In this document: positions 1 through 64,000 of the stretch, in pieces | Layout: each line of letters opens with the position of its first letter | How positions within the stretch are numbered: position 1 is the first letter of the stretch | Assembly (NCBI GenBank): GCA_015061905.1 | Contig: SUVQ01000005.1 | Location: 33,192 to 97,191, forward strand | DNA: 64,000 bases | Source of the DNA: Verrucomicrobiota bacterium | GTDB lineage: Bacteria; Verrucomicrobiota; Verrucomicrobiia; Opitutales; UBA953 | Reading direction: 5' to 3' | The notes under the pieces: model-generated | Database searches by the model: none | Told to the model about the DNA's origin: nothing | The model's input: only the letters and a program-made list of their open reading frames with translations | Translations under genes and position numbers: made by a program

Positions 1-1
1 G

Positions 2-419
2 GTTCCCGAGTTCATTGAAATTTCTACTGTCGTAGATATGACTTTTCGCAATAGGTCAAAGGCTGGTTCCCGAGTTCATTGAAATTTCTACTGTCGTAGA
101 TGTTCAATAAGAGTAGCGTCCATTCCCAGTTCCCGAGTTCATTGAAATTTCTACTGTCGTAGATCTCAACTCCGGGCCTTAAACGCTTGTAAGGTTCCCG
201 AGTTCATTGAAATTTCTACTGTCGTAGATCATCAAGTAGGGTTAATGTGCGGACTGGTTCCCGAGTTCATTGAAATTTCTACTGTCGTAGATATTGTTTA
301 GAAGATTGCAAGGCGATTTGTTCCCGAGTTCATTGAAATTTCTACTGTCGTAGATATTCTTGTATTTCTCATAGTATTTTTTGGTTCCCGAGTTCATTAA
401 AATTTCTATCACTACCAAC
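2..419 (+). CRISPR. Type V-A (Cas12a-type) CRISPR array, distal end: six intact 36-nt repeats plus a degenerate terminal repeat, six spacers of 27-29 nt
   Basis: Repeat GTTCCCGAGTTCATTGAAATTTCTACTGTCGTAGAT at 2-37, 66-101, 129-164, 194-229, 257-292 and 320-355. Terminal copy 384-419 has lost the 3' hairpin. The 3' end AATTTCTACTGTCGTAGAT is the Cas12a crRNA handle. Repeat-then-spacer polarity and the decayed right-hand repeat place the leader and any cas genes to the left, outside the window. Confidence 0.97.
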
Positions 420-558
420 AATTCACCTATTGTCGCGCTCGAAAATAAGAACAGAGATCTTGCGTAAGTCATTTTCGGGAAGATGAGAACACCAAGTATC
501 TTTCGTCCCGAGTTTTCAGAGAGGAAATGCAAACCTGTGCTACCGAAAAATACGTGGA

Positions 559-1167
559 TCATCCGACAATTTCCTGTAGGCGGCGGATGGCGGCGTAGGG
601 GGCGGAGGCGCGGCAGACGGCGCGGACGACGGCGAAGTTTCGCGCTCCCGCGCGCAGGACGTCCGGCAGGCGGAATGCATCGATCCCGCCGATGGCGACG
701 GCGGGACAGGGCGCGGCGGCAATCATTTTTTGCATGGTTTCAAGCCCGAGCGTTGCGTCGGGGATTTCCTTGGTCGGCGTCGCGTAAACGGGGCCTACGC
801 CGATGTAATCCGGCGCGAGTTTACACGCGGCTTCGACCTGTGCGAGCGAATGCGTGGAGAGCCCGAAAATTTTCAGCGAGGGAAAGCGTTCCCGCGCGAC
901 GGGAATCGGCAAGTCGCTTTGCCCGAGATGCACGCCGTCGGCTCCGGTTTCGGCGGCGATTTCGGGATCGTCGTTGACGATGAAAAGCGTCGGCGTTCCC
1001 GCCGTGATTGCGCGGAGATTTTTCGCGGTTGCGACGATGCGTTCCCGCGGCGTGTGTTTCATGCGCAGCTGGACGAAGCGCACGCCGGCGCGCACGGCGG
1101 CTTCCGCGCAGGTTTCGTAGCTTGTCGCGGGATCGGTGATAACGAGATAAAGTCCGAAATTTTTCAT
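559..1167 (-). CDS. thiE: Thiamine-phosphate synthase
   Basis: LYLVITD...FVQLRMK...FIVNDDPEIAAETGADGVHLGQSD...GVGPVYATPTK...AVAIGGI motifs. Confidence 0.93.
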   Translation of the reverse strand: MKNFGLYLVITDPATSYETCAEAAVRAGVRFVQLRMKHTPRERIVATAKNLRAITAGTPTLFIVNDDPEIAAETGADGVHLGQSDLPIPVARERFPSLKIFGLSTHSLAQVEAACKLAPDYIGVGPVYATPTKEIPDATLGLETMQKMIAAAPCPAVAIGGIDAFRLPDVLRAGARNFAVVRAVCRASAPYAAIRRLQEIVG

Positions 1168-1192
1168 AAAAAGGGAAAAAGAAGTTAAAGTG

Positions 1193-1283
1193 CTTAAAAG
1201 CTGAAAAGCTTAGCCGCCTTCGGCGAGAAATATTTCTTGCGAAGCTGCCAACCTTTTCAGCTTCTAAGCTCCTAAGCTTTTAT
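1193..1283. repeat. Intergenic composite hairpin, AGCTTAAAAGCTGAAAAGCTTAG-type words
   Basis: AAGCTGAAAAG (1198-1208) pairs perfectly with CTTTTCAGCTT (1253-1263). Related AAGCTTAAG-type words recur at about 37.64, 42.30, 42.41, 48.61 and 63.29-63.43 kb. Confidence 0.6.
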
Positions 1284-2053
1284 TTTAAATCTTCGGCGAT
1301 GATGCCCGCGAGTTTGCGTCCGCTTTTAAGCATGCCGCCGAAAATCGGGCCCATGCGGAAGCCGCCCTGCACGTTGTTTGCCGCCATGCCGGAAGCGTAA
1401 AGCCCGGGGAAAAGCCGCTTCGTGTTTTCAACGGTCGTGCGTTCGCCGTCTTCCATCCACATGGGTTTTTCGCCGAGAATGCCGCCCGTCGGCGAATCGA
1501 TTTGAACGCCGGCTTTGTTGACGGCTTTGCGGACGATTTCGCTCGGATGCCCGGTGCCGTCCACCACGGCGCGCGCGGTAACGACAATCGGATCGACGTG
1601 CATGTCGAGCCGGCGCACGGGATTCCAGTTGATGACAACGCCCGCGATGACGCCGTCGTGAACGACGATGTCTTCGACGCAGACCGTGTTAAAAATCACC
1701 GCTCCCGCTTTGCGCGCGCCGAAAATCAGCCCCGCCGCCATTTCAACGGAATCGACCGTGTGAAACCCGTTCCCGCACGGAATGGTCGTAATTTCGAAAT
1801 CGCGGAGAATTTCTGCCGCGTCGTCTTGAACGACGACTTCGTTCATCAGCATTCCGCCGCCCCAAACGCCGCCGCCGGGCGCGAGTTTGCTTTCGTAAAT
1901 TGCGACTTTGTAGCCGGCTTTTGCGAGGTCGCGCGCGGCGACGAGTCCGCTCGGTCCTGCGCCGACGATGGCGACGTCCACCGCGAGGCGGCTTTCGAGT
2001 TTTTTGAAAAACGAACGCACGATTGCGCCCGAGATCTGTTCTTCCATAACCAT
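1280..2053 (-). CDS. thi4: Thi4-family thiazole synthase (sulfide-dependent type likely)
   Basis: [30 protein letters not shown]...[17 protein letters not shown]...[12 protein letters not shown]; directly downstream of a TPP riboswitch. Confidence 0.92.
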
Positions 2054-2137
2054 GTTTTTTTGCTCTTTCTGTTATTTTTTTTCGTTTTCAAAAGAGCGCA
2101 CGGTGCGGGAACACCCGTTCGCGCAACACGGTCGAAA

Positions 2138-2234
2138 CTTCCTCAGCATTTCCTACGCCGGCATTATCCGGATCAGGTTCGCGGGTATAATCTCAGCCGA
2201 CGGGAAACGTTCCCGCGGGCACCCCTTACTGAAA
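2138..2234 (-). ncRNA. TPP (THI-element) riboswitch upstream of thi4-thiE
   Basis: Minus strand reads AGTAAGGGGTGCC...CGGCTGAGATTATACCC...GAACCTGATCCGGATAATGCCGGCGTAGGAAATGCTGAG, matching the conserved TPP aptamer. Confidence 0.95.
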
Positions 2235-2375
2235 ACTTGCGGGAAAGTTATGAGCGTTCCCGCGCCGACGCAAACAAATTTTCCGTAAAAAGAGAGGGCG
2301 GGGCGGGCTGTTTTTACCTTGCGGGAACGCACGGAAGTTTTAGACTCTTCGCATAACTTTTTTTCTGATTTTCCA

Positions 2376-2912
2376 ATGAGTGCCGCAAATACCGAAGTCG
2401 CTTATAACAGCAAAATCGAAGGCGGGGTCGTCGTAACTAAGCTCGACGCCGCGATTGACTGGATTCGTTCCCATTCCGTTTGGCCCATGCCGATGGGCTT
2501 GGCTTGCTGTGCGATTGAATTTATGTCGGCGAGCTGCTCGCGCTTCGACATTTCCCGTTTCGGGATGGAAGTAACGCGCTTTTCGCCGCGCCAGGCGGAC
2601 TGCATGATTGTCGCGGGAACGGTAACTTACAAAATGTCGCAGGCGGTGCGCCGTATTTACGACCAGATGGCGGAGCCGAAATGGGTGATTGCGATGGGTG
2701 CTTGCGCTTCGTCCGGCGGAATGTATCGCAGCTATTCGACCTTGCAGGGCGTGGATCGCATCTTGCCGGTCGACGTTTATATTTCGGGTTGCCCGACGCG
2801 CCCGGAAGCGCTTTTTGACGGGCTTATGGCTTTGCAAAAGATGATCGCAAAGGAACCGGGACTGAAATTGCTCAAGCGCGACCGTCCGGTAAAGCCGCTT
2901 TATTTCGGCTAA
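2376..2912 (+). CDS. nuoB: NADH-quinone oxidoreductase subunit B
   Basis: [15 protein letters not shown]...[16 protein letters not shown]...[15 protein letters not shown]. Confidence 0.95.
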
Positions 2913-2968
2913 AAAAACGCAAGCGGCGTTCCCGTAAATTTTTGAAAATCTCTCAAGGATTCCTGTTT

Positions 2969-3601
2969 ATGACCGAAAAAGATTTGGCTCTGCAGAACGA
3001 ACTTTTGGAAAAATATCCCTACGTCTCGGTGCGCCCGGGTTCTGCGGACCACGCGTCGTTTGACGTTCCCGCGGACAAGGCTGTCGAGTTCGCGCTCGCT
3101 CTCCGCGACAAGGAAGGTTTTTCGTCGATTAACGACGTTACCGGTTGCGACTGGGGCGTTGATGCGTCCCCGCGCTTTTCCGCGATTTGGCACGTTTACA
3201 GCTACGAGTGCCACCAATACGTGCGCATTAATGTTTATGCGGCGGACAATGAAAAGCCCGCCGTGCCGTCGCTTTGTTCCGTTTGGGCCGGTTGCAACTG
3301 GCACGAACGCGAAGCTTACGACTTGGTCGGAATCACGTTCACGAACCACCCCGACATGCGCCGCATTTTGATGTGGGACGAATATCCGTATCACCCGTTG
3401 CGCAAGGATTTCCCGCTCGCGGGAATCGAAGTGCCGCATCCGGATCCGGACACCGTCGCGCAAACGGGCGTCAAAGTGCTTCCCGCGCCGATGAACGGCG
3501 GACCGTTTGTTTCCTGCCGCGGCAACACGATGCGCGAAACCGAACCGCGCGCGCTCGACCAGGAATGGAGCGAAGGCAACCGCAAACCCGCCGCCGAATA
3601 A
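2969..3601 (+). CDS. nuoC: NADH-quinone oxidoreductase subunit C
   Basis: WAGCNWHEREAYDLVGITFTNHPDMRRILMWDEYPYHPLRKDFPL. Confidence 0.93.
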   Translation: MTEKDLALQNELLEKYPYVSVRPGSADHASFDVPADKAVEFALALRDKEGFSSINDVTGCDWGVDASPRFSAIWHVYSYECHQYVRINVYAADNEKPAVPSLCSVWAGCNWHEREAYDLVGITFTNHPDMRRILMWDEYPYHPLRKDFPLAGIEVPHPDPDTVAQTGVKVLPAPMNGGPFVSCRGNTMRETEPRALDQEWSEGNRKPAAE

Positions 3602-3640
3602 TTCGCGGGAACGCAAATCCAAACTACGGAGTTTTTTACA

Positions 3641-4870
3641 ATGTCCAAAACCATCGATTTTGAATATTCCGAAGCCGCCGCCCGCGAAGAAGACCTCGTT
3701 CCGTGCGAAAAAATGCACCTGACGATGGGGCCGTCTCACCCGGCAACGCACGGCGTGCTCCGCCTCCAGCTCGAAGTGGACGGCGAAATCGTCACCAAGT
3801 GCACGCCGGTGGTCGGCTACCTGCACCGCGGCGACGACAAGTTGGCGGAAAACATGACGTATAATCAGTTCGTGCCGTTTACGGACCGCCTCGATTATCT
3901 CGCGCCGATTTGCAACAATGTCGCCTATGCGCTTACGGTCGAAAAACTCGCCGGGCTGGAAGTTCCCGCCCGTTGCGCCGCGCTTCGCGTTTTGACCTGT
4001 GAGCTTTCCCGTATTTCCTCGCACCTGCTCGGTCTCGGCGTTTACGCGATGGATACGGGCGCATTGACCGTTTTTCTTACAACTTATACCGAGCGTGAAC
4101 GCATTTACACGCTTTTTGAAGAACTTACCGGGCAACGCCTTACGAACAGCTACACGCGCATCGGCGGCGTTACGCGCGACGTTCCCGAAGGCTGGCTTGA
4201 AAAAGTCGAAAAAGCCTGCGATTGCATTCTCAAGGGTGTCGACGAAATGGAAGGCTTGCTTTCGCGCAACAAAATCTTCCTCGACCGCACGAAGGACATC
4301 GCCGTCATCACCAAGGAAATGGCACTGCAATACGGGCTCACCGGCGTGAATTTGCGTTGCGCGGGCATCGGCTCCGACATTCGCAAGGACCGTCCCTACA
4401 GCGGCTACGAACAATACGATTTTGACGTTCCCGTCGGCACCGTCGGCGACTGCTACGACCGCTATTTGCTCAAAACGGAAGAAATCCGCCAATCCGTGCG
4501 TATCGTGCGTCAGGTTTGCAAAACGCTTCCGGACGGACCGATTTTTGCCGAGGATGCAAAGAAAATTTGCCTCCCGCCGAAACAGCGCGTGCTCATCGGC
4601 ATGGAAGAACTGATTCAGAACTTCATGCTCACGACGCACGGTCCGCAGATTCCCGCCGGCGAAGCGTATTTTGAAGCGGAAAACCCGAAGGGCGCGCTCG
4701 GCTTCTTTATTCACTCGAAGGGTGAAGGGCATCCGTATCGCCTGCACGTGCGCGGACCCTCGTTCGTTTCGCTTTCGACGCTTCCGGTGCTCGTTCCGGG
4801 CAACTTCGTTACGGACATTCCCGCGATTCTCGGTTCGCTCGACTTTGTTCAGGGCGAGTGCGACCGCTAA
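3641..4870 (+). CDS. nuoD: NADH-quinone oxidoreductase subunit D
   Basis: MGPSHPATHGVLRLQLEVDGEIV...GYLHRGDDKLAEN...VLVPGNFVTDIPAILGSLDFVQGECDR. Confidence 0.95.
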   Translation: MSKTIDFEYSEAAAREEDLVPCEKMHLTMGPSHPATHGVLRLQLEVDGEIVTKCTPVVGYLHRGDDKLAENMTYNQFVPFTDRLDYLAPICNNVAYALTVEKLAGLEVPARCAALRVLTCELSRISSHLLGLGVYAMDTGALTVFLTTYTERERIYTLFEELTGQRLTNSYTRIGGVTRDVPEGWLEKVEKACDCILKGVDEMEGLLSRNKIFLDRTKDIAVITKEMALQYGLTGVNLRCAGIGSDIRKDRPYSGYEQYDFDVPVGTVGDCYDRYLLKTEEIRQSVRIVRQVCKTLPDGPIFAEDAKKICLPPKQRVLIGMEELIQNFMLTTHGPQIPAGEAYFEAENPKGALGFFIHSKGEGHPYRLHVRGPSFVSLSTLPVLVPGNFVTDIPAILGSLDFVQGECDR

Positions 4871-4887
4871 GAAATCATATTTTCAGG

Positions 4888-4936
4888 CTAAAAAAAGCGT
4901 TCCCGCGAAGCAAAGTTGCGGGAACGCTTTTTTTGC
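4888..4936 (+). terminator. Rho-independent terminator of nuoD built from an inverted pair of the iterated motif
   Basis: AAAAAAAGCGTTCCCGC-gaagcaaagtt-GCGGGAACGCTTTTTTT. Confidence 0.85.
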
Positions 4937-4991
4937 AAAAAAGAAACAGATATTTGATAATTTGACGCTCTTATGAGTAATATCTTCCGAA

Positions 4992-5615
4992 ATGGAAAAT
5001 CGATTTGATTTGAGTCTTTATTTAGTAACGGACGCACCGGAAAGATGCCGCTTGGGCTTGCTTGAAACCGTCGAAGCCGCCGTTGACGGCGGGGTAACGA
5101 TTGTGCAATACCGCTCCGAAAACCCGAACGCGGGAACGTGCTACGCCGAAGCCTTGCGGCTTGCGGATTTTTTGCGTTCCCGGAAAATCCCGCTCATCGT
5201 CAACAACCGTGCGGATCTCGCCTTGGCGGTAAACGCGGACGGCGTTCACGTCGGGCAAAAGGATTTGCCTGTTGAAGCGGTTCGCAGGCTTATCGGAACG
5301 AAAAAAATCCTCGGGCTTTCCGTCTCCGATTGGCGTGAAATGGAGGCGGCGAAAACAGCTCCGGTTGATTATCTCGGCATCGGTCCGGTTTTTCCCACCG
5401 CGACGAAAACGGACGCGGCACCGGCGTTGGGCGCGGAGAATTTCGCGAAACTTTCGGCGCAGTCTCCGTTCCCGGCGGTCGCCATCGGCGGGATTAGCGT
5501 TGATCGAGCGAGGGCGTTGCGGCGCGCCGTTCCCGGCGTCGGCATTGCCGTTGTTTCTGCGATTTGCGGTGCGGAAAATCCGAAACTTGCCGCCGCGAAC
5601 TTTCTTTGTGAGTAA
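4992..5615 (+). CDS. Second ThiE/TenI-like thiamine-phosphate synthase paralog
   Basis: LYLVTDAPERC...VTIVQYR...IVNNRADLALAVNADGVHVGQKDLP...LGIGPVFPTATK...AVAIGGIS. Confidence 0.85.
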   Translation: MENRFDLSLYLVTDAPERCRLGLLETVEAAVDGGVTIVQYRSENPNAGTCYAEALRLADFLRSRKIPLIVNNRADLALAVNADGVHVGQKDLPVEAVRRLIGTKKILGLSVSDWREMEAAKTAPVDYLGIGPVFPTATKTDAAPALGAENFAKLSAQSPFPAVAIGGISVDRARALRRAVPGVGIAVVSAICGAENPKLAAANFLCE

Positions 5616-5660
5616 AAAAACTTTGCGGCTTTCCACAGGAGGAGTAGTATTTCGCACATC

Positions 5661-6125
5661 ATGAATATTGAAGCAAAAATTCAGGAATTGGGGCTGACGC
5701 TCCCGCCGCCGCCGGCTCCCGCCGGAGCTTACGTTCCCGCCGTGCGCACGGGGAATTTGCTTTTTCTTTCCGGAACATTGCCGATGGCGGACGGCAAACT
5801 CACGCACACGGGCATGATCGGTTCTTCGCCGGAAAAAGACATCGCTTACGGTTACGCCGCCGCCCGCCAATGCGCCCTCGCGGCACTCGCCAACGCAAAA
5901 GCTTTTCTCGGTTCGCTGGATAAAGTGAAACGCGTCGTCAACGTGAACGGATTCGTTTACGCGCCCGAAGGTTTTGCCGATGCTCCGAAAGTCATCAACG
6001 GCGCTTCGGAACTTTTTATGGCGGTTTTCGGCGAAAACGGAAAACACGCGCGCGCGGCTGTCGCTCTCGGCGGCGTTCCGCTTCATGCGACCACGGAAGT
6101 GCAGGTTATTCTCGAAGTGGAATAA
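5661..6125 (+). CDS. RidA (YjgF/YER057c/UK114) family protein
   Basis: GNLLFLSGTLPMADGKL...VNVNGFVYAPEGFADAPKVINGASELFMAVFGENGKHARAAVALGGVPLHATTEVQVILEV. Confidence 0.9.
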   Translation: MNIEAKIQELGLTLPPPPAPAGAYVPAVRTGNLLFLSGTLPMADGKLTHTGMIGSSPEKDIAYGYAAARQCALAALANAKAFLGSLDKVKRVVNVNGFVYAPEGFADAPKVINGASELFMAVFGENGKHARAAVALGGVPLHATTEVQVILEVE

Positions 6126-6184
6126 TCTCTTTGTATCCGGTTTTCGGATATAATACGAAGCGCGAGCCGCTTCCTTTCCTTTGA

Positions 6185-7933
6185 ATGAGCGACGCAGAAG
6201 CCAGTTTTCATCCCGGAGAAAAAATCGGAGACTACGAAGTTATTTCGATTCTCGGATTCGGCGCAACCGGCACGGTGTATCTGACGCAACACGCCGTGCT
6301 GAAAAAGCTTTTTGCCGTAAAAGTGCTCAGCGGCGATTTGGCGTTTATGCCGGAATTTGTTCGCGTTTTTCAGCACGAGGCGCAAATCGTCGCGGCTCTC
6401 AATCACGAAAACATCGTTCCCGTGCATAATTTCGGAGAATGCAACGGGTTTTATTATTACGTGATGGATTTCGTCAACGGCGGCACGCTTGAAGACGTGC
6501 GCCGGCGCAACGGCGGGCGTCTGCGTCCCGACGCCGCTATCGCGCTCATTTCCTCCGTGGCAAAAGGGCTTGCCTACGCGCACGCTTACGGAGTGGTTCA
6601 TCGGGATTTAAAACCGGAAAATATTTTGCTGACACGGACGGGAACGCCGCAAATTACCGATTTCGGTATGGCGTATGTAGACCGTAAATACATCGCCGGG
6701 CGGAGGCGCATGGAAGAGCGTCGCCGCACAAATCCGGCGGCGAAATTTCGCTCTGTCGTCGGTATCGGCGGGAACGTTTCTGCCGGTCCGTCCCAAACGC
6801 AAATCGCCATCGAAGAAAATGCCGGAGATAATCCGGAAGTCGAGGGCGGCACGGAAGGCTACATTGCTCCGGAACTCAATCGCGGAGTTGCGGCAACGCC
6901 GCGCGCGGACGTGTATGCGCTGGGTGCGCTTTTGCATTTTCTGCTCGTCGGCGAAACTCCGCCGGAGCCGGGGCGGCTTTCTCCGGAGATTTTCAAACTC
7001 GGTTCCCGCTCCCTGATAGAACTGTTGGAGCGGTCCCTGAATATTATTCCGACGCGGCGTTATCCGACGGCGAAGGAATTTCTTGACGCCCTGGAACGTG
7101 TCGGGAAAGCTCCGGCGCGCCGCCGCCGTGCCGTTTTTTACGCTTTGGGCGCGGCGATGATTTGTGCGGCGTTCGGCTTTGCCTTTACGGTCGGAGAACG
7201 TTCGCAGTTGAAGAAAACGGAAACGCGCGTTGCCGCCGCTACACAGAAGTTTTTTGAAAAGGACGCAAATCCCGAAAGCGGGAACGCGGTTGCGGGTTCT
7301 GCCAAAGCGGATGCATCGCCGACGGTGAAAGTTTCGGTTGCCGTTCCGGGTTCGGAAGAGGATTTTTCCTCTGCCGAGGAGCAGGTTTCCGTCTCGTCGG
7401 TTTCTCCGTCTTCGGCTTCCGTTCCTGCGGAAAACAAAACGCGTTCCCGCGAAAAATCAAATTCGGAGTATTCCGAAGTGGCGGAGCGCGAATATTGGGA
7501 GCGCCTTTGCGCCGAGCGCACCGGGAGAAAAGGCGTTTCGGTGAATTTTCTTACCAGCGGGGAGCCGGTTTTGCGCATCGCTCCCGGACAAACGCTCGAA
7601 TTTCCGCATTCCGTAAAGGCGGGAACGTATAATATTTACCTGAGAACAACCGGCGATATTCCCGGCGGCTCCGTTCCCGTTCGGCTGAGCATCGGAGGCG
7701 ATCAGGTTTCCCGCGAATTGAAGTTTGACGGGAGCGCGACGGATATCGGTTTGCGTTATTTTTCGATGATAGACGTCGCGTCAAACGCAGATAGAATTTG
7801 TATCGAGATTCTTAATACGCAAGGGCTTGTGCCTTCCGTCGGAATTATGGAAATCGAAATTCGCCCGACTTTCAGCAATGCGGATTTTTCACGCATGTTC
7901 GGCGAATTCCTTTCCGTGCTTTCCGAAAAATAA
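6185..7933 (+). CDS. Hanks-type Ser/Thr protein kinase with TM segment and C-terminal extracytoplasmic domain
   Basis: FAVKVL, VVHRDLKPENILL, ITDFGMAYV and GYIAPEL kinase motifs; TM around AVFYALGAAMICAAFGFAFTV; beta-rich C-terminus. Confidence 0.92.
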   Translation: MSDAEASFHPGEKIGDYEVISILGFGATGTVYLTQHAVLKKLFAVKVLSGDLAFMPEFVRVFQHEAQIVAALNHENIVPVHNFGECNGFYYYVMDFVNGGTLEDVRRRNGGRLRPDAAIALISSVAKGLAYAHAYGVVHRDLKPENILLTRTGTPQITDFGMAYVDRKYIAGRRRMEERRRTNPAAKFRSVVGIGGNVSAGPSQTQIAIEENAGDNPEVEGGTEGYIAPELNRGVAATPRADVYALGALLHFLLVGETPPEPGRLSPEIFKLGSRSLIELLERSLNIIPTRRYPTAKEFLDALERVGKAPARRRRAVFYALGAAMICAAFGFAFTVGERSQLKKTETRVAAATQKFFEKDANPESGNAVAGSAKADASPTVKVSVAVPGSEEDFSSAEEQVSVSSVSPSSASVPAENKTRSREKSNSEYSEVAEREYWERLCAERTGRKGVSVNFLTSGEPVLRIAPGQTLEFPHSVKAGTYNIYLRTTGDIPGGSVPVRLSIGGDQVSRELKFDGSATDIGLRYFSMIDVASNADRICIEILNTQGLVPSVGIMEIEIRPTFSNADFSRMFGEFLSVLSEK

Positions 7934-7973
7934 ATTTTCCCGTCTTTTTTATTTTGCCGGATTTTTGCGATTT

Positions 7974-9350
7974 TTATTTCCGGAAAATTTTTTCTCTGAC
8001 AAAACGTATTCCGTCTTCCGTGTTGAAAATTTTTCCGTCGAGCTGTGCTTCGTAGCAGGCATCGAGAATCGGTTTAAACGTTTTCCCGGGAGCAATCCCG
8101 AGCGCAATAAGATGCCGCCCGAGGATTATCGGCTTGGGCGCGGCGTTTTTAACCTGAAGCGCGTCGGCGCGTTCCAAAAGCCACGATGAGGCATCGCGAA
8201 GCTCCGCATTTTTTTTCGTGGAAACTCCCATCGTGTCTGCAGAGCAAACGCGCAACAAGCGGTCGATGCGTCCGACGCGGTTTGCGAGCCTTCTCACGGC
8301 GGAGTCGCCGGCGTTCCCGCGCCAAATCGCAATCGGCTGCATGTGGCAAAGAACGAGAGGCAAAACGCCGTCGATCAATTCCCGGAAGTTTGTCATGCGT
8401 TCCAGAAACTTTTTTGCGGGAGCGCATCCGGCGCGGTCATGACCGTAGGCGTGCCAGCGTCCGTCTTTTTCAAAAAAGCGTGTCGTGGCGGGCTTCCCGA
8501 AATCGTGGCAGAGCACGGCGAACCCGACGACGAGATCTTCAAAATCATCGCCGATGCGTTCCCGCGCAAACGTGTCGAGCGTGGCGAGCGTGTGATTCCA
8601 AACGTCACCTTCGGGGTGCCAGAGCGGATCCTGCTGCACACCGATGAGTGCTTCAAGTTCGGGAAAATATTGAACCCATCCGCAGTCGCGCAGAAAATTC
8701 AATCCGCGGGAAATTTCTTCTCCGCGTAAAATCAATTTGCTCCATTCTTCAAAAATGCGCTCCGAGGAAAGCCCTTCCGGCTCGATTTGTCGGCAAAGTT
8801 CTACCGTTTCCGCTGCGACATCGAAGCGGAAGCGTGCGGCAAATTGCATTGCTCGCAAGACGCGAAGCGGATCTTCGGAAAATGCCTCGGACGTATGCCG
8901 CAAAATTCTGTTTTCCAAGTCTTTCCGCCCGTTAAACGGATCAAGAATTTCTTCCGAAAGCGGATCAAAATAAATGGAATTTACGGTAAAATCCCGCCGA
9001 GCGGCAGCCTCTTTGAGGCTCATGTGCGGGTCTCCTTCAACGACGAATCCGCGATGCCCGAAGCCGCGCTTGGATTCCCGACGGGGAAGGGCAATATCGA
9101 CGGGAACGTCGTGCAACTTGAATACGCCGAATGATTTTCCCGCCGCGTTGAATCGAAAATTCAGCGAACGCAGAAGGGCTTCCGCCTGTCCGGCGTCGAG
9201 CCCGTAAACTTCGACGTCAAAATCTTTACTTTCGCGCCCGAAAAGCGCGTCGCGGACGCATCCGCCGACGAAGAGCGCCCGCCCGCCGCGTTCCCGCGCC
9301 GCTTCAAAAAGCCGGCGCACGGGTTCAAGCTCTTCCCGGAAAAAAATCAT
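7974..9350 (-). CDS. cca: CCA tRNA nucleotidyltransferase / poly(A) polymerase family with HD-like domain
   Basis: ALFVGGCVRDALFGRESKDFDVEVYG...ARRDFTVNSIYFDP...DPLRVLRAMQFAARF...CHDFGKP. Confidence 0.9.
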   Translation of the reverse strand: MIFFREELEPVRRLFEAARERGGRALFVGGCVRDALFGRESKDFDVEVYGLDAGQAEALLRSLNFRFNAAGKSFGVFKLHDVPVDIALPRRESKRGFGHRGFVVEGDPHMSLKEAAARRDFTVNSIYFDPLSEEILDPFNGRKDLENRILRHTSEAFSEDPLRVLRAMQFAARFRFDVAAETVELCRQIEPEGLSSERIFEEWSKLILRGEEISRGLNFLRDCGWVQYFPELEALIGVQQDPLWHPEGDVWNHTLATLDTFARERIGDDFEDLVVGFAVLCHDFGKPATTRFFEKDGRWHAYGHDRAGCAPAKKFLERMTNFRELIDGVLPLVLCHMQPIAIWRGNAGDSAVRRLANRVGRIDRLLRVCSADTMGVSTKKNAELRDASSWLLERADALQVKNAAPKPIILGRHLIALGIAPGKTFKPILDACYEAQLDGKIFNTEDGIRFVREKIFRK

Positions 9351-9362
9351 AGCGGGATTTTT

Positions 9363-10292
9363 TTATTCCTCCAAAAAACGTTGCGCTTCAATGCCGGCGC
9401 GCGCACCCGTTCCCGCCGCAACAATTGCCTGACGGAAAATGCGGTCGGCGCAATCTCCGGCAACAAAAACGCCCGGGATTTGCGTGCGCACGCCGGAAGC
9501 GTCGCGCTCGGCGATAAGCGTTCCGTCTTCTTCCATAGGAAGCGCGCCTTTGAGAAATGCCGTGTTGGGAGTGTGCCCGATGGCGACAAAAATGCCGGCG
9601 ACGTCAATATCCCGCGTTTCTCCGGAAATTACGTTGCGGACACGAAGCGCGCGCACCTTGCCGTTTTCGTCGCCTAAAATTTCTTCGGGAACGCTTGAAA
9701 GCACGAGTTCGATTTTCGGGTTTCCCGTCACGCGGCGCACCATAATTTCCGTGGCGCGGAATTTTTCACGCCGGTGGATTTGGTAAACTTTCGATGCGAA
9801 GCGAGTGAGAAAATTCGCTTCTTCGCAGGCAGTGTCTCCGCCGCCGATAACGGCAATTTCTTTTCCGCGGAAAAAGGCTCCGTCGCAGGTTGCGCAGGTG
9901 CTGACGCCGTTCCCGCCGTAAAATTCCATTTCGCCTTTTACGCCTGTCATTTTCGGCGAAGCACCGGTTGCGATAATGAGCGCGCGGGTTTCAAAAACAT
10001 TTCCCGCCGCCGTGAACAGTTTTTTAGAGTCGGCGGAAAGTTCAACACGCTCGATGGTTTCCGCTTCAAAACGGGCTCCGAATTTTTCCGCCTGTTGGCG
10101 CATGTTCATCACGAGAGAGAAGCCGTCGATACCCTCCGGAAAGCCGGGAAAATTTTCAACTTCAGAGGTGGTCGTAATTTGTCCGCCGGGCAAATTACCT
10201 TCGATAATCAGCGGGGAAAACCCTGCGCGGGCAACGTAAATTGCGGCAGCCAATCCGGCGCAACCGCTTCCGAGAATGATTACATTTTCCAT
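9363..10292 (-). CDS. trxB: Thioredoxin-disulfide reductase
   Basis: NVIILGSGCAGLAAAIYVARAGFSPLIIEG...GVSTCATCDGAFFRGKEIAVIGGGDTACEEA...GVFVAGDCAD. Confidence 0.93.
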   Translation of the reverse strand: MENVIILGSGCAGLAAAIYVARAGFSPLIIEGNLPGGQITTTSEVENFPGFPEGIDGFSLVMNMRQQAEKFGARFEAETIERVELSADSKKLFTAAGNVFETRALIIATGASPKMTGVKGEMEFYGGNGVSTCATCDGAFFRGKEIAVIGGGDTACEEANFLTRFASKVYQIHRREKFRATEIMVRRVTGNPKIELVLSSVPEEILGDENGKVRALRVRNVISGETRDIDVAGIFVAIGHTPNTAFLKGALPMEEDGTLIAERDASGVRTQIPGVFVAGDCADRIFRQAIVAAGTGARAGIEAQRFLEE

Positions 10293-10472
10293 GGGGCGAA
10301 TCCTTTCAGAAAGCGAGCGTCTCGGCGAGGAATTTTTATCTGAATTTTCCGTTTTCGCGGGAACGTTTTTTTTTTTGCGAATAAATTTTTGTGCGACGTA
10401 ATAAAGTATAAAAAAAACAAAAGAGCACAACCGCGGACGGCTGTGCTCCCGTTTTTCGCGCCTGCCTCGGCG

Positions 10473-12680
10473 TTATTTTTTCTTCTGTTGGAAGATGACG
10501 CAGGCGAGCGGCGGAAGGTTGATTTCGATGGAATAGGGGCGCCCGTTCCATTCTTTCTTTTCGGCTTTGACGCCGCCGAAATTGCCTTCTCCGGTGCCGC
10601 CGTAGCATTCCGCGTCGGAGTTGAAAACTTCCGCCCAGAAGCCGTCGGCGGGAACGCCGATGCGGTAGGTGCGTTGAACCGGCGTAAAGTTGCAGGCGAC
10701 GACCCACGTCGTTTTCCCGTCCGTGCTTTTGCGCAGATAGGTGAGCACGGAATTTTCGCCGTCGTTGGCGTTAATCCATTCGAATCCGCGATAATCCTGA
10801 TCGAGCGCGGCGATGGTCGGCTCGGCGACGTAGAGTTTGTTCAAATCGCGAACGGCTCGGCGCACGCCTTCGTGGTCGATGTATTTGAGCAAATGCCAGT
10901 CAAGCGATGCGTCGTATTTCCACTCGTGGGATTGCCCGAATTCGCCGCCCATGAAAAGAGTTTTCTTTCCGGGCCAAGTCCACATGTAGCCGAAGAGCGC
11001 GCGCAGGTTAGCGGCTTTTGCGGTCATGTCGGACTGCGGCATTTTGTTGATGAGCGAGGCTTTTCCGTGAACGACTTCGTCGTGCGAGAGTGCGAGCATG
11101 AACTTTTCGGAATACTGATAGAGCATCGCGAAAGTCAGCTTGTTGTGGTTGTATTTGCGGTTGATCGGATCTTCCTTCATGTAGGCGAGCGTGTCATGCA
11201 TCCAGCCCATTGCCCATTTGAAGTCGAAGCCGAGCCCGTAATCCTTGGTCGGGCGTGTAACGCCGGCGAAAGAGGTGGATTCTTCCGCGATTGTGATTGC
11301 GCCCGGGTGGTAGGCGTGAACGAGGTCGTTTGTCGTGCGGAGAAAATCGATGGCTTCGAGATTTTCCTTTCCGCCGAAGCGGTTCGGAATCCATTCGCCG
11401 TCCTTGCGGGAGTAGTCGAGGTAGAGCATTGCGGCGACGGCGTCAACGCGCAACCCGTCCACGTGGAAGCGGTCGAGCCATGAAAGTGCGCTTCCGATGA
11501 GGAAGCCTCGGACTTCGCAACGACCGTAGTTAAAGACGAGCGTTCCCCAGTCGGGTTGTGCGCCTTGGCGCGGGTCGGCGTGTTCGTAAAGGTGGGTTCC
11601 GTCGTAGCCGGCGAGCGCGAACGCGTCGCGCGGGAAGTGCGCGGGAACCCAGTCTATGATGACACCGATTCCGTTTTGGTGGAGTTTGTCCACCATTGCC
11701 ATGAAATCTTCCGGCGTGCCGTAGCGATGCGTCGGTGCATAAAATCCGGTAACCTGATAGCCCCATGATGGCGGGAACGGGTATTCCGTCGGCGGGAGCA
11801 TTTCGACGTGCGTAAAGCCCATTTCCTTGCAGTAGGCGGAGAGTTGGTCGCCGAGTTCGCGGTAATTGAGCGGACGGTCGCCGTCTTCGGGAACGCTGCG
11901 CCATGAGCCGAGATGAACTTCGTAAACGGAAATCGGTTTTTCCTGCCAATTGGCGGCGTCGCGCGCTTTCAGCCACTTGGAGTCTTTCCACTTGTAGCCG
12001 GAAATGTCGGCGACGATGGAGGCGTTGTTCGGCGGCGGTTCAAACGAAATCGCGTAGGGGTCGATTTTGCAGTAGGGCGTGGGATCCTGCTGGTTGAGAA
12101 TTTCGAATTTATACTTCGTTCCCGCGCGAACGCCCGGAATGAAAATTTCCCAAATTCCGGAAGCGCCGAGCATGCGCATCGGGTGGTAGCGTCCGTCCCA
12201 GCCGTTGAAATCTCCGACGACGGAAACGCGGCGTGCGGACGGCGCCCAAACGGCGAACGAGGTGCCTTTGACGCCGCCGAGCTCGCGCACGTGCGAGCCG
12301 AGTTTCATGTAAACGCGGTGGTCGTTCCCCTGATTAATCAGGTAAAGATCGTCTTCGGAAATTGTCGGCCAAAACGAATACGGATCGTAGATTTCGCGAA
12401 TTTCCCCGGAGTAGCTTTCGATGGCGAGGCGATAGGGGAAAATTTCCTTGGAGCGCGGAAGCCAAAGTTCAAAAAAACCGTCCTCGGTCAAACGCGGCAT
12501 TTCCGTGCGTTTTTTGGTTTTGAGGTTGACGAGTTCCACGCTTTGGGCGTCGCGCAAATACGCGCGAACAACGATGCCTGTTTTGTCCCCGATCATCGCT
12601 TGGTGCATGCCGAGAAAATCATGCGGATGGGATTGGACGACGTTCGTGAACGATTGCAGTTCGGCTTCGGAGATAATCAT
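10473..12680 (-). CDS. glgB: 1,4-alpha-glucan branching enzyme
   Basis: GVKGTSFAVWAPSARRVSVVGDFNGWDGRYHPMR...WVPAHFPRDAFALAGYDGTHLYEH...DGLRVDAVAAMLYLDYSRKDGEWIPN. Confidence 0.96.
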   Translation of the reverse strand: MIISEAELQSFTNVVQSHPHDFLGMHQAMIGDKTGIVVRAYLRDAQSVELVNLKTKKRTEMPRLTEDGFFELWLPRSKEIFPYRLAIESYSGEIREIYDPYSFWPTISEDDLYLINQGNDHRVYMKLGSHVRELGGVKGTSFAVWAPSARRVSVVGDFNGWDGRYHPMRMLGASGIWEIFIPGVRAGTKYKFEILNQQDPTPYCKIDPYAISFEPPPNNASIVADISGYKWKDSKWLKARDAANWQEKPISVYEVHLGSWRSVPEDGDRPLNYRELGDQLSAYCKEMGFTHVEMLPPTEYPFPPSWGYQVTGFYAPTHRYGTPEDFMAMVDKLHQNGIGVIIDWVPAHFPRDAFALAGYDGTHLYEHADPRQGAQPDWGTLVFNYGRCEVRGFLIGSALSWLDRFHVDGLRVDAVAAMLYLDYSRKDGEWIPNRFGGKENLEAIDFLRTTNDLVHAYHPGAITIAEESTSFAGVTRPTKDYGLGFDFKWAMGWMHDTLAYMKEDPINRKYNHNKLTFAMLYQYSEKFMLALSHDEVVHGKASLINKMPQSDMTAKAANLRALFGYMWTWPGKKTLFMGGEFGQSHEWKYDASLDWHLLKYIDHEGVRRAVRDLNKLYVAEPTIAALDQDYRGFEWINANDGENSVLTYLRKSTDGKTTWVVACNFTPVQRTYRIGVPADGFWAEVFNSDAECYGGTGEGNFGGVKAEKKEWNGRPYSIEINLPPLACVIFQQKKK

Positions 12681-12864
12681 AATTTTAGGGTATGAAATCT
12701 GAATAGAATTTAAGTTTGGTCTTTGGAAGTCGACTCACAATGGCGTGGTCAACGCTGAAATTCTGATGCCCCGTGCGTTCCCGCGCAAGCAAATAAACGG
12801 GTTTGACCGCTCCGGAAAAAATAAATTCGCGTTCCCGCGGGTGTGTAAATATTTTCCCGAAATC

Positions 12865-13515
12865 ATGAAAATTTCGCTGAAAGATTTTCGCCACATCGTG
12901 TGGGATTGGAACGGAACTTTGCTCGATGATTTGTGGCTGTGCATGGCGTCTTTAGACCGGCTTTTGGCGCGTGTCGGCAAGCCGAATATCGATGTTGCAA
13001 CGTATCAGCGCATTTTCAGTTTTCCCGTAATCGACGTTTATCGCGACTTGGGTTTCGATACTTCGCAAACGGCGTTTGAGGCGATGAGCCGCGAATTTAT
13101 GGATTATTACGAGGAAAACCGCCTCGAATGCACTTTGCAAAAAGGCGCGAGAAAATTTATCCATCGCGTTCACGCGCTCGGCATGACGCAGTCTGTGCTT
13201 TCCGCCTACCGCCACGATTATCTCACGTCCATTATCGCCGACCACGATTTGGAAAAATATTTTGTCCATTTGAGCGGGAACGACGATATTTACGCGAGCG
13301 ACAAATCTTACCGCGCGCCCGGGCATTTGAAAAAACTCGGAATCCCCGCCGAGTTCGTGCTCTATATCGGCGATACGCTTCACGATGTGGAAACGGCGCG
13401 CGCGATGGGCGTGCAGTGCGTGCTCATCGATCAGGGCGAGCGCGCCCACCAATCGCGGGAACGGCTTCTCGCCTCCGGCGTTCCCGTTATTCGCGATTAC
13501 GCGGAATTGCTGTAA
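12865..13515 (+). CDS. HAD-family hydrolase (phosphoglycolate-phosphatase-like)
   Basis: VWDWNGTLLDDLW...SAYRHDYL...YIGDTLHDVETARAMGVQCVLIDQG. Confidence 0.88.
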   Translation: MKISLKDFRHIVWDWNGTLLDDLWLCMASLDRLLARVGKPNIDVATYQRIFSFPVIDVYRDLGFDTSQTAFEAMSREFMDYYEENRLECTLQKGARKFIHRVHALGMTQSVLSAYRHDYLTSIIADHDLEKYFVHLSGNDDIYASDKSYRAPGHLKKLGIPAEFVLYIGDTLHDVETARAMGVQCVLIDQGERAHQSRERLLASGVPVIRDYAELL

Positions 13516-13587
13516 TTTAGCGTCCGCGGGAGCGTGCGTTAAATTTCAATTTGCGGAAAAAAGCGGGAACGCGTTTAATCTCGAAAC

Positions 13588-14604
13588 ATGAGTTTTCAAA
13601 GTTTTGAAGGCGGTTTACGCATGCGCCGTTTGCGGTCGAGCGAGGGTATTCGCCGCATGGTTTGCGAAAATGATTTGCGTCCGGAACAATTGATTTTGCC
13701 GGTTTTTTTGACCGACGGGAACGAAAACGAACCCGTTGATTCGATGCCCGGAGTGGAGCGCCTAAGCATTCCCGCGCTCGTTGAAAAATGCCGCGAACTC
13801 GTCGCTCTCGGCGTGCGCGGAATCGCCCCGTTCCCGAAAACGCCCGCCGAAAAAAAATCTCCCGCCGGTGAAGAATCCGCCAACCCGGATTGCCTCGTTT
13901 GCCGCGCCGTTCGCGCCGTGAAAGCCGCCGTTCCCGAAATGCTCGTTTTCGCCGATATCGCGCTCGATCCCTACACGACGCACGGGCACGACGGCATTTT
14001 AAACGCAACGGAAACCGACGTGGACAACGATGCCACGCTCGACGCGCTCGCGCAAATGGCTCTCAACAACGCCCGCGCCGGAGCGGATTTCGTCGCTCCG
14101 TCCGACATGATGGACGGTCGTATCGGGCGCATTCGCAAAGTTTTGGACGACAACGGATTTTCCCGCGTCGGGATTTTGGCGTATTCCGCAAAATATGCGT
14201 CGGCTTTTTACGGACCGTTTCGCGAAGCGGTCGGAAGCAGGAAAAAAGATGCGGGCAACGTTACGGGGCTGACAAAGAAAACGTATCAGCTCTCGCCCGC
14301 AAACCGTCGCGAGGCGATTCGCGAAGCTTTGCTCGACGAGGCGGAATGCGCGGATATGCTCATGGTGAAGCCCGCGTTGCCGTATTTGGATATTTTGCGC
14401 GACCTGCGGGAACGCTCGCTTTTGCCGCTCGCCGCGTATCAGGTTTCCGGCGAATATTCGCAAATCAAAGCGGCGGCGCAACTCGGATTCCTTGATTACA
14501 AGGCGGTTCGCGACGAATCTTTGCTCGCCGTCCGGCGCGCCGGGGCGGATATTATTTTGACTTATTTTGCAGAAGAATATGCCCGAGACTTCCACAACCG
14601 CTGA
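13588..14604 (+). CDS. hemB: Porphobilinogen synthase
   Basis: RMRRLRSSEGIRRMVCEN...FADIALDPYTTHGHDGIL...APSDMMDGRIG...MLMVKPALPYLDILR. Confidence 0.95.
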   Translation: MSFQSFEGGLRMRRLRSSEGIRRMVCENDLRPEQLILPVFLTDGNENEPVDSMPGVERLSIPALVEKCRELVALGVRGIAPFPKTPAEKKSPAGEESANPDCLVCRAVRAVKAAVPEMLVFADIALDPYTTHGHDGILNATETDVDNDATLDALAQMALNNARAGADFVAPSDMMDGRIGRIRKVLDDNGFSRVGILAYSAKYASAFYGPFREAVGSRKKDAGNVTGLTKKTYQLSPANRREAIREALLDEAECADMLMVKPALPYLDILRDLRERSLLPLAAYQVSGEYSQIKAAAQLGFLDYKAVRDESLLAVRRAGADIILTYFAEEYARDFHNR

Positions 14605-15355
14605 TTTTTCTTCCGGTATCCCGGCGAATCGCGTTCCCGCCCACATCGCATTCATTATGGACGGGAACGGGCGTTGGGCAAAAGCACGCGGACTCAACCG
14701 CTTCGAAGGGCATTTGCGCGGCGTAAAAACCGTGATGCAAGTGGTGGAAAATTCGTTTCGCTTCGGCATAAAAACCGTCACGCTCTACGCATTTTCCACG
14801 GAAAACCAAACGCGTCCGGCAGAAGAAGTTTCCGCGCTGATGAATTTGTTGAAAACATTTATCGGCGAATATTTGCCGAAATTGCTGAAGAATCAAATTC
14901 GCCTGCGCGTCATCGGGGATTTGTCGTGGCTTCCCGCAGATGCGGCAAATTCCGTCCGCGAAGCCGTTTCAAAAACGGAAAACTTTTCGGAATACACGCT
15001 CGTCGTCGCGCTCAATTATTCGGCGCGGGACGAAGTTTTACGCGCGGTTTCCGCGTATGCAAAGGCGGTGGCGGCGGGAACGCTTCCGCCTGAAAAGCCG
15101 AATTGGGCGACGTTTTCCCGCTATTTGGATACGGACGGAATCGCGGATCCGGATCTCATCGTGCGCACTTCCGGCGAGTTGCGCCTGAGCAATTTTCTGC
15201 TTTTGCAGGCGGCGTATTCCGAATTTTATTTTTGCGATACGCTTTGGCCGGATTTTTCCGAAAACGATTTGAAAAAAGCACTCGCCGATTATGCTTCACG
15301 GGAACGCCGTTTCGGAAAAACCGGAGAACAGATCGGTAATAAAAAATCCGTTTAA
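14579..15355 (+). CDS. uppS: Isoprenyl (undecaprenyl) diphosphate synthase
   Basis: VPAHIAFIMDGNGRWAKARGLNRFEGHLRGV...LYAFSTENQTRP...DLIVRTSGELRLSNFLLLQAAYSEFYF; overlaps the hemB 3' end. Confidence 0.95.
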   Translation: MPETSTTADFSSGIPANRVPAHIAFIMDGNGRWAKARGLNRFEGHLRGVKTVMQVVENSFRFGIKTVTLYAFSTENQTRPAEEVSALMNLLKTFIGEYLPKLLKNQIRLRVIGDLSWLPADAANSVREAVSKTENFSEYTLVVALNYSARDEVLRAVSAYAKAVAAGTLPPEKPNWATFSRYLDTDGIADPDLIVRTSGELRLSNFLLLQAAYSEFYFCDTLWPDFSENDLKKALADYASRERRFGKTGEQIGNKKSV

Positions 15356-15411
15356 AAATCCGTTAAAAAAATCTTTTTTTGCGTATGTGTAGTGATGATT
15401 CAATGCCGCCG

Positions 15412-15885
15412 ATGCGCATCGGAATCGGTTATGATATTCATCGCGTCGCGGGCGGGCTTCGTTGCGTGCTCGGCGGCGTGGAAATCCCGTCGGAAGTCGG
15501 CTCCGTCGCTCATTCCGACGGCGATGTGCTTGCTCACGCGGTGGCGGACGCGATTCTCGGCGCGGCAGGCTTGCCAGACATCGGTTTTTACTTTCCTCCG
15601 TCCGATCCCGCCTGCGCCGGCATAGACTCCATGAAAATTATTGAGCGCGCCGTGGCGGAAGCGAAAAAAACGGGCTACCGTATCGGAAATGTGGATACGT
15701 CGGTTATCGCGGAGCGTCCGAAAATCGGAAAATACGTTCCCGCCATGCGCGAGCGTTTGGGCGCGGCACTCGGCATTTCTCCCGCGCTTGTCGGCGTGAA
15801 GGCGACGACCAACGAAAAACTCGGCTCTCTCGGTGCCGGAGAAGGCATTGCCGTGCATGCGGTTTGCCTGCTTCTGAAAATTTAA
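15412..15885 (+). CDS. ispF: 2-C-methyl-D-erythritol 2,4-cyclodiphosphate synthase
   Basis: RIGIGYDIHR...LGGVEIPSEVGSVAHSDGDVLAHAVADAILGAAGLPDIGFYFPP...ATTNEKLGSLGAGEGIAVHAV. Confidence 0.95.
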   Translation: MRIGIGYDIHRVAGGLRCVLGGVEIPSEVGSVAHSDGDVLAHAVADAILGAAGLPDIGFYFPPSDPACAGIDSMKIIERAVAEAKKTGYRIGNVDTSVIAERPKIGKYVPAMRERLGAALGISPALVGVKATTNEKLGSLGAGEGIAVHAVCLLLKI

Positions 15886-15903
15886 AACTGAACATTTTTG
15901 CGA

Positions 15904-17646
15904 ATGAAAATTTTTAATCGCGGCGGAAGGATTTTATCGCGTTGCTTTTTCTCTGTTGCTCTGGCGGCGTGCATCAGCGTTCCCGCCTTCGGCGACGGGG
16001 AAAGCCCGACGTTGGCTCCGGAGCACGAGCGCGTTGTCGTCATCGCCAACGCGGACGATGCCGGCTCGCTCGAAATTGCGGAGCATTACATGAAAGCGCG
16101 CGGCGTTCCCGCCGAAAATCTGGTAGCGTTGCCGTTCCCGAAAGAGGAAACCGTGTCATGGGCGGATTTTTCCGCGAAAGTTTTTTCGCCCTTGCGGCGG
16201 GAATTTTCCAAGCGCGGTTGGATTGACGGACGGGTGCGTGACGATTTGCCGCCGGATGAATTCGGGCGCGTTCGCCTTGAGCTTTCCGCCGCAGATATGT
16301 TCGGAAAAAAAATGCCGTCGGCGCGGGAAAAAATTTCCTACGTCGTGCTCTGTCGCGGCGTGCCGCTACGCATCGCCAACGATGCTTCGAAATTGCCGCC
16401 GTTGCCGCCGAAAGCCTCGCCGGACGCGCCGACTCCGAAGCGCGGTCCGCTCGATGTGAATTGCGCTTCCGCAGACAGCGAGCTCGCGCTTTTGGGCGTT
16501 CCCGAATCGCCGGTCAACGGCGCAATGAATAACCCGTTTTTTAAAGAAAATTTTGAAAAATCCGGGAACGCAAAATATTTGTTTTTGCGCGTTGCCCGCT
16601 TAGACGGAATTTCCGTGGCGAACGCCAAAGCCCTGGTGGATAGCGCGCTCGCCGCAGAGAAAAACGGTCTGCTCGGGCGCGCTTACGTCGATGTCGGCGG
16701 TCCGCATGCGCAGGGCGACGTTTGGCTGAAAAAATGCGCGGAAAAAACGCGGGAGCTCGGTTTCGACACCTCGGAGGAGCGTTCCCGTTCTCTCATGGAC
16801 GCTTCGGCGCGATATGACGCTCCGGCATTGTATTTCGGTTGGTATTCCCAAAATGTCGGCGGATTCTTCCGCGACGCGAATTTTCGTTTTCCGGCGGGAG
16901 CGGTGGCGATTCATATCCATAGTTTTTCCGCGACCTCGATGCGTTCGAAAACGGCGTGGACGCCGGGGCTTGTCGCACGCGGCGCGGCGGCAACCGTCGG
17001 GAACGTTTACGAGCCGTATTTGGGAATGACGCATTATCCGCATCTTTTTCTTGAAGCGCTGGCGAGCGGAATGACTGCCGGGGAAGCTGCGGCGTATTCG
17101 ATTCCGGTGTTGAGCTGGCAGGGAATTTTTGTGGGAGATCCGCTTTACCGCCCGTTTCTGAAAGCTCCGGAAGTTCAAATGAATGCGGCGATTTCGGGGC
17201 TTCCGACGAAGCTTTCTCAATATGCGTTTTTGCGGGCGGCGAATCTTGCGGAGCGCGGCGGAAACGCGAAAAAGGCGGAATTGATTTTGAAAAACGGCGC
17301 GATGTTTGCTCCGGGATTGGCGATAAATTTTTATCTCGCGAAAAAAGAAATTGCCGAAAAGGGCGCGTGCACCCGTCCGATTCCGGTTCGCATGGCGATG
17401 CTTGAAAATCCGGGTTTGCTTCTCGAAACGGCACGCGAGCTTTCAAAAGCTTCGCGGGCTTCGGACGCGCTGAAAATTTATTCGGAATTGCTGGATCGCA
17501 AGCTCGTTCCCGGATTTATCCGGGAAAAAGTCTTGAGCGAGGCTTGTGATTTGGCGCGTTCCCGCGGCGATTCCTCAAAGCTCGCCGTTTGGTATCCGGA
17601 ATTGCGTCGCATGAAGGAAGCGCAGGAGAAAAAGGGCAAAAAATGA
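15904..17646 (+). CDS. TIGR03790-like secreted/uncharacterised protein
   Basis: [36 protein letters not shown]...[14 protein letters not shown]...[18 protein letters not shown]; signal-peptide-like N-terminus. Confidence 0.75.
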
Positions 17647-18098
17647 GAGCCGTCGTGCAACGCGTGTCGCGCGCTTCCGTTTCCGTGAGCGGAGAGGTCG
17701 TCGGCGCAATCGAGTCCGGAATCTTAGTTTTGCTCGGCGTGGAATCCGGCGATACGGATGCGGATCTGGAGTGGCTCGTTTCGCGCTTGGCGAGAGTTCG
17801 CATTTTCGAAGACGATGCCGGAAAAATGAATTTGTCCGTATGCGATATCGGCGGGAACGCGCTTGTCGTGAGCCAGTTTACGCTGTTCGGTTCGATGAAA
17901 AAAGGTTCCCGCCCGTCGTTTAATCGCGCCGCCGTTCCCGCCGAGGCAATTCCGCTTTACGAAAAATTTGTAGAGAAACTTTCCTGCGCGATAGGAAAGA
18001 GCGTGCAGACAGGACGCTTCGGCGCGATGATGGACGTTTCTTTGGTAAACGACGGTCCGGTAACGCTGGTGCTGGATTCGCGCGTTCCCGCATTTTGA
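17643..18098 (+). CDS. dtd: D-aminoacyl-tRNA deacylase
   Basis: [15 protein letters not shown]...[22 protein letters not shown]...[25 protein letters not shown] overlap with the upstream gene. Confidence 0.94.
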
Positions 18099-18196
18099 CG
18101 CGGTTTTCTCTCTTGCTTCAATATTTCCCCCGTCGCAAAATAGCGAAACGAGTTATTGCTTTTCACTTATCCCAGATTTTTCCCTCGCTTGTTATC

Positions 18197-20272
18197 ATGA
18201 AAGAATTAGTGCTTTTTGTTGACGGAAAGACCGTCGGTCCGTTCCCGTTGGAAGATGTGAAAAAACGTTTTTCCGCCGGAGAATTTTCCGCCGAAACGCC
18301 TTGTGCGGAACCGGGCGACACGGATTGGAAGCCGCTCGGAGAGATGATTCCGCCGGAGCGACCCGCCGTGAGAATCGCGAGAAAAACGCGGGAAGAAGAG
18401 CAGGAAATGAAAACGGCAACTTCCGAAAAGCTCGATCCCGACGTCCGAAAAAAGCTCCTTCTCTATAATTTGGCAGACGCGATTTCCGTGGATAAATTTA
18501 CGCCGGTTCAGGCGGACACCGCAATTCGGCTCCACGAGGAAGCGATGAAAAAAGGGAAAAAACTTAAAATCGTAGCAGGCGTGGGCGGCTTTTTGATTTC
18601 ATTCGCATTGGCATCGCTTTTGTTCACCGGAGTCAATTTCGGAACGGCTCCGGGCGGAAAAGGACAAAAGCTGTTTGAAAAAATTTTTGAAAATCCGGGA
18701 AATCCGGAATACCAGAAAACGGCGAAACGTATTCGCAGCGAGGCTGAAAATCTAAGCAAACTACGCGACGAAGTTGCCGCAATCAAATTTGCCGCGCCGC
18801 GTAATCAGGGCGATCCGCGCCAAACTTTTCTCGGGAACGTCGAAATTAAAAATCCCGATGTGTCTACGGTTTCGGGAACGCTGGATACTTCCGCAATTCC
18901 CGAAAACCTGAAAGGAAATACGCTGATTGAAGTGATTCAGCTGAAACGCTTGGACGGTTCCCTCGAAGAAAACATCAAAAAACAGGAAGAACTTTTTGCG
19001 ATTCTTACGTCCCCGCTGTGGACGGATGCGGATTTGCGCAAAGCCATCGCCGATGAACTGGCGGAAGATTTCCCGAAGTGCGACGCTCCCGAGGCGGCGG
19101 AATTTACAAAACGCCTTGCGTTGATGAAAATTGAAGGGCTGGACGCGCAACTGCAGTGGATGACGAAGCGAATCGGAGAAATTTCCCAAAACAAGGAAAT
19201 TCAGACCCGTGTTCAATCCCGCGTAAAAGAAAAATTTTCCGCCCGGAAAAAGACGTCTTCTAAAAAAGAAACCGAAGCGGCAAGCGCTCAGCGCGTTGCT
19301 GACCGCGCGGCCGCAAGCCGCCGCGTGCAGGATTGGGCTTCGCGCGATATGCCGAAGTTCCTCGAAAAACTCGCGGATTTTCTCGCGGAAAACGAAATCC
19401 GCTACTCGGCGGAAGTGCGGGCAACGGCGTGGCGCGAATTTTCCGAAAAAACACTTCCGGAAATTTCGACGAAAGTTTCGGAAAACGAAACTCAACGCGT
19501 TCCCGTCGGCGCAAGCGGCGCATTTATTTTGGACGGGCGAAATGACCGCAATATCATCGCCGTCGCACACTTTGAAAACGCCGGAGATGTCTATTTCGTT
19601 CCCGCAAAAGAAGAATCCGCCGCCGGCACTCTGCGCATGCAAAATCTTTCCGTGAACCGCAGAACGCTCAAACCGGAAGACGTGCTCATGGACGAAGTTT
19701 ACCTCGTCTCGGAAAAAGTGAAAACGGGCGGAGAGCCCTTGGTAACGAGCGGAAAAATTCTCTCGCACGAAATCTTCATCGTGCGCACGACGCCGGAATG
19801 GTGCTACATTACGGTCGAGAAAAAACTTGCGGAGGGAGAGGATTCTGCCCGCCGCCGCAACGGAATTACGCTGGGCGTTCCCGCCGAATTTTACGAGTCC
19901 GTCGCCGTCGGAGACGCTGTTCCGATGGAAAAACTGCTGACGTTCCCGCGCTTCGGGAAGCCGGCGGAATCCCCGGCGACCGGGCGTTTAATTCCGATTC
20001 CGGAAGATAAACTTGAAGCCGTGAAAGAACAGCAAACCGCCGCCGGAATTGCGTTCCCGCCGCCGCCGGAGAAGTATGTGCCGCCCGCTCCGGAGCCGGA
20101 AGTTCCGGTTGCGCCTGCAAGCGGGGAAACTTCGGAAGCACCGGAAACATCGCCGACCGTTCCCGCGAGCGAGGTCTCGGCGAGCGAGGTTCCGGCGGAA
20201 GAGCCGCCGCCTTCGGAAGAACGCTCTGCTTCGGAGGAGCTTACCGAAAATACTTCTTCCGAAGAAAGCTGA
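18197..20272 (+). CDS. GYF_2-domain (DUF4339-like) protein with a single TM and long coiled/acidic region
   Basis: N-terminal LFVDGKTVGPFPLEDVKKRFSAGEFSAETPCAEPGDTDWKPLGEM; TM VGGFLISFALASLLFTGV. Confidence 0.65.
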   Translation: MKELVLFVDGKTVGPFPLEDVKKRFSAGEFSAETPCAEPGDTDWKPLGEMIPPERPAVRIARKTREEEQEMKTATSEKLDPDVRKKLLLYNLADAISVDKFTPVQADTAIRLHEEAMKKGKKLKIVAGVGGFLISFALASLLFTGVNFGTAPGGKGQKLFEKIFENPGNPEYQKTAKRIRSEAENLSKLRDEVAAIKFAAPRNQGDPRQTFLGNVEIKNPDVSTVSGTLDTSAIPENLKGNTLIEVIQLKRLDGSLEENIKKQEELFAILTSPLWTDADLRKAIADELAEDFPKCDAPEAAEFTKRLALMKIEGLDAQLQWMTKRIGEISQNKEIQTRVQSRVKEKFSARKKTSSKKETEAASAQRVADRAAASRRVQDWASRDMPKFLEKLADFLAENEIRYSAEVRATAWREFSEKTLPEISTKVSENETQRVPVGASGAFILDGRNDRNIIAVAHFENAGDVYFVPAKEESAAGTLRMQNLSVNRRTLKPEDVLMDEVYLVSEKVKTGGEPLVTSGKILSHEIFIVRTTPEWCYITVEKKLAEGEDSARRRNGITLGVPAEFYESVAVGDAVPMEKLLTFPRFGKPAESPATGRLIPIPEDKLEAVKEQQTAAGIAFPPPPEKYVPPAPEPEVPVAPASGETSEAPETSPTVPASEVSASEVPAEEPPPSEERSASEELTENTSSEES

Positions 20273-20312
20273 GCGAACCTGTCGCGTTCCCGATTCCCGG
20301 CAACCGCCAAAT

Positions 20313-20828
20313 TTAATCCTGCGCCTTTTCTTCGGAAACGGCGCATTTTTCCGGCTCGGCGCAGCAGGTGCATTTCGCATCGCAGCAGGAACGGAAAAAC
20401 GCGAATCTTCCTCCGCCGATGAAGAGCAGGGCGAGCGCGGCTCCGATGTAGAGAAAGTGATATTCAACGCCTTCTCCGATTTGATTTCCGGTCCAATTTA
20501 TAAAATAGCCGTTGTCGAGGTGATATTGCATAGCGACGGTCATAAGAACGACCAGCGTCAACGCCCAGAAGCGAGTGAAAATGCCCAAAATGAGGAAGAG
20601 CGGCGCGAAAAATTCCGTCGCGATTGCCGCCGCCGTCCACGAAGGCGAAATGCCGAGAACTTCCGTGAAATATTGCCAAGTTGCCTGCAAGCCGTTCCCG
20701 TTAAAAACGCCGAAAACTTTTTGCATGCCGTGCGGAAGCATCGCAAATGCCAACACTAAGCGCAGAAGAAGTTTCCCGAAGTCGTCGGAAAACGCGGAAA
20801 CGGAGCATAGAATTGATTTTTTCATCAT
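20313..20828 (-). CDS. DoxX family membrane protein with Cys-rich C-terminal tail
   Basis: LLLRLVLAFAMLPHGMQKVFG...EFFAPLFLILGIFTRFWAL; tail CCDAKCTCCAEPEKC. Confidence 0.85.
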   Translation of the reverse strand: MMKKSILCSVSAFSDDFGKLLLRLVLAFAMLPHGMQKVFGVFNGNGLQATWQYFTEVLGISPSWTAAAIATEFFAPLFLILGIFTRFWALTLVVLMTVAMQYHLDNGYFINWTGNQIGEGVEYHFLYIGAALALLFIGGGRFAFFRSCCDAKCTCCAEPEKCAVSEEKAQD

Positions 20829-20923
20829 ACTTTGTAAAGCGGCTTCGGTGCCGAAAATTTTTTAAGTGATATTTCCGAAAATTAAAATTTTCGCTTTCCG
20901 CTTTTTTTTTTGAGGCACTTGCG

Positions 20924-21823
20924 TTATTCGATGTTTTGCACCTGTTCGCGCAGGCGTTCCTGCTCGTTTTTGGCTTCGACGACGCAACGCGTAATCGCCG
21001 CGTTGTTGGCTTTGCTCCCGATGGTGTTGAGTTCGCGCAGAATTTCCTGACAAATAAAATCAAGCTTTCTGCCGCTGTCGTTTTCGTTCAGGCAATTTTC
21101 AAATTGCGAGAAATGGCTCGCGAGGCGGGTTTGTTCTTCCGAAATATCGCAACGATCCGCGAAAATCGCGATTTCCTTCAGGAAGCGCGGGTCGTCCAAA
21201 TCAATTTCAAGACCGAGGGCGGCGAGGCGTGCGCGAAGCGCGTCGCGTTGATTTTCGACCGTTCCCGCGGAGGCGGAGCGGATTTCCCTGACCCAATGTC
21301 GTAGGCGTGCGAGGCGTTCCCGCAGGTCTTTTTCTAAATTTCCCCCTTCGCACTCGCGCATGCAGACAAAGCTTTTCAGCGCGGCTTCAGTCGCTTGGCG
21401 GACGGAGGCGGCGACCGCTTCGTCTTCGAGCGAGGGCAACGCGCCTTGGCGGGAACGGTGAAGCTCTGCGAGGCGCAGGTAAATTTCCGGCGTCGGGACA
21501 AAATGAATGCCGGCAAGGCTTGCCGCATTTTTCATTTTTTCGAGAGCGACCGCCGCCGAGGCTTCGTCCCAGGAAAGCGCTTCGCAGGAAGGCGTATTCC
21601 CGCCGAGCGTTCCCGTGCGAATGGCAATCGTAATTTTTCCCCGTGAGGCTTTTTCGCGAACGAGCGGCGAGAGCAGGCGTTCCGCCGCCGGCATCCATTC
21701 CGAAGGCGCGAACACGGAAATGGCGAGTCCGCGTTGATTTACGGCGGAAATTTCCAGCGTAAAATCCGTTCCCGCCACGGAAAAGTTTTCGCGAGCGTAG
21801 CCCGTCATAGATCGAATACTCAT
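20924..21823 (-). CDS. YicC/YloC family endoribonuclease
   Basis: MSIRSMTGYAREN...LEISAVNQRGL...KLDFICQEILRELNTIGSKANNAAITRCVVEAKNEQERLREQVQNIE. Confidence 0.93.
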   Translation of the reverse strand: MSIRSMTGYARENFSVAGTDFTLEISAVNQRGLAISVFAPSEWMPAAERLLSPLVREKASRGKITIAIRTGTLGGNTPSCEALSWDEASAAVALEKMKNAASLAGIHFVPTPEIYLRLAELHRSRQGALPSLEDEAVAASVRQATEAALKSFVCMRECEGGNLEKDLRERLARLRHWVREIRSASAGTVENQRDALRARLAALGLEIDLDDPRFLKEIAIFADRCDISEEQTRLASHFSQFENCLNENDSGRKLDFICQEILRELNTIGSKANNAAITRCVVEAKNEQERLREQVQNIE

Positions 21824-22021
21824 GGTGGTGCATCTTAAATTGAAATTCCGCATCGGTAAATTGCTATTTGATAAATAATGAATAAAGATGCGCAAAGCCG
21901 TCATTTTTTAAGCTTTTTTTTTACACTTCTCGGAGTTTTCCCGATGAAAAATTCTGTTTTCTTGCTCTCTTGCAAACGGAGCGTTAGTTTTTTCCTCAGA
22001 AAAAATAAATATCTTCGCGCT

Positions 22022-22807
22022 ATGAGTTCTGAAATTTCTCCGAGTTCCGCTCCTTCCGAAAAAAAATCCGCCCCGGGAACGCCCACCGGAATCATTTCCA
22101 CGCAAGGGCTTGCCAAAGTCTACGGCAAACGCGAAGTGGTGCACGATGTGAGCTTGGAGGTGCGCGCGGGCGAAGTCGTCGGTCTGCTCGGGCCGAACGG
22201 CGCCGGAAAAACGACGACGTTTTACATGGTCGTCGGGCTCGTTCCCGCGACGCGCGGACGCGTTTTGCTCGACGGGAACGATATTACGAGCTTTCCGATG
22301 TGGAAACGCGCGCGTTGCGGCCTGGGATATTTGCCGCAGGACGCATCGATTTTCCGCAAACTTACGGTGTGGGAAAACGTCATGTCCGTCGTCGAAACAA
22401 TGCAAATGCCCGCCTCTGAGCGCAAAGCGTATTGCGAAGCGCAGCTGAACGACCTCGGCTTAATGCGCCTGGCGACGCAACCCGCCTACACGCTTTCCGG
22501 CGGAGAACGCCGCCGCCTCGAAATCGCGCGCGCGCTGGCGACAAAGCCGCGCTTCATGCTTTTGGACGAACCGTTCAGCGGCGTGGACCCGATTTCCGTT
22601 GCCGATGTTCAAAAAATTGTCATCGCACTGAAACAAAAAGGTATCGGCGTTTTAATTACGGACCACAACGTCCGAGAAACCCTTTCCATCGTCGACCGCG
22701 CCTATCTCATTCACCAGGGAACCGTTCTCGTCGAAGGTTCTTCCGACGTTATTTTGACCGACGAAAAAGCGCGAAAATTTTATCTCGGCTCCGGATTTCA
22801 AATGTAA
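22022..22807 (+). CDS. lptB: LPS export ABC transporter ATP-binding protein
   Basis: LLGPNGAGKTTTFYMVVGLV...GLGYLPQDASIFRKLTVWENVM...LSGGERRRLEIARALA...LLDEPFSGVDPI. Confidence 0.94.
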   Translation: MSSEISPSSAPSEKKSAPGTPTGIISTQGLAKVYGKREVVHDVSLEVRAGEVVGLLGPNGAGKTTTFYMVVGLVPATRGRVLLDGNDITSFPMWKRARCGLGYLPQDASIFRKLTVWENVMSVVETMQMPASERKAYCEAQLNDLGLMRLATQPAYTLSGGERRRLEIARALATKPRFMLLDEPFSGVDPISVADVQKIVIALKQKGIGVLITDHNVRETLSIVDRAYLIHQGTVLVEGSSDVILTDEKARKFYLGSGFQM

Positions 22808-22858
22808 GCCGAAGCCTTCGGATTTGAGGACGGGAACGCAGAAAAAATTTCCCTTTTG

Positions 22859-23446
22859 ATGCAAAAATTCATCTTGGCATCTGCGTCCCCGCGCCGTCGC
22901 GAACTGCTTTCCAAGGCGGGATTTTCTTTTGAAATTCAAACTTCCGATGCGGAAGAAAACGAAAATCCCCGCGGCAATCCTCGGGAAATGGTGCTTGAAA
23001 ACGCACTGGCAAAAGCGCGCGCCGTTGCGGAGAAAAATCCGGACGCACTTGTGTTGGGCGCAGATACGACCGTTGCTCTCGGAGGTTGTGTTTTAAATAA
23101 ACCGGCGGATTTGTGCGAAGCACGGAAAATGTTGCGCGCTCTCGGCGGGAACGCTCATACCGTTTTTACGGGAGTTGCTTTGGTTTGCGCGGGAACGGGA
23201 TTTTGCGAAACGCGGGTCGTCACCTGTCGCGTGAAGTTCAAACCGCTTTCCGATGAAATGATTTCGCGTTATTTCGAGATTTGTAATCCGCTCGACAAGG
23301 CCGGTGCTTACGGCATTCAGGAGGGCGGAGAACACATCGTCGAATCCTACGAAGAACCGCTCAGCAACATTATCGGGCTACCCGTCGAGCTCATCGCGCC
23401 GCGCTTGCGCGAACTCCTCGCCGCCGGCGGGAACGTCTTTTTTTAG
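22859..23446 (+). CDS. maf: Maf-family nucleotide pyrophosphatase
   Basis: ILASASPRRRELLSKAGF...VLGADTTVAL...DKAGAYGIQEGGEHIVESYEEPLSNIIGLPVE. Confidence 0.94.
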   Translation: MQKFILASASPRRRELLSKAGFSFEIQTSDAEENENPRGNPREMVLENALAKARAVAEKNPDALVLGADTTVALGGCVLNKPADLCEARKMLRALGGNAHTVFTGVALVCAGTGFCETRVVTCRVKFKPLSDEMISRYFEICNPLDKAGAYGIQEGGEHIVESYEEPLSNIIGLPVELIAPRLRELLAAGGNVFF

Positions 23447-23470
23447 GCGGAAGCCTGCACGGATGACGCT

Positions 23471-23497
23471 TTTTTACACAAGCTATTTGTGTAAAAA
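23471..23497. promoter_or_regulatory. Perfect 11-bp inverted repeat abutting the Shine-Dalgarno of the BSH-like gene
   Basis: TTTTTACACAA-gctat-TTGTGTAAAAA followed by GGAG and the ATG at 23508. Confidence 0.6.
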
Positions 23498-23507
23498 GGA
23501 GAAATTC

Positions 23508-24527
23508 ATGTGCACCGCCGTTTCATTTAAAACCAAGGATCATTATTTCGGACGAAATCTTGATCTCGATTACTCTTATGACGAAACCGTAACGATTACG
23601 CCGCGCAAATATCCGTTCAAATTCCGCCATGTGAAAAATTTGGACGAGCATTACGCGATTATCGGTGTCGCCTACGTCGCGGACGGATTTCCGTTGTATT
23701 ATGATGCCGTCAACGAAAAGGGCTTGGGCATGGCGGGTTTAAATTTCCCCGGGAACGCGGTTTGGTCTCCGATGTCGAAGACGAAGGATAATGTTACGCC
23801 GTTTGAGCTGACGCCGTGGATTCTCGGGCAGTGCGGAACCGTGGACGAGGCGCGCGCCCTGTTGGAACGCGTAAATGCGCTGAACGAAAATTTCTCCGGG
23901 AAGCTCCCGCTTTCTCCGCTTCACTGGCTGATCGCCGATGAGGAAAAATCGCTCACTGCGGAATTTTTGGCGGACGGGTTAAAACTCTCGGAAAATCCCG
24001 TCGGCGTTTTAACCAACAATCCGCCGTTTGAGTTTCACATGCTGAATCTTGCCGGGTATATGCAAGTTTCCGCGAATGCGCCGCAAAATCGAATTTGCCC
24101 GGAAATCCCGTTGCACGCTTACAGTCGCGGCATGGGCGCGATGGGGCTGCCCGGCGATTTGTCTTCCGCGTCGCGCTTTATTAAAGCCGCGTTTACGAAA
24201 CTGAACTCCGTGTGCGGAGATTCGGAGCCGGAAAGCGTCGGACAGTTTTTTCATATTCTCGGTGCGGTGGCTCAGCAACGCGGTTGCGTTCGCGTCGGTT
24301 CGAGCGGATACGAAATCACGATTTACTCGTCGTGCTGCAATACGAAAACGGGCGTATATTACTACCGCACTTACGGGAACAGTCGAATTTGCGCCGTAGA
24401 CATGCACAGAGAAAACTTAAACGGGAACGTGCTGATTTCTTATCCTTTGCTGAAAGAGGAAAATTTCTTTGTGCAAAACGGAGATGATTTTCCCGAATCC
24501 GAGATGCCGTTTTGTTGTAAAATTTAG
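23508..24527 (+). CDS. Choloylglycine hydrolase family (conjugated bile salt hydrolase-like, Ntn hydrolase)
   Basis: MCTAVSFKTKDHYFGRNLDLDYSYDE (Cys2 nucleophile); GLGMAGLNFPGNA; GVLTNNPPFEFH; GDLSSASRFIKAAF; TYGNSRICAVDMHRENLNG. Confidence 0.88.
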   Translation: MCTAVSFKTKDHYFGRNLDLDYSYDETVTITPRKYPFKFRHVKNLDEHYAIIGVAYVADGFPLYYDAVNEKGLGMAGLNFPGNAVWSPMSKTKDNVTPFELTPWILGQCGTVDEARALLERVNALNENFSGKLPLSPLHWLIADEEKSLTAEFLADGLKLSENPVGVLTNNPPFEFHMLNLAGYMQVSANAPQNRICPEIPLHAYSRGMGAMGLPGDLSSASRFIKAAFTKLNSVCGDSEPESVGQFFHILGAVAQQRGCVRVGSSGYEITIYSSCCNTKTGVYYYRTYGNSRICAVDMHRENLNGNVLISYPLLKEENFFVQNGDDFPESEMPFCCKI

Positions 24528-24589
24528 AGGAAATTCTCACCGGGAGCACTTTAACCCGAAAAATGCGGGCGTTCCCGCCGGAGTGAATC

Positions 24590-27133
24590 TTACTCGCTAA
24601 GCGCGATGAGCGATTCGAGCGAAGGATAGTGGCTTGCCCAGTCCGACATATCGGGAAGTGCGCCGACGAGCGTGTCAAACATCGCACGCTTGCTCTGCTT
24701 TAGCTTTTCGATACGTTCTTCAATCGTTCCCGCCGCCACCATGCGGTAAACAAATACGCGGCGCGTTTGCCCGATGCGGTGAACCCGGTCGATTGCCTGT
24801 TCTTCGACGGCGGGATTCCACCACGGATCGAGCAGGAAAACGTATTCCGCGCTGTGAAGCGTGAGACCCGTGCCGCCGGCGCGCAGGCTGACGAGGAAAA
24901 TTGCCGCGCCTTCGCGGGTTTGAAAATCGTTCACGGGCGTGGCTCTGTCGAGCGTTTTTCCCGTGAGCGTAAAGACGGGTGTTCCCGCGAAACGTTGTTC
25001 AATGGCGTTTCGCGCACGATCGAGCAGGGAAACAAACTGGGAAAAGACAACGACTTTTCCGCCGTTATCGATAATTTCCTCAAGCCGTTCGAGGAGCACG
25101 GAAATTTTTCCCGAAAATTCTGCGGGCAAGGTGCTTTGCCCCGGCAACAGCGCGGGATCGCAGGCAGCCTGGCGCAGGCGCATAAGCAACGTAAGCAGAT
25201 TCGTCGGGTTGGCGGAAAGAAGCCGGCTTACGGATTCTTGCGCTTCGTTCCCGGAAAGCCCGTTGCGGACGATTTGCTCGTAATGCTCTTTTTGTTGCGG
25301 CGTGAGCGGGCAATGCAAAACCGTTTGCACTTTTTCCGGCAGTTCCCGCGCAACTTCCTGCTTTGTTCTCCGCAAAATAAACGGCGCAATTTGCGTTTTG
25401 AGTTTTTCGACGGCGGTATCGTCGGCTTCGGCAAGCTCTGTTTCGAGTGTGGCTCTGCGACCGAGAAGCCCCGGCATGAGGAAGCGGAAAACCGTCCAAA
25501 GATCAAGATGCCGGTTTTCAATCGGCGTTCCCGTGAGCGCGAGCCGCCTGTCCGCGACAATCTTCAAACACGCGTGCGTCATTTTCGCCTGCGGGTTTTT
25601 AATATATTGCGCTTCATCGAGAACGGCGCAGGAGAAACGTTTTTTCGGCAAAAGTTCGGCATGAATGCGCAACATGCCGTAGCTTGAAAGCCAAATGTGC
25701 GGCGGCGTTCCCGCGCAGTTTGCCGTTTTTCTCCGCTTGAATGTGCCGTCTGTTCCGAGAACGCAAACGCCGAGTTGCGGGAAAAATTTTTGTATCTCAT
25801 TTTTCCATACGGGAATAACGCTTGCCGGGCAAACGATGAGCGCTGGGCGGCGCGGCGTGGTGTCGAGCGAAAGAAGCGCGAGCGTTTGGAGCGTTTTTCC
25901 GAGCCCCATTTCGTCGGCAAGTAACGGATGCGCGCCGCGCAAAAACATTTGGCGAATCCACGCGACTCCGCGCATTTGATACGGGCGGAGAAATTCCGGA
26001 AGGTCTTTCGGGGGAACGGGTTCTTTCAGGAAATTTTTTCTCCAACTGCGAAGCTTTGCGTCGGGAACGAGTGTATCATTTTCTCCATTACGAAAAAGGG
26101 AAAGAAGCGTGTAAACGGGAACGCCGTGCGTTTCGGTATCGGGCCAATCGTTTGCCACGGCGCGCGTTCCCGAACGCAGGCGAACGATGCCGCGCCCCGG
26201 TAGGAAAACGGATTCGCCGCGATGCTTGAGCAAGGTGCGAATTTCGGATTGCGTGAACGCGTTCCCGTCGAGCGAAAAATTCCACTCAAGCCCGAAGGCA
26301 TTTCCCGATTCGGCGCGAAGAAAAAGCCGCGCGTCGATTTCGCGCACGGATTTTGAAAATGCGGCGAGCTCGTTGCCGCTTTCGATTTCGAAACGTTTTT
26401 GCCACGCGGGGAAAAATTCGTTGACGAAGCGCGTCGCTTGCAGCGTTCCCGCCAAAACGTAGGCATCTCGCCCGGCATTGAAAACAAATCCGGATTTTCT
26501 CGCGGCGGCAACGAGGCGAATGAGTTGTTCGCGCTCGCCCGCCGTCAGTGTTGTTTGCTCGGCGGCAAGAGCGGAGGTTTTTCGTTCGCTTTTTTCTTCG
26601 ATCCAATTGGCGGAAAAGGAAAGTTCGTTTTCTGCGGACGAAAATTTCAGCAACAACTTGCGGTCCGGGCGCGTAGGCAGTGCCGGCGGCGGAACGGAAG
26701 CCTCTTTGAGTTGCGCGTTTTCGTTTGTTTCGCTTTTTTCGCCGTCGGCGGAAAGCGGAAGATTCGGATATTCCGTCGCCACAAATTCCTCAATGACGTA
26801 AAGCCCGGCAACGGCATACGGCGCGGATTCTTTGCGCGGAGCGGAAGAACTGCTACGCCAAAGAATATTCCCGTCGGCATCAAAATCAAAAAGAATTTGA
26901 AGAAACGGCGTTCCCGCGCTTGCTACGCGAAAAATGACGGCGGCATCATCGAGCCCGATGATAATTTCCGCAATTTTGGATTCTCGGTAAATGCGGCGTC
27001 CGGCGTAAATCGCATCTTCCGTGAAACGGTTTTCCCAGTTCGAAACCGGCGGCGAGGCAAGGCGTTCTCCCCAAAGCGCAAGAGCTTTGAGCGAAAACGA
27101 TTTTTTCGTCGGCGGGATGTAGGGCTCGAACAT
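24590..27133 (-). CDS. SNF2-family DEAD/DEAH helicase
   Basis: LADEMGLGKTLQTLALL, DEAQYIKNP, ALTGTPIENRHLDLW, FLLDPWWNPAVEEQAIDRVHRIGQTRRVFVYRMV. Confidence 0.93.
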   Translation of the reverse strand: MFEPYIPPTKKSFSLKALALWGERLASPPVSNWENRFTEDAIYAGRRIYRESKIAEIIIGLDDAAVIFRVASAGTPFLQILFDFDADGNILWRSSSSAPRKESAPYAVAGLYVIEEFVATEYPNLPLSADGEKSETNENAQLKEASVPPPALPTRPDRKLLLKFSSAENELSFSANWIEEKSERKTSALAAEQTTLTAGEREQLIRLVAAARKSGFVFNAGRDAYVLAGTLQATRFVNEFFPAWQKRFEIESGNELAAFSKSVREIDARLFLRAESGNAFGLEWNFSLDGNAFTQSEIRTLLKHRGESVFLPGRGIVRLRSGTRAVANDWPDTETHGVPVYTLLSLFRNGENDTLVPDAKLRSWRKNFLKEPVPPKDLPEFLRPYQMRGVAWIRQMFLRGAHPLLADEMGLGKTLQTLALLSLDTTPRRPALIVCPASVIPVWKNEIQKFFPQLGVCVLGTDGTFKRRKTANCAGTPPHIWLSSYGMLRIHAELLPKKRFSCAVLDEAQYIKNPQAKMTHACLKIVADRRLALTGTPIENRHLDLWTVFRFLMPGLLGRRATLETELAEADDTAVEKLKTQIAPFILRRTKQEVARELPEKVQTVLHCPLTPQQKEHYEQIVRNGLSGNEAQESVSRLLSANPTNLLTLLMRLRQAACDPALLPGQSTLPAEFSGKISVLLERLEEIIDNGGKVVVFSQFVSLLDRARNAIEQRFAGTPVFTLTGKTLDRATPVNDFQTREGAAIFLVSLRAGGTGLTLHSAEYVFLLDPWWNPAVEEQAIDRVHRIGQTRRVFVYRMVAAGTIEERIEKLKQSKRAMFDTLVGALPDMSDWASHYPSLESLIALSE

Positions 27134-27154
27134 GGTTTTAACTTTTAGGTTTTA

Positions 27155-27186
27155 ACTCTTCCACTTTTCCACTCTTCCACTTTTCC
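27155..27186. repeat. Tandem direct repeat, 2 x 16 bp
   Basis: ACTCTTCCACTTTTCC repeated twice between tgt and the helicase gene. Confidence 0.8.
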
Positions 27187-27191
27187 ACTCT

Positions 27192-28343
27192 TTAAACTTT
27201 CTTTCCCGCTTCGTAGCGCGCAATCCATTCGCGCGACCACGGCGTGAAGTCTCCCGCTTCGATGTGTTCCCGCGCTTGGCGCATCAGGTCTTGGAAGAAA
27301 TGAATATTGTGGATGCTCAAAAGCACGGACGAGAGCATTTCTCCGGAAACGTATAGATGGCGCAGATACGCGCGCGAAAAACGGCGGCAGGTGTAGCTGT
27401 CCAAACCGTCAACAAGCGGTGTTTCGTCGAGTTTGAATTTTTCGTTTTTGATGTTAATCGTGCCGTCCGGCGTGAACGCGGTGCCGTGGCGGGCGAGGCG
27501 CGTCGGCATCACGCAGTCAAACATATCCGCGCCGAGCGCAATCATTTTCAGAAGCTGAGGCGGCGTGCCCACCCCCATGACGTAGCGCGGCTTAAAATGC
27601 GGGAGAAACGGCGTGCTTGCGGCAACCTGCTGGAGCATTTCCGGCTCGGGTTCGCCGACGGAAACGCCGCCGATGGCGTAGCCGGGAAAATCCATTTGCG
27701 AAAGGGCTTCGGCGCATTCGCGGCGCAAGTCGTCGTAAATCCCGCCTTGGACGATGCCGAAAACGTGATGCCCGGCGGCGATGAAGCCATCGTCAATCGC
27801 GTGGCAGAGAAATTCGTTTGCCCAGCGCAGTGTCGTGCGATTGGCGTCGGCAACGTCGCGTTTTTTCGCCGGGAACGGCGGGCAAATATCCAAAACCATC
27901 GCGATATCGCTCCCGAGCGCGCTTTGGATGTCGAGGCAGCTACGCGGCGTGAGCGTGATGCGTGCGCCGTCCAAGTGCGATGCGAACGTGATGCCCGCTT
28001 CGGTGATTTTTCTCAGCTTGGAAAGGGAAAAAACCTGGAAGCCGCCGGAATCCGTCAGAATCGGTCCGTCCCAATCCATGAATTTGTGCAAGCCGCCGAG
28101 CGCGCGCACGGTTTGCGGTCCCGGGCGCAAATTCAGGTGATAGGTGTTGCCGAGAATGATTTGCGCGCCCGTTTCTTTGACTTGCGCGGGCGTAAGAGAT
28201 TTGACCGTGCCTTGCGTGCCGACGGGCATGAAAACCGGCGTCTGCACGTTCCCGTGGCGAGTGCGCAGTTCGCAACGGCGCGCCGCGCTTGCGGGATCGG
28301 TTTTCAAAACGGTGAAATGCGTGTTGGACTCGGCAGACATCAT
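27192..28343 (-). CDS. tgt: Queuine tRNA-ribosyltransferase
   Basis: GNVQTPVFMPVGTQGTVKSLTPAQVKETGAQIILGNTYHL...DWDGPILTDSGGFQVFSL...MGVGTPPQLLKMIALGADMFDCVMPTR. Confidence 0.96.
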   Translation of the reverse strand: MMSAESNTHFTVLKTDPASAARRCELRTRHGNVQTPVFMPVGTQGTVKSLTPAQVKETGAQIILGNTYHLNLRPGPQTVRALGGLHKFMDWDGPILTDSGGFQVFSLSKLRKITEAGITFASHLDGARITLTPRSCLDIQSALGSDIAMVLDICPPFPAKKRDVADANRTTLRWANEFLCHAIDDGFIAAGHHVFGIVQGGIYDDLRRECAEALSQMDFPGYAIGGVSVGEPEPEMLQQVAASTPFLPHFKPRYVMGVGTPPQLLKMIALGADMFDCVMPTRLARHGTAFTPDGTINIKNEKFKLDETPLVDGLDSYTCRRFSRAYLRHLYVSGEMLSSVLLSIHNIHFFQDLMRQAREHIEAGDFTPWSREWIARYEAGKKV

Positions 28344-28393
28344 AAGAACCGCCAAATCTACCAAAAAAGTCTCTTCCGAATAAACACAAATTT

Positions 28394-28430
28394 CACGTTC
28401 CCGCACGGAAGCGCGTGAGGCGGGAACGTG
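28394..28430 (-). terminator. Inverted pair of the iterated motif in the tgt / GDYXXLXY-gene intergenic region
   Basis: CACGTTCCCGC-acggaagcgcgtgag-GCGGGAACGTG. Confidence 0.5.
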
Positions 28431-28473
28431 AGTAGGGCGCGGGAACACTCAGCCGCGCGGTGCTTGGCGCAGT

Positions 28474-29208
28474 TTAAAACGCTTCGCCGTTGACGAAAAG
28501 GCGTTTGATGACGGGCGTGCCGTCGCTACGGAGGAAGAGTTCGGCGGAAACGTCCGCCATGCTCCCGCTGTATTTTTTGTCAAATTCCTTGGCTTTTTCT
28601 TCTGCGAGATAAAACCGATGGTCCGGGAAAAAAATCCGGGGATTTTCAAACGAGAAAAGCAGTGCACTTTCCGCCAAGGCGGGAACGTTTTCGGGAAGCG
28701 TTTCGTTGTCTTGCAGGAGCGGATTGCTGATGCGAAAGTTCCAATATTTTGTTCGCTTGAGCGACAGGGCGATTTTTCCCGCTTGCGGGTTGGCGTTGAA
28801 ATCAATTTTCGGGTCGGAAGTCGTTACGCGCTCCACTTCCCAAAGTCCGGTTTCGGGAACGGGTGCGAGCACGAGCCAAAGCTCCGAAACCAGATTGTCG
28901 CAACTGTAAGCGTAGGCGAAAGTGTAGCGCCTTTCCCCTTTGCGCACATATTCCATTTTTGTCGAAAATTTTTCGCGAATTTGCTTTTGCGCGGCTTCGT
29001 CGAATTTTGAAAACGGAATGTTGTCCAAAATTTTAAAATCGAGCGGCAAGTAATGTCCGCGCAAAAGATCGCGCGGGTCATAAGACGTGCATTGGAGGCG
29101 GAAAGTCGGATTGTTGCGCCATTCGCGTTCCCGCAGAACCGACATGAACGCGATGCCCGCGACTTGCGCGGCGAGAAGAAGGACGACGAGAAAAATTCTG
29201 AATTTCAT
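28474..29208 (-). CDS. GDYXXLXY-domain membrane-anchored protein
   Basis: RDLLRGHYLPLDF signature; N-terminal TM; next to a DUF2157 gene. Confidence 0.75.
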   Translation of the reverse strand: MKFRIFLVVLLLAAQVAGIAFMSVLREREWRNNPTFRLQCTSYDPRDLLRGHYLPLDFKILDNIPFSKFDEAAQKQIREKFSTKMEYVRKGERRYTFAYAYSCDNLVSELWLVLAPVPETGLWEVERVTTSDPKIDFNANPQAGKIALSLKRTKYWNFRISNPLLQDNETLPENVPALAESALLFSFENPRIFFPDHRFYLAEEKAKEFDKKYSGSMADVSAELFLRSDGTPVIKRLFVNGEAF

Positions 29209-29236
29209 AAAAAGAAAGGCTGACGGTTAAAATTTT

Positions 29237-30418
29237 TTAAAGACCGGATTCCGCTTGCTGCTGCTCGCAGTCTTTGATTTTCGCCGTGATTTTGCGGCGA
29301 CCGCGTTCGAGAAAATACCCGAAAACGAGCAAAAACGTTCCCGCCAGAATCAGCGCGAACCCGCTACTCGTGAGCGAGCCGACAACTTCGACGGCAAGCG
29401 CGAGTGCGGCGAGCAAAATCATCAGCGCGCCGAGATTGACGTAGAATTTTCGCGAAACTTGCGCGCCGAGCACCATCGCGGCGCTCCCGCAAACAAAAAG
29501 CGTGCCCATCATCACGGCGTGGAGAAAATCGTCTCCGGGATTATTTTTGCACGAATCCGCATAACTTAAAGCGAGCGGAACGAGCGGGAACGCGCCGAGT
29601 AAAATCGCGGCGGCAACGCCGGGCTTATTCAGCTTTTTCCAAAAAGAAACGAGGAGTGCGGCGAGCAAAATTGCGCTCGCGGGAACGAGCGCGAAAAGCG
29701 AGTTCGGGTAAAAATCGATTTCGTCGTAACAAAAAATCTGCGCCATGAAAACGAGTATCGGAAACGCCGTCCACGCCGCAAGCGGACCGTAGCCGCGAAA
29801 GCGTTCCCGCGTTTCTTCCTTCAGGTTGCCGACAAAAATTCCGAGCGCGGAAACGCCCGTGAAAAACGCGAGAAAGTAAAAGTAGGAAACAGCGTCTCTT
29901 CCGCCGTCGATTTCATCGAGTTTGAGTCCGAGCCAAATGCCTGCCGCGACGAGCGAGAGCACGAAAACGCCGCGCAGGCGCACGAGCCAAGGAATCAGAA
30001 AAATCCCGAGAAACCACGCGCCGATCGCTTTCGACGGTTCCGAGGAAATTTGGTAAATCTGCCCGTAAAGCGCGATGTTTGCGAGCCACGTTCCCGCGCC
30101 GACGAGGCAAAGCCCTTCGCCGAGAATCGGGCGCGGATTTTCTTTCCGGCAAATAAATCGTAGCCCGAAAATCCAAAACGCGAGCATGATTGCGGCGGCG
30201 GAAATTTGTTTCGCCAAAGGCGGAATCGTTTCCCAGTTCGCGGAAATCAGCAGAATAATTCCCGCCAGCACGAGAAGCCCCCCGACGCTCGAAAGCGCAA
30301 TCAGCAGATAGTTGCGGGACGCGGAAGGCGTGAGCTTTAATTGTGCGACAATCGCGTCTTTCTGTTCCCGTGAAATTAAACCCAGTTCGAGGAGCTTTTC
30401 GGCATCGGAGTATTTCAT
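29237..30418 (-). CDS. DUF2157-domain polytopic membrane protein
   Basis: LLELGLISREQKDAIVAQL then multiple TM helices ALSSVGGLLVLAGIILLISANWETIPPLAK. Confidence 0.8.
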   Translation of the reverse strand: MKYSDAEKLLELGLISREQKDAIVAQLKLTPSASRNYLLIALSSVGGLLVLAGIILLISANWETIPPLAKQISAAAIMLAFWIFGLRFICRKENPRPILGEGLCLVGAGTWLANIALYGQIYQISSEPSKAIGAWFLGIFLIPWLVRLRGVFVLSLVAAGIWLGLKLDEIDGGRDAVSYFYFLAFFTGVSALGIFVGNLKEETRERFRGYGPLAAWTAFPILVFMAQIFCYDEIDFYPNSLFALVPASAILLAALLVSFWKKLNKPGVAAAILLGAFPLVPLALSYADSCKNNPGDDFLHAVMMGTLFVCGSAAMVLGAQVSRKFYVNLGALMILLAALALAVEVVGSLTSSGFALILAGTFLLVFGYFLERGRRKITAKIKDCEQQQAESGL

Positions 30419-30523
30419 GAGGAAAAGATAGACGGGTTTTATTCCGGACGAAATATAAAATTAAGTTTTCCTGCCGCTTTAATTGATTGCGGGCGAGGGC
30501 GCGGGAACGTAGATTCTCGCTTT

Positions 30524-30928
30524 ATGCTTACACAACCGGAAGATTTAAAAGGGCTTTCCATCGGCGCAACCAAAAATGTGCCGACGCGCAAACTTGAAGC
30601 GTTCCCGAACCACAATCGCCAACGCCGCTACGTCGTTGAGCTCCGCACGGAAGAATTTACCTGCGTTTGCCCGGCTACGGGACAGCCGGATTTTGCGACG
30701 ATTACCATCCGCTACATTCCGGCGGAAAAAATCGTGGAATCCAAATCGCTCAAACTCTACCTTTGGTCCTACCGCAACGAAGGCACGTTTCACGAACACG
30801 TAACGAATCAGATTTTGGACGATCTCGTTGCGACGCTCGATCCCGTTTGGTGCCAGGTTGTCGGCGAGTTCGGCGCGCGCGGCGGCATTACGATTACGGT
30901 AACGGCGGAGCACGGCTCGAAAGATTAA
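30524..30928 (+). CDS. queF: NADPH-dependent 7-cyano-7-deazaguanine reductase
   Basis: EFTCVCPATGQPDFATITIRYIPAEKIVESKSLKLYLWSYRNEGTFHEHVTNQI. Confidence 0.94.
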   Translation: MLTQPEDLKGLSIGATKNVPTRKLEAFPNHNRQRRYVVELRTEEFTCVCPATGQPDFATITIRYIPAEKIVESKSLKLYLWSYRNEGTFHEHVTNQILDDLVATLDPVWCQVVGEFGARGGITITVTAEHGSKD

Positions 30929-30971
30929 TCTTTTTTTTTGAAGGGAGCCAGAAAAGCGTTCCCGTCCGGGC

Positions 30972-31937
30972 GTGGGATTTAGAACGATAAGTTCCGAGTT
31001 TGCAGACGCGGCACCGCCGGAGTATCCGGGCGCGGCGTCCGTTAAGCTTTTTTGCGCGCATCTGAAAAACGAGCGGCGGCTTTCCCGGTATACAATTCGT
31101 AATTACGAAGAAGCGTTGCGGGATTTTTCGCTTTGGGCAAAAAACATGTTCGGTTTCGGCGGAGATTTTGCAAGGCTGACGCGCCGCCAGTTGCGGGATT
31201 TTATTATCGAGCGTCAGCGCGGGAACGCAGCGTTATCGCGACGCACTCTGCACAATCGCGTTTCCGCTTTGCGCACGTTTTTTCGCTGGTTGCGGAGGCG
31301 GAAAAAACTGGAAACTTCTCCGTTGACGGGAATCGTTTTGCCGAAACTTCCGAAATCGCTCCCCAAGTTCCTGACCGAAAAGCAAGCGGGCGAACTACTG
31401 GCGATGCCGCGACAAGCGTTTGAAGACGGACTGATTTCCGAAGCACAGTATTTGCGTGACAGCGCGGCTCTCGAAGTGCTTTACGGCGGCGGATTGCGCA
31501 TTAGCGAGCTTTGCGGGCTGACGCTCGGCGCAGTGGATTTTGCCGCGGGAACGCTTCGCGTGCTGGGAAAGGGCGGAAAAACCCGCGTCGTTCCCGTCGG
31601 CGAAGTCGCGTTGGAAGCGTTGGAAAAACTGAGTGCTTTTCTCGGCGAAACTTCTCGAAGCGCGCCGCTTTTCCGCGGGAACGCCGGCAAACCGCTTTCT
31701 CCGGGAACGCTTCAGAAATGGCTCAAAAAATACCTCGCACTTGCCGGATTGCCGATGGATATTACGCCGCACAAGCTTCGGCATTCCTGCGCAACGCACA
31801 TGCTCGACCACGAAGCGGACTTGCGCACCGTGCAGGAGCAACTCGGACACGCAAACCTTTCCACCACGCAAATTTATACGCACATTACGCTTGCGCGGTT
31901 GAAATCCGCCTACAAAAAAGCGCATCCGCGCGCCTAA
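30972..31937 (+). CDS. Xer-type tyrosine recombinase
   Basis: LEVLYGGGLRISELCGL...HKLRHSCATHMLDHEADLRTVQEQLGHANLSTTQIYTHI catalytic R-HxxR-H-Y set. Confidence 0.92.
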   Translation: MGFRTISSEFADAAPPEYPGAASVKLFCAHLKNERRLSRYTIRNYEEALRDFSLWAKNMFGFGGDFARLTRRQLRDFIIERQRGNAALSRRTLHNRVSALRTFFRWLRRRKKLETSPLTGIVLPKLPKSLPKFLTEKQAGELLAMPRQAFEDGLISEAQYLRDSAALEVLYGGGLRISELCGLTLGAVDFAAGTLRVLGKGGKTRVVPVGEVALEALEKLSAFLGETSRSAPLFRGNAGKPLSPGTLQKWLKKYLALAGLPMDITPHKLRHSCATHMLDHEADLRTVQEQLGHANLSTTQIYTHITLARLKSAYKKAHPRA

Positions 31938-31970
31938 CGCCGTTAATCGCCCACAACTTTAATCGCCAAC

Positions 31971-32426
31971 ATGAATACAGATTGGATAAAACCTACCGGA
32001 TACCATTTCTTTGACATGGCGGACAGTTCCGCAATCTTTGTCGAGTGTCCGCAGAAAACTTTCGTTATGCAGACGGAGCGCGGGATCGGCGAACGTTTGC
32101 AACAGGCGCAGGAAGGCAAACGAAACGCACGCCCGATGACGCACGAATTGCTTTTTGACATGTGCGTTGCCGTCGGCGCAAAAATTGCCGGCGTTGCGCT
32201 CACGGACGTGAAGGACGGCGTGTATTTTTCCGTCATTTCCTTGGAAATGAAAAACGAACTCGGCGAAAAGTTCATCGAGCTTGATGCGCGCCCGTCTGAC
32301 GCGCTGTCGCTTGCGTTTGCCGTGCGCGCGCCCGTTTTGGTTTCGAAAAAACTTCTTGAGCGCTGTGAAGACGCAGGTCCGATTCTGGAAAAACTCCGCC
32401 GCGGAGATCCGCACCTTCGCGCCTGA
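31971..32426 (+). CDS. Bifunctional nuclease family (DUF151) protein
   Basis: IGERLQQAQEGKRNARPMTHELLFDM...LDARPSDALSLAFAVRAPVLV. Confidence 0.85.
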   Translation: MNTDWIKPTGYHFFDMADSSAIFVECPQKTFVMQTERGIGERLQQAQEGKRNARPMTHELLFDMCVAVGAKIAGVALTDVKDGVYFSVISLEMKNELGEKFIELDARPSDALSLAFAVRAPVLVSKKLLERCEDAGPILEKLRRGDPHLRA

Positions 32427-32432
32427 TTTGAG

Positions 32433-33512
32433 ATGAGCTCCACACGTTCCGACAGCGTTCCCGCGTTCCCGCCCGGCAGCTTTACAATGCTTGCGCCGAT
32501 GCAGGACATGACGACGCTCCCGTTCATGCGAGTGCTGGCACGACGCGGCGCGCCGGATTTTTTCGTTACCGAATTTCTTCGCGTGAACGCGACTTCGCAA
32601 ATTGACGATTCCGTTGCAGAGTGCGCCGAAAAAACTTTGCCCGAAACGGGAACGCCGCTTTTAGTCCAACTCATCGGCGAAGACGTTCCCGCCTTAGTGC
32701 GCGTGGCGGATGCCGTGCTTTCGCGCTACGCGAAAACCGTTGCCGGAATCGACATCAATCTCGGGTGTCCGATGCCGAAAATTTTCCGGAAAAATGTCGG
32801 CGGCGGGCTTTTGCGGGATTTGCCGAAAGTCGCAGAAATTTTGGCGGCTTTGCGCCGTGTTTGCGACGAACACGGAAAACTTTTCACGATAAAATGTCGT
32901 CTCGGCTTCGATGATGCGTCGCCGTTCCCGCGCCTGTTGGAGATCGCGCGGGAAAACCGGGCGGATTTAATCGCCGTGCACGGGCGCACCGTTCGCGGGC
33001 TTTATCGCGCTCCGGTTGATTACGCCGCGATTGCCGATGCGGTGAAAAAATCCTCTTGCCCGGTGGTCGCTAACGGGGAAATTTCTTCCGTGGAAAAAGC
33101 TCGGTTAGTGCTTGCGCAAACGCGTTGCTCCGGGCTGATGTGCGGACGCCACGCCGTGCGCAATCCGTGGATTTTCCGCTCCTTGCGCGAAATGTTTGCG
33201 GGAACGCCCGATGCGGAAATTTTCAAACCCAAACTCGGAGACGTATTCGAATACATCCGCGAACTGGAAACTTGCGTTGCCGAGCCGACGGTTTCTGCGG
33301 CGCGCACAGCCGCGAGAATGAAAAAGTTTCTGAATTTTATCGGAACCGGAATCGACCCCGAAGGCGCATTTTTGCATGCCGTGCGCCGCGCGGGAACGCC
33401 AACGGAAATTTTCCGTATTTCGGAAAAGTTTTTACTCGCGGGAACGCTGGCGGAAAAAGAATTTCCGCCGGAACCGTTTTCCGGTCTTTGCGCTCGCCCG
33501 AACTGCGAGTAA
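32433..33512 (+). CDS. tRNA-dihydrouridine synthase
   Basis: LAPMQDMTTLPFM...IDINLGCPMPKIFRKNVGGGLLRD...KCRLGFDD...AVHGRTVRGLYRAPVDY...MCGRHAVRNPWIF. Confidence 0.92.
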   Translation: MSSTRSDSVPAFPPGSFTMLAPMQDMTTLPFMRVLARRGAPDFFVTEFLRVNATSQIDDSVAECAEKTLPETGTPLLVQLIGEDVPALVRVADAVLSRYAKTVAGIDINLGCPMPKIFRKNVGGGLLRDLPKVAEILAALRRVCDEHGKLFTIKCRLGFDDASPFPRLLEIARENRADLIAVHGRTVRGLYRAPVDYAAIADAVKKSSCPVVANGEISSVEKARLVLAQTRCSGLMCGRHAVRNPWIFRSLREMFAGTPDAEIFKPKLGDVFEYIRELETCVAEPTVSAARTAARMKKFLNFIGTGIDPEGAFLHAVRRAGTPTEIFRISEKFLLAGTLAEKEFPPEPFSGLCARPNCE

Positions 33513-33518
33513 AAAATT

Positions 33519-34208
33519 TTACCGCAGTTCCTGCTGTATCATGCGCGTGGCGGCGACGGGATCGTCCGCCTTTAAAATCGGACGTCCGACAACGATGTAG
33601 CTCGCGCCGGATTTGGCGGCGTCCGCCGGAGTCATCACGCGGCTTTGGTCATCAAGTGCCGCCGTGCGCGGACGTATTCCCGGCGTTACCAGCGCGATTT
33701 CTTCTCCGAGAAAACTTCTCAGGCAGGGCAATTCGAGCGGCGAGCAAACCAAGCCGCGCATTCCGGATTCGGCGGCAAGTTTCGCCAAAACTTCCACCTG
33801 TTGCATCGGCGCGCGTGAAATTCCGATGCCGGAAAGCTGCGCTTCGTCCATCGACGTGAGCACCGTAACGCCGAGCAGGCGCGTTTGCGGGAGCACATCC
33901 GCCGCCGCGTCCATCGCTCTGCGCATCATTTCCGAGCCGCCGAGCGTATGAATCGTGAGCATGCCGCAAGGTCTTCCGCGGAGGCTTTTTATTGCGGAGG
34001 CGACGGTGTTCGGAATGTCGTGAAGTTTTAAATCGAGAAAAACGTTAAAGCCGGCATCGGCAAATTCGTCAACGATGCCGGGTCCGTATTTTAAAAACAT
34101 TTGTAGCCCGATTTTTACCCACGACAACTCGCCGCAAAGCGGAGTAAGAAATTTTTTCGCAACGTCTTTGTCGTCAAGGTCAACCGCAAGAATAAGTTCC
34201 GTAGCCAT
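33519..34208 (-). CDS. pyrF: Orotidine 5'-phosphate decarboxylase
   Basis: LILAVDLDD...VKIGLQMFLKYGP...VFLDLKLHDIPNTVASAI...VTPGIRPRTAALDDQSRVMTPADAAKSGASYIVVGRPI. Confidence 0.95.
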   Translation of the reverse strand: MATELILAVDLDDKDVAKKFLTPLCGELSWVKIGLQMFLKYGPGIVDEFADAGFNVFLDLKLHDIPNTVASAIKSLRGRPCGMLTIHTLGGSEMMRRAMDAAADVLPQTRLLGVTVLTSMDEAQLSGIGISRAPMQQVEVLAKLAAESGMRGLVCSPLELPCLRSFLGEEIALVTPGIRPRTAALDDQSRVMTPADAAKSGASYIVVGRPILKADDPVAATRMIQQELR

Positions 34209-34278
34209 AGTTCGGATTTTCAGAAAAAAAACGCGTTCCCGCAAATAGAAAGTTGCGGCGGAAGAGGGCGGAGGGTGA

Positions 34279-34314
34279 GTTGAGAAAGCTGAGGAAGTTG
34301 AGAAAGCTGAGGAA
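34279..34314. repeat. Tandem direct repeat, 2 x 18 bp, plus partial copies
   Basis: GTTGAGAAAGCTGAGGAA repeated perfectly twice, followed by GCTGAAGAG. Confidence 0.85.
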
Positions 34315-34413
34315 GCTGAAGAGTTTAGAAGGAAGAGGAGCTCGGGAGAACGCCTTGGGCTAAACCCTCGGACGCTTTCTCCTACGTCAAAAAAAACGTT
34401 GACAGTAAAAAAT

Positions 34414-34430
34414 ATAGAGGCTACCCCTAT
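34414..34430. promoter_or_regulatory. Candidate CsoR-type operator upstream of csoR-like gene
   Basis: Imperfect inverted repeat ATAGAGG-cta-CCCCTAT; TTGACA (-35-like) at 34399-34404. Confidence 0.6.
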
Positions 34431-34451
34431 TTTTCGTAATTCGTAAAACGT

Positions 34452-34748
34452 ATGAATACCTCTGAGTCCTCTTCAAAAACGCACTGCCATACGGCTGACG
34501 TAAAACGAAAACTCATCTCGCGATTGCGCCGTATTGAGGGACAAACGCGAGCTCTCCAACAGATGATTGCTGACGACCGCGATTGCATTGACGTCCTGCG
34601 CCTCACGAGCTCCGTAATCGGTGCCTTGCGCGGTGTTTGGACGGAGGTTTTGAACGACCACCTCAAAGGTTGCATTCGGGAATCCCTCGAAAAGCAGGAT
34701 ACGCGCCTGCTCGACGAGCTTACCGAATTTCTGAAAAAATCCCGCTAA
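34452..34748 (+). CDS. CsoR/RcnR-family metal-sensing repressor
   Basis: KLISRLRRIEGQTRALQQMIADDRDCIDVLRLTSSVIGALRGVWTEVLNDHLKGCI (DUF156); DC and HLKGC match the Cys-His-Cys Cu(I) site pattern. Confidence 0.9.
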   Translation: MNTSESSSKTHCHTADVKRKLISRLRRIEGQTRALQQMIADDRDCIDVLRLTSSVIGALRGVWTEVLNDHLKGCIRESLEKQDTRLLDELTEFLKKSR

Positions 34749-34769
34749 CGTTCCCGTTGCGTCTTTCCT

Positions 34770-36122
34770 ATGCTTTCCGAACGAAAAAAAATTATTTTGT
34801 CCGTTCCCGTTCCCGTGCTCGTGCTTCTTGCGTCGTGCGTGAGTTATGAGGCGAATCCGATAAGGCTCGAAAAAGAAACGCTCGCGTGGGTGGAGGCTTC
34901 CGAAAAGGCGCTGGAAGCGTTCCCGCAACTCAGTTTCGCCGATGCGCAAACGCTCGGGCTCGCGTTCAATCCCGAGCTGAACCGCGCGCGCCTGCAACTC
35001 GCTAAAAGCCGCGACGTAGAAAAACAATCCGGCTGGTGGGAGGATCCGTCCGTTTCGTTCGACCTCAAACGCGTGCTCAACACGGGCGCGCAACCTTGGG
35101 CTTACACGCCGGGCGTCGGGCTGAGCGTTCCCGTAACCGGGCTTCCGGGCTTGGCGGAAGAAGCCGTCGCGCACTACGCCGAAGCCGATTACTGGACGCT
35201 CGTTCAGGCGGAGTTCGACTTCCGAAGCGCGCTTGCCGAGCTTTGGATTGATTACGCCGTCGTTGCCGCGAAGAGCAAATTGACCGAAAATTATCTTGCG
35301 AAAGTCGCTGAAGAAAAATCCCGCTTGGAAAAACTTTTTGCCATCGGGGAAATTTCCGCCGGAGAAATGCAAAAGGAAAGCGACCGCTACAATTCCGTCA
35401 TTTTGGAAAAACGCGCGCTTGATTCCGCCGCGCTCGAACTGCGTTCCCGCATCGTTCAAAAACTCGGGCTCGCGCCGCGCATCGCGCTCGAACTCAAACT
35501 CGACGCGAAACTCTCGCCGGAAATTCCCGCGCCCGTTGACTCGCCTGCACCGGAAAAACTCGCCGAACTCCCGAAAATCCGCGCCGCGCTCGCAAACTAC
35601 GACGCAAGCGAAACCGCGCTCAAAACGGAAATTCGCCGCCAGTATCCGGAGCTCTCGCTCGGCACGAGCTACGAGCTCGACGGGAACGACAGCTTCGAAG
35701 ATTCGCTCACGCTCGGCATCGGCTTCAATCTTCCCGTGTGGAATCGCAACCGCGTCGGAATCGCCGCCGCTAAAGGCGACCGAGCCCTTGCCCGACTCGA
35801 CGCGATGACGCTTTGGCAGGAACAGTTTCACACCTTGCGCCACCTCGAACGCGAACAAAAAATCGCCGAAACGCATTGCCGCGAACAAATCGTTCGCACG
35901 GAAAAATTCCGGGAACGCACTCAAAAAATTTACGCCGAAATCGAAATCGGCGAAGCACTCCCGACCGTGCTTTCCGAAGCCGCGCAACAGCATTTTGCCG
36001 CCGAGCTCGCCGCCTGCGACGCCTACGGAGATTACCTCAAAACCCGCATCCGGATTTTGGCTCTGAAGATTAACGAACAACAAACAGGGGATAGCGAACA
36101 ACGAACAATGAATAGTGAATAA
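34770..36122 (+). CDS. TolC-like outer-membrane efflux lipoprotein
   Basis: Lipobox-like LVLLASC; helical OEP repeats FADAQTLGLAFNPELNRARLQLAKSRDVEKQSGWWEDPSVSFD. Confidence 0.85.
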   Translation: MLSERKKIILSVPVPVLVLLASCVSYEANPIRLEKETLAWVEASEKALEAFPQLSFADAQTLGLAFNPELNRARLQLAKSRDVEKQSGWWEDPSVSFDLKRVLNTGAQPWAYTPGVGLSVPVTGLPGLAEEAVAHYAEADYWTLVQAEFDFRSALAELWIDYAVVAAKSKLTENYLAKVAEEKSRLEKLFAIGEISAGEMQKESDRYNSVILEKRALDSAALELRSRIVQKLGLAPRIALELKLDAKLSPEIPAPVDSPAPEKLAELPKIRAALANYDASETALKTEIRRQYPELSLGTSYELDGNDSFEDSLTLGIGFNLPVWNRNRVGIAAAKGDRALARLDAMTLWQEQFHTLRHLEREQKIAETHCREQIVRTEKFRERTQKIYAEIEIGEALPTVLSEAAQQHFAAELAACDAYGDYLKTRIRILALKINEQQTGDSEQRTMNSE

Positions 36123-36198
36123 CGCAGTGCTAAGGATTTTGCTTAAGCAAAATCTTTGAAGAAATAATTATTCACTATTCGCTATTCATTATTCACTG
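36085..36198. repeat. Composite intergenic hairpin: outer GAATAGTGAATAA arms, inner 20-bp perfect palindrome
   Basis: GAATAGTGAATAA (36110-36122) / TTATTCACTATTC (36168-36180) flanking GATTTTGCTTAAGCAAAATC (36135-36154). Confidence 0.75.
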
Positions 36199-36213
36199 AA
36201 AAATATTATTCTC

Positions 36214-37635
36214 ATGAAACAAAAAAATCTTTTCAAAATTTCCGCACTTTTCCTCGCCGCCGTCGCTTGGAGCGTTCCCGCAATCGCCGAAGAACATCAT
36301 CACAATGAGCACGGCGAACATTGTGCGCACAGCCACGACGAAAAAACTTCACACGAAACGCATGAACACGTTCACGGGGAAAACTGCTCGCACGCGCATG
36401 CTGCACATTCCCGTGAAGAGCACAATCCCGCGCACGAAACCCACGCCGCTTGCGACGGGAACGCACACAGCGACCACACACACGTTCATTCCCACGAAGC
36501 CCACGCGCACGATTCTCACGCGCATTCGCACCACGAAACCGTTATTACGATTTCCGATCGCGCGCGCCAATCCATCGCGATGGAAACGGAAAAAGTTTCC
36601 GCCGCGCCCGTCGTTTCCTCCAAATCTTATTACGGGCAAATGCTGATTCCGCCCGCCGCCGTCGAAACCTCCGCGCTTACCGCCAACGGAAGCGTCCGCT
36701 TTTTCGTGCGTCCCGGACAAAAAGTCGACGCGGGAACGCCGCTCTACGCCGTTTCCTCGCCGGAGCTCGTCGAAATGTCCGCCAACATGAAAGACGCCGA
36801 TGCCGCTCTCGCGCGTTCTCGCGCCGAACTTGAGTCGCTCAAATTCCGCCTCGCCCGCCTTGCCGAAATCGGAGTCAAAAACAGCGAACTCGAAAACGAA
36901 GCGCGCTTCAAGGAAGCCGAAATCATTTCCCTCGAAATCGCCGCCGAGCGTTCCCGCGCCCTTTGGAAACAAGCAACGGCGGGCGCGAATTTCTCCGACG
37001 GCACACTCACCGTTTTTGCGAAAAATCCCGCCACCGTCCAAAGCCTCGACCTCAACGAAGGCGCTTGGGGCGAACGCGGGCAAAGCGCACTTTCGCTCAT
37101 CAAATCCGCTCCGCTCGAATTTAAGGGCGTCGCGTTCGGGAACGACGATTTTTCAAACGCTGCCGCCGAGCTCGTCATTTCTTTCGCTAAACAGACATTG
37201 CGCCTCGCGGGAACGCTGCGCATCGCCTCGCAAATCGACGAAACCACGCAGGCGCGCACGATTTATTTCGTTCCCGAAAATCTGCCGGAGAAAATTTTCC
37301 CCGGGCAAGTTGCCCGCCTCGACGTTTTCATTCCCGAAGCCACGCAGGGGAAATTCGTTCTCGTGCCGAACAGTGCCGTCATCAAAGTCGGCGTCGACGA
37401 CGTCGTCTTCGTCTGCGACCCGAACGACCCGAACAAATTCATCGCGCGCAAAGTCAAAACGCTCCCGTCGCGTCGCGGCATGACGCCCGTTTCAGACATT
37501 CACGCCGGAGAAACCGTTGTATCCAAAGGCGGATACGAATTGAAATACGTACTTCCCGCAGACGGGAACTCGCCCAAACGCAAAACCGCCGGGCACTTTC
37601 ACGCCGACGGCAAATTCCACGAAGGAGAACACTAA
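36214..37635 (+). CDS. RND efflux periplasmic adaptor subunit with His-rich N-terminal region
   Basis: EEHHHNEHGEHCAHSHDEKTSHETHEHVHGENCSHAHAAHS...HVHSHEAHAHDSHAHSHHE, then adaptor core with barrel-sandwich/beta-barrel features. Confidence 0.87.
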   Translation: MKQKNLFKISALFLAAVAWSVPAIAEEHHHNEHGEHCAHSHDEKTSHETHEHVHGENCSHAHAAHSREEHNPAHETHAACDGNAHSDHTHVHSHEAHAHDSHAHSHHETVITISDRARQSIAMETEKVSAAPVVSSKSYYGQMLIPPAAVETSALTANGSVRFFVRPGQKVDAGTPLYAVSSPELVEMSANMKDADAALARSRAELESLKFRLARLAEIGVKNSELENEARFKEAEIISLEIAAERSRALWKQATAGANFSDGTLTVFAKNPATVQSLDLNEGAWGERGQSALSLIKSAPLEFKGVAFGNDDFSNAAAELVISFAKQTLRLAGTLRIASQIDETTQARTIYFVPENLPEKIFPGQVARLDVFIPEATQGKFVLVPNSAVIKVGVDDVVFVCDPNDPNKFIARKVKTLPSRRGMTPVSDIHAGETVVSKGGYELKYVLPADGNSPKRKTAGHFHADGKFHEGEH

Positions 37636-37689
37636 GAAAAGCTGAGAGCTAAAAGATTAAAGCTTAAAGGTTAGATAGAATTAGGAATC

Positions 37690-37785
37690 CCAAATTCCGA
37701 GTTTCGAATTAATACCGGCGTTTTGCCCCGGCAAAACGATTCACAAAGCATTCGGAACTCGCGATTCGAAATTCGCAATTCGTTC
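37690..37785. repeat. Composite intergenic hairpin: outer TTCGAA/AATTCG words, inner CGTTTTGCC-cc-GGCAAAACG
   Basis: Same architecture as the 36.1 kb element, between adaptor and RND permease genes. Confidence 0.65.
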
Positions 37786-37830
37786 ACGCGCCTCCTCTCT
37801 CAACCATTTTTTCACTATAAATTTTTTCCC

Positions 37831-40800
37831 ATGATGGATTCACTGATTGCATTTTGTTTGCGGAAACGCATTACGGTTTTGCTACTGATGCTTCTGCTCG
37901 TCGCCGCATCGCTTTTTGTTTTGAAAAATACACCGATCGACGTGTTCCCGGAATTGCGCGTGCCGCGCGTAACGATTCAAACCGAAGCCGGCGGGCTGAC
38001 GGCAGAAGAAGTCGAACGCTACATCACGATTCCCGTCGAATCCGCGATGAACGGCACGGCGGGCGTAAAGGAAGTGCGCTCTTCGTCCGGCGGCGGACTC
38101 TCATTTGTCTGGGTGGATTTCGATTGGGACACGGATATTTACCTTGCTCGCCAAATCGTCACGGAACGCCTCGCGAGCGTGCGCTCATCGCTCCCGGAAA
38201 ATGTTGACGTCGAACTTGCACCGATTGTTTCCGTCACGGGCGAAATCATGCTTATCGCGCTCACACCGGACGCGTCGTTTGAAAAACTTTCCGCCGAAGA
38301 GAAAAATCAGCGTCTGCTCGACATGCGCCAGCTTGCGGAATATCGCTTGCGAAATCGCCTGCTCGCGATTCCCGGCGTCGGGCAGGTTACCGTGCTCGGC
38401 GGGCGTTTGCCGGAATATCAAATCGTTTACGATCCCGCGCGCTTGCGTCAGGCAAATGTTTCGATTGACGATTTGAAAGCCGCCGTTGCCGCCGCCGGTT
38501 CAGCCGAGCCTGCCGGCTACCTCGAAGATGTCGCCGGGCTGGAACTTCCGCTCCAACAGGATTCCCGCGTTGAAACGCTTGAGCAAATCCGCCGCTCACT
38601 CGTTCCCGCGCACGCCTCGGGAACGGTAAAAATCGAAGACCTTGCGGAAGTCAAAATCGACGGTGCACCTCGGCGCGGGAACGCCGGCTTTATGGGAACC
38701 GATGCGATTGTGCTTTCCGTGCAAAAAGTGCCCGGGGCCAACACGCAGAAACTGACACAAGCCGTCGACCGCGCCGTCAAAGAATTTTCCGCGAGCCAGC
38801 TTCCCGCCGGCATGGAGCTCCACGTCGACGCCTACCGCCAATCCGACTTCATCGAGCTTTCGCTTGCCAACGGTGCCGAAACACTGCTTACGGCGGGTAT
38901 TGTCGTCATGCTCGTCATTTTCCTGACTTTGCTGAACGTGCGCACGGCACTCATTACGCTTGCCGCGATGCCGCTTTCGATACTTTTCGCGTTTCTGTTT
39001 TTCCCGATGTTCGATTTAGCGATCAACATCATGACACTCGGCGGCTTGGCGGTTGCCGTCGGCGACGTCGTCGACAACGCGATTATTTTCGTCGAAATCG
39101 CATGGCGAAAACTTTCAGAAAACGCCGCGCTCCCGCCGGACAAACGCCGTTCGAAATTCGACGTGCTCATGGGCGCAAAAAACGAAATTCTCGGCTCCAT
39201 CGGCTACTCGTCGGTGATTATTTTGCTCGTGTTCACGCCGGTGCTTTTCCTTTCCGGCTTGGAAGGTCAATTTTTCCGCCCGCTCGGCATTTCGTTCATG
39301 CTCGCTTTTGCGATGTCGCTCGTCGTTGCGGTAACGGTTGTTCCCGTGCTTTGCTCGCTCGCGTTCCGCGAAAAGAAAAGCGCACAAGCCGTTCCCGCCG
39401 CAAACGAAACAAGCCCTGCCGCGCAGGAAAGTTTTTCCGTGCGCCAAATCCGTCGCCTCTACATGCCGATTCTGAATTTCTGCCTGCGCCGCGCAAAAAG
39501 CGTGGTCGCGGGAACGCTCATGCTCACGGCGGGCGCGCTTTGGCTGGCGAGCACTTTCGGAGCGAGTTTTCTCCCGCCGTTTAACGAAGATTGCTACACG
39601 GTCTTCGTCAACGCCGTGCCGGGAACTTCGCTCGACGAAACCGAACGCATCGCCCGCCAATGCGCAAAAAAAGTGGAAAAAATCGACGGTGTCATCAGCG
39701 TCGCTCAGCGCACCGGTCGCGCCGAAAATGACGAACACGCCGAGCCCGTTTCCGCCTCGGAAATCCTCGTGCGCGTGGATTTGAAAAAAGATCAACGCGA
39801 GCTTCGCGCAGAAATTCAGGACGCCATCGAAGGTATTCCGGGAACGTCCACGATGATCGGCTATCCGCTCGCGCACCGCATTTCCGCCGCTCTTTCCGGC
39901 TCCAACTCCGAAATGGCAATCAATATTTACGGAAGCGAACTGCCGCAACTGCGCCAAGCTGCGCTCAAAGCCAAGGAAATTTTGGAAAAACTCCCCGAGG
40001 TCGCCGACGCACGCGCCAACCGCGAAGTCATGGTCGATACGATTCGCATTCGTTACAATCAGGAAATTCTCGGCGTTTACGGGCTCACGATTGCCGAAGC
40101 CGCCGAGCAGGTTTCCACCGCAATCAACGGCGCAAAACTCGGCGAAGTCATCAAAAATCAGGACCGCTGGAACATCGTTATGCGCCTCGCTCCCGAGTTG
40201 CGCATGTCCGTCGACGACGTGCGCAACCTCGAACTCATCGGCACGAACGGACGAGCCGTCCGCCTCGGAGAAGCTGCCGACGTTTCCCGCGAGGAAATCA
40301 CCAATCTGATTTTGCGCGACAACACACTCCGCAAAGCCATGATTTCCTGCAATCCCGCGCCGGATTCCAACCTCGGCGACCTCGTCAAAGCCTGTCGCGA
40401 AAAGCTCGATCCCGCGATGCACGAACTCGGTTGCACCGTCGAATACGCGGGAACGATTCAGGCGCGCGAATCCGCTGCGCAACGCCTTTACCTGCTCGGC
40501 GCGGCGATTCTCATCGCAATTATTTTTCTGCTCACCGCCGCGCTCGGAAGCCTACGCAGCGCGCTCGTAACGCTCGTCAATATTCCGCTCTGCCTCATCG
40601 GCGGGATCGCGGCAGTGTTCATCGCAACGCCGGGAACGCTTGCATCCGTCTTCGGCGGCGGGCACTACATTGCGCCGATTCTGTCCGTCGCATCGATTGT
40701 CGGCTTCGTTACCGTTATCGGTTTCGGCGTGCGCTCCGGCTTGATTCTGATGAACCGTTATCGCGATTTGCGTAATGACGGAATGGATACGGAAAACGCA

Positions 40801-41019
40801 ATCCGCGTCGGCTCGCTCGAACGCGTCGTGCCGATTATTATGACTTCTTTGACGACGGAACTCGGCTTGCTGCCGCTGATTTTCGCGATAGACCAACCCG
40901 GCGGCGAACTGCTCGGCCCGCTCGCGCTCGTCCAATTCGGCGGGCTTATCTCCGCGACCGTGCTTTCCCTCCTCGTCGTTCCCGCCGCCTCCAAACTCCT
41001 GGCAACGAAAAAAGCATAA
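37831..41019 (+). CDS. RND efflux permease, CusA/CzcA-like
   Basis: FCLRKRITVLLLMLLLVAASLFVLKNTPIDVFPELRVPRVTIQTEAGGLTAEEVERYITIPVE...GGLAVAVGDVVDNAIIFVEI. Confidence 0.92.
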   Translation: MMDSLIAFCLRKRITVLLLMLLLVAASLFVLKNTPIDVFPELRVPRVTIQTEAGGLTAEEVERYITIPVESAMNGTAGVKEVRSSSGGGLSFVWVDFDWDTDIYLARQIVTERLASVRSSLPENVDVELAPIVSVTGEIMLIALTPDASFEKLSAEEKNQRLLDMRQLAEYRLRNRLLAIPGVGQVTVLGGRLPEYQIVYDPARLRQANVSIDDLKAAVAAAGSAEPAGYLEDVAGLELPLQQDSRVETLEQIRRSLVPAHASGTVKIEDLAEVKIDGAPRRGNAGFMGTDAIVLSVQKVPGANTQKLTQAVDRAVKEFSASQLPAGMELHVDAYRQSDFIELSLANGAETLLTAGIVVMLVIFLTLLNVRTALITLAAMPLSILFAFLFFPMFDLAINIMTLGGLAVAVGDVVDNAIIFVEIAWRKLSENAALPPDKRRSKFDVLMGAKNEILGSIGYSSVIILLVFTPVLFLSGLEGQFFRPLGISFMLAFAMSLVVAVTVVPVLCSLAFREKKSAQAVPAANETSPAAQESFSVRQIRRLYMPILNFCLRRAKSVVAGTLMLTAGALWLASTFGASFLPPFNEDCYTVFVNAVPGTSLDETERIARQCAKKVEKIDGVISVAQRTGRAENDEHAEPVSASEILVRVDLKKDQRELRAEIQDAIEGIPGTSTMIGYPLAHRISAALSGSNSEMAINIYGSELPQLRQAALKAKEILEKLPEVADARANREVMVDTIRIRYNQEILGVYGLTIAEAAEQVSTAINGAKLGEVIKNQDRWNIVMRLAPELRMSVDDVRNLELIGTNGRAVRLGEAADVSREEITNLILRDNTLRKAMISCNPAPDSNLGDLVKACREKLDPAMHELGCTVEYAGTIQARESAAQRLYLLGAAILIAIIFLLTAALGSLRSALVTLVNIPLCLIGGIAAVFIATPGTLASVFGGGHYIAPILSVASIVGFVTVIGFGVRSGLILMNRYRDLRNDGMDTENAIRVGSLERVVPIIMTSLTTELGLLPLIFAIDQPGGELLGPLALVQFGGLISATVLSLLVVPAASKLLATKKA

Positions 41020-41098
41020 AAAGAGAAATTTCTGCGGCATTGCGTTCCCGATTAAAACGTTGCCGCAGAAGAGCAAATTTCGCAAAATTCCAATCACT

Positions 41099-42292
41099 AT
41101 GGCAAAACAAGTCGTCTCTCCCCGCGTTCGCGGATTCGTTTGCATTACGGCTCACCCGGAAGGTTGCGCCGCTCACGTTCGCGAGCAAATCGCCTATGTA
41201 AAAAGCCGCCCGACCATGAAGAACGGTCCGAAAAACGTTCTCGTCATCGGTTCTTCCACGGGCTACGGGCTTGCTTCGCGCATTTCCGCCGCGTTCGGCT
41301 CGAACGCCAATACTTTCGGCGTTTATTTTGAACGCCCGAGCGCCAACAATAAACCGGCAAGCGCCGGCTGGTATAACACCGCCGCTTTCGAAGCCGAGGC
41401 GAAAAAAGCCGGGCTCTACGCCGCTTCCGTCAACGGGGACGCATTTTCCGCCGAGCTTAAAACGCAAGTTATTGAGCGCCTCAAAAAGGAAATGCCGCAA
41501 ATCGACCTCGTTGTTTACTCGCTTGCCGCTCCGCGCCGCACCGATCCCGTTACGGGCGAAGTTTACAAGTCCGTTTTGAAAACCGTCGGAGAACCGTTTG
41601 TATCCAAAAATTTAAATACGGACCAAAAACTCGTCAACGAAGCGACGATTGAGCCCGCTAATGAGGAAGAAGTTAAAGCGACGATTAAAGTCATGGGCGG
41701 AGAAGACTGGAAACTTTGGATTGACGCGCTCGACGAAGCCGGGCTTCTTGCCGAAGGTTGCCAATCCGTCGCGTATTCTTACATCGGACCGTCGCTGACT
41801 TGGCCGATTTACAAAGACGGTTCTATCGGACAGGCGAAAAAAGACCTTTACGCCAAAGCGAAAGAAATCGATGCGATTTTGAAAATCAAGCGCGGGCGTG
41901 CTTTTGTTTCCGTGAACAAAGCTCTCGTTACGCAGGCATCGTCGGCAATTCCGGTGGTCCCGCTTTACATCTCAATTCTTTTCAAAGTGATGAAAGCCAA
42001 GGGGCTTCACGAAGGTTGCGTTGAGCAAATTCAGCGCCTCTTCGAAACACAAATGTATAACGACAACGCCGTTAACTACGACGAAAACGGACTTGTCCGT
42101 ATCGACGATTGGGAAATGCGCGACGACGTTCAGAAAGAAGTTTTTGAAATTTGGCCGAAGGTTTCCACGGAAAATCTCCTCGAACTCACGGATTTCGACG
42201 GCTATCAGAAAGAATTTCTTAAGCTTTTCGGCTTCGGCGTAGACGGTGTCGATTATTCGGCGGAAGTGGAAGTCGAAGTCCCGATCGGATAG
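41099..42292 (+). CDS. fabV: Enoyl-ACP / trans-2-enoyl-CoA reductase FabV
   Basis: VSPRVRGFVCITAHPEGCAAHVREQI...NVLVIGSSTGYGLASRI...VVYSLAAPRRTDP...SVAYSYIGPSLTWPIYKDGSIGQAKKDL. Confidence 0.94.
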   Translation: MAKQVVSPRVRGFVCITAHPEGCAAHVREQIAYVKSRPTMKNGPKNVLVIGSSTGYGLASRISAAFGSNANTFGVYFERPSANNKPASAGWYNTAAFEAEAKKAGLYAASVNGDAFSAELKTQVIERLKKEMPQIDLVVYSLAAPRRTDPVTGEVYKSVLKTVGEPFVSKNLNTDQKLVNEATIEPANEEEVKATIKVMGGEDWKLWIDALDEAGLLAEGCQSVAYSYIGPSLTWPIYKDGSIGQAKKDLYAKAKEIDAILKIKRGRAFVSVNKALVTQASSAIPVVPLYISILFKVMKAKGLHEGCVEQIQRLFETQMYNDNAVNYDENGLVRIDDWEMRDDVQKEVFEIWPKVSTENLLELTDFDGYQKEFLKLFGFGVDGVDYSAEVEVEVPIG

Positions 42293-42310
42293 TGGAAAAG
42301 CTTAAAGCTT

Positions 42311-42340
42311 AAAGAGCGTTCCCGCGCGGGAACGCTCTTT
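42311..42340 (+). terminator. 30-bp perfect palindrome made of two head-to-head copies of the iterated motif (fabV terminator)
   Basis: AAAGAGCGTTCCCGCGCGGGAACGCTCTTT. Confidence 0.88.
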
Positions 42341-42366
42341 TGTTTCTGCCGGGAAGTTTTATCCGA

Positions 42367-42410
42367 ACAAAAAAACGTTCCCGCGAAACATCTCACGGGA
42401 ACGCTTCTTT
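42367..42410 (-). terminator. leuS terminator built from an inverted motif pair
   Basis: Minus strand: AAAGAAGCGTTCCCGTGAGATGTTTCGCGGGAACGTTTTTTT. Confidence 0.82.
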
Positions 42411-42438
42411 AAGCCTTAAGCTCTAACCTTTAAGCTCT

Positions 42439-45036
42439 TTATTTCACTACGATGTTGACGAGCTTGCCGGGAACGACGATTTCGCGGACGATTTCCTTGC
42501 CGTCGATGAATTTTTGAACCGTCGTATCCGCTTTTGCGGCGGCAATCATCGCATCCTTCGTCGCGCCGACGGGAAGTTTCGCTTCGCTGCGGCGCTTGCC
42601 GTTGACGGAGAAAACAATCGTCACGGAATCTTCGACGAGCTTCGCTTCGTCGCAAACCGGCCACGCGGCAACGCAAACCGAGCCCGTTTCGCCGAGGCGG
42701 CTCCAAAGTTCTTCCGCGATGTGCGGCGCAAACGGCGCGATGAGCTTGAGCAAGCCGCGCGCAGTTTCACGCGTGAACGCCGGCTCTTTTTCGAGCGCAT
42801 TCATCAGAATCATGTATTGCGAAATCGCCGTGTTGAAGCCGAGCGATTCGATATCGGACGAAATTTTCTTAATCGATTGGTGGAAAACGCGTTGGAAGTC
42901 GGAGCTTTCCTGCGCGGAATCGGAAATGCGCGCCGAGAGCGTTCCCGTCGTTTCGTCAATAAACTGACGCCACAGGCGGCGCAACAGACGCGCCACGCCT
43001 TCGATCCCTTTCGTATTCCACGGCTTCATCGCTTCGAGCGGCCCGAGGAACATCAGATAAAGCCGCAACGCGTCCGTTCCGTAGTCGGCAACGATTTGGT
43101 CGGGATTAACGACGTTCCCGCGCGATTTCGACATTTTTTCGCCGTCTTCGCCGAGAATAATCCCTTGGTGGAAAAGGCGCGTGAACGGCTCAGGCGTGGA
43201 AAGCACGCCGATGTCGTAAAGGAAGCGATGCCAGAAGCGTGCGTAAAGCAGGTGAAGCACGGCGTGTTCGGCGCCGCCGATGTAGAAGTCCGGCGTTTTC
43301 CAATACGCGAACGCTTCGGGCTCGACGGGCGCGCCGTCGAAATCCGGCGAAAGGTAGCGCAGATAATACCAGCAAGAGCCTGCCCACTGCGGCATCGTGT
43401 TTGTTTCGCGCGTGGCGGCGACCCAGCCTTCCGGCGCGGCTTCGCCTTCGGCGCGGGAACGCGTTTCGCCTGTCGCGAGGTTGATGAAAACGTTTACCCA
43501 GCCCTTTGCGTTTGCAAGCGGAGACTCGCCCGTTCCCGAGGGTTTGTAGGATTCGACTTCCGGCAGTTCGAGCGGGAGCGCGGACGCCGGGAGCGCCACG
43601 GCGACGAGCGTTTCTCCGTCGAGCGTTTTGTAGGAAATTTTTTCCTGCGGCATAAATTCGCGCAACGCGGAATCCGCCGGGATTTTTTCATAATCGTTTT
43701 CCGAAACCCAAACAATCGGGAACGGCTCGCCCCAGTAGCGTTGGCGCGAAAAGAGCCAGTCGCGGAGCTTGTAATTGACGGTGCCGCGTCCCCAGCCCTG
43801 TTCTTCAACGTATTTCGTAATCGCTTTTTTCGATTCGGAGGTCGGCATTCCCGTAAATTTTCCGGAATTGACGAGCACGCCGTTGGCGACAAATGAGGCT
43901 TCCTGCACATCGACTTTCGCATCGGGATTATCCACGACTTGAATAATCGGAATATTGTGCGCTTTGGCAAAATCCCAGTCGCGTTCGTCGTGCGCGGGAA
44001 CCGCCATAATCGCGCCCGTGCCGTAGCCCATGAGCACGTAGTCGGCAACCCACACGGGAACGCGATCGCCGTTGAGCGGATTGATGGCGTAGCAACCCGT
44101 GAAAACGCCGGTTTTTTCCTTTGCCAAATCCGTGCGTTCCAAGTCGGATTTGTTGCGCGCTTTTTCGACGTAGGCTTCGACTTCAGCGCGTTTTTCCGGT
44201 GCCGTGAGGCGTTCCCGCAGCGGATGCTCCGGCGCGATAACCATGTAGGTTACGCCGTAAAGCGTGTCCGGGCGCGTGGTGAAAATTTTGAGCTTTGTCG
44301 CGGGATCATCGGCGAGCGGGAATTCGACTTCCGCGCCTTCGCTGCGCCCGATCCAGTTTTTCTGCAAACGCTTCGTGGAATCGGGCCAGTTCAGAGCATC
44401 CAAGCCCGCAATGAGTTTTTCCGCGTAAGCGGTGATTTTCAAAACCCACTGGCGAATCGGGCGGCGTTCGACCGGGAAGTTCCCGCGTTCGCTGCGCGGA
44501 CCTTCGTCAGTGTTGAGGACTTCTTCGTTCGCAAGGACGGTGCCGAGTTCCGGGCAGAACCAAACCGGTTTGTCGTCAACATAAGCCAAGCCGTGTTTGA
44601 AAAGATTGAGGAAAATCCACTGCGTCCACTTAAAATATTTTGAATCGATGGTCGCGATTTCGCGTTCCCAGTCGATGGCGAAACCGAGCATTTGGAGCTG
44701 GCGACGGAAATTGTCGATGTTTTCCAGCGTTTGCCCGCGCGGGTGGTTGCCGGTTTTGATGGCGTATTGTTCGGCGGGAAGCCCGAACGCGTCCCAGCCC
44801 ATCGGGTGAAGCACGTTGAAGCCCTTGGCGCGTTTGTAGCGCGCGAGAATATCGGAGCCGGTGTAGCCTTCCGGGTGCCCGATGTGAAGCCCCGCCGCCG
44901 ACGGATACGGGAACATGTCGAGCACGTAAAATTTCGGTTTGTCCGACTTGTTTTCGGCGCGGAACGTCTTGTCGTCCGCCCAGAATTTCTGCCAGCGTTT
45001 TTCGATTTCGGAAAAATTATATTCGGAAGAGCTCAT
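42439..45036 (-). CDS. leuS: Leucyl-tRNA synthetase
   Basis: FYVLDMFPYPSAAGLHIGHPEGYTGSDILARYKR...KMSKSRGNVVNPDQIVADYGTDALRLYLMFLGP. Confidence 0.97.
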   Translation of the reverse strand: MSSSEYNFSEIEKRWQKFWADDKTFRAENKSDKPKFYVLDMFPYPSAAGLHIGHPEGYTGSDILARYKRAKGFNVLHPMGWDAFGLPAEQYAIKTGNHPRGQTLENIDNFRRQLQMLGFAIDWEREIATIDSKYFKWTQWIFLNLFKHGLAYVDDKPVWFCPELGTVLANEEVLNTDEGPRSERGNFPVERRPIRQWVLKITAYAEKLIAGLDALNWPDSTKRLQKNWIGRSEGAEVEFPLADDPATKLKIFTTRPDTLYGVTYMVIAPEHPLRERLTAPEKRAEVEAYVEKARNKSDLERTDLAKEKTGVFTGCYAINPLNGDRVPVWVADYVLMGYGTGAIMAVPAHDERDWDFAKAHNIPIIQVVDNPDAKVDVQEASFVANGVLVNSGKFTGMPTSESKKAITKYVEEQGWGRGTVNYKLRDWLFSRQRYWGEPFPIVWVSENDYEKIPADSALREFMPQEKISYKTLDGETLVAVALPASALPLELPEVESYKPSGTGESPLANAKGWVNVFINLATGETRSRAEGEAAPEGWVAATRETNTMPQWAGSCWYYLRYLSPDFDGAPVEPEAFAYWKTPDFYIGGAEHAVLHLLYARFWHRFLYDIGVLSTPEPFTRLFHQGIILGEDGEKMSKSRGNVVNPDQIVADYGTDALRLYLMFLGPLEAMKPWNTKGIEGVARLLRRLWRQFIDETTGTLSARISDSAQESSDFQRVFHQSIKKISSDIESLGFNTAISQYMILMNALEKEPAFTRETARGLLKLIAPFAPHIAEELWSRLGETGSVCVAAWPVCDEAKLVEDSVTIVFSVNGKRRSEAKLPVGATKDAMIAAAKADTTVQKFIDGKEIVREIVVPGKLVNIVVK

Positions 45037-45313
45037 GTAAAAAAGTATTTCGGCTCATCGTAGATTTTTCGCGGGAACGGCGCAAATTAAAATCTTCTGC
45101 GTGTTGTTTTTGCCTTGAAGAAAAATAAGGAAATGCCGGGGCGCGTGTTCTTCCGTTTTTTTTCGCGCAAACCCGCAGAGTGATTTTAACGAATGCCTTG
45201 ATTTTATCTTTGCGTTAAAAATATTCGTGAAAATTCGTATTGCCTCGTGATTTCTTCTATTTTCCCGCCTTTGTTGCTTGCGTCGAGAGATGATTTTTTC
45301 GAAGATTTCGCGC

Positions 45314-46843
45314 ATGAAACAGCCTCAACTTATTGCCTTGGCGGCGGCATCCGTGCTTGCCGGTGCCGGCGTTCCCGCCGTTGCTCAGGAAAAACCGAAC
45401 GTAATTATAGTCATTGCGGATGATTTGGGTTGCGGCGACGTTTCCGCTTACGGAGGGTCGTTAAAAACGCCGAATTTCGACCGACTTGCCCGCGAAGGTT
45501 TGCGCTTTACCCGCGGCTACGCGGCTTCGGCGACCAGCTCTCCGAGCCGCTACGGCTTGCTCACGGGCGTTTATCCTTGGCGAAAAAACGTCAATATTTT
45601 GCCGGGCGATTCTCCGCTGATTATTCCGACGGACAAACCGACAATGGCGACGATGTTTTGGGAACGCGGCTACGCGACCTGCGCCATCGGGAAGTGGCAT
45701 CTCGGGCTTGGTCGGGGAAATTCGGATTGGAACAAAAAAATCTCGCCGGGACCGTCCGAGATCGGGTTTGACCACTCATTTATCATGGCGGCTACGAATG
45801 ATCGCGTTCCCTGTGTGTATTTTTCAAACGGATACGTTGTCAACCGCGATCCCGCCGATCCGATTTTTGTCAGCTACCGCAAAAATTTTCCCGGGGAGCC
45901 GACGGGGCGCACGCATCCGCATTTACTCAAGCAGCAGCCGGCGCCGAATCACGGGCACGCGGACGCCGTCGTCAACGGCGTTTCCCGCATCGGTTTCATG
46001 AAAGGCGGCGAAAAAGCGCGTTGGGTTGATGAAGAAATGGCGAATGTTTTTGCCCGGGAAGCTCACGATTTTATTCGAAAAAACAAAGACCGTCCGTTTT
46101 TCATGTATTACGCGTTGCACCAGCCGCATGTGCCGCGTGTGCCGAATCCGAAATTCGCGGGGAAATCCGGTCTCGGACCGCGCGGCGACGTTATTCTCGA
46201 AGCGGATGCGCAGGTCGGCGAGTTGTTGGATTTACTCAAAGCGGAAAATCTCGACAGAAAAACGCTTATCGTGTTCACGAGCGATAACGGCCCCGTGCTC
46301 AACGACGGTTATGCGGACGGGGCGGAGGAATTTGCTACGGAGAAAAAATACCGCCCGGCGGGAACCTTGCGCGGCGGGAAATACAGCTTGTTTGAGGGCG
46401 GAACGCGCGTGCCTTTCGTCGTGCGTTGGCAGGGGCGAGTGAAACCGGGCGTCTCGGACGTTCCCGTTTCGCAACTGGATTTGTTCGCGAGTTTTGCCGA
46501 CCTCGTCGGCGGGAACGTGCCGCGCGATACGGATTCGGAAATTCATACGGATGTTTTTCTCGGAAAAAACAAAAAAGCCGGACGCAAAAATTTTGTCGTG
46601 GAAGCGACAGGGCGGCTTGCCTACCGCGAAGGCGATTTTGTTTATATTCCGGCGCGTCCGAAATTGCCGCCCGTTGCGTGGCTAACCAAAATTGAGAACG
46701 GGAACGCTAAGGTTGACGCGCTCTACAATATTGCCGCCGATCCCGCGCAACAAAAAAACCTCGCGGAAGCGCAACCGAAAAAGCTCAGGCAAATGCGGGA
46801 ACGCTTCCTTAAAATTACACGGCAAAAGGCTTCTAAAAAATGA
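45314..46843 (+). CDS. Secreted sulfatase, Ser-type (S-x-P-S-R)
   Basis: PNVIIVIADDLGCGDVSAYGG...YAASATSSPSRYGLLTG; signal peptide. Confidence 0.9.
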   Translation: MKQPQLIALAAASVLAGAGVPAVAQEKPNVIIVIADDLGCGDVSAYGGSLKTPNFDRLAREGLRFTRGYAASATSSPSRYGLLTGVYPWRKNVNILPGDSPLIIPTDKPTMATMFWERGYATCAIGKWHLGLGRGNSDWNKKISPGPSEIGFDHSFIMAATNDRVPCVYFSNGYVVNRDPADPIFVSYRKNFPGEPTGRTHPHLLKQQPAPNHGHADAVVNGVSRIGFMKGGEKARWVDEEMANVFAREAHDFIRKNKDRPFFMYYALHQPHVPRVPNPKFAGKSGLGPRGDVILEADAQVGELLDLLKAENLDRKTLIVFTSDNGPVLNDGYADGAEEFATEKKYRPAGTLRGGKYSLFEGGTRVPFVVRWQGRVKPGVSDVPVSQLDLFASFADLVGGNVPRDTDSEIHTDVFLGKNKKAGRKNFVVEATGRLAYREGDFVYIPARPKLPPVAWLTKIENGNAKVDALYNIAADPAQQKNLAEAQPKKLRQMRERFLKITRQKASKK

Positions 46844-46971
46844 AGCTTTTGCGGGGTGCGTTTGTCGGTCGCTTGTAGCCGGCATCGCGCCTGTGTTTGC
46901 CTGCGCCGCGGCAAAAAACGGCTTCTTTAACCTTTAATCTTTTTCCTTTAATCTTTAAACTTATTACCGCT

Positions 46972-48621
46972 ATGGCAAATATTCCTCCTTTCAAATATCA
47001 ACACCCGTTCCCGCTCGGTGAAGACAAAACCGAGTATTATCTGCTCACGAAAGATTATGTTTCCGTCGGCGAATTTGAAGGCGTTCCCGTGCTCAAAGTT
47101 GCCAAGGAAGGCTTGACCGCGATGGCGAACGCCGCTTTCCGCGATGTTTCTTTCATGCTCCGCCGCGCGCACAACGAGCAGGTCGCGAAAATTCTCCGCG
47201 ACCCGGAAGCGAGTGAAAACGACAAATACGTCGCGCTCACGTTCCTGCGCAACGCGGAAGTCGCCTGCAAGGGGAAGCTCCCGCTCTGCCAGGACACGGG
47301 AACGGCGATTATTCACGGCGAAAAAGGTCAGCAGGTTTGGACGGGCTACTGCGACGAAGAAGCGCTTTCGCTCGGCGTTTTCAAAACTTACACGGAGGAA
47401 AATCTGCGCTACTCGCAAAACGCGCCGCTGAATATGTATGACGAAGTCAACACGCGTTGCAATCTTCCCGCGCAAATCGATCTCGAAGCCACCGAAGGCA
47501 TGGAATACAAATTCCTGTGCGTGACCAAGGGCGGCGGGAGCGCGAACAAAACCTATCTTTATCAGGAAACGAAAGCACTTCTGAACCCGAAAACGCTTGT
47601 TCCGTTCCTCGTCGAAAAAATGAAAACGCTCGGCACCGCCGCTTGCCCGCCGTATCACGTGGCATTCTGCATCGGCGGCACTTCGGCGGAAAAAAATCTG
47701 CTCACGGTCAAACTCGCTTCGACGCACTACTACGACGAACTCCCGACCAGCGGGAACGAGCACGGACGCGCCTTCCGCGATGTCGAACTCGAAAAACAGG
47801 TGCTCGAAGAAGCGCATCGTATCGGGCTCGGCGCGCAGTTCGGCGGGAAATACCTCGTGCACGACGTGCGCATCGTCCGCCTTCCGCGCCACGGCGCGAG
47901 TTGCCCGGTCGGCATGGGCGTTTCCTGCTCTGCGGACCGCAACATTAAGTGCAAAATCAATAAAGACGGTATTTGGATTGAAAAACTCGACGACAATCCC
48001 GGCGAACTCATTCCGGAAGAACTCCGCGAAGCCGGCGAAGGCAACGCCGTTAAAATTGACCTCAATCGCCCGATGCCGGAAATTCTCAAAGAACTTTCGA
48101 AATATCCGGTCGCGACACGCCTTTCGCTCAACGGCACGATTATCGTCGGACGCGATATCGCGCACGCAAAGCTGAAAGAACGCCTTGACCGCGGCGAACC
48201 GCTCCCGCAATACATCAAAGACCACCCGATTTATTACGCGGGACCGGCAAAAACTCCGGCGGGAATGGCGTGCGGCTCGATGGGACCGACGACGGCGGGA
48301 CGCATGGACTCTTACGTCGATTTGTTCCAAGCCAACGGCGGCTCGCTCATTATGCTTGCCAAGGGCAATCGCAGCCAGCAGGTAACGGATGCGTGTAAAA
48401 AACACGGCGGCTTCTACCTCGGCTCTATCGGCGGCCCGGCGGCAATTCTCGCGCAGAACAATATCAAGTCGATTGAATGCGTCGAATATCCGGAACTCGG
48501 CATGGAAGCGATTTGGAAAATCGAAGTCGAAAACTTCCCGGCGTTCATTTTGGTCGACGACAAGGGCAACGATTTCTTCAAACAAATCCGGCCCGTCTGC
48601 CCGTTAGGACAAAAAGCTTAA
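46972..48621 (+). CDS. Class I fumarate hydratase
   Basis: [17 protein letters not shown]...[17 protein letters not shown]...[48 protein letters not shown]. Confidence 0.94.
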
Positions 48622-48643
48622 AGTTTAAGGCTTAGCGCTTAAA

Positions 48644-48687
48644 GGGCGTTCCCGTGAATTGATTTCGTGGGAACGCTTTTTTTTTGT
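48644..48687 (+). terminator. Fumarase terminator built from an inverted motif pair
   Basis: GGCGTTCCCgtgaattgatttcgtGGGAACGCTTTTTTTTT. Confidence 0.82.
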
Positions 48688-48708
48688 GCTAATAAAATCT
48701 GCATTTTC

Positions 48709-48873
48709 CTTATTGCAAAATTTTTTGTGCAAACTCTGCTTATCACAAAATATTTTGTGATAAGGAACCGGTGCTTTTACTTATCGTAAAGTATTTTGTT
48801 GTTTGAAAAGGTTGCCATAAATCATATTTGTAGTAAGAGAATCTCTATTTTTCTTATTGAAAATTTCGTGAAC
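48709..48873. repeat. Iterated palindromic element, one perfect 26-bp palindrome plus three degenerate copies
   Basis: CTTATCACAAAATATTTTGTGATAAG (48739-48764, self-complementary); related copies at 48709-48733, 48780-48804 and 48853-48873. Confidence 0.8.
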
Positions 48874-49562
48874 TTCAGAACTACATCGGTTCCGAGCTCG
48901 GCGGCATCGAAAATGCGAGATTTATTCCGCCGGATCCGCTGTGCGTTCCCGCACTCATGGATAATTGGACGGCGTATCTTGCTTCAACGGAAAAAGATCC
49001 GATCGTTCAGGCGGCAATCATCCACGCGCAGTTTGAAATAATCCATCCGTTTTGCGACGGGAACGGGCGTTTGGGGCGCATGCTTCTTCCGCTCTTTTTC
49101 TTTAGCAAGGGCGTTCTTCCCGCTCCCATGTTTTACCTCAGCCGTTACTTGGAGCGGTTTGAAACGGAGTATAAAAATGCGCTTCTCGGCATTACGGCAA
49201 ACGGGGATTGGACGTCGTGGGTGCGCTTTTTTGCTCGGGCGGTAACAGCGCAGGCGGAGGAAAATCTCGCCATTTCGGAAAAAATACAAACCTACTATCG
49301 CGATACGAAAAAACGCATTTTGGAAAATACGCGCTCGCAACACGCGATTTCGCTTTGGGATGCCATCGTATCAACGCCGGTGTTCCGCATTTCGTCGCTC
49401 AAATTGCTGAAAGCACCTTCGCGGATTGCTCTGATGCAGTTGGTTACTCAATTTGAAAAAATGGGAATTATCCATCGCATCGAACCCGCAGCCGGAAGAA
49501 AAGGCGCGCTCTATGTTTGCGCTCCGCTCGTAAACATCCCTGAACAAAAAGAAATTTTTTGA
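48861..49562 (+). pseudogene. 5'-truncated Fic-domain protein gene
   Basis: Open homologous frame KFRELQNYIGSELGGIENARFIPPDPLCVPALMDNW... begins directly after an in-frame TGA at 48858-48860; Fic motif HPFCDGNGRLGR intact; N-terminal part absent; longest ATG ORF 48957-49562. Confidence 0.75.
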
Positions 49563-49575
49563 TGAGGATTGGCTC

Positions 49576-49627
49576 TTTAAAGCGTTCCCGTGATAAACGG
49601 TTTTTGCCGCGCGGGAACGCTTTTTTC
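49576..49627 (+). terminator. Fic-gene terminator built from an inverted motif pair
   Basis: AAAGCGTTCCCGTGataaacggtttttgcCGCGCGGGAACGCTTTTTT. Confidence 0.8.
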
Positions 49628-49668
49628 CTTTTGAAAATCCCCCGTAAAAAATATTTATTACTGTTGGT

Positions 49669-51606
49669 ATGAACGGATTCTCCCCAGCCCCCAGAGACCA
49701 ACGACTTAGCGCACTCAAATCCCTGATTCCGGAAGCGTTTTCCGAAGGAAAAATCGACTGGGAAAAACTCAAAGCCGCACTCGGCGAAGACGTCAATTTT
49801 TCCAACGAACGTTACGTGCTCAACTGGGCGGGGAAAAGTGAGGCATTTCGCATTTTGCAGGAACCCTCGTCCGCAACGCTCGTTCCCGTGCGCGAAGAAT
49901 CTGTCGATTTCGACAACACGCAGAATATTTTTATCGAAGGCGAAAACCTTGCCGTTTTGAAAGCACTCCAAAAGAGCTATTTCAACAAGGTCAAAATGAT
50001 TTACATCGACCCGCCGTATAACACCGGAAACGATTCTTTCATTTATCCCGACAAATTTTCCGAAACCAAGGAGGAATATCTCAAACGCGTCGGCGACAAA
50101 GACGAATCCGGATACATGTTGCGGGAAGGGCGTTTCGCGAAAAATTCCAAAGAAAACGGACAATACCACAGCAACTGGCTCAATATGATGATGCCGCGCC
50201 TCTACCTCGCAAAAAATCTCCTGCGGGAAGACGGCGTAATCTTCGTTTCTATCGACGACAACGAAGTGCACAATCTCCGCTTGCTTATGAACGAAATCTT
50301 CGGCGAGGAGAATTTTGTAGCGCAGATTCCGTGGCAATCAAGGGCTTCGATTCAGAACGATACAGATTTTAGTGTTAACCATGAGTATGTGATAGCATAT
50401 GCAAAGCATCGCCGACAGGAGAATCGGCGTCTTAAAGAGAGCAATGCAGAGGAATGGTATAAGACAAATTCTTTCGTTTGCAAGCCGCTACCCCTGGATA
50501 AAGATAAATTTGACAATCCTGACAATGACTCCCGTGGGCTATGGAAAGCGGATCCTTTTGATGCTCCCAATGTGCGCTCTAATCTGACTTATCCAATTGT
50601 AAACCCCACAACAGGTGAAACTTATTTCCCGGCGCGTGGTCGCCACTGGAGGACAGATTTGAAGCAATATAAAAAGGCTTTGGCAGACAATAGAATCTGC
50701 TTTGGGAAAGATGGGAAAGGGAAGCCTCAATTAAAAGTTTTTTACGAAGAAAAAAAGGCTTACGGATCTATTGACAATTCATGGTTTGATGCAAACAGAA
50801 TTGGAACTTCAACTTTGGGCACAAAAGAATTACAGCGACTTTTTGATGGGGTTGCGAATTTTGATACTCCTAAGCCGACGACCCTGTTGAAAAAGTTGTT
50901 AGATTTATCAAATCTTCAAAAAGATTCCATCATCCTCGACTTTTTCGCCGGTTCGGGAACGACGGCTCACGCGGTGATGCAGTTGAATCGGGAAGACGGC
51001 GGGAACAGAAAATACATTTGTGTGCAGTTGCCGGAAAAGTGCGACGAAAAAACCGAAGCGTTTAAGGCGGGCTATAAAACGATTGCCGACATCGCGAAAG
51101 AGCGGATTCGCCGCGCGGGAACGAAAATTCGCGGCGAAGTCGAAGCGGAACAGGCGAAGCAAAGCGGGGAACTGGGACTTGCCGGAACGCCGGAAGTGAA
51201 GATGCCGGATCTCGGTTTTAAGGTTTTTAGACTCGAAGACAGCAATTTCAAGCAGTGGCGCAAGACGACGGCGGCAACTCTCGCGGAGGTCGAACAGCAG
51301 ATGCTGGATTTGGTCGATCCCGTGAAGCCGGACGCGGCGGTTGAAAACATCATTTATGAGCTTCTTTTGAAAAGCGGCAAGGATCTGAATAGTAAAATTG
51401 TTCGCGGGAACGGTTTTTATAACGTGAACGACGGCGAGCTGGTGTTGCTCTTGGAATCCGCTTCGCAGGAAATTGTGGATTCGGTTATCGCACTTGCTCC
51501 CGCGAAAGTTATTGCCCTCGACCGCCTCTTCCACGGCAACGACCAACTCAAAACCAACACCTCCCTCCAATTCCGGGATAGCTCTGTTGAATTTTTAACG
51601 ATATAA
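49669..51606 (+). CDS. mod: Type III restriction-modification methyltransferase (Mod, beta-class N6-A/N4-C MTase)
   Basis: MIYIDPPYNTGNDSFIYPDKF (motif IV) precedes ILDFFAGSGTTAHAVMQLN (motif I); res gene downstream. Confidence 0.93.
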   Translation: MNGFSPAPRDQRLSALKSLIPEAFSEGKIDWEKLKAALGEDVNFSNERYVLNWAGKSEAFRILQEPSSATLVPVREESVDFDNTQNIFIEGENLAVLKALQKSYFNKVKMIYIDPPYNTGNDSFIYPDKFSETKEEYLKRVGDKDESGYMLREGRFAKNSKENGQYHSNWLNMMMPRLYLAKNLLREDGVIFVSIDDNEVHNLRLLMNEIFGEENFVAQIPWQSRASIQNDTDFSVNHEYVIAYAKHRRQENRRLKESNAEEWYKTNSFVCKPLPLDKDKFDNPDNDSRGLWKADPFDAPNVRSNLTYPIVNPTTGETYFPARGRHWRTDLKQYKKALADNRICFGKDGKGKPQLKVFYEEKKAYGSIDNSWFDANRIGTSTLGTKELQRLFDGVANFDTPKPTTLLKKLLDLSNLQKDSIILDFFAGSGTTAHAVMQLNREDGGNRKYICVQLPEKCDEKTEAFKAGYKTIADIAKERIRRAGTKIRGEVEAEQAKQSGELGLAGTPEVKMPDLGFKVFRLEDSNFKQWRKTTAATLAEVEQQMLDLVDPVKPDAAVENIIYELLLKSGKDLNSKIVRGNGFYNVNDGELVLLLESASQEIVDSVIALAPAKVIALDRLFHGNDQLKTNTSLQFRDSSVEFLTI

Positions 51607-52817
51607 TGCGAGCTATGGAAAAGACGCCTACAGTCATTGATTTGTTCGCGGGTTGTGGAGGACTTTCTCTTGGTTTATATCAAGCCGGATGGCAGGGAAT
51701 TTTTGCGATAGAGAAAAATGAATTTGCATTTGACACGTTGAAATTCAATTTGATTGAGAAAAAGAAGCATTTTGCATGGCCGGAATGGCTGCCGAAAACA
51801 AATCATGATATTGACGAGGTTTTGAACAATCACAGAGCAGATTTAAAGCGTTTACGGGGGACGATTGATTTAGTTGCGGGCGGTCCGCCTTGCCAAGGAT
51901 TCTCAATGGCGGGAAAGCGTATTGAGAAAGACGAGCGAAACAAGCTGGTTTTTTCATATATTAAATTTATCGAACTTGTTCGCCCCAAGATGCTCTTTTT
52001 TGAAAATGTTAAGGGGTTCACTTATGCATTTAATAAAAAACAGGGGGCAATCCCGTATTCTCAGCTTGTGGTCGAAAAACTTTCGGGGTTGGGCTACGAT
52101 ATCCACGCAGAGGTCTTGGATTTTTCTGAATTTGGTGTTCCGCAGCGTCGGAAGCGGTTTATACTTGTCGGGGTGAGGACAGAACAAGGATGTGCGGCGG
52201 ATTTTTTCCGCCTTGTGAAGTCGAAAGCGGCTCGTTTTTTAGAGAAGAATGGGCTTTCTTGTAATCCGACGTTGGCTGATGCGATATCAGATTTACTAGA
52301 AAGAAACGGCATTAAACCTACTCCGGATAGGAAAGGCTTCTCTTCCGGTGTATATGGAGAGGCAACTTCTGCTCTGCAAATGTTTTTGCGAAAAAGCTCA
52401 AATCCAGAATCAATTCCGAATAGCCACAGTTTTGCAAGGCATACAAAAGAACGATTGGAATGCTACAAAAAATTACTGGAGGAGTATCCCAAGCGGGGGC
52501 GCCGAATAGACGGAGATGAGCGTATGCGGTGGAATATTCGGCAACGAGGTATAACCGTTATGGACGGAAGTCAACTTGCGCCGACAATCACTGCACATCC
52601 GGATGATTATTTACATTATTGTGAGCCTCGGATAATGACTGTTCGAGAGTGCGCTCGAATTCAAACATTTCCGGATTGGTATGAAATTAAACGAAAGTAT
52701 ACAACCGGAGGGAAAATGCGGAGAATTGAAGTCCCTCGATACACTCAGGTGGGAAATGCAATTCCCCCTCTTTTTGCACAACAAGCAGGATTAACTTTGA
52801 AGGAGATTTTAAGGTAA
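51606..52817 (+). CDS. DNA (cytosine-5-)-methyltransferase
   Basis: TVIDLFAGCGGLSLGLYQAGW; GGPPCQGFSMAGKR; FFENVKGF; VPQRRKRFILVGVR; TVRECARIQTFPDWY; QVGNAIPPLFAQ. TAATG coupling to mod (alternative ATG at 51615). Confidence 0.96.
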   Translation: MRAMEKTPTVIDLFAGCGGLSLGLYQAGWQGIFAIEKNEFAFDTLKFNLIEKKKHFAWPEWLPKTNHDIDEVLNNHRADLKRLRGTIDLVAGGPPCQGFSMAGKRIEKDERNKLVFSYIKFIELVRPKMLFFENVKGFTYAFNKKQGAIPYSQLVVEKLSGLGYDIHAEVLDFSEFGVPQRRKRFILVGVRTEQGCAADFFRLVKSKAARFLEKNGLSCNPTLADAISDLLERNGIKPTPDRKGFSSGVYGEATSALQMFLRKSSNPESIPNSHSFARHTKERLECYKKLLEEYPKRGRRIDGDERMRWNIRQRGITVMDGSQLAPTITAHPDDYLHYCEPRIMTVRECARIQTFPDWYEIKRKYTTGGKMRRIEVPRYTQVGNAIPPLFAQQAGLTLKEILR

Positions 52818-55396
52818 TGGATAAACTGAGCTTTAGGGTGAGTTCCGCGTTAAAAGACCTCGTTGGTAAAGACCTAGTTACGAGCGAGAACGTTGCTATA
52901 TTTGAGTTAGTAAAAAATTCATACGATGCCTATGCGACAAAGGTTGAGATAACGTTTTCTGACGATAAAATTGTCATTGCAGATAACGGGAAAGGAATGA
53001 CGTTTGACGATTTGAAAAAAAAATGGCTTTTCCTGGGTTATTCTGCAAAAAAAGATGGCACAGAAGATAGACCGGATCAGCTTAAGCAGAAGTCGTATCG
53101 AGATCGGATTAAGCGGCGATATGCTGGGGCTAAAGGGATAGGGCGCTTTTCTTGTGATAGATTGGGCAAAAAATTATTGCTCATAACAAAAAGTGAGTCT
53201 GCGGAGTCTACGGAAAAAATAGCTGTAAACTGGGCTGATTTTGAAAACGATCAGCAGACAGAGTTTACGGAGGTCGAAATTGATCATACATCAGTTAGGC
53301 GGGATTTTGTTGTTTTTCCGGGTGGGAAAAAAACGGGAACGATTCTTGAAATTTCAAGCCTAAATGCAGAAAGATCCCGATGGGATAGGGCACACATTTT
53401 AGACTTGAAGCGCTCGTTGGAGAAACTAATCAATCCCCTTGCAGAATCGGAAGATTTTTCAATAGAAATTATCTGTGAGAGAGAGAAAGCAGAAGATTTA
53501 AACGAATCGCACGATAGAGATATCGTCAATGGTATTTTAAAAAACAGCATCGCTGAAATTTTTAAAATTAAGACTACACAAATTGATGTAAGGCTAAATT
53601 CTGAATACATAGAAACAACGCTATCTGATAGAGGTGTCGATATATACAAAATAAGAGAGAAAAATATCAATTTTAAGCAGTTGGTTGATGTAAGAATTAA
53701 TCTCTACTTTTTAAACCGTTCTGCAAAGTATAGCTTTACCCGATTAATGGGGATAGAGCCTGTCAATTATGGATCTATTTTTTTGTTCCGGAATGGCTTT
53801 AGGATCATGCCGTTTGGAAATACTGGTGATGATAGTTGGGGCTTAGATTACAGAGCGCAGCAAGGGCGGAGTCGTTTTTTAGGGACACGAGATTTATTTG
53901 GTCGGGTGGATGTATTAACCGATAATGTTGATGAATTAAAAGAGGTGTCCAGTCGAGATGGAGGGTTGATTGAAACGAGGACATCGAGGCAATTATTTGA
54001 GTTGTTTAAGATAGCACACAGGCGTTTGGAGCGTTATGTCTCAGGGGTCTTGTGGGGCGGAGGATTTCTACAACGAGAGTATTTTGCAACAGAAGCAGAG
54101 GCGTTAAAAAAAAGAAAAGAGCTTTTGGATATAGACAAAGATGAGGATGATCCTAATTACATCTTCTCTTCCAGTATGGGAAGTAAGATTGATTTTGTTC
54201 AGTTAATTAAAACATTGATCAAAGATAAGAACGTTGAGGTGCTATATTACAACACAGAGCTCGCGAATATTTTTTCGCTTTCTACTGGCGTTGATACTAT
54301 AAAGCCTCAATTTATTCGGGATTTAGAAAAAATTGCAGAAAATACGAACAATTCAAATCTGCTCGCATCCGTTGAGGAGGCGAAGCATCGGATATCGGAA
54401 TTGCAACGAGAAAAAGAGGTCGCAGAAGCCCGAGCTTTAGATGAAGAGCAAAGGAGAATTGCGGCAGAGAAATCTGCAAAGGATGCAGATTTGAAAAAAC
54501 GGGAAGCCGAAAAAAAAGCTGAGCTTGAGCGAGAGAAGAAGCGAGAAGCTGTCTTGCGCGCCAAAGAGGCTGAACTAAAACGGAGAGAGGCTGAGGTGCT
54601 TCGAAAAGAGGCCGAGCAGAAAAAGAGGGAAGAAGAGGAGCGCAGAATCGTCGCGGAATCAGAAAAAAAACAAGCAGAGATTCGACTAGAAAAGAAAATA
54701 GAGCAATTAAAAATCGTATCGTCGTTGTCTTCGCAGGATCTAGAATCTGTCACAAATTTACACCATCAAACATATGTTGTCGCAGACAACATTAATGCGA
54801 TGATAACTTTGTTTTCAAGGCAACTACGTATAAATGAACCGATCTCGTACGGTAGGATTATTGATTTTTTAAATGATGTTTCGTTCGAAAATAGCAAAAT
54901 TATAAGTTTTTCAAGGTTTGGGATAAAAAAGATATTCGATGATTTTACAACGAAAGATGAATACGACATCGTTGATTTTCTGAAGAACTATATTGATAAA
55001 ATTGCAAAGCATTTTTTAGGGAGTCGCATAGATGTCAAATTTGAGAACCGAATAAATACTTCGTTTAAAACATTTTTTGCGCCGATTGATGTCTCTATCA
55101 TAGTTGATAATATGGTAAGTAATGCGAAAAAAGCGAAGGCGAGTCTTTTGGAGATTATAGTGGATGGAGTGGGGGAAAAGCTCTTTCTATCGTTCATTTC
55201 AAATAGGACATTTAGTGACGGTATTTCGGATCTTAACGATATTTTTGAAAGAGGGTTTTCAACAACAAAGAGTACGGGAGTTGGGCTTTATCATGTAAAA
55301 AATATTGTTGATGGTAATTCTTGGGAGATCATACCGAAGAGACATGAATCAAGTGCAGAGTTTTTAATTACGATAAAACATGAGAATAAATTATAA
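52817..55396 (+). CDS. Dual GHKL protein: N-terminal Hsp90/MORC-like ATPase, long charged coiled coil, C-terminal histidine-kinase-like ATPase
   Basis: N-terminal ELVKNSYDA, IADNGKGM, GAKGIGRFSCDRLG; coiled coil around EKEVAEARALDEEQRRIAAEK...EIRLEKK; NLHHQTYVVADN (H-box-like); DVSIIVDNMVSNAKKAKA (N box); FERGFSTTKSTGVGLYHVKNIVD (G box). Confidence 0.85.
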   Translation: MDKLSFRVSSALKDLVGKDLVTSENVAIFELVKNSYDAYATKVEITFSDDKIVIADNGKGMTFDDLKKKWLFLGYSAKKDGTEDRPDQLKQKSYRDRIKRRYAGAKGIGRFSCDRLGKKLLLITKSESAESTEKIAVNWADFENDQQTEFTEVEIDHTSVRRDFVVFPGGKKTGTILEISSLNAERSRWDRAHILDLKRSLEKLINPLAESEDFSIEIICEREKAEDLNESHDRDIVNGILKNSIAEIFKIKTTQIDVRLNSEYIETTLSDRGVDIYKIREKNINFKQLVDVRINLYFLNRSAKYSFTRLMGIEPVNYGSIFLFRNGFRIMPFGNTGDDSWGLDYRAQQGRSRFLGTRDLFGRVDVLTDNVDELKEVSSRDGGLIETRTSRQLFELFKIAHRRLERYVSGVLWGGGFLQREYFATEAEALKKRKELLDIDKDEDDPNYIFSSSMGSKIDFVQLIKTLIKDKNVEVLYYNTELANIFSLSTGVDTIKPQFIRDLEKIAENTNNSNLLASVEEAKHRISELQREKEVAEARALDEEQRRIAAEKSAKDADLKKREAEKKAELEREKKREAVLRAKEAELKRREAEVLRKEAEQKKREEEERRIVAESEKKQAEIRLEKKIEQLKIVSSLSSQDLESVTNLHHQTYVVADNINAMITLFSRQLRINEPISYGRIIDFLNDVSFENSKIISFSRFGIKKIFDDFTTKDEYDIVDFLKNYIDKIAKHFLGSRIDVKFENRINTSFKTFFAPIDVSIIVDNMVSNAKKAKASLLEIIVDGVGEKLFLSFISNRTFSDGISDLNDIFERGFSTTKSTGVGLYHVKNIVDGNSWEIIPKRHESSAEFLITIKHENKL

Positions 55397-56351
55397 GATA
55401 TTGTGGTTCGAAGACGAAAAGTCTTCGTATAAAACCAAGAAAAGATTTGTCAAAGAAATCGTAGAAGAATTCGGATTTAATTTTGTTGAGCCTCAGAACG
55501 AGGTGAGCGGGGACAATATCCACACGTTGAATTATTCACAATTCGATTTGATTATCGCAGATATGAATCTAGCGAAAGGTGTTACTGCAATGGAATTGAT
55601 GGATATTATTCGTAGAGAAAAAAAGGTATTTACAGAGGTTTTGTTTTATTCGTCAGAAGGAGAGCTTGCGGTAAGAAAGGTGCTTGCAAACTACAAGATT
55701 GATGGTGCGTATTGTTCTGGACGCGATAATGAGGATTTCGAGTATAAAGCTCGGGAGGTTATCCTTACATTGATTAAGAAAACACAAGATCTGACAAATA
55801 TGCGCGGCTTAGTAATGGCAGAGGTTAGCGAGTTGGACTTATTGATGGAGCGAATTATTCGGAAATTTCTGTCTACTGTTGGTGATCGGGAAAAAGAGGC
55901 CTTCAAGAAAAATATCGTCGGGGATGTTGAAAAATCCTTAAAGAATCTGCTACAGGCGGGAACCGTTCGTTTTTCCGGGGTTTCAGGAGAAGGAAAATGT
56001 GAGTGTGGGAAAACTTGTGTTCACGTTTGGAACAATGAAAGTGTGGATAGAATAATTTCATCCTTGGGCTTCGAGTCTTCCAGAAAGGCGAGGGCAATAC
56101 ATTTAATTATTGCGAAGGGATTTCTCAAATATAACCCCCAAAGAGCTAACTTCTTCGAAGACTACAAAAGAGAGATTATAGAGGTTCGAAACAAACTTGC
56201 ACATTGTAAAAGTGAGGTTGTTGATGGAAACGAGGTTCTCATTACTCAAAAGGGAGCCCAGGAGAGGTTCGATGATGCTTTATTTAAAGAAATTCGGACA
56301 AACATAAAAAAATACAGAGATCTTTTTCAAAAATATGAAACTGACCTTTGA
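55380..56351 (+). CDS. Receiver-domain protein with C-terminal HEPN-like helical domain
   Basis: ILWFEDEKSSYKTK...YSQFDLIIADMNLAKG...VLFYSSEGE receiver residues; C-terminal KREIIEVRNKLAHCK matching the HEPN RN-xxx-H pattern. 17-nt overlaps with both neighbouring genes. Confidence 0.75.
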   Translation: MRINYKILWFEDEKSSYKTKKRFVKEIVEEFGFNFVEPQNEVSGDNIHTLNYSQFDLIIADMNLAKGVTAMELMDIIRREKKVFTEVLFYSSEGELAVRKVLANYKIDGAYCSGRDNEDFEYKAREVILTLIKKTQDLTNMRGLVMAEVSELDLLMERIIRKFLSTVGDREKEAFKKNIVGDVEKSLKNLLQAGTVRFSGVSGEGKCECGKTCVHVWNNESVDRIISSLGFESSRKARAIHLIIAKGFLKYNPQRANFFEDYKREIIEVRNKLAHCKSEVVDGNEVLITQKGAQERFDDALFKEIRTNIKKYRDLFQKYETDL

Positions 56352-59004
56352 GGCGAATTTGGAGTATCAGCGGGACGCGGTGCGTGCCGTGGTCGGGTTG
56401 TTTGAGGGGCAACCCAAGGCTGATTCCGTTTCTGAGTTCGGTCTTGATGAGGCGGGAACGTTGGCTCTTCCGAATGCTGTCGGGAATCGCTTGGCGATTT
56501 CCGACGGTCAGATTTTTGCCAACCTGCGGGAAATTCAAAAAGAGAACGGCGTTCCCGTAGATGCTCCGCTGTGCGGCATGAATTTTTCCGTCGAAATGGA
56601 AACGGGAACGGGGAAAACCTATGTTTATTTACGCACGATTTACGAGCTGAACAGGCAATACGGTTTCAAAAAATTTGTCATTGTCGTGCCGTCGATTGCG
56701 ATTCGGGAAGGCGTTTTGAAAAATCTGCAAATTACGCACGAGCATTTTCAAAATTTATACGACAACGTTCCCGCGCATTATTCGGTTTACGACAGCACGA
56801 AGGTCTCGACACTTCGCGGGTTCGCGGCGAGCGACAATATTGAAATTCTCGTTTTGAATATTGATTCGTTTGCGAAGGATGAAAATATCATCAACAAGCC
56901 GAACGATAAGCTAAACGGGCGGGAACCGATTGAGTTTGTCCGCGCCGTTTCGCCGATTGTCATTGTAGATGAACCGCAAAACATGGAGACGGACAAGCGT
57001 GCGGCGGCGATTGCAAACCTAAATCCGCTTTGTACGTTGCGTTACTCGGCGACGCATCGCAATCGCTACAACCTCGTTTACAGTCTGAATCCTGTTCGCG
57101 CCTACGATTTGGGTTTGGTGAAACAAATTGTGGTGAGTTCTGTTGTCGAAGAAAATTCCGGTAATGCGGCGTTTGTTTCCCTGGAAGCGATTAAATCCAC
57201 GAAAACCCGCGTTTCGGCAAATTTGAAAATCCACATTAACGGCAAGGACGGTGTTTTGGCGAAAACCGTTCCCGTGCGTGCCGGCGACGATTTGTATAAA
57301 CTTTCCAAAGGGCGGGAAATTTATTCCGACGGCTACATTATCGATGAAATTGATGCCGAAAACGGTTATGTCGTTTTTTCAAACGGAACAACGCTTTACT
57401 TAGGGCAGGCGCAGGGCGGATTGACCGCAGAAGTCATGCGCACGCAAATCGAAACTACGATTAAGGAGCATTTGGAGCGGGAACGCCGTTTGCTCGGGAA
57501 AGGCATTAAGGTGCTTTCGTTGTTTTTCATTGATCGCGTCGCGAATTATCGCAGTTACGATACTGACGGGAACGCAATCAAAGGGAAATTTGCAACGTGG
57601 TTTGAAGAAATTTATTCCGAAATGATTCGAAAGCCGCGCTATGCAGACCTACCGCGCGTTCCCGCAGAGCAGGTTCACAACGGATATTTTTCTCAGGACA
57701 AAAAGGGTAAGATAAAAGACACCAACGGCGAAACGCTTGCGGACGATGATACTTACTCTCTCATTATGCGGGATAAAGAAAAGTTGTTGAGCCTTGAAAA
57801 TCCCTTGCGCTTTATCTTCTCCCACTCCGCATTGCGGGAAGGTTGGGATAATCCGAATGTTTTTCAGATTTGCACGCTGAATGAGACAAAATCCGAGGCG
57901 AAGAAGCGGCAGGAAATCGGGCGCGGCTTGCGCTTGGCGGTCGCCGGAGACGGACGGCGTATTTACGAGCGCGGAGTAAATCAACTTGTCGTTGTCGCCA
58001 ACGAATCTTACTCCGATTTTGCGAAAGCCTTGCAGACAGAAATCGAAACGGAGTGCGGCGTGGACTTCAAGGGGCGCATAAAAAATGCACGAGAACGCCG
58101 CTCCGTGAAATATAGAAAAGGCTTTGAGGCGGATCCGCGTTTTCTCGAAATCTGGGAACGTATTAAGGCGAAAACGACTTACCGCGTGAATTACTCTACG
58201 GAAGAGCTGGTTTTTGTAGCAAGCCGAGCTGTCGCCGATTTACCGGAAATTAAACCTCCGCAGATTCGCACGACCAAAGTGAAAGTTGAGATGAGCGATG
58301 AGGGATTAGAAACGCATTTCTTGGCGGAGAGCCCGGAAATCTACGGGAACTATGCGTGGCAAATTCCGGATTTACTTGGCTATATTCAGCAAAAAACAGA
58401 ATTAACCCGGGAAACGATTCGTGAAATTTTAATGAAATCCGGGCGTCTTTCGGATGTAATGAAGAATCCGCAATTATTTTTGGATTTGGTTACCGGAACG
58501 ATTCGAAAAACGCTCTATGGCTTAATGATTTCCGGAATTAAGTATCAGAAAATCGGAACCTCCGAATACGAGATGCGCTTGTTTGACGAGCAGGATTTGG
58601 AGATTTACCTGAATGATTTCACTTTCAAGGTAGGAAGCGCTGACGAGTCTCAAAAGGATAAAACGATTTATGAAGAATACGTCCCGCTTGATTCTGAGGC
58701 GGAAACTCAGTTCGCGAGAGATTGTGAAACAAGCGAACAGGTGAAGTTTTACTTTAAGCTACCCGAATGGTTTAAGATTCCTACTCCGATCGGAAATTAC
58801 AATCCGGACTGGGCGGTCGTTTTTGAAAACGAAAAGAAAATCTACTTTGTCGCAGAAACGAAGTCTACGGGAGCGGGGGCTGTCGATTTTTCAAAACTGC
58901 GTGATTCGGAGCGGCAAAAAATTCAATGCGGGAACGCCCACTTCAATGCCTTGCCTGACGTCGAATATCTTGTAGCTCACCGTTTGAGTGATTTGAGTCA
59001 CTAG
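56335..59004 (+). CDS. res: Type III restriction endonuclease Res subunit (SF2 helicase + PD-ExK)
   Basis: MNFSVEMETGTGKTYVYLRTI (Walker A), IVIVDEPQNME (DExx), FSHSALREGWDNPNVFQICTL, C-terminal NPDWAVVFENEKKIYFVAETKS (PD-ExK). Confidence 0.94.
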   Translation: MKLTFEANLEYQRDAVRAVVGLFEGQPKADSVSEFGLDEAGTLALPNAVGNRLAISDGQIFANLREIQKENGVPVDAPLCGMNFSVEMETGTGKTYVYLRTIYELNRQYGFKKFVIVVPSIAIREGVLKNLQITHEHFQNLYDNVPAHYSVYDSTKVSTLRGFAASDNIEILVLNIDSFAKDENIINKPNDKLNGREPIEFVRAVSPIVIVDEPQNMETDKRAAAIANLNPLCTLRYSATHRNRYNLVYSLNPVRAYDLGLVKQIVVSSVVEENSGNAAFVSLEAIKSTKTRVSANLKIHINGKDGVLAKTVPVRAGDDLYKLSKGREIYSDGYIIDEIDAENGYVVFSNGTTLYLGQAQGGLTAEVMRTQIETTIKEHLERERRLLGKGIKVLSLFFIDRVANYRSYDTDGNAIKGKFATWFEEIYSEMIRKPRYADLPRVPAEQVHNGYFSQDKKGKIKDTNGETLADDDTYSLIMRDKEKLLSLENPLRFIFSHSALREGWDNPNVFQICTLNETKSEAKKRQEIGRGLRLAVAGDGRRIYERGVNQLVVVANESYSDFAKALQTEIETECGVDFKGRIKNARERRSVKYRKGFEADPRFLEIWERIKAKTTYRVNYSTEELVFVASRAVADLPEIKPPQIRTTKVKVEMSDEGLETHFLAESPEIYGNYAWQIPDLLGYIQQKTELTRETIREILMKSGRLSDVMKNPQLFLDLVTGTIRKTLYGLMISGIKYQKIGTSEYEMRLFDEQDLEIYLNDFTFKVGSADESQKDKTIYEEYVPLDSEAETQFARDCETSEQVKFYFKLPEWFKIPTPIGNYNPDWAVVFENEKKIYFVAETKSTGAGAVDFSKLRDSERQKIQCGNAHFNALPDVEYLVAHRLSDLSH

Positions 59005-59245
59005 TATGTCGGTTTTCTAACACTATGAATGCCGAAAAGGTTGCGTTTGCATTTTGACGAATCCGAGTCTTCGGGAAGATCGGGTAAAGATCGGAAAGAG
59101 TTCTTCGGGTTAGGATTTTCCCGTGAAACTTTTTTGTGAAAGAAAGGTGAAAACACGTGTCTCGTGTGTTTCCGTCAACAGCCGGGACGGCTGTTCTCCT
59201 TTGAACAAATCTTCTTTTACTTTGTGTAAAAAAGCTTATGAGGTT

Positions 59246-62068
59246 TTACAGAAATTTGGCGGTGGGGGTGGAGGCGCGGGAGCGAAGTTCGTCGGGCGTT
59301 CCCGTGAAGATGAGTTGACCGCCCGCGTTCCCGCCGCAGGGACCGAGCTCGACGATCCAATCCGCGCAGCGCACGACGTCGCTGTTGTGTTCGATAACGA
59401 TGAGCGTGTGTCCGGCGTCGCGCAGTTTGAAAAGCAAATTCAGCAGAAGGCGAATATCGTCCCAGTGCAAGCCCGTTGTCGGTTCGTCGAGCAGGTAAAG
59501 TGTGCGTTCCCGCTTGCGTTTGGAAAGTTCGAGCGCGAGTTTGAGGCGCTGGGCTTCGCCGCCGGAAAGCGTCGGCGCGGGTTGTCCGAGTTTCAGGTAG
59601 CCGAGTCCGACTTCGTCGAGCGTTGTAAGTAAATTCCGGATACTCGGTTGAGCGCGGAAAAATGTGCACGCGTCGGCGACGGTCATATCGAGCACTTCCG
59701 CGATGTTTAGTCCTTTGAAAAGGACTTCGAGCGTTTCGCGGTTGTAGCGCGCGCCGCGGCAGCTCGGGCATTCGACCCAGGTTTCGCCGAGAAACTGCAT
59801 ATCGAGCGCGATTTGTCCTTCGCCCTGGCATTTTTCACAGCGTCCGCCGCGTTTGTTAAACGAAAATCTTCCCGCATCGTAACCGCGCATTTTGGCGAGC
59901 GGTGTGGCGGCGTAAAGTTTTCTCAACAAATCGAAAATGCCTGTAAACGTGGCGGGATTCGATCGCGGCGAACGTCCGATCGGCGCTTGGTCAATGCGGA
60001 CGAAACCTTCAAAATTTTCCAATCCGTCTATTCCCGCGTGCTTGCCGGGAACGCATTTCGCGCGATTGATTTTGCGCGCGGCGGCGTTGCCGAGAATGCT
60101 GTTGACGAGCGTGGATTTTCCCGAGCCGGAAACGCCGCAAACGACGGTCAACGCGCCGATCGGGAACGCGACGTCGATGTTTTTCAAATTATTTTCCGCC
60201 GCCCCGCGCACGGTAAAAAATTGCTTCGCGGGAACGCGCGGAAAAACTTCGGTGAGCTCGCGGGAACGCGCGTCCGACGAAGTATTCAGAAATTTCGCCG
60301 TGCGCGATTTGCCTTCCGCGAGGCATTCGGGAATCGTTCCCGAAAAAACGAGCGCGCCGCCTTGCGTTCCCGCGCCGGGACCGATTTCGACGACGTGATC
60401 TGCCGCCAAAATCGTGTCGCGGTCGTGTTCGACAACGAGCACGCTGTTCCCGCGGTCGCGCAAATCTTTCATCTGCGCAATCAGGCGCGCGTGGTCCGCC
60501 GGGTGCAAGCCGATGCTCGGTTCGTCCAAAATATACGTTACGCCGACGAGACCCAAGCCGAGTTGCGCGGCGAGGCGCACGCGCTGAACTTCGCCGCCGG
60601 AAAGCGTCGAGTAGGCGCGATTCAGCGTCAGGTAAGAAAGCCCGGTTGTATCCAAAAATTGTAGACGTTTTTCCAAGCCCGAGCGCGCGTCTTCCACGGG
60701 TTCAATCGCGGGAACGCTTTTCAGATTTTTGACAAAATCAAGCGCGGCGGGAACGCTCATCGCGAAAAAATCGCCGACGGATTTCCCGCCGAGTTTCACG
60801 GCGAGTGCGCGCGGATTCAGGCGCAATCCGCCGCAGGTTTCGCAGGGCGCAGAGCGCTGAAATGCGAGCAGGCGTGTGCGCAGAAGCAGGCTTGATGTCG
60901 AGGTTGCCGTTTTTTTCAAGTCGGCGAGCACGCCTTCAAACGGACGCGGCGCGGGTTTGCGTCGTCCGGTTTTCAAAAGAAATTCGCGTTCGCCGCTCCC
61001 GTGGAGAATGAGTTCGCGCGTTCCCGCGTCGAGTTCTTGCCAGGGCGTTTTCAGCGAAAACGGGACTTGCTCGGCGAGTTGGCGCAGCCACGCGTTGCGC
61101 TGCGTAATCATTTTTTTCGAGCCGTAGCGCCACGGTTTGATCGCACCGTCTTTGAGCGATTTTTTCGGGTCGGGAACGATGAGTTCGGGTAAAAATTGCG
61201 GTGTTTCGCCGAGCCCGCCGCACGCGGGGCACGCGCCGTCGGGGTGGCTTTCGGAAAAATTTTTCGGCGAGAGCGCGTCGTAGGTTTTTCCGCAGATTGT
61301 GCAGGAAAAATCGAGGCGGAGGGGGATTTCCTTTTCTTCTGCGGGAAGCAGGGCGAAGGCGCGGTTTTTGCCTTCGCGAAAGGCGAGTTCGAGCGAGTCG
61401 GCGAGGCGGGAACGCGCGTCGGCGGAAACGACGAGGCGGTCGACGATGAGATCGAGTGCGAGGACTCCTTTTTTTTCAAACTTGGGCAATTCGTCGTCGA
61501 GGTCGAAAATTTCGCCGTCGATGCGAATGCGCTGGAAACCGCGCCGGCGCAGATTTTCGAGTTCGTCGGCGAGCAGGGCGCGTTTGATTTGCGCGTAGGG
61601 AGCACCGAGGATGAGTTTCGTTCCCGCGGGCAGGGTGCAGAGTTGTTCGAGGCAATCGTCGAGCGTGCGGCGCGTGATTTCGCCGCCGTCGTCCGGGCAA
61701 AATTGCGTTCCCGCGACAGACCAGAGCAGGCGGGCGTAGTCGGCGATTTCGGTGGCGGTGGCGACGGTGGCGCGCGGGTTGTTGTTGGCGGAGCTGCGTT
61801 GCTCGATGGCGATGACGGGCGAAAGCCCGTGGATGAAATCGACGTCCGGGCGCGGAATTTGCTCCAGATTTGCGCGCATTTTTGCCGAAAGGCTCTCCAG
61901 ATATTGGCGCGCGCCTTCGGCGTAAATCGTGTCGAACGCGAGCGAAGATTTTCCGGATCCGGAAACTCCGGTAATTACGACGAGCTTTCCGCGCGGAATC
62001 CGAAGTTCGATGTTCTTCAGATTGTGTTCCCGCGCGCCCTTAACGTGAATTGTTCCCGGAGAAAGCAT
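59246..62068 (-). CDS. uvrA: Excinuclease ABC subunit A
   Basis: [63 protein letters not shown] zinc finger; [23 protein letters not shown]. Confidence 0.96.
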
Positions 62069-62119
62069 AAATTTTCAGTTTTTTTTCGGGAGAAGCGACA
62101 GGAGTGTCGCTTCTTCCGC

Positions 62120-63199
62120 TTATTTGCGCTTACGCGAAGCGTAATTGCGGGTGCGCGCGTTTTTGTGATGAGGGAGGATTCCGCGTTGCCAAACGTTTTC
62201 GCGGGAAATTTCCGGGCGTTTTTTCGCGAAGGAATTTTCGGAAAATTCGGCATCGGCTTCTTCTGCGGGTTTCGGTCGCGCACGCTTTTGCGCCTGCGAT
62301 TTTGCGCGTTCCCGCAGTTTTTGTGCGTCGCGTTCCCGCAGAGCGGTGCGCGTGGAAATTTTCTTGTGGGTGGAAGTTTTTCGTTCCGTAGCTTTTTCTC
62401 CGCGCAGGGCGGCGCGATTCGGTTTTTTCAGTCCGGAATGTTTGGGCGAAGCGTTCCCGCCTTTGGCGAAAACGGAATCGATTTCCTTTTGAGAAAGCTT
62501 GCGGCAATCGCCCGGCGGCATTTTTTTCAGAATGAGCCCGCCGATTTGGAAGCGCACAAGCGTTTTGACGAAAAATCCGAAAACTTCAAACAGGCGGCGA
62601 ATTTCGCGTTTGCGTCCCTGCTTGAGGTGAATTTCGAGCTTGCGCGAATCGGGAAAACGAATGACGTTGGCGAACTGCAAAAATTCGTCTTCGTCCTTTT
62701 CGTTTTTGAGCTTCACGCCTTTGAGCAGGCGCGGCGTGAGCGCGGGATCGAAGTCGCGGTTGAGCGTAACTTCGTAGCGTTTCAAAATGTTGCTCGACGG
62801 GTGGATGATGTTGTTGGCGAGCTCTCCGTCGTTGGTGATGAGAAGAAGGCCTTCGCTGTCCTTGTCGAGGCGTCCGACGCAGAAGAGCTTGTGCGCCGCG
62901 TATTCCGGCGGAATCAGTTGGAACACGGTTTGCGCGTTGTGCGGGTCGAGGTTGGTGCACACGTATCCGCGAGGTTTGTTCATCATCAAAACGATGCGGG
63001 AACGCGTTTCGAGCGTGATTTTTTTCCCGTTGAGGCGCACGTCGTCTTCGCCGGGAACGACGGTTTGCCCGAGCTCGGCGATTTCGCCGTTGACGGTAAT
63101 TTCACCGTTGGCGATGAGCGTTTCCGCCGCGCGGCGGGAACAGACTTCCGCTTGCGACAAATATTTTTGCAGTCGAATACGTTCTTTCGGTGCGTCCAT
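62120..63199 (-). CDS. RNA pseudouridine synthase, RluB/RsuA family, with basic C-terminal tail
   Basis: S4 domain RLQKYLSQAEVCSRRAAETLI; GRLDKDSEGLLLITNDGELANNI; QGRKREIRRLFEVFG. Confidence 0.92.
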   Translation of the reverse strand: MDAPKERIRLQKYLSQAEVCSRRAAETLIANGEITVNGEIAELGQTVVPGEDDVRLNGKKITLETRSRIVLMMNKPRGYVCTNLDPHNAQTVFQLIPPEYAAHKLFCVGRLDKDSEGLLLITNDGELANNIIHPSSNILKRYEVTLNRDFDPALTPRLLKGVKLKNEKDEDEFLQFANVIRFPDSRKLEIHLKQGRKREIRRLFEVFGFFVKTLVRFQIGGLILKKMPPGDCRKLSQKEIDSVFAKGGNASPKHSGLKKPNRAALRGEKATERKTSTHKKISTRTALRERDAQKLRERAKSQAQKRARPKPAEEADAEFSENSFAKKRPEISRENVWQRGILPHHKNARTRNYASRKRK

Positions 63200-63287
63200 A
63201 AGAAATCAAAAAAGTTTTGAAAATCCTAAAAGCGAACGTTCCCGCGGGCAAACACGAATTCGGCGTTTTCCCGGCGAGCTCGCTTGT

Positions 63288-63430
63288 TGAAAAGCTGAGA
63301 AGCTTAAGAGCTTAAAAGTTTAGTCGGCTTCGCCGAGAGTTTTACTTTTATAAGATTAATAAAAAAGACTCTTTTCTTGTTGCGCTTGCGAGACAACTAA
63401 ACTTTCTAAGCTCTTAAGCTCTAAACTTTT
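63288..63430. repeat. Composite intergenic hairpin, AGAGCTTAAAAGTTTAG / CTAAACTTTCTAAGCTCTTAAGCTC words
   Basis: Outer complementary AGCTTAAGAGCTTAAAAGTTTAG-like arms with an inner CGGCTTCGCCG hairpin. Confidence 0.6.
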
Positions 63431-63454
63431 ACCGAAGCCCACTTCGGCAAATTT

Positions 63455-64000
63455 TTATCTGCGCAAGCCGCAGTAAATACGCGGAACGCGCTTGGTGATG
63501 GAAACGAGCGCTTCCCAGGGAATGCAGTCGCCGCGCGAGCAAAATTCTTCGATGGAAATGCACGCGTTTTCGGATTCTCCGATAATCGTTGCCGCATCTC
63601 CGACGGAAATTTCCGGAAGCGCGGAGGCATCGACGAGCGTTTGGTCCATCGTTACGCGCCCGATGACGGGAACGCGCCGCCCGCCGATGAGCACTTCAGC
63701 GCGGTTGCTGGCGGCAGTGGGAATGCCGTCTCCGTAGCCGGCAGTGAGCACGGCGATTTTGGAATTTTTTTCCAGCGTAAACGTGCGGTTGTAGCTGACC
63801 GGCGTTCCCGCGGGGAGGGTTTTTATGAGCCCGACGCGAGTTTTGAAAGAAAGCACGGGCTCCGGGGAAATTTTTTCAAAAAGCGTTCCCGGCGCAGGTT
63901 GCCAGCCGTATTGGAGAATGCCGACGCGCACGGCATTGAAGGGGCGTTCCCGAGAAAATGTTTCAAGCCCGGCGGAATTATCGGCGTGGATCGTGAGGCG
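63455..64000 (-). CDS. alr: Alanine racemase, C-terminal part (continues beyond window)
   Basis: RLTIHADNSAGLETFSRERPFNAVRVGILQYGW...AVLTAGYGDGIPTAASNRAEVLIGGRRVPVIGRVTMDQTLVDAS; frame open to the window end. Confidence 0.88.
   Translation of the reverse strand, partial: RLTIHADNSAGLETFSRERPFNAVRVGILQYGWQPAPGTLFEKISPEPVLSFKTRVGLIKTLPAGTPVSYNRTFTLEKNSKIAVLTAGYGDGIPTAASNRAEVLIGGRRVPVIGRVTMDQTLVDASALPEISVGDAATIIGESENACISIEEFCSRGDCIPWEALVSITKRVPRIYCGLRR

Follow-up and report, generated by a model that had tools for sequence, protein, structure and literature searches.

Helically phased arrays of predicted operators, most likely autoregulatory, precede many SoFic-type genes and include five sites before a truncated copy in an Opitutales genome

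A perfect palindrome stands in front of a broken Fic gene in the window (the whole 64-kb stretch of DNA analysed here), and the question is what such an element does there. A first-pass annotation of the sequence had offered operators, integration or transposition ends, or eroded tandem repeats that replaced the N-terminus of the Fic protein. As that annotation had stated, the 26-bp word CTTATCACAAAATATTTTGTGATAAG, at positions 48739-48764, is perfectly self-complementary. It is the sole copy within the window even with up to 3 mismatches allowed (0 expected), and by a rough order-0 estimate about 1e-3 perfect 26-bp palindromes are expected per 64 kb. The genome search that had been proposed led to a single place in the 2.08-Mb genome, since a 21-base word of the palindrome matches there only. 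The palindrome is the best among five tandem sites, whose left half-sites start at 48709, 48739, 48780, 48811 and 48853, in steps of 30, 41, 31 and 42 bp. Site 1 (48709-48734, plus strand; CTTATTGCAAAATTTTTTGTGCAAAC) is an imperfect palindrome, with half-sites at 48709 and 48724 that have 2 and 3 mismatches out of 11 to the half-site CTTATCACAAA. Site 2 is the perfect palindrome, made of two 11-bp half-sites 15 bp apart. Site 3 (48780-48805, plus strand; CTTATCGTAAAGTATTTTGTTGTTTG), 41 bp from site 2, is again imperfect, with 2 and 4 mismatches and its right arm at 48795, and site 4 (48811-48837; GTTGCCATAAATCATATTTGTAGTAAG), 31 bp from site 3, is degenerate in the window, its right arm reading TTTGTAGTAAG with 2 mismatches. 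Site 5 (48853-48863, plus strand), 42 bp from site 4, is the half-site CTTATTGAAAA with 3 mismatches. The right arm is offset by 15 bp at sites 1-3 and by 16 bp at site 4. The relatives of the palindrome that had been listed earlier, at 48709, 48780 and 48853, are present with 2, 2 and 3 mismatches out of 11, but that list was short of the site at 48811. In the spacer from 48691 to 48875, 8 matches to CTTATCACAAA were found at 3 or fewer mismatches, whereas 1000 shuffles gave 1.2 on average and never more than 6. A promoter scan found no convincing sigma-70 promoter within the Opitutales array.

Two genomes of the same genus, G004 and G001 (GTDB records L020 and L021; Opitutales MAGs from goat rectum and water-buffalo colon), keep the gene order of the window together with an intact 377-aa Fic_N-Fic protein, and both carry the array 5' of the intact gene. 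The palindrome is identical in G004 and has one central base different in G001. The left half-site of site 1 is perfect in G001 (CTTATCACAAA) and thereby cleaner than in the window; site 4 is also cleaner there (ATTATCACAAA..TTTGTTATAAG, where the corresponding place reads ATTATCACAAATTGTGTTTGTTATAAG), and site 5 is kept in both congeners. With up to 3 mismatches allowed in the arms, the palindrome was found in 3 of 57 relatives, which are exactly the three that carry the Fic gene. A single occurrence without conservation in relatives had been named as the outcome that would speak against the first-pass observation; instead, the array was kept in both congeners that retain the Fic gene. The same comparison removes the reading as eroded repeats: because the intact relatives show the array before an intact gene with its start codon, the boxes precede the N-terminus and did not replace it.

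The intact orthologue in G004 (P0001) has Fic_N and Fic domains and matches the PADLOC SoFic profile PDLC03963 over its whole length (residues 8-370, E=1.8e-100). Its score for the NCBIfam SoFic equivalog NF046030 is 136 bits, below the curated cut-off of 550, and hence we call it SoFic-type and not a strict equivalog. The Fic motif HPFxDGNGRxGR is present as HPFCDGNGRLGR, and the class II N-terminal inhibitory motif (S/T)xxxE(G/N) as S67-N-R-I-E71-G72, where E71 and G72 are invariant and S67 is nearly invariant in alignment A1. The AlphaFold2 model has a mean pLDDT of 93.1 and, in a Foldseek search, matched Shewanella SO_4266 (3eqx) over the whole length with a TM score of 0.81. The last 70 residues are a predicted winged helix, with a helix at 306-315, a recognition helix at 332-344 and wing strands at 349-352 and 361-363. 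No relatives of the Fic protein were found in viral contigs. The intact congener protein shares domains and fold with SoFic/SO_4266 (PDB 3eqx; E. coli Sofic, PMC12249575), and it is predicted to be a SoFic-type anti-phage AMPylating toxin of the single-protein kind.

In the window, this gene is truncated. Positions 48600-48864 align to G004 27976-28238 and positions 48859-49000 align to G004 28707-28848, and therefore the window lost 474 bp of the G004 sequence between two GAAAAT copies, the microhomology at the deletion junction (48859-48864). As judged from one window assembly, the loss took 44 bp from the leader and 430 bp from the 5' end of the gene. With them went the start codon and some 143 codons, the reading frame is not intact, and a TGA lies directly 5' of the surviving frame, which resumes at residue 144. 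The remnant (48861-49562, plus strand) corresponds to residues 144-377 of the intact orthologue, has no start codon, and keeps the Fic motif HPFCDGNGRLGR and the winged helix. The junction cuts the right side of site 5 and touches no other box. SoFic is truncated in the window, and therefore the predicted operator array has probably been left without its regulator.

The upstream neighbour of the array is a fumarase gene, which was seen in 7 of 8 congeners. The palindrome is absent from the congeners that keep the fumarase gene without SoFic; the array travels with SoFic and not with the adjoining fumarase gene. The strong fumarase terminator (48641-48681, plus strand) forms the upstream border of the SoFic cassette, and in two congeners without SoFic the similarity ends at or within this terminator. 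The terminator sequence, GCGTTCCCGTGA..TCGTGGGAACGC-T8 within window positions 48612-48690, belongs to a sequence-similar family with further members at 42311-42340 and 49578-49625; the family has at least 15 copies per genome in most genus members, was not found in the other genera searched, and is possibly a lineage-specific repeat element. In G004, a second copy of TAATAAAATCNGCATTTTCCTTAT lies at 29577-29608 (L013 4078-4109), about 170 bp past the stop codon of SoFic. The cassette in that genome is thus bounded by a direct repeat, a possible trace of its mobilisation. On the 3' side of the remnant, window positions 49669-56351 hold an R-M/defence island with a type III-like DNA methyltransferase, a C5-cytosine methyltransferase, an 859-aa HATPase protein with weak likeness to BbrUII/HgiDII restriction enzymes, and a response-regulator-like protein, and this island differs from the DNA 3' of SoFic in G001 and G004.

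The survey of SoFic upstream DNA covered 80 GTDB relatives, nearly all 40-50% identical, which gave 74 non-redundant loci from many phyla. In the last 150 bp of the 80 loci, repeated 8-mers had a mean of 3.98, compared to 0.63 in dinucleotide shuffles and 1.28 in 246 control regions, taken from upstream of other genes within these loci. At least 3 copies of one word were present in 21% of the SoFic upstream regions and in 1.6% of the controls. The most enriched repeated words, CACAAA, ACACAA, TACACA and GACACA with their complements, are the core of the window half-site. A letter-blind test, which asks only for repeated or inverted 11-mers (p<0.05), was used because the family PWM, skewed towards Bacteroidota, fails to find the Opitutales boxes. 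This test was significant in 32 of the 74 non-redundant loci, where 3.7 were expected; a significant array was absent in the other 42, with SoFic inside an operon in some and for no obvious reason in others. Matches to the family motif, only supportive since they come from the biased PWM, were found in 45 of 59 loci with SoFic as the first gene compared to 5 of 13 with SoFic inside an operon. In L030, L034, L041 and L042, where the SoFic start codon overlaps the stop codon of the upstream gene by 4 bp, a convincing box array of their own was absent; in three of these, the upstream gene has a similar end sequence that looks hsdS-like (type I R-M).

The box sequences vary between lineages and the geometry recurs, with GACACAAA-type boxes in L077 and GTCACAAA-type boxes in L057. 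An expansion confined to Bacteroidota added 2 new loci from 395 genomes, and among 12 further whole-genome loci, significant arrays were found in L102, L104, L107 and L111. Six of eight SoFic-type genes on plasmids were also significant (Thermus, Novosphingobium, Mesorhizobium, Roseibium, Aureibacter and Bosea), and the Mesorhizobium and Roseibium proteins reach the strict SoFic equivalog cut-off. The plasmid of Bosea sp. RAC05 (L120) has two palindromes with differing letters, ATCCCTTCATA.. and ATCCTTTAATA.., 41 bp apart; the arms match perfectly within each, so that the letters vary while symmetry and spacing are kept, which makes this locus a natural test case of operator specificity. In the deltaproteobacterial locus L061 (G038:C14:25171), the predicted SoFic operator is preceded at a distance of 344 bp by another spaced pair of boxes.

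The spacing of the boxes follows the DNA helix. Exact 7-mer repeats in the same orientation peaked at 30 bp (25 pairs) and 40-41 bp (20 pairs), compared to about 1-2 pairs at other distances, and the recurring same-orientation spacings were 30 and 40-42 bp. A spacing of 29-31 bp was present in 27 of 74 loci and in 14 of 228 controls, and one of 39-42 bp in 20 of 74 loci and in 12 of 228 controls. In the box-positive loci, which were picked by the repeat test and not by spacing, the same-orientation period was about 10.4 bp, with a resultant of 0.66 compared to a null maximum of 0.29, and ten additional held-out positive loci had a coherence of 0.78 compared to a null maximum of 0.53. Because neither the pairs of one locus nor related loci count as wholly independent data, these null comparisons serve as a guide and not as a probability. 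Opposite-orientation spacings in the box-positive loci were near half a turn (15, 25-26, 55-57 and 85-88 bp), and thus all sites face one side of the DNA. Taken together, these sequence comparisons suggest that a helically phased multi-site operator, most likely autoregulatory, recurs in the SoFic family.

Autorepression by a Fic protein has a precedent. CccR of Yersinia pseudotuberculosis, which has a Fic domain and a C-terminal HTH, represses its own promoter as a dimer on an inverted repeat, as determined by footprint, gel shift and lacZ assays, and its site is one pair of 10-bp boxes, AGATAATCAT-N26-ATGATAATCT, 36 bp start to start (PMC9755527). As a CccR-type operator model requires, the intact SoFic-type orthologue has a predicted C-terminal winged helix, and the inverted repeats lie in the promoter region of the gene itself and are conserved with the gene. 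In contrast to CccR, a SoFic array holds as many as five palindromes in unrelated letters, with an offset of 15 bp from half-site to half-site and of 30 or 41 bp from site to site; neither the CccR box sequence nor its 26-bp spacer occurs in the window array. CccR was described as a secreted effector, whereas SoFic was described as a phage-defence protein; the autorepression proven for this distant relative is a precedent for the one proposed here. In CbFic2 of Coxiella burnetii, a Fic protein with a wHTH, DNA binding by the wHTH drives dimerisation and alters activity; unlike the SoFic arrays, random DNA was used there, and no specific site or autoregulation was reported (PMC10628234). In autoregulated multi-site toxin-antitoxin promoters, such as that of AbiE (PMC7319586), several inverted repeats are bound by the system's own protein, as proposed here for SoFic; there, the antitoxin carries the DNA-binding domain, whereas in SoFic this domain is part of the toxin, and the loci have no antitoxin gene in common. 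DNA binding by SoFic was stated as not demonstrated as of 2023 (PMC10628234), the regulation of Sofic was listed as unsettled in a 2025 study (PMC12249575), and no description of SoFic operators was found in the open-access literature, the literature that the search covered.

Among the readings first offered, operators are well supported as a prediction, with arrays conserved upstream of SoFic genes. We consider it probable that the five sites form an operator array in the SoFic promoter region to which SoFic binds and thereby represses its own transcription. We infer that the binder is SoFic itself, that the sign is repression, and that assembly on one face is cooperative. A SoFic dimer would bind one palindrome through the C-terminal winged helices, several dimers would sit on one DNA face three or four helical turns apart, and these dimers would cover the promoter and repress SoFic transcription. 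In six Bacteroidota loci, the boxes near -67 and -42 fall on TTTG...TAnnTTTG, the Bacteroidota promoter consensus, so their occupancy should block RNA polymerase. This overlap, the array, its conservation and the family-wide geometry were read directly from the computations. The recurrence of the array in many phyla suggests that the SoFic family switches off its own gene.

The boxes might instead be operators for a separate transcription factor, either a local antitoxin or a global CRP/FNR-like regulator. The TCACA/TGTGA words recall CRP-type sites, and a small antitoxin gene, AS1, adjoins E. coli Sofic (PMC12249575). In addition, the recognition helix covaried with the box type at a partial Mantel r of 0.17 (p 0.012, controlled for catalytic-domain similarity), a value that several catalytic-core windows match, reaching 0.2. 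However, the site is unique in the genome, on which ground a CRP/FNR-like global site was rejected, and no neighbouring gene family was common to more than 7 of 36 box-positive loci. The spaced pair DACACAA-N22..24-DACACAA was rare in 15 other whole genomes; in several it was found only or mainly at the SoFic promoter, which was the sole match in 3. From lineage to lineage the letters change and the geometry does not, a pattern that a separate specificity of each SoFic would produce, and we regard a separate factor as unlikely.

It is very unlikely that the boxes are recombination, transposon or excision ends of the SoFic cassette, or a leader RNA hairpin acting as an attenuator, even though SoFic sits in variable islands, the cassette starts right past the fumarase terminator and is followed by the second TAATAAAATCNGCATTTTCCTTAT in G004, and the palindrome could fold as RNA. 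The boxes are confined to the 5' side of SoFic genes in 2-5 phased copies, their half-site letters change between lineages with the spacing constant, and the helical phasing strongly disfavours both ends and hairpin; comparison with the intact relatives led us to reject transposon ends as well as eroded repeats. For a hairpin, direct repeats spaced by whole turns of the helix would have no meaning, and in Bacteroidota the boxes fall on the promoter pattern itself, ahead of any leader. That an AT-rich spacer (28% G+C in the array region) holds a chance palindrome with look-alike words picked by eye is hardly credible, being refuted by the shuffles, the control promoters, the conservation and the held-out loci.

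The predicted arrays bear on how SoFic stays silent and is then released in phage attack. A further reading, which we consider quite unlikely, is that SoFic would also be held on its own promoter as a one-sided stack of dimers on up to about 10 half-sites; this stack would repress transcription and might also hold the enzyme inhibited as a dimer. Phage takeover, whether it breaks down host DNA or modifies the winged helix, would then dissolve the stack, so that the enzyme is released and the gene derepressed at once, and the operator would be the sensor of this defence system. For the autorepression that we favour, the window provides a case of a conserved, predicted operator array whose regulator gene broke recently. 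Taken together, these results name a probable DNA target of the SoFic winged helix in dozens of species from many phyla, along with its spacing rules, an offset of 15 bp for half-sites and of 3 or 4 helical turns for sites, which opens binding, repression and cooperativity to direct testing.
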